Assembly (NCBI RefSeq): GCF_000003605.2
Contig: NW_003135338.1
Span: forward strand, 138,939-164,271
Direction of reading: 5' to 3'
DNA length: 25,333 bases
From: Saccoglossus kowalevskii
Lineage: Eukaryota; Hemichordata; Enteropneusta; Harrimaniidae
In this document: positions 1-25,333 of the stretch, piece by piece
How the letters are laid out: every line of letters begins with the position of its first letter
Position numbering within the stretch: position 1 is the stretch's first letter
Made by a program: the position numbers and the translations under genes
Notes under the pieces: generated by a model
Databases searched by the model: none
Told to the model about the DNA's origin: nothing
Seen by the model: only the letters and a program-made list of their open reading frames with translations

Positions 1-262
1 GATATGTGCATTTGTTTCATGATCTGCTTAACAATAGCGGAATGATGGCCATTTTAAGGCCGAAAATGCATCAAAATCACGTATTTTCACAATTCCAGAA
101 CCGGATCTCAGTCATGCATGGATGGATTTTGTTCAGATTTAGCACAATGTGTTGTACATATGCAGGTGCATTTCGGTCATGATCTGCTTTGAATGTATAT
201 GTCACTCAAATATGAACGGAATGGGGACGTGTCATTGACAATGACTTGTTTTCCTATATTTC
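1..262. repeat. Copy of a dispersed intergenic/intronic repeat family
   Basis: The words gcatttgtttcatgatctgc, a gatggccatttta block, ttccagaaccggatctc, and gatggattttgttcagattt occur here. They recur, diverged, at 18128-18475. Two partial units are visible in this copy (gcatttgtttcatgatctgc near 8 and gcatttcggtcatgatctgc near 168). It ends with ggggacgtgtcattgacaatgacttg near 225-250. A related tail occurs at 5094-5123 and again near 18722. I see no coding exon in 1-886. Confidence 0.6.
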
Positions 263-886
263 ACATTCAAATCATCAAAAATCAGTGAAAATAAATTCCA
301 TACAAAACACCCAAAATGCCTTTTCAGCAAAAATTAATTCCAGCTAAAATAAAATATTTCACAGTGTGTAATTGATGAATAGTATTTACTTTGAATGATG
401 TCATGTGATTAATTATTCACGAGAATGTTTGCTTCAGACAAACAAAATAATTAAACAAAAACTAAAGTAGCCACAGACATATAACTGGCATTGAAATAAT
501 TTTTCAAGGGCATTGAAAAAGGACTTATTTGCAATTGTAAAATCCCATCACTGTTTAAAAAAAAAACTGCTGTCTGTTTCCGGTGACCTAAAACAAATTG
601 AAGTGAATTGATATGTCATTAACGCTATCTAAGGAATCATTGGAGCTAAGAGTTCATCTATAGTTTATAGGATAATATTGCAGCTAAAATACTACAAATT
701 TGATAAAAAAAGATCTTTTTTTCAACTTAACCATTGTTTTATATTTTCAACTTAACCATTGTATATATTTTTAAAATATTTAAAAATACAATAAGTTTGA
801 TGGTTATTGTGAAATTAACCAATTTGTTATAATTTTCTTTTTAAATATTTTTATAACTATTCTTTGTATTATATTTTGTCTTATAG

Positions 887-1054
887 TTATGTACTGGTTA
901 TAGGTCCAATAGATTGAAAACTGGTCTATGTTATGTGGCGTCGTTCTTCACAGTGGGCATATTAATTCTTGTATTTCACTGGAAACCATCATGGTCACTT
1001 AAAGCCAAATTCTCTAAGTGTCCTGTCAAGGATGCAGAGATTGTGTTGTTACAG
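887..1054 (+). CDS. ATP13A3: ATP13A3-like exon 1 of window: N-terminal hydrophobic segment
   Basis: This exon has 56 codons, phase 0 at both ends. The acceptor ttgtcttatag precedes it and the donor is GTAAGG. It begins [14 protein letters not shown], matching the Y-G-Y-x-x-x-R-x-K segment at the start of ATP13A3. A hydrophobic stretch ([17 protein letters not shown]) follows, equivalent to the Ma membrane-associated hairpin of P5B pumps. It ends [11 protein letters not shown], like the family's IKDCEVVLL. No initiator Met is in frame inside it, so at least one coding exon lies further 5'. I found none in 1-886. Confidence 0.88.
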
Positions 1055-4000
1055 GTAAGGATTGTGATTATCTAACATTTCTACTATATTTTAAACATCA
1101 AGCAAGAATGATCGCATTTGTTATCATAAAAGGCACAAGTACAATTAAATTTTTGGAAAGAGTTCCTTTTGTGTACCCCCCATCCCTAACCCTAACCCTA
1201 CCCTCCCCTCCAGCACTCCCCATTTAATTGTACATGCCCCTCCTAAGGACATCAATAGTTATCTAGAGGGGGCATATACAAATTAATTGGGTAACTGGGA
1301 GTGAGTGTTACAGTTAGGGTTAGGGATGGGGGTACAAAAGGAACTCTAGCCAAATTTTCTAATATCTAGGAGGTTGGTATTCTTGTTAAAAAATTTTAAA
1401 ACAAAAAATAATTTTGATTATTTAGACCTGGTAATCCACTTGAGGAAAAAAATTCCCAGTGTAAAAGCTGGTTATTGAGTTTTAAAATCAGGGTTTGAAA
1501 AGTAGAGCTTAGATGCAGAACCAGGTACATGTATTTTTGTTTGCAGACAAATTCAGTGAAAACACTGCCGCTGTCCTTTGACCATTGCTAGTACGTTTTG
1601 ATACATGCATTCTAGTTGAGTTAGCAGAGCTATTATTAGATCCTGCTGCGTAGTAGAAAATCTTACTTTTAAATATATTCTAAACATTTTTGTGAGTGAA
1701 TATTGTAAAATTTTGTAGCAGTGAAAATAACATTGGAGTCCTAAAGACAGCAAGGAATTCTCAGTGACTTTCACATGACTTTTGTCCTCACAACAATCAG
1801 AGAACATTTAGAGTTCTCAAAATGTTGTCTTCATTAAAATGTGAAAATTCCTCACAATATAAACATTATTTTTACTTTATTTTCTGTTTTTCATTACTTC
1901 AGAATTCACACGGTGAATTATTCACAGAAAAGTTATTTACAAAGTTTGTAGCAGAGTCTGGGTTTATTAGCATTAAAAATGGGTAAGTATATTTTATTTT
2001 AGTCTCACTGTGATGAGTGTTGTATTTCTCTACTTACATGCACAATCAGAGTCTATTTTCCGAGGAGCACTTCACTCACAACATACCTCATTCCTGACCC
2101 ATACTTTCCAAGGAGCATTTGACTCACAACATACCTCATTCCTGACCCATACTTTCCAAGGAGCATTTGACTCACTTCATACCTCATTCCTGATCCATAC
2201 TTTCCAAGGAGCACTTCACTCACAACTTAACTCATTCCTGACCCATACTTCCCAAGGAGCACTTGGCTCACCACATACCTCATTCCTGACCCATACTTTT
2301 CAAGGAGCACTTGACTCACAACGTACCTCATTCCTGACCCATACTTTCCGAGGAGCACTTGACCGACAACGTACCTCATTCCTGACCCATACTTTCCGAG
2401 GAGCACTTGACCCACAACGTACCTCATTCCTGACCCATACTTCCCAAGGAGCATTTGGCTCACGACTTACCTCATTCCTGACCCATACTTTCCAAGGAGC
2501 ACTTGACTCACAACGTACCTCATTCCTGACCCATACTTTCTGAGGAGCACTTGACTCACAACGTACCTCATTCCTGACCCATACTTTCAGAGTAGCACTT
2601 GACTCACAACGTACCTCATTCCTGACCCATGCTTCCCAAGGAGCATTTGGCTCACAACTTACCTCATTCCTGACCCATACTTTCCAAGAATCACTTGGCT
2701 CACTACATTTCTATATGTGCTTCAGCCTTTTAACTGTGATTATGTTTTTCATCAAGTGTTTCATATGTTGTACTGCTAGCTCTGTCGTGAGACGATATTA
2801 AACTCTCATTTACAAGTTTTGAATAATAAAATATATGGGGTTTGTTTTGTTCAGTGATGTGTTCTTTCTGTTTACTGTTATAATGATTAATGGATTACTG
2901 TGTGGTGGTTCATAAACGATTTTATGTTGTATTTGTCAAGTATTAATTTCTGGTAATGACAGGATCGTATTAAACCCTGTTAGCACAATGTTGTGAATTC
3001 ACTGTATTATTGATTGAAAAAGTGTTTGTTTCTATGGAAACTAAATCATTAACTATTGTTTGCAATATGTTTAATAGATTGCTAAATGCGATCAAAGCAT
3101 ATGGTTCTGTAAAAATGAAATTTAATTTGCCAACTGTTGTTAATTAGTCTTGAATGGGAAGTGAACAGATGATGCTACTATTACCAGTATGTATAAGACA
3201 TTCTGTGTTGACATTATCATATCTAGTACTCGCTTTCACAGATGCTCAGAGTCTCCCAGCTGATTTGACGGAGCCATATCTCACCGCCTGACATTCAATT
3301 ACTCAGTCTTGTTCTAGCTTACCACTTTAATTACTTACATCCTCGTTACTTATGGGGCATCATTGTGAGTGTTGCCCATTGTGAGTGTTGCCCCCATGGT
3401 TGCCCATTACAACCTTGACATATCTACCATTGCTGTCAACCCATCATTACAATTTCAATATACCCAAACATGTTAGCCCATCATCCAATAATACCCATCA
3501 TTTGGTCCAATCATTGTCACCACTTAAAACCCATCATTGCTGTTGATGCATTCATTGTTACCCACTTAAACCAATCATTGCTGTTGGCCCGTTATTGTCA
3601 CCCACATAAACCCATCATTGTCACCCACTTAAACCCATCATTGCTATTGGTTCAATCATTGTTGCCCACTTAAGCCTATCTTTGTTGTTGGCCCATCATC
3701 GCCACCCACTTAAGCCCATCATTGCTGTTGGCTCATCATTGAACCCTACTTAAGCCCATGATTGCTGTTGGCCCATCATCATCACCCACTGAAGCCCATC
3801 ATTGCTGTTGGCCCATTATTGCCACCCTTTTAAACCCACCATTGCCGTTGGCCCATCATCATCACCCACTTAAGCCCATCATTGTTGTTGGCCCGTCATT
3901 AAACCCCACTTAAGCCCATCATTGTTGTTGCCCCGTCATTAAACCCCACTTAAGCCCATCATTGTTGTTGGCCCGTCATTAAACCCCACTTAAGCCCATC

Positions 4001-7000
4001 ATTGTTGTTGGCCCGTCATTAAACCCTACTTAAGCCCATCATTGCTGTTGGCCCATCATTATAACCTACTTCAGCCCTCCATTGCTGTTGTCTCATCATT
4101 GTCTCCTCATTTAACCTATCATTGTCACTCATCGCGAACATTAGACCATGATCACTACTCATTTTTTTAGGGTTACTTATCATCATCGTCGTCCTTCCAG
4201 CATCACAAGTGTGCCTGGACGAGGGCGCTCTACAAGTATTAATTCGGCCACTACATCAGCATCTGAAGATGATGATACTGTTGCCTTACTGGTTGGTAAC
4301 AATAAAAACCAGGTCAGTAATAACTTTTAATCAAAACATTTAAATAAAATCTCAAGAAATTGCAGAAAACGTCAAAATATGTTTTGGTGGTATAAATTAC
4401 AGCACATTTATTGATAAAAAGAAAAATTTTCATTTGATGTTTTGTAATTTGTGATGGATTTTAATGGTGTAACTTATTTGTTTATAACCAACTTTCATTT
4501 TAGGTAAGAATAAAATATTTTTGTCTACAAAAAGTGATGTACCTTTGGGACCCACATGGCAATAGTTTTGAGAAACTTCATGGCTTAGATAAAGACACAC
4601 TATGTGCCAACTTCTATGATGACTACCATGGTTTCAGTGAAGAAGAACAAAGTAAAAGGTATGTATTAATTTAGGCTTGCTCTGTTTGTTGTCAGATATA
4701 TTTTAACCTGTGTTTCTAAGTCAGAAATGAGGACTCCTGTTTTGAGTCAGTTCGCCTGTGTGTTTGTACATGCCTGAATTGATTTTGTTTAAAGCTGGTC
4801 TGAGGCCAAAGGTTATGAAATCTGCTATATATGCATGTCAAATAATGATTGATAATGATTTGTGGCCTTTAGTCTCCAAAAACACTTAAAATCATCATGT
4901 GAAGAAATCATTAACCATTTCTCAGGCAAGCCTGGGGCAATTTTTTTCAAACTTAGTATTAAATAAAAATTGTGAATTTGATTACCATTTTTTGTTGGTA
5001 ACAACACATGTTTTTTTGACAGGTTTTGTTTCTGTAGTTAATGAGTTGACTACATTTCATTGTTTATAATTGACAGGGTCATTAAAAACTGAACAGGGAC
5101 TATGTCATCGACAATGACTTGTTAATTCAATGCAGGGGTTCTGTTGTCTCAAAAGTAGAGACATTTTATCTAAAATAGCAACTACGTGTTATCGAATATT
5201 TTTATTTGCCATATTTTGGGTGTAAAACAGTCAGTTTAACAGAAAACACTTTGTCTGGAATTGTAAGACAATTCAACGTTTTTTAGTTATCTTTGTATAA
5301 AAATGTGATTACAATTCTTTACAGATTGGCAGTGTATGGTAAAAATAGCATAGACGTTGAAGTGAAATCGTACGCAAAGCTGCTTTTTGAAGAGGTAGGT
5401 CAACTTCATTCCAGCATCTCTTCGAATATTTAGTGGTCAGACTCTCAAAATCAGGACATGGTCTAATGTTTTTTCAACCCCTAAAAACTATATTACTTTG
5501 GAAACAAAATATGTTGCCTATTGCGTCAGACAATTAAGTACATTTACTGTGTTTATTTATAGATATAGCCAGGTTTGATTATTAGAGAATATGTACATAT
5601 GATGGTTTCTCGTCTTGTTTGTGTTACGATTACTAGACCGGTTAGGAAACTTTCTTTCTATTTGAGAACCACAAAATTATCGATTATATCACAAAATTCG
5701 CACAGAAGTCGGTGATGATTCTATGTTGATTTTTCGACTTAATGAGCTGTATTTCTTGAATTTAGTAGACACACTTGAAAAACGAACAGAGATAGCAATA
5801 TAAGGGATGACGTCATAATAATTGGACACGCATCAAAGTGAAGTCGATGGATAATTTACAATAGTTTCCTAATCGTTCTTCTAGTAACCATGGTTGAGTA
5901 TAGCATAATCTAATTAATTTCTTGAGTACTGAAAATGTATTTAATTTTGCTGCTAAAAGAAAAAATTTCCTAAATTGAATCTACTTTAACATCTAAACTT
6001 GCAGTAAAACTCGCTTCTGCACTGGAGAATCTGTGAATTTAAAAATTTGGTGAATATGATTAAATATCAAAATAGTGAAAATAAATACCAGTGGAAGTTG
6101 ATGCTTTTATTGTATTTTAAAATATTTCTTCTACTGTATCGGCATTATCGGCAGTGTTCGACAATAACAAAATTACAATGTAGTCAGACCTGACTATATC
6201 ATTAATTTCTTCTACACTGTTTTTTTTTTTCTTTTTCCTCATGGCTCTGCTTATATCACATGTCCATGCATGCTCTGTTGTCACGTAATCACATAGAGAC
6301 CACATTAAAAATTAAAAACACTGACAGTTGTTTCCATAACTACATGTATCCTTGGGAATTGAAATATATAGCTGGTTGGTTTGAATTAATATTATTTGCT
6401 TTTTCACGCATTTTTTTCCGAATTTTTTTGCAATGCACCATTCAGCATTTCATTCATAAGGTGCAAACAAATACTATGTTTCTGGGGAACATGATTCATC
6501 CCATTTTATGATTTACATAAAATGATAGCATGACAGTAAATATAAAAATTTGCAGAAGCCATTCCATCCAAAAACAACAATAAAATCTTGTCACATTTGG
6601 GAAAACAGTGTCCAGAAACATATTTTTCACTGGGGCTAAATATTTTTTTGTTTGTTTTTTTCATAATATTTACCACTGGCTGCTCATGCTGCTCATAGCT
6701 TGTAATATTTCTCATCTTATAATCAAGTCAGTGAATTGAAAATTTGTGTTAATGTTGGCTTTATTTATTTACATGTTTTTTGTGTTCAATTTTTTCTACC
6801 GCAGTCATCGAAAGATGGAGATGAAACAGTAGGTTTTCCTGAAGAAAAAAAATGGGAACTTAGTTAAATTCTGGATTAATCTTTGCAAACCAAATTTGTT
6901 GGAAATTGTTTTATTTCTGGATATTTTTGTTTAATTGTATCAAAAATCCAATATAGCTTTGCAGATCTTGTGCTAGACGTCTGTCATTGATACAGATTCA

Positions 7001-10000
7001 TCCAGCCACCTGTGTATTCATCTGTCCGTTCGTTTGTTTGTTGTCCTCTCTCATTTTGAAATTCATTGTCATATGTGTGTTGTAAAGGGTAAACCTTAGG
7101 TTTCTATGTCCTTCAATATAAAACACAAAGTTAAAAAAGTAAAAAACGGTGGGGGGGGGTGTTAAACAAAGACTATTATATTATTCTCGTTTGTTGTTGA
7201 GATTGTCTTTTCATAAATTCTGTTCATATAACAGCAGATGACTGAATATACAATGTATATATGGGTTGCTGTTGTTTTGTTGTTACAGCGCAGCTCAAAA
7301 CAAATTGAGTGTATATTAAATGTTACATATAGAAACTCACTGCACACAGGCAACCTTTGCATGACACAGTAGAATAGTAGTCTAGACAACACTACCAATA
7401 GTTTTATTTCCTTTTACACCTGTTAATTATTCTCACTAAACTGACTATCAAAACTGTTAAATTTGTTAATGTCAGAAATGCTGCGATTTTGAACAATTAA
7501 TAAACTGTGTTGAATGATGCATGTCTACAGACATTCATTGTGAAATTAAAGTACATTGAACCAAGTATGGTCCCTTCCCATCATGCTTCTTGTTTGTGTC
7601 ACTAGCATTTATACTGTAAAACTCTTTAACCTTTTCACAACCAGACTTTCTTGCCCAAATTAGTCTGCACTTTTTTCAAATATTTCTGGAAATGAACCCT
7701 AATTTTGGAGCCAACAAACAAAATTCGAGCCAATTTTTCAGTTTTTACTCAAAAACTTTGGCTATTATTGTCCCACTCTTCTGAAGGATAGTGCAGACTA
7801 TAAATGAGACTATTTTGTGAATTTGTGATGAAAAGAGGGAACTAGTGGTGAACAGGTTAAGGGCGGTCTGAATGACTAAATTTTAGGAAAGTAGATGTTA
7901 GACGAGTCACCTAAAAAATCATAATGAAATTTACACTGGTACAAGTTTTGTGATATTTCCCTAATGCTGTTTCACGAATGATGAAGATGATGTGCACGTC
8001 TTTGACCATCATTGTCAATCACAAACTAGTCCAGATTAGCTGGTCAGTACAAATCCTGATTTTAAGCTTTTCACCAACCGACTTTCTCACCCAAATTTTT
8101 CTGCACTTTTTTCTTGTATTCTTCAATATTTCTGGAAATAAACCCTAATTTTGGAGCCAACAGACAAAATTTTAGTAAATTTTCAGTTTTCACTCAAAAA
8201 ATTTGGCTACTTTTGTTCCAATCTTCTGAAGGAAAGTGCAGACTATAAACAAGACAATTTTGTGAATTTGTAAAGAAAAAAGGTAACTGGTGGTGAAAAG
8301 GTTAATCTTCTAATACTACTCATCACACCCCTCCCTTAGTTCCTCAGCCAAGGCCTTTCACAGGATTCTAATATTTTGACAATGGAAACCTCTGAGTGAC
8401 AATTTAAGGGATATTTTACAATTATTGAATCATAAATATTTACGGTGGTCACATATAGCTATTTTCATTTCATTCATAATAATAGTGACATCTTTCCCTC
8501 AATTCCCATAGTAGAGATTGTAGCAGTAGTAAAAATTATGAAAGTAGCTGTGCCAACAGTCAATTGATGTTTGTTTTTTGTTTTTTATTGCAGATTTTAA
8601 ATCCATTTTATATTTTCCAAATCTGGAGTGTAATTTTATGGATGGCTGAAGAATATTATTATTATTCTAGTTGTATCATTTTTATATCAGTTTTGTCTAT
8701 TGGTATATCTCTTTATGAGACAAGAAGGGTGAGTTTATCCCACCAGTGTCAATTGAACTTTACTGGAATTGCCATTCTTAAGTTGATATCCAACAGCATG
8801 CCAGTCTATGAATAGTTTGTGTTGGTGTTTAATAATTAAAAAAAAAATCTACCATATCATTTTGAACCTTTCTATATTTTGTTGAAAACATTTTTTTTTC
8901 ATGTCTTGTCTACATTACATAATAGTCACATATTTAATGTGTATCCCATATTTAGGCCAGACTTTTTTTATTCCTTGTTTCTCGAGTTTTTATAAGGCAT
9001 TTTTTTTGAGGAGGGCAGAAAAAAAATAGATTTGTGTGATTCTCAAAGAATTGTAAGTGAGATCATTGATCGGAGAAAAGAAATGAAATAAAATGTTATT
9101 CCATGTATAACTTTCTCATCTGCACAAGACTTCGGTACTTTGATCATGATACTCCCACGAAAATGTAACTTGGATTTGGTATGAGGCGGGCGTTAAAAAA
9201 ATTAATATAAAAATAATATTTTTTTAGCAATTTTTTGCGCTTACAAGATGGCGGGCGCGAGAAATTACGCTGAAATGTTATTTTTATTTCATTTTCGGCT
9301 CATGTTTATTTGGCGGGTTCACGAAACAAAGGATAATAAAAGTCTGGCCTTAATGCAACAACATCTGCTATATTGGTATGTGTTAATTGTATCATATTGA
9401 TTTGTATTACAGCAAAGTATAACATTACGTAATATGGTTGCACACAGTAGTACAGTACAGGTATGCAGAGAGGACCAATGTAAGTATCAGTGAATAGAGT
9501 AAGACTTTCATTATTTTTGTCATGTTTGCACTGTGCATTTATTGCATTAGTCTTGTATTATTAATGTATCATATTTATCACTTTTATGTCACACATGTAT
9601 TACCTTTCATTGAATTTTAAGATTGCTATATTTTTATCATTTTTTTTTAAAGTAATTATCTTGTATTAAATTACTCTGACTGAGTTGATATATTTAATCT
9701 CTAATGAGGTGTATTAAAAATATGTGAAGTGTTCAAAATATGTATGACAGGTTTGGTAAAACCCATGTCATTGGTGAAATCATCACTTCCTAGACTAATG
9801 TATCTCAATATACTGCAAAATCAGTACGCAAAATAATAAATTATTCTGTAAAACTTACCTTTCTGCCACATTTCCCTGAAATTTGTGAAAATATTTTCTC
9901 TTGCCAAATAAGTGATGTCTAATCCTGGTGCACAGGGTCACAGTAGACCACACTTGCGTATCAGTGACTACAACCACCATTAGGGAAGAATTAATTTACA

Positions 10001-13000
10001 ACAAACACATGTCTAAAACTTGACTTTGTATTTGAATTTATTCATCTGGTCACTCATCTGCCAAGGATTTAATTTTCTTGTAACATCATCATTCCCTTGT
10101 CTCCTGGTGGAGAATAGGGCAAGCATCTCTCTTCCTCCATGCTTCTCTGTCTTGAGCCGCTACTTCTGCCTCTGCCCAAGTCTTGTATCCCAATTGATTT
10201 CTTTCCTTTTCTACAGTTCTTCACCAATTCTCTTTTGGTTTTCTCACATTCCTTTTGCCCTCTAGTGCCCATGTTAAAGCGATTCTTGGTATGTCATTCT
10301 TTTCCATGCGTAACACATGTCCAATCCACTTATACCTCCTGTTTTTGTGTACGCACTTCTAATACTAGTATCAGGATTGAGTGAGTGCCGGACATTATTT
10401 AATACTTTATTGGTTTTTCCTCCAGCAATTGAAGAGATTAATGGTGAATTTCTTGTTCCTGGTGATGTTATAATTATACCATCTACTGGTTGTATCATGA
10501 ACTGTGATGCTGTACTTGTCGGTGGAAACTGTATTGTCAATGAAAGCATGCTAACAGGTATGCTACATTTCTATTCACAGAAATTTTCATAAATCATAAA
10601 TTTTTATTCAATTATTTTCAGAAATAAAAAGTTGCTGTTACTCTGTGTAATTTATTCTCTGATTTTCCTTGTTTTGTGGAAATTAGTCTCTCAGGTAGGA
10701 GTTGGGAGACGAACATTACTTCTAATCAAAATAGTACAATGCAACAGAGGGGATGCAGCTTCTATTTGAGCATCTGAATTTTTTGTTTTTAATTGTTCAA
10801 AAAAATGTGTGGCTTTTATTAGGGATGCAGCTTCTAATTTTACGATGGTAGTAATTATCATTCATTTAACGTTAATGTCCTTTGTGTTAGAGTGAAAAAT
10901 ATTAAAGGTTAATTACAAAGAGCACAATATAACCAGTATTATTAGTTTGGTCAGACTTCCTAGTTTTGAGCTTCAGTTAAAGGCATTTGAAGACGAAAAG
11001 AAAATGTCATTTTTAGTATAGTTGTTTGACACTGCATATTGAAAAATACATTAGAGTATGATTTAGCATGAAATAAAAAATGTTGTGTAGCTCATATCTG
11101 AGTATTTATTTGACAAAACAATGACATTCTCAAATATACATGTGCACTGGTTGTTTTGGTATGTACAATACTACACTGCACATGCATATTAGTGGGTTTG
11201 ATTTTTTATCAAATACTGCCGTGTGTCCTGAATATGCAACATTTTTAGTTTATGATAAATTATAACCTAATTTGGTATCGAACAACAATATTAAACCGAG
11301 GGAGTCCTCACCTGCACATGCGTCAGATAGCCATAGCGTGTCACTGTTTACAAACAAACGTCTACCCATGAGCCTTTGCATTTTTAGTGTGTGTTGTTAT
11401 CATTGCTTGGGACTCAATTCCCATGTGTGCGCAGGTGACAACCCTCCTGCTTTAAATTTACTGAATATATATTTACTCATTACAGGTGAAAGTGTACCAG
11501 TCACAAAAACACCACTACCACATTCCCATGATGTGTCTGAGGAGTCTGCTTTCTACAATCCAGACGAACATAAAAGGCACACGCTGTTCTGTGGCACTCA
11601 CATCATACAGACTAGGTACTATGGAAGTGAAAAAGTCAAGGCTGTTGTTGTCAGAACCGGTAAGTAGGTTTTATGTTGAATGTTGGTTGTACATTTATCA
11701 GTGAACATGTATGTACCTGTAGTATACATGGCAGCTAAATAATGTCCTTACACATGTCCCATATGCTGAAACACTGCCATGATTATTCTCCAAAATCTAA
11801 GGTTGCCTAATTTGCATATATTTAGCATATCACATGGTCCTTTATGTTAGTGGGATAGTCTTGCATTTCTCTGTCATTACCAAAATTTCGCAAAATTTTT
11901 TGTAAATTTTCTCTGAAGTACAATGTATCTACACAATGTACATGATGATATTTCTGTCTTCAGTTCTTCTCAATCTTAAACTTAAAAGTTCTGAATCCCA
12001 CAAAGAATTTATATACAGAGTAACCATATCAACCAAGTGTACAGCGGTTAATGCAATCCTGTTATGCCTGAGTGCATACTTCGCGGTATTTTCATGTTAA
12101 ACTTAATACCACATCGCCTCCTAAAAACCTCCATGGATAGGCAAATGAATAGGGGAGAAAACAGCATCAGTGAACTATGTGTTAAAATAGTTTATTACCT
12201 TTTCTGTTCCAGAGATTTGATTTTATTCCCATCACACAGTCACAACATTGTTGATGTGTAAACATAGAAAAGTGTTTAAATATTACATAAATGGAGATTA
12301 TCATTTTCCAAATAAGGAAGATCCATTTGATTGTGTCTGTAATACTTTCGAACCCATTGGTATGGGGTTTTATGTATTGATAAATTTTATTATTATACAT
12401 CTGTGACCGTAACGCCATAAGTTACAGCGTGTTGTAATTTTACGTTTTTTACAGGGTATTTTCATCCTACCATATTTGGAAATACAAATTCCAAATATAG
12501 AAATATTACGTGCGTAAACATCCTCTACTAATAAAAACAAACATGGCTGCCACCAAAGTTTGACCGGACTCCACACAAAGAAGTTCTCTGATTCTGTTCT
12601 AAACATTTTGGATTTTGGCATTCCCATGATGTATCCTTGGAAGGAAAAGATAATAAGGTTATCGCGAGGATAGCTCAAAGTATGCACTCAGACAGTACGC
12701 TGTATTGTCTTTGTGCATACTTTGAGGTATCCTTGTAATAACCTCATATTCATTTGACTCTGAGATCAAAAATAATGATGTATGGGTGGTGATTATAACA
12801 TCAAACAAGTTCAATATGTGTTGGGTATAACGCATAAACACATGTTATCATATATTGCACCATATGGGAACATACAACTGAACAGCAACTGTTTCCATTT
12901 TAAGGACAACTACGATACTGATTAATTGGTTTCAGTTATCTTCAAATCACTTGGCAGTGTTACAAAAATGTATTTATTCTTGTAGGTTTCTCAACCGCAA

Positions 13001-16000
13001 AAGGAGAGTTGGTCAGATCGATTTTATATCCCAAACCTCTGGGTTTCAAATTTTATAAAGATGCCATGAAATTCATTGGTGTGCTTGCTATACTGGGTAA
13101 GTTGCCTTCATCTTTACTGATGTTGGGAGTGTAACTGTTCCGTCCTGCTCCACACACTAACAGAATATGGTGTGTCTTAGTTGTTGCCATGACAATCTTA
13201 CATTTGCTCGCAATAGGGTGATCACTTGCTTGGCAGCAATAACAACATCTGATGAGTCGGCTTCTTTTCTCTGAAAAGTACCTCTTTGAGATTTGTCAAA
13301 AAATTGTGTGATGTTACTTTATACTTGAAAATTGTGTGCAATGAAAGCAGTTTACAATATTGTGATTATTTTAAAGCACCTGGAAGCAATATTCACTGAA
13401 AAGAAGAATTTTGGGTTGATAAATATAAATAATCCTGTCTGAACTCAGTAGTCTTAGCGAAGTGAAGAAAAGGGGTTTATACAACATGTGATATTATGTA
13501 CTACCATGTATTTATAAGATGACGATTTCCGCATACCACCAGACAGTTGTATCAAAATACACTTATCTTATGAATTCTTGATAATACTTTGTCTTGTCTC
13601 TTTCAGCTCTGCTCGGGTTTGCATATACACTGGTAATATTTATAAGAGATGAGGTAAGTACAATAGTCTATTGTTTCCTTTCTCTGGTTAAGTTTGTACT
13701 ATAGACCATCATCATTTATTGATAATGCACACAAATTGACAAAGTATTTTATTTATTTTATTACCATGACAATTATTCACTATTCACAGAATAGTTCTGT
13801 TTACACTATGCTGCTGATCCCTTGACATCCTGTGTCAGCCCACTGTCTTTCCACAACCCAATTTTGTTCCAACTCCTCCTACTAACAATAACATAGACAG
13901 TAAGTTTCAGTTCTTTAAAACATCAAACTGATGTTTTTATTCATAGTTTGAACACTACATCGCTAGAAAAACATGGCAGCCCCCTCTCTACATTGTTTCT
14001 CATGACCCATGACCTAACTATGACCCATCTTGAACATAACTCAAACCAATCCAACAACACCCCACCACAACCCCATCCAACCTCACCATACTGTAAACCT
14101 AACTTCAACCAACCCACTTTATCTAATCCAATCCTACCATTTCACCATGTTTTTACATTATGCATTTTTAGTTATACAACACTAGTCTGGACACCTTACA
14201 CTAGACAAAATCTGGTTATTATCAACAGGTTCCTGTATTAATTAAAGCGTATCTTACACTAGACAAAATCTGGTTATTATCAACAGGTTCCTGTATTAAT
14301 TAAAGCGTATCTTGCACCAGACAAAATCTAGTTATTATCAACAGGTTCCTGTTAAACATATCTTGCACCAGACAAAATCTGGTTATTATCAAGAGGTTCC
14401 TGTTAAACATATCTTGCACCAGACAAAATCTGGTTATTATCAACAGGTTCCTGTTAAACATATCTTGCACCAGACAAAATCTGGTTATTATCAAGAGGTT
14501 CCTGTTAAACATATCTTGCACCAGACAAAATCTAACAATTTGTTGACTTGTAATGGATATGTTTGTTATTATCAACAGGTTCCTGTAAAACATATCATCT
14601 TCAAAGCATTGGATATCTTCACCATTGTAGTGCCGCCTGCATTGCCTGCTGCCATGACAGTGGGCACAGTGTATGCACAGAATAGACTCAAAAGACGAGG
14701 AATATTTTGTATTAGTCCACCAAGAATCAACGTGTGTGGGAATATTAAACTGTTCTGCTTTGATAAGGTATGTTGAAATCAAGGGCAAATACAAATCTGA
14801 GCTAAAAACATGCATGTTAAAATGAAAACTAAGTGCAAATTATGTGTGGAAGGTCTCGTCTGAAGTGATTGTATTTTCGGTTTAATGACTTTGTTTTTTA
14901 GCATGCTATCATCACAGATGATGGATGATGATTGTCAGTCATCCATCCATTAAAAGTACCGGGTAACATTTTTAATTTCTTCTTGAAAATACCAACCAAA
15001 TTATTTGAAGTATAGGTACCTTGGGTAGACCACTAGCATTTCAAGATAATATCTTTAATTCTCTAATTTTAGCAACTATTTTTAAAAATTATATTTTTAT
15101 CTTCTCCTTGGGAACTAGCGGAACAGATTTACCCGATTTGAATGATTTTGTGACAATATTATTTATTTTTAACAGATATGAACAAGTTGTTTATTGAAGT
15201 TAGATAGACATGTCCTTAACTACCTCCTTGTAGGTAAACTGCATTTTGTCTTTTGGGTGTGCATTAAGTTATTTGGCTACCACAAAGTTCTTATAAGACA
15301 GCACAGCTAATTTGACTGCCAGGTCACTAAAAATGTCACCCAGCTTTTCAGATTTTCTTCAAACCAACTGGTTATAGAATTTATAAAGTTAGACATTCAT
15401 ATTTTCATCAGGCATCAGGCATTTGTGGAGTGTTGTCTGTCATTAACTGGTGCAATTAACTGGAACAAGTCCTCAACAATACTATGCAAAACTTTTTCAC
15501 TTTTTCCATGCAGACTGGAACATTAACAGAAGACGGATTGGATCTATGGGGCGTTGTACAGTTACAACAAGATCACTTACTAAAAGCAGTACAGAATGTT
15601 GATGAGTTGCCTAGGGGGCCTTTTTTGGCTGGCATGGCAACCTGTCATTCGCTGACAATGATTGATGGAAATCTGACAGGTGACCCCCTAGACTTGAAAA
15701 TGTTTGAAGCCACCAATTGGGTATGTAGAAGATTAGTGGAAGCATTCATACTTTTTATTCCATCAGTGTTTCATTTTAGTCATGTCGGCGGTAGTCAGAA
15801 ACAAGGACTTGAGTTTTGGTCTCTGTCAATCATTGTTTGTTCTTCTTGCGTCATTTCTCGGATATCCCGGGCTGATTTTGCTGGTGCAAAAACAAGCGAT
15901 AATAGGAGACATGTGCACATTGATTGGTTCGAGCACTCTTGAAAAGAACCAACAAAATTAACATTCGCAATTAACAGGCATGCCTGAGGTGATTTCATTG

Positions 16001-19000
16001 AAACTTGACATCACTCATGGTTGTTATGACAAATGTTTTACATTTAGGTATGTTTATTTTACTACTTATGGTGTGTATAAATTCATAGCGTCCTTCGGCT
16101 TTATCTCACCATTGAGTTATAACTCAGTAAAATGATTGAATCTAATTAAATTTTTATAGCAGTGGACATTTTGATGTAGTGTCCTTGTGACTTATAAAAT
16201 TCTGTCCTAGCAAACACCTTATCAAATCACAATATTCTAGCGGTTAATATTTAACCAGTTACTGTATATCCCAATCGTCATATACACATGTTGCTCAGTA
16301 TTTCTTGTCACTGCGTACAATGTATGGAGACTATAGATTTTCTATTTGTGTAACTAATAATTCTGATGTAAATTCTAGTTGCTTGAGGAGCCAGGTAAAG
16401 ACAGTACAAAGTTTGAAAGTATTATGCCTACAGTGGTGAAACCTGTGACCGCTGACACATTCCTGTCCAAAGATGCTTCAGAGGTAAGATTTCTTTTTTA
16501 GATCACTTCCACAGCTCTCCCTTCCTTTCACAACATGGTAAATAGAGTTCATTGGATCAAAAAACAACAGAAACTTACCTGACTTTCTTGCTGTGAGTAA
16601 GCAGTCTCCACATGAACTGTAATTTCTCTATTAGTAGTGTAGTGCTTACCTAACTACTAACTGAAAAAAAAAATTACTTTTAAAAACAGTCTTCAAAATT
16701 CTTGATATTCTGCAAATAAAGACTGATTTCCCTGTAACATTAAATTTTACTTTGGCAGCCATTTTAGATTTGATAACGAAAGTGCCAATCACGAAGAAGA
16801 ATTTAACAAGTTCCCAGCAATTTGTGTTCTAAAAGTGTTTGCAACGACCATCCTTTTATCTGTATTACCATGGTGATATGTAATTAGAAAGTATTTTTAG
16901 AGATTAGAATTAGAACGTAACACATTGCGTTGTAGAAGTTTTACGATTATTAGTTTTTGTTGTTGGTCTCCTTTATGAAACACTGGTAACATTAGCTGTC
17001 GAATATAGATAAATATTCAGGGCTGAAATTGAACAACGTTCATAATTAGAAAGTATGACTCACAAGGAATGTTTCTGTATTTTTTACCGCTCTTTACAGA
17101 TTCCATATGAGATTGGCATTGTTCGTCAGTTTCCGTTCTCATCCTCATTGCAAAGAATGAGTGTCATCACACGAACCCTGGGTGCTCCTAATATGGATGT
17201 ATATGTGAAGGGATCCCCAGAAATGATTTCGTCGCTTTGTCAAGCAGAGACAGGTAATGGAAGATACCTTTCAAGGGGTTGGGTGGTTTACTTTTACTAT
17301 CCACTATGTCTTGTTACAATGTATTATATGTCTTCTATATTGCCCGGCCTTTTAACACTATAAAAACCCAATGAGTGAGCTATGCAAAAATTGCCTATGA
17401 CATACCCTGTCTTGTTTCGACTATCATTCTTTCCTAGCTTATCAACACATTGTGTTGTAAAACAGTTTTACGATTTTTAGATTTTAAAGTCACGTTGTGG
17501 GTCTCCTTTATGAAGCACTGATAACATTAGCTGTCAAATATAGATAAATATTCAGGGCTGAAATTGAACAACGTTCAAGAGTTTAGAGGTTTTGGTCAGA
17601 AATTCTGGTTTGAAAGATTTAGAACACTTGTGTGTCTTGCTGATGATGTCAAGCACAGAAATATCAACCCACACAATGATAGTTTGAATAAATGACAAAA
17701 ATAAAAACACCAGTAGCTCAAAACAATTCATTTTATTTTTAATGGAACATATAAGGGATATACACACTGTATGATGAAAAAAATTTCATGAATTTTTATA
17801 ATTTTGTGATCTTGGTTGTACAGCCTGGACACTTGCACCTTGGGCGACACCAATTCATGCTGATCATTACAAACTCCCACCGCTAATAAATATTTCATTT
17901 TTTTTTTTTGTAACAGTACCAGATGACTTCCATGAAGTTTTACATAAATATACTGAGCAAGGATTCCGCGTTATTGCGTTGGCATGGAAACCAATGAAGA
18001 GCAAGTTTTCATGGCATCAGTCTCACCGCATTGGCAGGTATGTATGTTTTTTTTACGTATTTGAAATCAAGCGTAACTAATATATATATATTGTTCTTTA
18101 TTAAATTTTTGCTAAGAATATGCTGATATGAAAATTGTCTTGGCCAATCATGTAGGCCAAACTTATAGGACACATATACACATGTATCTGTTTCACGATC
18201 CGATTCAAGAAGGCCAAATAGCAGCCATTTTAGTGTTTAAAATCATCAAAAATATGCATTTCTGTTATTCCAGAGCAAGATCTCGCTTGTGCATAGACAG
18301 ATTTTGTTCAAAATTGGTACATATACATTGACTATAGTGCTACAAATGCATGTTTTTGATATGCTTTGACTGATCATGTTCAAACTAAACTAATTTTTAC
18401 ACGTATGCACATGCATTTGTTTCGTCACCTAATTCAAGATGGCAAAATGTCAGCCATTTTTAACCCCTAAGTCAATTTCAGACACCATCCACAAAATAGT
18501 CCCATTTATAGTTTGCTCTTTTTCACAAATTTTTGATCAAAAAGTAGAAGCAATGTCTGTCTGGTTCAAAATTATTTTTGGTTTCCATGAAAATTTAAGC
18601 AGGAACAAGTTCAACAATCAAGGATTAAAGCTAAAAATGTATCAAGTTCCCAACATTTCAAAACTGAATTAAATCAAATAATAATGTCATTCACACCTGA
18701 CTGGCTTCAGTTTTGTTTACATGACAGGGACTATGTCATCGTTGAATTTTTTCTCCTTCAAATTTAGAACTGAAGTTGAGTGTGAGTTGATCTTCCTTGG
18801 GTTGCTAATTATGCAGAACACATTAAAACCAGAGACAACACCAATCATACAACAGTTAAAAAAAGCCAATATTCGAACTGTCATGGTTACTGGTGAGTAT
18901 TCAATTCATAGTAATGAGTCATGCACTGGGGTGGATCATTTGCTTGGAATGTTCTCTTGGGTAATATTTCTTATATTGCTTGTCGTGATAATTTTGCAAA

Positions 19001-22000
19001 GTATTTGGGTAGAGTCTGTCGTGGTCGTCGCTGTTAACCATTTACTTGAAAGCAAAATAACTAAACAAGTTTTCATTCAATCTTCGTCTAGCCTGATTAC
19101 CTGATTATTAACTATCACTGCAATTTTTGTTTTATTTATTATTTTATTGAGTCTTGCACCAAAAACAACAGAATTTGCCATTCCATAAAACGCCATATCA
19201 GCACACATTCCAAAAACGTATCAACACTTATTTGAACGTTCAAATTTTTTCTTATATGGCGTAAACTAGATCACCATCAACGTCACATTCAAATATTTTC
19301 CTTTGTTTACATTAGACCCAGAAGTGTTATAGCAAGCGATGGAAATAGTTACTCACGCAAACATTCACACTCCACTAGGCATTTTCCATTCCGGAAAAAT
19401 GTATAGCAAGATTATCACTAGGATACTGCCAAGTATGCTCTACTACACGTTAGTCGATATGATCACCGTACTAACTTTGTGCATACTTGGCAGTATTCTA
19501 GTGATAACCTCGTATTATACAGTTCTAGAAGTGGAAGTCAGGCGTGTATATGCAATAATTTATGTTAGGTTTCTGCATTATACTTGATTAGAAGGGATAT
19601 ATAGTTGAGAACTATTAGTACAATTAGATTTTATATAATCTCAGATTAGATAAACCGCTCGGTTTTGCATGTGTAATTTAATAATTTATGAAAATTATTA
19701 AAAGTACGCATATTTTGCTTTATTTAGGTGATAATATGTTGACGGCGATCAGTGTAGCTAAGGACTGTGGTATGATAGAAACACATGAAAAGGTGATAAT
19801 AGTGACTGGTGTCCCACCTATGGATGGCAGGCCGGCTTCCATCAAATGGAATTATGAAGAGAATCCCATATTGAAAGATGAAATGGATGACCCAAATACT
19901 GAACAGCAAGTAAATATGTGATTATTAACCGTTTCAACTGTGCTTGATGTTGTTTCTCAGATAAATGTGAACTGTACTTTCATGTAGTGCATGCAGAATT
20001 TATTTATTTACAGGATGAGTGCCAAATTGTCCTGCTCAAATTGGGGTTAATTTTTTCAAATATTTTTTAATATTCACTAAATCAATCCTAAATTTGAACC
20101 TGACAACAAAATGTGACAGTTTTTGATTAAAAAATTTGAATTTTTTTTGCACCATATTTTTTGTTTAAAGGAGCAGATTATAAATATTTTGTGCATGGTG
20201 CCTGAAGTCAACTTTGGCACACAAAAGGTTAAATATTTCTCCAATAACTAATTACGCTGTATTAAATTCCAGTGATATACAATGTATTTCAAATTTAATC
20301 ATGTTGTATTGCTTGGAATTTATAGGGGAGACAGAGGCCTGGCTTTTATCACTCCGTACATAGAATTTGAGATCTATGAATGAATTCTGGCGATAAAAAC
20401 AACTTGTATGTTGACCTCTGCTTTCCTTTAAAAAACCCGTCTATAAATGTATCTCATTCTACACTACACATCATTACCTCTATTGTCTAACATATGTGAA
20501 CTGAAAATAATAATATAATACAATGTTGGCACTTTGTATTATACATGTATGCAGGGGGAGGGGGAGACTGGTACTACGTTCATGTTACGGGATCTCGGCA
20601 CGTGCCGAAATTTTTATTCCTCTGTGTTTGCAGAGGGATTACAGCGGTTTTGTTCACGTTAGTCAGGACCCACTTAGGAGCGACTCGGCTCGTGTCGAAA
20701 TCACAGCCTCATTAGTCGATCTGTTAAACGTGGAAAACGATACGCATATGATGATAATAATGATTACTATATTGAAATTATATCCATTTGCTGTTATGGT
20801 ATTTATTATGAGTCATCGTGCACTTGAACGGCAAAGAAGATTTGAAAAACAATTATTTTTCACGTCAATGTAGCATTGCAAAAAAATAGCGGTTGCAGCA
20901 GCACATAAATATGCATCGCTGACGAAGGTTTGCATTCATTTCATTCATTACTACAGCATCCAACTATATACTAGTATATCTACATTTCCAATATTTACAT
21001 ATTGTCATTTCATACTATCGGGTAGTATGAATCAGCATACTAGTATGTTCTTATAAATGTACCATGAGGGCGTGATTTAGGCTCATGCATAGCGTTCAGG
21101 CAGCAAATCTTGGCACGTGCCGTATTCCTATCCCAAGCATCTATCGGGACTGGAATCAAGTTTTTTTTTGGCACATGTCGACTCTGCCCCGACCGTTCAC
21201 ACACAAATTTCGGCACGTGTCGACTCGGCCCTGAGTCCCGGCACGTGCCGAGATCTCTAACGTGAACGCCACTTCAGTGAGCTAAATATTACAAGTCCGT
21301 AATCAGATCAGATATTACATCATTGTCGTAATCAATAAAAAAAATATTTCTCTCTCAACAGCTGCTAATTAAATATTTATATTCAAAAGTCATCAAGTTA
21401 TACATAAATGAAAAGATTCCTGTTGATTTCAAGTGATTAATCTGTTTCAAGAGAAATGTTTGCTTACTTTTTACTACAATGCTTTCGTATCTTATTTGGT
21501 GAGCAAAATTATGTTCACTCATTCACTCTATGCAATCCCACTGATTAGTTTGAGCGTCACGTCACATATTTAAACATATTTTTAAGTGTGGTCACCATTC
21601 AAGGCCATTTGTTTTTGTAATTTAGGATTGCCATCTAAATTATGGAATTCTGTTAGATAAGATTTCTAATGAACTCCACAAAACCCAAAGTTCTTGTGAT
21701 GCTTATAGCAAATAAAGAGTTTTTCTGCAGATCAACAGATTGGGAATGCATCTCTAACACAGCATTTTCAGAAACATACAATTTTTTTGAGAAATGTACT
21801 TTATTTTTTCTCTCATTATAAACAGACTTACCACCATACTATGACGATAGAAGAGGGTAGTAATTATCACTTCGCTGTGTCCGGCAAATCATTTGGTGTT
21901 ATTAAAAACCACTTCCCGCAATTGATGTCCAAGGTAAAGATTTCATCTATTGATTCAGGATTTAGTCTTGTCACTAACCATTATAATATGTACTTGTTTG

Positions 22001-24430
22001 CTTTGGAAATGTTAATTAAGTTCTGTTTATGTTTTAGTAAATTAATTACAATATCTTCTACATCATATGATACTTAAAATTTTGAAAAGACAAAAATGGA
22101 AAACAATTCTGTTTCCCAAAATATTGGCTAAATATTACATTAAAACAAAATTGCTGATTTTCTGACATGCAAATCAAGGGTAATTGGTAGGGTCAAACCC
22201 AAACTATATTTCGCGGGAACTTTCACAAATTCTGACGTCGAATTGAAACCAAAGGCGATGGAAGTTGTGGAAAGTGTAAGGGAAAAGAAAGATTTAATAG
22301 TTTCCGTGCCAACTGGGTATGGGACGCCGTCTTGAATAACCAAACACCTGTGTATTGATATGTGGCAAATCATAGCGTGAAAAATCATGTGTGGCAGAGG
22401 TGTTAGCCTGCCTACGCTAAGAACTCTGGGATGGAGAGTGGAAAAGTCATGTGTGGCAGAGGTGTTAGCCTGTCTACGCTAAGAACTCTGGGATGGAGAG
22501 TGGAAAAGTCATGTGTGGCAGAGGTGTTAGCCTGCCTACGCTAAGAACTCTGGGATGGAGAGTGGAAAAGTCATGTGTGGCAGAGGTGTTAGCCTGTCTA
22601 CGCTAAGAACTCTGGGATGGAGAGTGGAAAAGTCATGTGTGGCAGAGGTGTTAGCCTGTCTACGCTAAGAACTCTGGGATGGAGAGTGGAAAACCCATTG
22701 TTACTGTGAATGTGTGCATATTTTTTTGAATAAGAACAAGCAGGGGCTCTCTAGGGATGAATAGCTACCGGTAATCCATAACAAAAATGAACATCTAAAG
22801 ATTTTTGAAAGCGATTTATGTTTCATGTGTTTTCTACTCCTGTCCACCTCACTATAGAGCTTGTAGATTACTGCTTTACACATTCATTTATATTGCATGT
22901 ATTCATCGTCTGATCTCACCTCTCAGGGCACTGTTTTTAATAAAAGTTGCTCTCAGGGATGATTTTACTGTAAATTTATTTAATTATTTAACCCTAATCT
23001 TGTCCAGTCTCGTGTATTTTTACAGTTAATCTTGCTGTTCACTGACATCAAATAAATCCTTGCATAAAATTACAAGTTTCCCAGTATTTCCCCTAAGCAA
23101 ATGTGGCACTGAGAAATGTTGTGATATTATTTCAAAAAATCTATTTGAATCGTGTGTTTTTGAATACAAAATGCTTAAAACTAAAGAAAATGTTTTTCAG
23201 AGTGCTCAATTACTCTTAGAAACCTGATCTTGCAAAAGAATGAAATAGCTGGGAAAATTAATACTTTTACAGTATGAACCACTGATACTACTTTGTTGTG
23301 ATGATACTGGGTTTTGTAGCTAAGCGACCAGAGTGTACAGCTCTTCTTTTTCGACACTGGAACCACTGACTTCCTTGTCGCTATCGTTTCAGATTGTTGT
23401 CAAAGGATGCGTCTTTGCTCGTATGGCACCCGATCAGAAGAGTCAACTTGTTGAAGCTCTGCAGGAAATTGAGTGAGTTCTCTTGATCTATTTTTTGCTC
23501 AGTAACTTCATGTGTTGGGCATTATAAAAAACATAGGTGTTTCACACAAATAAATGCTGTAGAATCATGCATGTTTTTGTAAACCACTCAGTAAGCATTG
23601 CAGATGACTGTTTAATGAATTTTCTTGCAATACATATCCAAAACATGGTATCCGAACGATCAATTAACCAAACAAATACGTCACCGCCCACTGTGTTCGG
23701 ATAATCGATGTTTGACTGTATATGCTTCTCTATTGGGTGATTCACTTGTAATGGATAAAAACAAAGAAATATTTATAATAAGGGTATACAACTCAGATAA
23801 CCTTGTAAGATAATATGCAATGAAGATCTCGTCTCACGAGATCTATATGCGTTTATTCAAACAAATTTTAACCAGTGGCATTGTAAAACGGTGAACACTT
23901 GTTCACACATACATAGAAATTATAACAAGATTATTGCCATTTATATAAGCAAAAAACATCCAAAGACACTAGCAAAACAGTCTCATATGAGCGCTAACCA
24001 GTTTTTTCATAGAATCAGTCATTTTCATTAGTTTGTACATTTGTCTGGTGATTTCATGATTTCCTAAATTTGTGTGAAATCTTCATTGCATATCATTCAT
24101 TACCAGTGAATATAAAGTTCAATATGGGATAAAGAGGATTAATGCTTTTCCAGTTATTGCTACTGAAGTTAACCGATTTGAAAAATATTATTATAGAAAT
24201 ATGACTACATTTTCTTTTTTGTATCACGTTAAGTCCTTAAAGGAAAAACTAACTGATAATTATGTACCTCCCTGTAGTTATATTGTTGGTATGTGCGGAG
24301 ATGGAGCCAATGACTGTGGAGCGTTGAAAACTGCACACGCTGGCATTTCACTGTCAGAAGCTGAAGCATCCGTGGCATCACCGTTTACATCCAATACTCC
24401 GAACATCACTTGCGTACCAAAAGTCATCAG
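887..24430 (+). CDS. ATP13A3: P5B-type ATPase (ATP13A3-like), 21 exons, partial at both ends
   Basis: A split gene whose joined exons are 887-1054, 1903-1982, 4171-4312, 4504-4658, 5325-5394, 8594-8728, 9413-9479, 10426-10557, 11486-11659, 12986-13096, 13607-13653, 14579-14767, 15514-15720, 16379-16483, 17100-17253, 17917-18037, 18768-18892, 19728-19909, 21826-21933, 23393-23472 and 24278-24430. All introns begin GT and end AG, and the phases fit at every junction with no stop. Visible P-type ATPase motifs are TGES (about residue 316), PPALPAA in M4 (446-452), DKTGT (Asp489), KGSPE (631-635), MVTGD (725-729) and GDGAND (858-863), numbered from the first traced codon. PPALPAA is the P5B signature, unlike PPELP of P5A. 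Family knowledge: P5B pumps sit in late endosomes or lysosomes, and ATP13A2 and ATP13A3 move polyamines. The start codon and M5-M10 are outside the window. Which ATP13A2-5 paralogue this is remains an inference. Confidence 0.95.
1147..1358. mobile_element. Foldback/MITE-like inverted repeat with telomere-like motif in its arms
   Basis: The left arm reads AAATTTTTGGAAAGAGTTCC, then TTTTGTGTAC, a C run, ATCCCTAACCCTAACCCT. The right arm is its near-complement: agttagggttagggatgggg, then gtacaaaaggaactctagcc and aaatttt. Inner segments also pair (ccccatttaattgtacatgc with gcatatacaaattaattggg). The whole 212 bp would fold into one long hairpin with its apex near 1250. No coding capacity is visible. 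It is probably a non-autonomous DNA element in intron 1. Confidence 0.75.
1903..1982 (+). CDS. ATP13A3: ATP13A3-like exon 2: N-terminal cytosolic domain
   Basis: This exon has 80 bases: 26 codons plus two bases (GG) that complete a Gly with the next exon. The acceptor is tcattacttcag and the donor GTAAGT. The encoded [20 protein letters not shown] aligns loosely with the TTDEFKMWFCAKIR region of ATP13A3. If the following intron were retained, translation would stop at once (GGG TAA). The 48-bp repeat reading frame downstream is therefore not an extension of this exon. Confidence 0.8.
2064..2707. repeat. 48-bp minisatellite, about 13.4 copies, intron 2
   Basis: The unit begins ggagcacttgactcacaacg, continues tacctcattcctgacccata, and ends ctttccaa. 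Consecutive copies start every 48 bases, with substitutions but no length change. Because 48 is a multiple of three, long spurious reading frames run through it on both strands. The plus-strand one (2010-2543) repeats [16 protein letters not shown]. It is intronic: retention from exon 2 would meet a stop immediately. Confidence 0.93.
2708..3360. other. Intron 2 sequence between the two minisatellites
   Basis: This is AT-rich intronic sequence with no splice-bounded reading frame or repeat that I can recognise. Confidence 0.5.
3490..4130. repeat. 40-bp minisatellite, about 16 copies, intron 2
   Basis: The unit is cccatcattgttgttggccc followed by gtcattaaaccccacttaag. Copies are degenerate at the left (traces start near 3360). 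They are nearly identical in the core at 3875, 3915, 3955 and 3995, and degenerate again to about 4130. The array stops about 40 bases before the acceptor of exon 3. Confidence 0.9.
4171..4312 (+). CDS. ATP13A3: ATP13A3-like exon 3: Ser/Thr-rich linker
   Basis: This exon has 142 bases; the first base completes a split Gly and 47 codons follow. The acceptor atttttttag is strong and the donor is GTCAGT. The product is low-complexity: a basic start (YHHRRP), many Ser and Thr residues, then [10 protein letters not shown]. It fills the variable linker between the N-terminal hydrophobic segment and the conserved IRYF motif of P5B proteins. Little sequence is shared with vertebrate paralogues here, so it is supported mainly by splice sites and frame. 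The exon starts about 40 bases after the end of the 40-bp minisatellite. Confidence 0.8.
4504..4658 (+). CDS. ATP13A3: ATP13A3-like exon 4: conserved N-terminal domain
   Basis: This exon has 155 bases: 51 codons plus two bases of a split Arg. It encodes [16 protein letters not shown], then [20 protein letters not shown]. This aligns with the Q-I-R-Y-F-x-x-x-x-x-x-Y-x-W and F-x-x-L-x-G-L-D blocks of ATP13A3, the cytosolic region just before M1. The acceptor is cattttag and the donor GTATGT. The exon itself begins GTAAGA, which looks like a donor, but the reading frame and homology continue through it. Confidence 0.92.
4659..5324. other. Intron 4, with a short dispersed-repeat tail
   Basis: This is a non-coding intron. 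The stretch near 5094-5123 (cagggactatgtcatcgaca followed by atgacttgtt) resembles the end of the repeat at 1-262 and the segment near 18722. Nothing else is recognised. Confidence 0.5.
5325..5394 (+). CDS. ATP13A3: ATP13A3-like exon 5: pre-M1 segment
   Basis: This exon has 70 bases: one base closes a split Arg and 23 codons follow. It encodes [20 protein letters not shown] then FEE, matching the R-x-x-x-Y-G-x-N-x-I-x-V-x-V-x-S-x-x-x-L-L-x-x-E block that precedes M1 in P5 ATPases. The acceptor is ttctttacag and the donor GTAGGT. The next intron (5395-8593) is the longest in the window. Confidence 0.93.
5395..7625. other. Intron 5, left part: no recognised feature
   Basis: This is AT-rich intronic sequence with several T homopolymers and a G run at about 7150-7159. 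I see no exon with family similarity. The protein alignment joins exon 5 directly to exon 6, so none is expected. Confidence 0.5.
7626..7860. mobile_element. TTAA-bounded MITE, copy 1
   Basis: The element starts TTAACCTTTTCACAACCAG and ends CTAGTGGTGAACAGGTTAA. These ends are imperfect inverted repeats (12 of 15 positions inside the TTAA). TTAA at both edges fits the target duplication of piggyBac-like elements. It shares its interior with 8062-8305, including aaccctaattttggagccaa and gtgcagactataaa. No coding capacity is seen. Confidence 0.7.
8062..8305. mobile_element. TTAA-bounded MITE, copy 2
   Basis: A second member of the family, 201 bases downstream of copy 1 and in the same orientation. 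It starts TTAAGCTTTTCACCAACCG and ends CTGGTGGTGAAAAGGTTAA. Shared interior words include ccctaattttggagccaaca, cagttttcactcaaaaa and gtgcagactataaa. Divergence between the copies suggests independent insertion or an old duplication. Confidence 0.7.
8594..8728 (+). CDS. ATP13A3: ATP13A3-like exon 6: M1-M2 transmembrane pair
   Basis: This exon has 45 codons, phase 0 at both ends. It encodes [20 protein letters not shown], then a four-Tyr run and [20 protein letters not shown]. This matches the V-L-N-P-F-Y-I-F-Q start of M1 and the Y-Y-Y-Y start of M2 in ATP13A3. The two hydrophobic helices are joined by a short acidic turn (AEE). The acceptor is ttttattgcag and the donor GTGAGT. Confidence 0.95.
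8955..9349. mobile_element. Harbinger-type MITE with TTA target duplication
   Basis: The left end is GGCCAGACTTTTTTTATTCC and the right end is GGATAATAAAAGTCTGGCC, an inverted pair. TTA lies directly outside both ends (8952-8954 and 9350-9352). A 3-bp TWA duplication with termini starting GG is typical of PIF/Harbinger elements. The interior is non-coding and includes aagatggcgggcgcgag. It sits 63 bases upstream of exon 7. Confidence 0.75.
9413..9479 (+). CDS. ATP13A3: ATP13A3-like exon 7: start of actuator domain
   Basis: This exon has 67 bases: 22 codons plus one base of a split Ser. It encodes [20 protein letters not shown] then DQ, which aligns with the L-x-x-M-V-A-x-x-x-x-V-x-V opening of the A domain. 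The donor GTAAGT follows directly after CAAT. A 395-bp Harbinger-type MITE ends 63 bases upstream of the acceptor. Confidence 0.88.
9480..10088. other. Intron 7, left part: no recognised feature
   Basis: AT-rich intronic sequence. I find no repeat or coding segment before the LINE fragment. Confidence 0.45.
10089..10368 (-). pseudogene. Decayed non-LTR retrotransposon fragment (C-terminus of endonuclease/reverse transcriptase)
   Basis: Read on the minus strand, this encodes [20 protein letters not shown], then [11 protein letters not shown], a stop within W-stop-R-T-V-E-K-E, then [20 protein letters not shown] and [16 protein letters not shown] before two stops. W-I-G-H-V-L-R, G-K-R-x-R-G-R-P-K-x-x-W-R-R-T and A-x-D-R-x-x-W are the standard C-terminal blocks of LINE polyproteins in marine invertebrates. 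The in-frame TGA is where the family has Arg (CGA), consistent with CpG decay. Upstream coding sequence is lost, as expected of 5' truncation or erosion. The exact clade is not resolved. Confidence 0.8.
10426..10557 (+). CDS. ATP13A3: ATP13A3-like exon 8: actuator domain, first half
   Basis: This exon has 132 bases: two bases close a split Ser, 43 codons follow, and one base of the TGES Gly remains. It encodes [20 protein letters not shown] then AVLVGG and [12 protein letters not shown], the P-x-x-G-x-x-x-x-C-D block and the NESMLTGE start are classic A-domain elements. The acceptor is tttttcctccag. A LINE fragment lies directly upstream in the intron. Confidence 0.96.
10558..11285. other. 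Intron 8, left part: no recognised feature
   Basis: Non-coding AT-rich sequence. The phrase ggggatgcagcttctattt near 10750 recurs as agggatgcagcttctaattt near 10822, a small local duplication. Confidence 0.45.
11290..11461. mobile_element. Short inverted-repeat element (MITE-like)
   Basis: The left side attaaaccgagggagtcctc then acctgcacatgcg is the imperfect complement of the right side catgtgtgcgcaggtgacaa then ccctcctgctttaaat. The 170-bp element ends about 25 bases upstream of exon 9. Its interior is somewhat GC-richer than the flanking intron. No coding capacity is seen. Confidence 0.55.
11486..11659 (+). CDS. ATP13A3: ATP13A3-like exon 9: actuator domain, TGES completion
   Basis: This exon has 174 bases. 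Its first two bases finish the Gly of TGES, and 57 codons follow. It encodes [13 protein letters not shown], then [20 protein letters not shown] and [17 protein letters not shown] carries the dephosphorylation Glu. [10 protein letters not shown]-x-x-I-Q-T-R is a P5B hallmark. The last base starts the Gly of RTGFST. The acceptor is cattacag and the donor GTAAGT. Confidence 0.97.
11660..12656. other. Intron 9, left part: no firm feature
   Basis: Non-coding. A stretch near 12070-12095 (gagtgcatacttcgcggtat) resembles one arm of the hairpin at 12657-12743 and may be a solo or truncated relative. Confidence 0.4.
12657..12743. mobile_element. Hairpin element, member 1 (GTGCATACTT family)
   Basis: Arms of 31 bases at 12657-12687 and 12713-12743 are inverted with few mismatches (left ends CTCAAAGTATGCAC, right begins GTGCATACTTTGAG). 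The right arm and its flank (tttgtgcatactt, ataacctcatatt) match the hairpin at 19412-19507, so both belong to one family. Element borders outside the arms were not defined. Confidence 0.6.
12986..13096 (+). CDS. ATP13A3: ATP13A3-like exon 10: end of A domain and start of M3
   Basis: This exon has 111 bases. It encodes [20 protein letters not shown], then [16 protein letters not shown]. This is the T-G-F[16 protein letters not shown] block, conserved in P5 ATPases and leading into M3. Two bases close the preceding Gly and one base opens an Ala codon. The acceptor is tattcttgtag and the donor GTAAGT. Confidence 0.96.
13097..13606. other. Intron 10: nothing recognised
   Basis: No repeat, inverted repeat or coding segment that I can support. 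Confidence 0.45.
13607..13653 (+). CDS. ATP13A3: ATP13A3-like exon 11: end of M3
   Basis: A 47-base micro-exon: two bases close an Ala, then 15 codons encode [15 protein letters not shown]. It continues the hydrophobic M3 helix from exon 10 and ends in the short loop before M4, where the family has x-I-x-x-E. The acceptor is gtctctttcag and the donor GTAAGT. It ends in phase 0, so the next exon can begin at any in-frame acceptor. That matters because of the repeated acceptors downstream. Confidence 0.92.
14040..14140. repeat. Low-complexity C/A-rich tract, intron 11
   Basis: The plus strand is rich in CCA, AACC and ATCC words with few G (for example aacaccccaccacaacccca). This is simple-sequence-like, with no strict period seen. 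Confidence 0.5.
14196..14578 (+). repeat. Tandem array of duplicated 3' splice sites upstream of exon 12
   Basis: Two 58-bp copies (14196, 14254), four 51-bp copies (14312, 14363, 14414, 14465) and a last copy from 14516 whose middle is replaced by a unique segment (14534-14564). Each 51-bp copy holds ttgcaccagacaaaatctgg, ttattatcaacag, then GTTCCTGTTAAACATATC. That last part is the first 18 bases of exon 12 with one change. Acceptor-like AGs end at 14228, 14286, 14344, 14395, 14446 and 14497; the normal one is at 14578. From the last four upstream sites the frame is open into exon 12. From the first two it meets a stop. Confidence 0.95.
14530..14578 (+). promoter_or_regulatory. Likely functional branch point and acceptor for exon 12
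   Basis: The unique segment in the last repeat copy supplies tctaac (14531-14536), a good match to the metazoan branch-point consensus, 43 bases before the AG at 14577-14578, and a T-richer tract (gtttgttattatcaacag). The upstream copies have tctggtt or tctagtt at the same point. This favours the last acceptor as the main site. The branch point is an inference. Confidence 0.5.
14579..14767 (+). CDS. ATP13A3: ATP13A3-like exon 12: M4 with PPALPAA and start of P domain
   Basis: This exon has 63 codons, phase 0 at both ends. It encodes [20 protein letters not shown], then [20 protein letters not shown] and [20 protein letters not shown] followed by FDK. M4 carries the P5B PPALPAA motif that lines the substrate path. 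The conserved GIFCISP-x-R-I-N-x-C-G block follows. The exon ends inside the phosphorylation motif, DK of DKTGT, with the catalytic Asp at residue 489. I chose the acceptor at 14577-14578 because it agrees with the family length. Four upstream copies of the same acceptor are also in frame (see the tandem array). Confidence 0.94.
14768..15513. other. Intron 12: nothing recognised
   Basis: A short GATGATG-type simple repeat lies near 14920. Otherwise I see no supported feature. This intron separates DK from TGT of the catalytic motif. Confidence 0.45.
15514..15720 (+). CDS. ATP13A3: ATP13A3-like exon 13: TGT of the phosphorylation site and start of N domain
   Basis: This exon has 69 codons, phase 0 at both ends. 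It begins [14 protein letters not shown], completing [15 protein letters not shown]. It continues to [20 protein letters not shown] and [14 protein letters not shown]-x-C-H-S-L and [10 protein letters not shown] are P5-ATPase signatures near the start of the nucleotide-binding domain. The acceptor is ttttccatgcag and the donor GTATGT. Confidence 0.97.
15721..16378. other. Intron 13, with an unplaced GC-richer stretch
   Basis: Bases about 15780-15990 are less AT-rich than their surroundings and may be an old transposon fragment, but I could identify neither ends nor family. The frame open past exon 13 to 15942 is simple read-through. Confidence 0.35.
16379..16483 (+). CDS. ATP13A3: ATP13A3-like exon 14: N-domain variable segment
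   Basis: This exon has 35 codons, phase 0. It encodes [20 protein letters not shown] then [15 protein letters not shown]. It aligns with the L-E-E ... I-M-P-T-V-V-x-P region of ATP13A3 and then diverges, as expected for this variable loop. The acceptor is taaattctag and the donor GTAAGA. Confidence 0.9.
16920..17042 (+). repeat. Direct repeat left of exon 15
   Basis: This 123-bp copy is diverged at its left (acacattgcgttgtag, ttttacgatt). A 55-bp core (16988-17042) differs from the second copy by one base: aacattagctgtc, then aatatagataaatattcagg, gctgaaattgaacaacgttc. The second copy is at 17445-17577. Exon 15 lies between them. Confidence 0.85.
17100..17253 (+). CDS. ATP13A3: ATP13A3-like exon 15: N domain with KGSPE
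   Basis: This exon has 154 bases: 51 codons plus one base of a split Val. It encodes [20 protein letters not shown], then [39 protein letters not shown]-x-L-Q-R-M is nearly invariant in P5B proteins. KGSPE is the ATP-binding KGAPE motif with Ser for Ala. Nearly identical 55-bp direct repeats flank this exon, at 16988-17042 and 17523-17577. Its length is not a multiple of three, so losing it would shift the frame. Confidence 0.96.
17445..17577 (+). repeat. Direct repeat right of exon 15
   Basis: The second copy of the repeat described at 16920-17042, in the same orientation and 535 bases downstream in the conserved core (17523-17577). Its left part has small insertions relative to copy 1. Confidence 0.85.
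17917..18037 (+). CDS. ATP13A3: ATP13A3-like exon 16: N-domain C-terminal part
   Basis: This exon has 121 bases with split codons at both ends (Val and Arg). It encodes [20 protein letters not shown], then [20 protein letters not shown][18 protein letters not shown] is a conserved P-type ATPase block at the N/P boundary. The acceptor follows a long T run (tttttttttgtaacag). The donor is GTATGT. Confidence 0.95.
18128..18745 (+). repeat. Diverged dispersed repeat in intron 16, related to 1-262
   Basis: Shared words with the window start are atgtatctgtttcacgatcc, a ggcc..agcagccatttta block, ttccagagcaagatctcgct and agattttgttcaaaattggt. A second unit (gcacatgcatttgtttcgtc, aagatggc, cagccattttta) follows near 18408. 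Near 18722 comes gacagggactatgtcatcg, as at 5094. Divergence is too high to define exact borders. Confidence 0.5.
18768..18892 (+). CDS. ATP13A3: ATP13A3-like exon 17: P-domain hinge
   Basis: This exon has 125 bases; it completes an Arg, has 41 codons and ends with the first base of the MVTGD Gly. It encodes [20 protein letters not shown] then [10 protein letters not shown] and [10 protein letters not shown]-x-G-L-x-I-M-Q-N-x-L-K-x-E-T and [11 protein letters not shown] match the family closely. The acceptor is caaatttag and the donor GTGAGT. The last piece of a dispersed repeat (motif gacagggactatgtcatcg) lies about 20-45 bases upstream of the acceptor. Confidence 0.96.
19412..19507. mobile_element. 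Hairpin element, member 2 (GTGCATACTT family)
   Basis: 27-base arms at 19412-19438 (TTATCACTAGGATACTGCCA then AGTATGC) and 19481-19507 are inverted repeats with one mismatch, enclosing a 42-base loop. The right flank (ataacctcgtattata) matches the flank of the hairpin in intron 9. Another small inverted pair (acgccatat near 19189, atatggcgt near 19254) lies upstream and may belong to the same insertion. Confidence 0.7.
19728..19909 (+). CDS. ATP13A3: ATP13A3-like exon 18: P domain, GDNMLTA
   Basis: This exon has 182 bases: two bases complete Gly, then 60 codons. It encodes [20 protein letters not shown], then [20 protein letters not shown] and an acidic tail ending TEQQ. G-D-x-M-L-T-A-x-S-V-A-x-D-C-G-M is diagnostic. 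The tail corresponds to a variable acidic insert in the family. The donor CAA|GTAAAT is weaker than others in the gene, so a slightly different 3' boundary is possible. The chosen one keeps phase with exon 19. Confidence 0.93.
19925..20232. mobile_element. Possible third, diverged TTAA-bounded element
   Basis: The stretch starts TTAACCGTTTCAACTGTG and ends GGCACACAAAAGGTTAA. Its interior resembles the pair in intron 5 (aatcctaaatttgaacctga, cagtttttgattaaaaaatt, agcagattataaatattttg). The ends pair only over CCTTTT, so membership rests on the interior likeness and TTAA edges. Confidence 0.45.
20576..21270. mobile_element. CACGTG-rich inverted-repeat element
   Basis: The left end (acgttcatgttacgggatct then cggcacgtgccga) is the near-complement of the right end (tcccggcacgtgccgagatc then tctaacgtgaacgcc). 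The self-complementary word CACGTG occurs exactly at 20599, 21114, 21214 and 21242, usually within GGCACGTGCCG. Related forms (gactcggctcgtgtcgaaat, ttggcacatgtcgactc) also occur. The interior has an open frame (20523-20873) ending [11 protein letters not shown], which I cannot assign. It is probably a non-autonomous DNA transposon of about 695 bp. Confidence 0.6.
21271..21825. other. Intron 18, right part: nothing recognised
   Basis: AT-rich non-coding sequence up to the acceptor of exon 19. Confidence 0.45.
21826..21933 (+). CDS. ATP13A3: ATP13A3-like exon 19: P-domain insert
   Basis: This exon has 36 codons, phase 0. It encodes [20 protein letters not shown] then [20 protein letters not shown]-x-x-G-K-S-F-x-V-I-x-x-H-F matches ATP13A3 well. 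The acceptor is cattataaacag and the donor GTAAAG. The 1.9-kb intron before it carries a TTAA-bounded element and a CACGTG-rich element. Confidence 0.92.
22192..22335 (+). pseudogene. Fragment of a RecQ-like helicase domain
   Basis: The frame from GTC at 22192 encodes [20 protein letters not shown], then [20 protein letters not shown] and TGYGTPS before TGA at 22333-22335. L-K-P-K-x-x-E-V-V-x-S-V, then [11 protein letters not shown], looks like motif 0 and motif I (Walker A) of RecQ-type helicases. The family has P-T-G-Y-G-K-S. Here G-T-P-S removes the catalytic Lys, and a stop follows. It is a dead fragment, probably a retrocopy or a piece carried by a transposon. It has no splice sites linking it to the ATPase. 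Confidence 0.6.
22383..22692. repeat. 62-bp tandem array, 5 copies, intron 19
   Basis: The unit is catgtgtggcagaggtgtta then gcctgtctacgctaagaact, ctgggatggagagtgg, and aaaagt. Copies start at 22386, 22448, 22510, 22572 and 22634 and are almost identical. The main variant is gcctgCctac in copies 1 and 3 against gcctgTctac in 2, 4 and 5. High identity implies recent expansion. Confidence 0.93.
22693..23392. other. Intron 19, right part: nothing recognised
   Basis: No repeat or coding segment that I can support between the 62-bp array and exon 20. Confidence 0.45.
23393..23472 (+). CDS. ATP13A3: ATP13A3-like exon 20: P domain, ARMAPDQK
   Basis: This exon has 80 bases: 26 codons plus two bases of a split Asp. 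It encodes [20 protein letters not shown] then [16 protein letters not shown]-x-Q-L-x-E-A-L-Q is one of the most conserved P5 blocks. The acceptor is ctatcgtttcag and the donor GTGAGT. Confidence 0.96.
23810..24096. mobile_element. Short inverted-repeat element (MITE-like), intron 20
   Basis: The left terminus ATAATATGCAATGAAGAT (23810-23827) and right terminus ATCTTCATTGCATATCAT (24079-24096) are inverted with 17 of 18 matches, 287 bp in all. Just inside the left end is a perfect hairpin, AGATCTCGT-ctc-ACGAGATCT. Another (gtgaac-actt-gttcac) follows near 23892. No coding capacity is seen. Confidence 0.65.
24278..24430 (+). CDS. ATP13A3: ATP13A3-like exon 21: GDGAND motif, last exon in window
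   Basis: This exon has 153 bases: it completes Asp, has 50 codons and ends with two bases of an Arg codon. It encodes [20 protein letters not shown], then [20 protein letters not shown] and [21 protein letters not shown] binds Mg2+ in the P domain. The acceptor is cctccctgtag and the donor GTAGTG (mediocre). The family continues with R-E-G-R-A-A-L and M5-M10. I found no such exon in the remaining 903 bases, so the gene runs off the right edge. Confidence 0.95.
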
Positions 24431-24855
24431 GTAGTGTAATCTGAAATATTTGTTGAATTTGCTTCCAAGGACAACTCTCTGTTAAAAATCTCTTTGACTT
24501 CCTTTCTAAAGGACACCAGTGAAAACTTGACTGTGAACTGTGCTGTGTGGGGTTTCATTATTTATAGGTTTTTAGTGATGCTTATTTCTCTGATAATTCA
24601 AATTTAAATTCATAATTCAGTGCACAGTAATGATGCATTCTCATTGGCAGATTGGTACCACATGATGTCCAGTTATCAGACAATAACTGAACAGTACTTG
24701 CGACAGTGCATAAATGCTCAAACAATATTGTGAATAAGAATTAACAATATCCAAAGTTTGACCACATCTGTAAGAATTGTTTTAACAACAAACCCATTAT
24801 GATTTGTTCATTATAAGATGTTGTGTTCAGTTCCATCTGCAAATTTCCTTTAAGA
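24431..24855. other. Intron 21, left part: nothing recognised
   Basis: No exon with the expected R-E-G-R-A-A-L sequence is present. Confidence 0.5.
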
Positions 24856-24859
24856 GTTT

Positions 24860-24892
24860 TTGACTCCCATGTGCGAAGCACAAAATGGGAGT
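24860..24892. other. Nested hairpin at the head of the 162-bp array
   Basis: GACTCCCAT-GTGC-gaa-GCAC-aaa-ATGGGAGTC: a 9-bp outer stem with a 4-bp inner stem. It lies directly upstream of a GT-rich microsatellite and the tandem array. It may mark the end of a dispersed element. Confidence 0.7.
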
Positions 24893-24904
24893 CTTTGCAG
24901 TTAG

Positions 24905-24942
24905 TGTGTCTGTATGTGTGTATGTGTGTGTGTATGTGTGTC
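24905..24942. repeat. GT-rich microsatellite
   Basis: The run reads gtgtgtctgtatgtgtgtat then gtgtgtgtgtatgtgtg. It is simple sequence directly before the 162-bp tandem units. Confidence 0.85.
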
Positions 24943-25333
24943 CGACTGTTCCACTGCTATCTCAAGAACCATACATCGGTTTTTGATGAAACTTGGTGCA
25001 TAGATGCTCTGGGCCAATGCGCAGATTTGATTAGGTTTTGGTGAAAATCCATGCTCGTTAATTACCTAATTTGCATGATAGTTAGCTAATTTTTAGCTGT
25101 TCTATGACTGTTCCACTGATATCTAAAGAACCACTCATTGGATTTTGATGAAACTTGGTACATAGATGCTCTGAACATATGCGCAGATTTGATTAATTTT
25201 TGGTAATAATCCGTGCATATTAATTACCTAATTTGCATGATAATTAGCTATTTTTTAGTGGTTCCATGACTGTTCCACTGATATCTAAACAACCACTCAT
25301 TGGATTTTGATGAAACTTGGTACATAGATGCTC
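24943..25333. repeat. 162-bp tandem repeat, at least 2.4 copies, running off the edge
   Basis: The unit contains gactgttccactgatatcta, aagaaccactcattggattt, tgatgaaacttggtacatag, atgctctg, cgcagatttgatta and ttaattacctaatttgcatg. gactgttcc starts at 24944, 25106 and 25268, exactly 162 apart. The first copy is the most diverged. The array continues past the window. Confidence 0.9.

Follow-up and report, generated by a model that had tools for sequence, protein, structure and literature searches.

Minisatellites whose units reach across an intron-exon boundary have been described under the name of mirages, which was given to such repeats in the Adh3 gene of lancelets; two haplotypes had six and three units (PMC3087553). 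In the lancelet gene BflGb6, the 3' end of one intron and the 5' portion of the exon that follows it have been duplicated in tandem, and many of the units contain AG/GT signals (PMC3087553), and the repeats of the lancelet Adh, TnC and PGBD5 genes also include splice sites (PMC3902484). The Adh3 data, together with RT-PCR of globin, suggest that regular splicing is not interfered with in lancelets, and the same authors state that AG/GT signals inside the repeats could act as cryptic splice sites (PMC3087553). The Adh and TnC mirages are reported to "not generate aberrant mRNAs", and the same has been suggested for PGBD5 (PMC3902484). Outside the lancelets, the potato RdRp gene PGSC0003DMG402000361 has gained an intron by tandem duplication across an intron-exon boundary (PMC4974935), and internal tandem repeats located at exon-intron boundaries in human segmental duplications are regarded as minisatellites able to alter splicing (PMC2812944). 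Within the excerpts covered by a narrow literature search, no mirages outside lancelets were found, and no claim of a first report is made here.

The array described below lies in a gene for a P5B ATPase within a window of 25,333 nucleotides, by which is meant the whole stretch of DNA that was analysed; positions refer to its forward strand unless a contig is named. Twenty-one exons of the host gene were placed by eye and give a single open frame when joined. The closest solved relatives of the product are ATP13A2 chains, and the translation of the joined exons contains both PPALP in TM4 and DKTG, which marks the gene as encoding an ATP13A2-like P5B ATPase. Exon 11 (13607..13653) ends in GATGAG before gtaagt, and the joined frame of 21 exons bears out the statement of the first-pass annotation that it ends in phase 0. 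Exon joining and the copy map place intron 11, of 925 nt, at 13654..14578, with the array at its 3' end. Exon 12 (14579..14767) encodes the start of TM4, with the PPALP motif, and continues to CFDK; its product of 63 residues aligns over its full length with ATP13A2 chains (E about 5e-23), occupying positions 452-514 in several of them. Because this alignment runs from end to end and the 21 exons join in one frame, the exon that starts at 14579 is the genuine exon 12. Its start corresponds to ATP13A2 residue 452, in what we take to be the short loop between M3 and M4, and this was correctly named as the insertion point beforehand, since any added residues would enter the loop before the position of E456, four residues away. 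In the human protein, E456 has been shown to lie where polyamines enter from the lumen, and the conserved residues around that site include D463 (PMC10082790). Farther upstream in intron 11, ahead of the array, positions 13886-14025 match contigs C2041, C2956 and C361 at 76-86% identity and are probably a dispersed repeat.

The last 384 bases of intron 11 are a tandem array, in which one partial copy of the intron's own acceptor region is followed by six copies arranged head to tail. TRF finds a period of 51 bp at 14242-14533 (5.6 copies, 93% matches, score 463) and also a period of 102 bp at 14195-14533 (score 496). The partial first copy (14195..14228), seen both by TRF and in the copy map, consists of the intron-end part only and ends in CAACAG. 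The copy map continues with two copies of 58 bp (14229..14286 and 14287..14344), three copies of 51 bp (14345..14395, 14396..14446 and 14447..14497) and a last copy of 81 bp (14498..14578), which comprises an exon-like stretch of 18 nt and the intact intron end. The three 51-bp copies are identical apart from CAACAG versus CAAGAG at their ends, and the copies at 14345, 14396, 14447 and 14498 each begin with GTTCCTGTTAAACATATC. The candidate sites that precede these four copies alternate between CAACAG (14345, 14447) and CAAGAG (14396, 14498), which means that two of the four are GAG sites with AAG two bases upstream; the alternation fits the 102-bp TRF period and points to a dimer as the most recently copied unit. 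The first-pass annotation had recognized the amplification of a 3' splice site with the start of its exon, and this was right, as the copies span the boundary. Its tandem array is real and has the period of 51 bp, with six copies instead of the four that it counted, the two upstream 58-bp copies having been omitted; its acceptor-like AG followed by GTTCCTGTTAAACATATC is present at all four sites, two of which end in GAG.

A match of the array DNA to the genuine boundary covers a block of 32 nt that is common to the units (14565..14596, contig positions 153503-153534, 97% identity). Set against the genuine junction, the unit agrees without a break over the final 14 bases of the intron and at 17 of the 18 exon bases. 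The identity with the genuine intron end then breaks off because the genuine end has 30 extra bases (14534..14563, with the gap placed to within one or two bases), and before this 30-bp segment the genuine intron end again matches the unit. Since the unit matches on both sides of the segment, it is equivalent to the boundary minus 14534-14563. Thus a unit of 33 intron-end bases plus 18 exon bases, as previously proposed, is correct in spanning the boundary; only the last 14 of the intron bases match unbroken, and the rest correspond to sequence 30 bp further upstream. The 30-bp segment, which also holds TTGAC, completes with the bases preceding it a branch-point-like CTAAC (14532-14536), the second A of which is 44 nt before exon 12. 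The 51-bp unit is without some bases of this match, the best candidate branch point of the genuine site, and the segment is retained in the 81-bp copy; either the units may have lost it or the real site may have acquired it.

This array, in which tandem units span an intron-exon boundary and adjoin the authentic boundary, is a mirage-type minisatellite and so belongs to a known kind. The earlier description of such an arrangement as unusual has to be toned down accordingly, boundary-spanning minisatellites being already known as the mirages of lancelets (PMC3087553, PMC3902484). The unit length of 51 bp here compares with reported lengths of 10-72 bp in lancelet Adh3 and 150-160 bp in BflGb6. 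The array differs from the lancelet mirages in that it occupies another gene, its unit is without the branch-point segment, its copies are in frame, and its host, judging by the mitochondrial code, probably belongs to another phylum. The potato duplicate kept its branch site, polypyrimidine tract and acceptor, and its splicing was documented by 106 RNA-seq reads (PMC4974935), and the human repeats were judged by comparing transcripts between paralogues (PMC2812944), whereas the units described here are without the branch-point segment and are judged by genomic sequence.

The strength of each candidate acceptor was estimated with a matrix of 20 intron bases plus one exon base, trained on the 20 other acceptors of the same gene; the acceptor of exon 12 was never in the training set, and leave-one-out values were obtained for 20 true acceptors with the matrix and for 19 once a branch-point term was included and exon 1 dropped. 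The combined score adds to the matrix score the best yTnAy match found in the AG-free zone plus 15 nt, a rule for the zone that follows PMC1431707; the branch-point weights were assigned rather than trained, and the matrix represents 20 sites of one gene. Decoys for the matrix alone were 892 AGs, those of the array among them, from beyond the first 30 nt of each intron, and decoys for the combined score were 794 intronic AGs from outside the array and beyond the first 130 nt of each intron. With the matrix, 14579 scores 7.82, close to the median of the left-out true acceptors (7.9; lowest 2.29; n=20), and the sites at 14345, 14396, 14447 and 14498 score 2.87, -4.33, 0.78 and -4.33, the two lowest values being those of the GAG sites with AAG two bases before (14396 and 14498). 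The combined score of 14579 is 14.2, which is reached by 0.3% of the 794 decoys and is above 15 of the 19 true acceptors. The combined scores of the four copies are, in the same order, 6.35, -0.86, 4.26 and -0.86, reached by 12%, 52%, 23% and 52% of the 794 intronic AGs; 14345 is above three of the 19 true acceptors and 14447 above one, and 14396 and 14498 are below all 19. Of the array AGs that were scored, the one at 14321 ranks highest (6.57, with 11% of decoys as high, and above three of the 19 true acceptors). As they outscore three, three and one of the 19 true acceptors, respectively, 14345, 14321 and 14447 remain weak candidates.

According to the scanning model, splicing takes the first AG that follows the branch point, and an AG no more than about 12-15 nt away from that point can be bypassed (PMC1431707). 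The AG-free zone is 54 nt long at 14579 as against 13-24 nt at the copies and 23-93 nt in the 20 true introns, so that a zone of 24 nt is low yet within the range of true introns. Only 14579 combines the CTAAC match, an AG-free zone of 54 nt and CAG, for which reason splicing is most likely to occur there. On these grounds it is likely that the array is an ordinary mirage-type minisatellite, the copies of which are intronic and act at most as low-level cryptic acceptors. On this view, tandem duplication would have placed, upstream of the real exon, copies of a segment that joins the intron 11 end to the initial 18 bases of exon 12; slippage or unequal exchange would then have multiplied a version from which the 30-bp branch-point segment is absent; and the pre-mRNA would be spliced at 14579, with the array copies staying in the intron. 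The two upstream copies at 14229 and 14287 are out of frame and run into stops, as is expected of unconstrained intron sequence, and the array is probably inert in splicing.

The frame of the copies bears on a different reading, in which they would serve as alternative acceptors and give rise to P5B isoforms with 27-78 extra residues (or 86, from 14321) in the loop before TM4. As had been predicted, the frame is open from 14345, 14396, 14447 and 14498 to the end of exon 12, and their use would add 78, 61, 44 and 27 codons, respectively; the predicted totals of residues are right, although the description of the additions as repeats of a 17-mer fails at the last step, which adds 27 residues that are not a 17-mer. 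In addition, each copy from 14287 on has a second AG, as CACCAG (14321, 14372, 14423, 14474 and 14525), and all five are in frame and open; 14321, which lies within the second 58-bp copy and was absent from the earlier list of sites, would add 86 residues. The chance that both blocks (51 and 81 bp) are multiples of three and open is 0.008 by shuffles and 0.022 under a model of shared sequence, and such a coincidence of 1-2%, recognized after the fact, is mild evidence for alternative use. Also in its favour, 14345 and 14321 outscore three of the 19 true acceptors. Several points weigh against this reading: GAG stands at two of the four sites; the CTAAC present at the real site is absent from the 51-bp units; scores at least as high as those of 14321 and the four sites are attained by 11-52% of intronic AGs; and a loop of repeat-dependent length four residues before the position of E456 would probably disturb the pump. 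Production of such isoforms is therefore considered unlikely, and the ready-made alternative-splicing ladder of the first-pass annotation is not supported, 12-52% of intronic AGs scoring as high as the sites proposed for it. It seems quite unlikely, too, that the array, as a mirage outside lancelets with a 17-codon period, lets a set of acceptors varying with repeat number insert 17-residue repeats where the polyamine pump opens to the lumen, to an extent that differs between tissues or individuals.

The out-of-frame copies allow a further reading, in which occasional use of 14229 or 14287 as decoy acceptors would yield frameshifted mRNA that is decayed, lowering expression. These two copies have the best branch-point match of the array copies, a CTTAC whose A lies 31 nt upstream, and translation from them would meet a stop after 24 and 14 codons, respectively; however, their combined score of 6.49 is reached by 12% of the 794 intronic AGs, and lancelet mirages are reported as not disturbing splicing (PMC3087553, PMC3902484), which leaves a decoy function very unlikely. 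One lancelet mirage appeared to be wrongly assembled in a draft genome, according to a supplement legend (PMC3087553), and the copy number here could likewise have been collapsed or inflated in assembly, but the copies of the array differ from each other at several positions and by length class, and an artefact is most improbable. Inert intronic copies, with splicing at 14579, are thus the preferred reading.

The array is confined to this locus as far as the searches extend. The 18-mer that starts the unit has four exact occurrences in the 572-Mb assembly, in every case within this array; comparison of the array DNA with the assembly found no second locus, with match counts that are lower bounds; and the unit has no matches in viral contigs. 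Among 11 stretches of viral contigs and 132 of prokaryote contigs that fit a pattern for relatives of exon 12, none was confirmed. No retrocopy or second haplotype that would reveal the spliced form of the exon 11-12 region appeared among five matches (its own locus, the paralogue on contig C202 and three short pieces of other contigs) or, in a second search, among six matches (three of this gene and three of C202), these counts again being lower bounds. Contig C202 carries a second P5B ATPase gene at about 303-312 kb. In this paralogue the exon of TM4 is preceded, at the same codon boundary, by an acceptor with a T-rich tract; neither the donor nor exon 11 of the paralogue could be placed. 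TRF finds no array in 10 kb around this acceptor, and no good copy of the exon start lies upstream of it, the best ungapped match being 11/18. From the presence of an acceptor at the same codon boundary in a paralogue that is free of the array, it follows that intron 11 is probably old, with the array added to it locally. Gain of the intron from the repeats was also considered and is rejected because the acceptor of the paralogue is at the same codon boundary.

In a census of the window, 17 TRF rows were obtained, of which 11 were merged into seven arrays with a period of at least 25 and six short-period rows were dropped. The seven arrays cover 9.5% of the window, and 0.43 such arrays would be expected by chance to span an exon boundary with 10 nt on each side. 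Other minisatellites of the window are at 2057-2703 (48 bp), 3507-4124 (about 40 bp), 22379-22693 (62 bp) and 24944-25333 (162 bp), either between exons of the same gene or beyond the last exon placed. A 25-bp array of 2.2 copies at 822-877 stops 9 nt short of exon 1, which starts at 887, without spanning the boundary. The flanks and the paralogue, 28.7 kb in all, hold one weak array at the TRF minimum score of 50, from which it appears that the density of minisatellites is local.

The mitochondrial contig of the assembly (C4830, 17,037 bp, with 26 tRNA predictions by ARAGORN) gives an indication of the host. In the matched part of COX1, aligned with three chains, five of the eight ATA codons are at Ile positions, three at Leu or Val and none at Met, and the sole AAA codon is at a Lys position. 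Other AAA codons stand at what are presumably conserved Lys positions in cytochrome b and ND1, and one AGA in ND1 at what we take to be a Ser position. COX1 is on the strand opposite to ten other translated protein-gene frames, with gene names assigned by eye. Lancelet mitochondria read ATA as Met, and the combination of ATA as Ile with AAA as Lys is that of hemichordates. Thus the reading of ATA as Ile argues against the lancelet code and that of AAA as Lys against the echinoderm code, and the mitochondrial code suggests a host phylum other than that of lancelets, perhaps the hemichordates. With this finding, a minisatellite that spans a boundary in the manner of the lancelet mirages is seen in a genome with a seemingly non-lancelet mitochondrial code. 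The array constitutes a natural test of how the spliceosome chooses among near-identical acceptors located beside the real one, and a copy that regained a branch point would provide a basis from which an exon could be extended or an intron gained.
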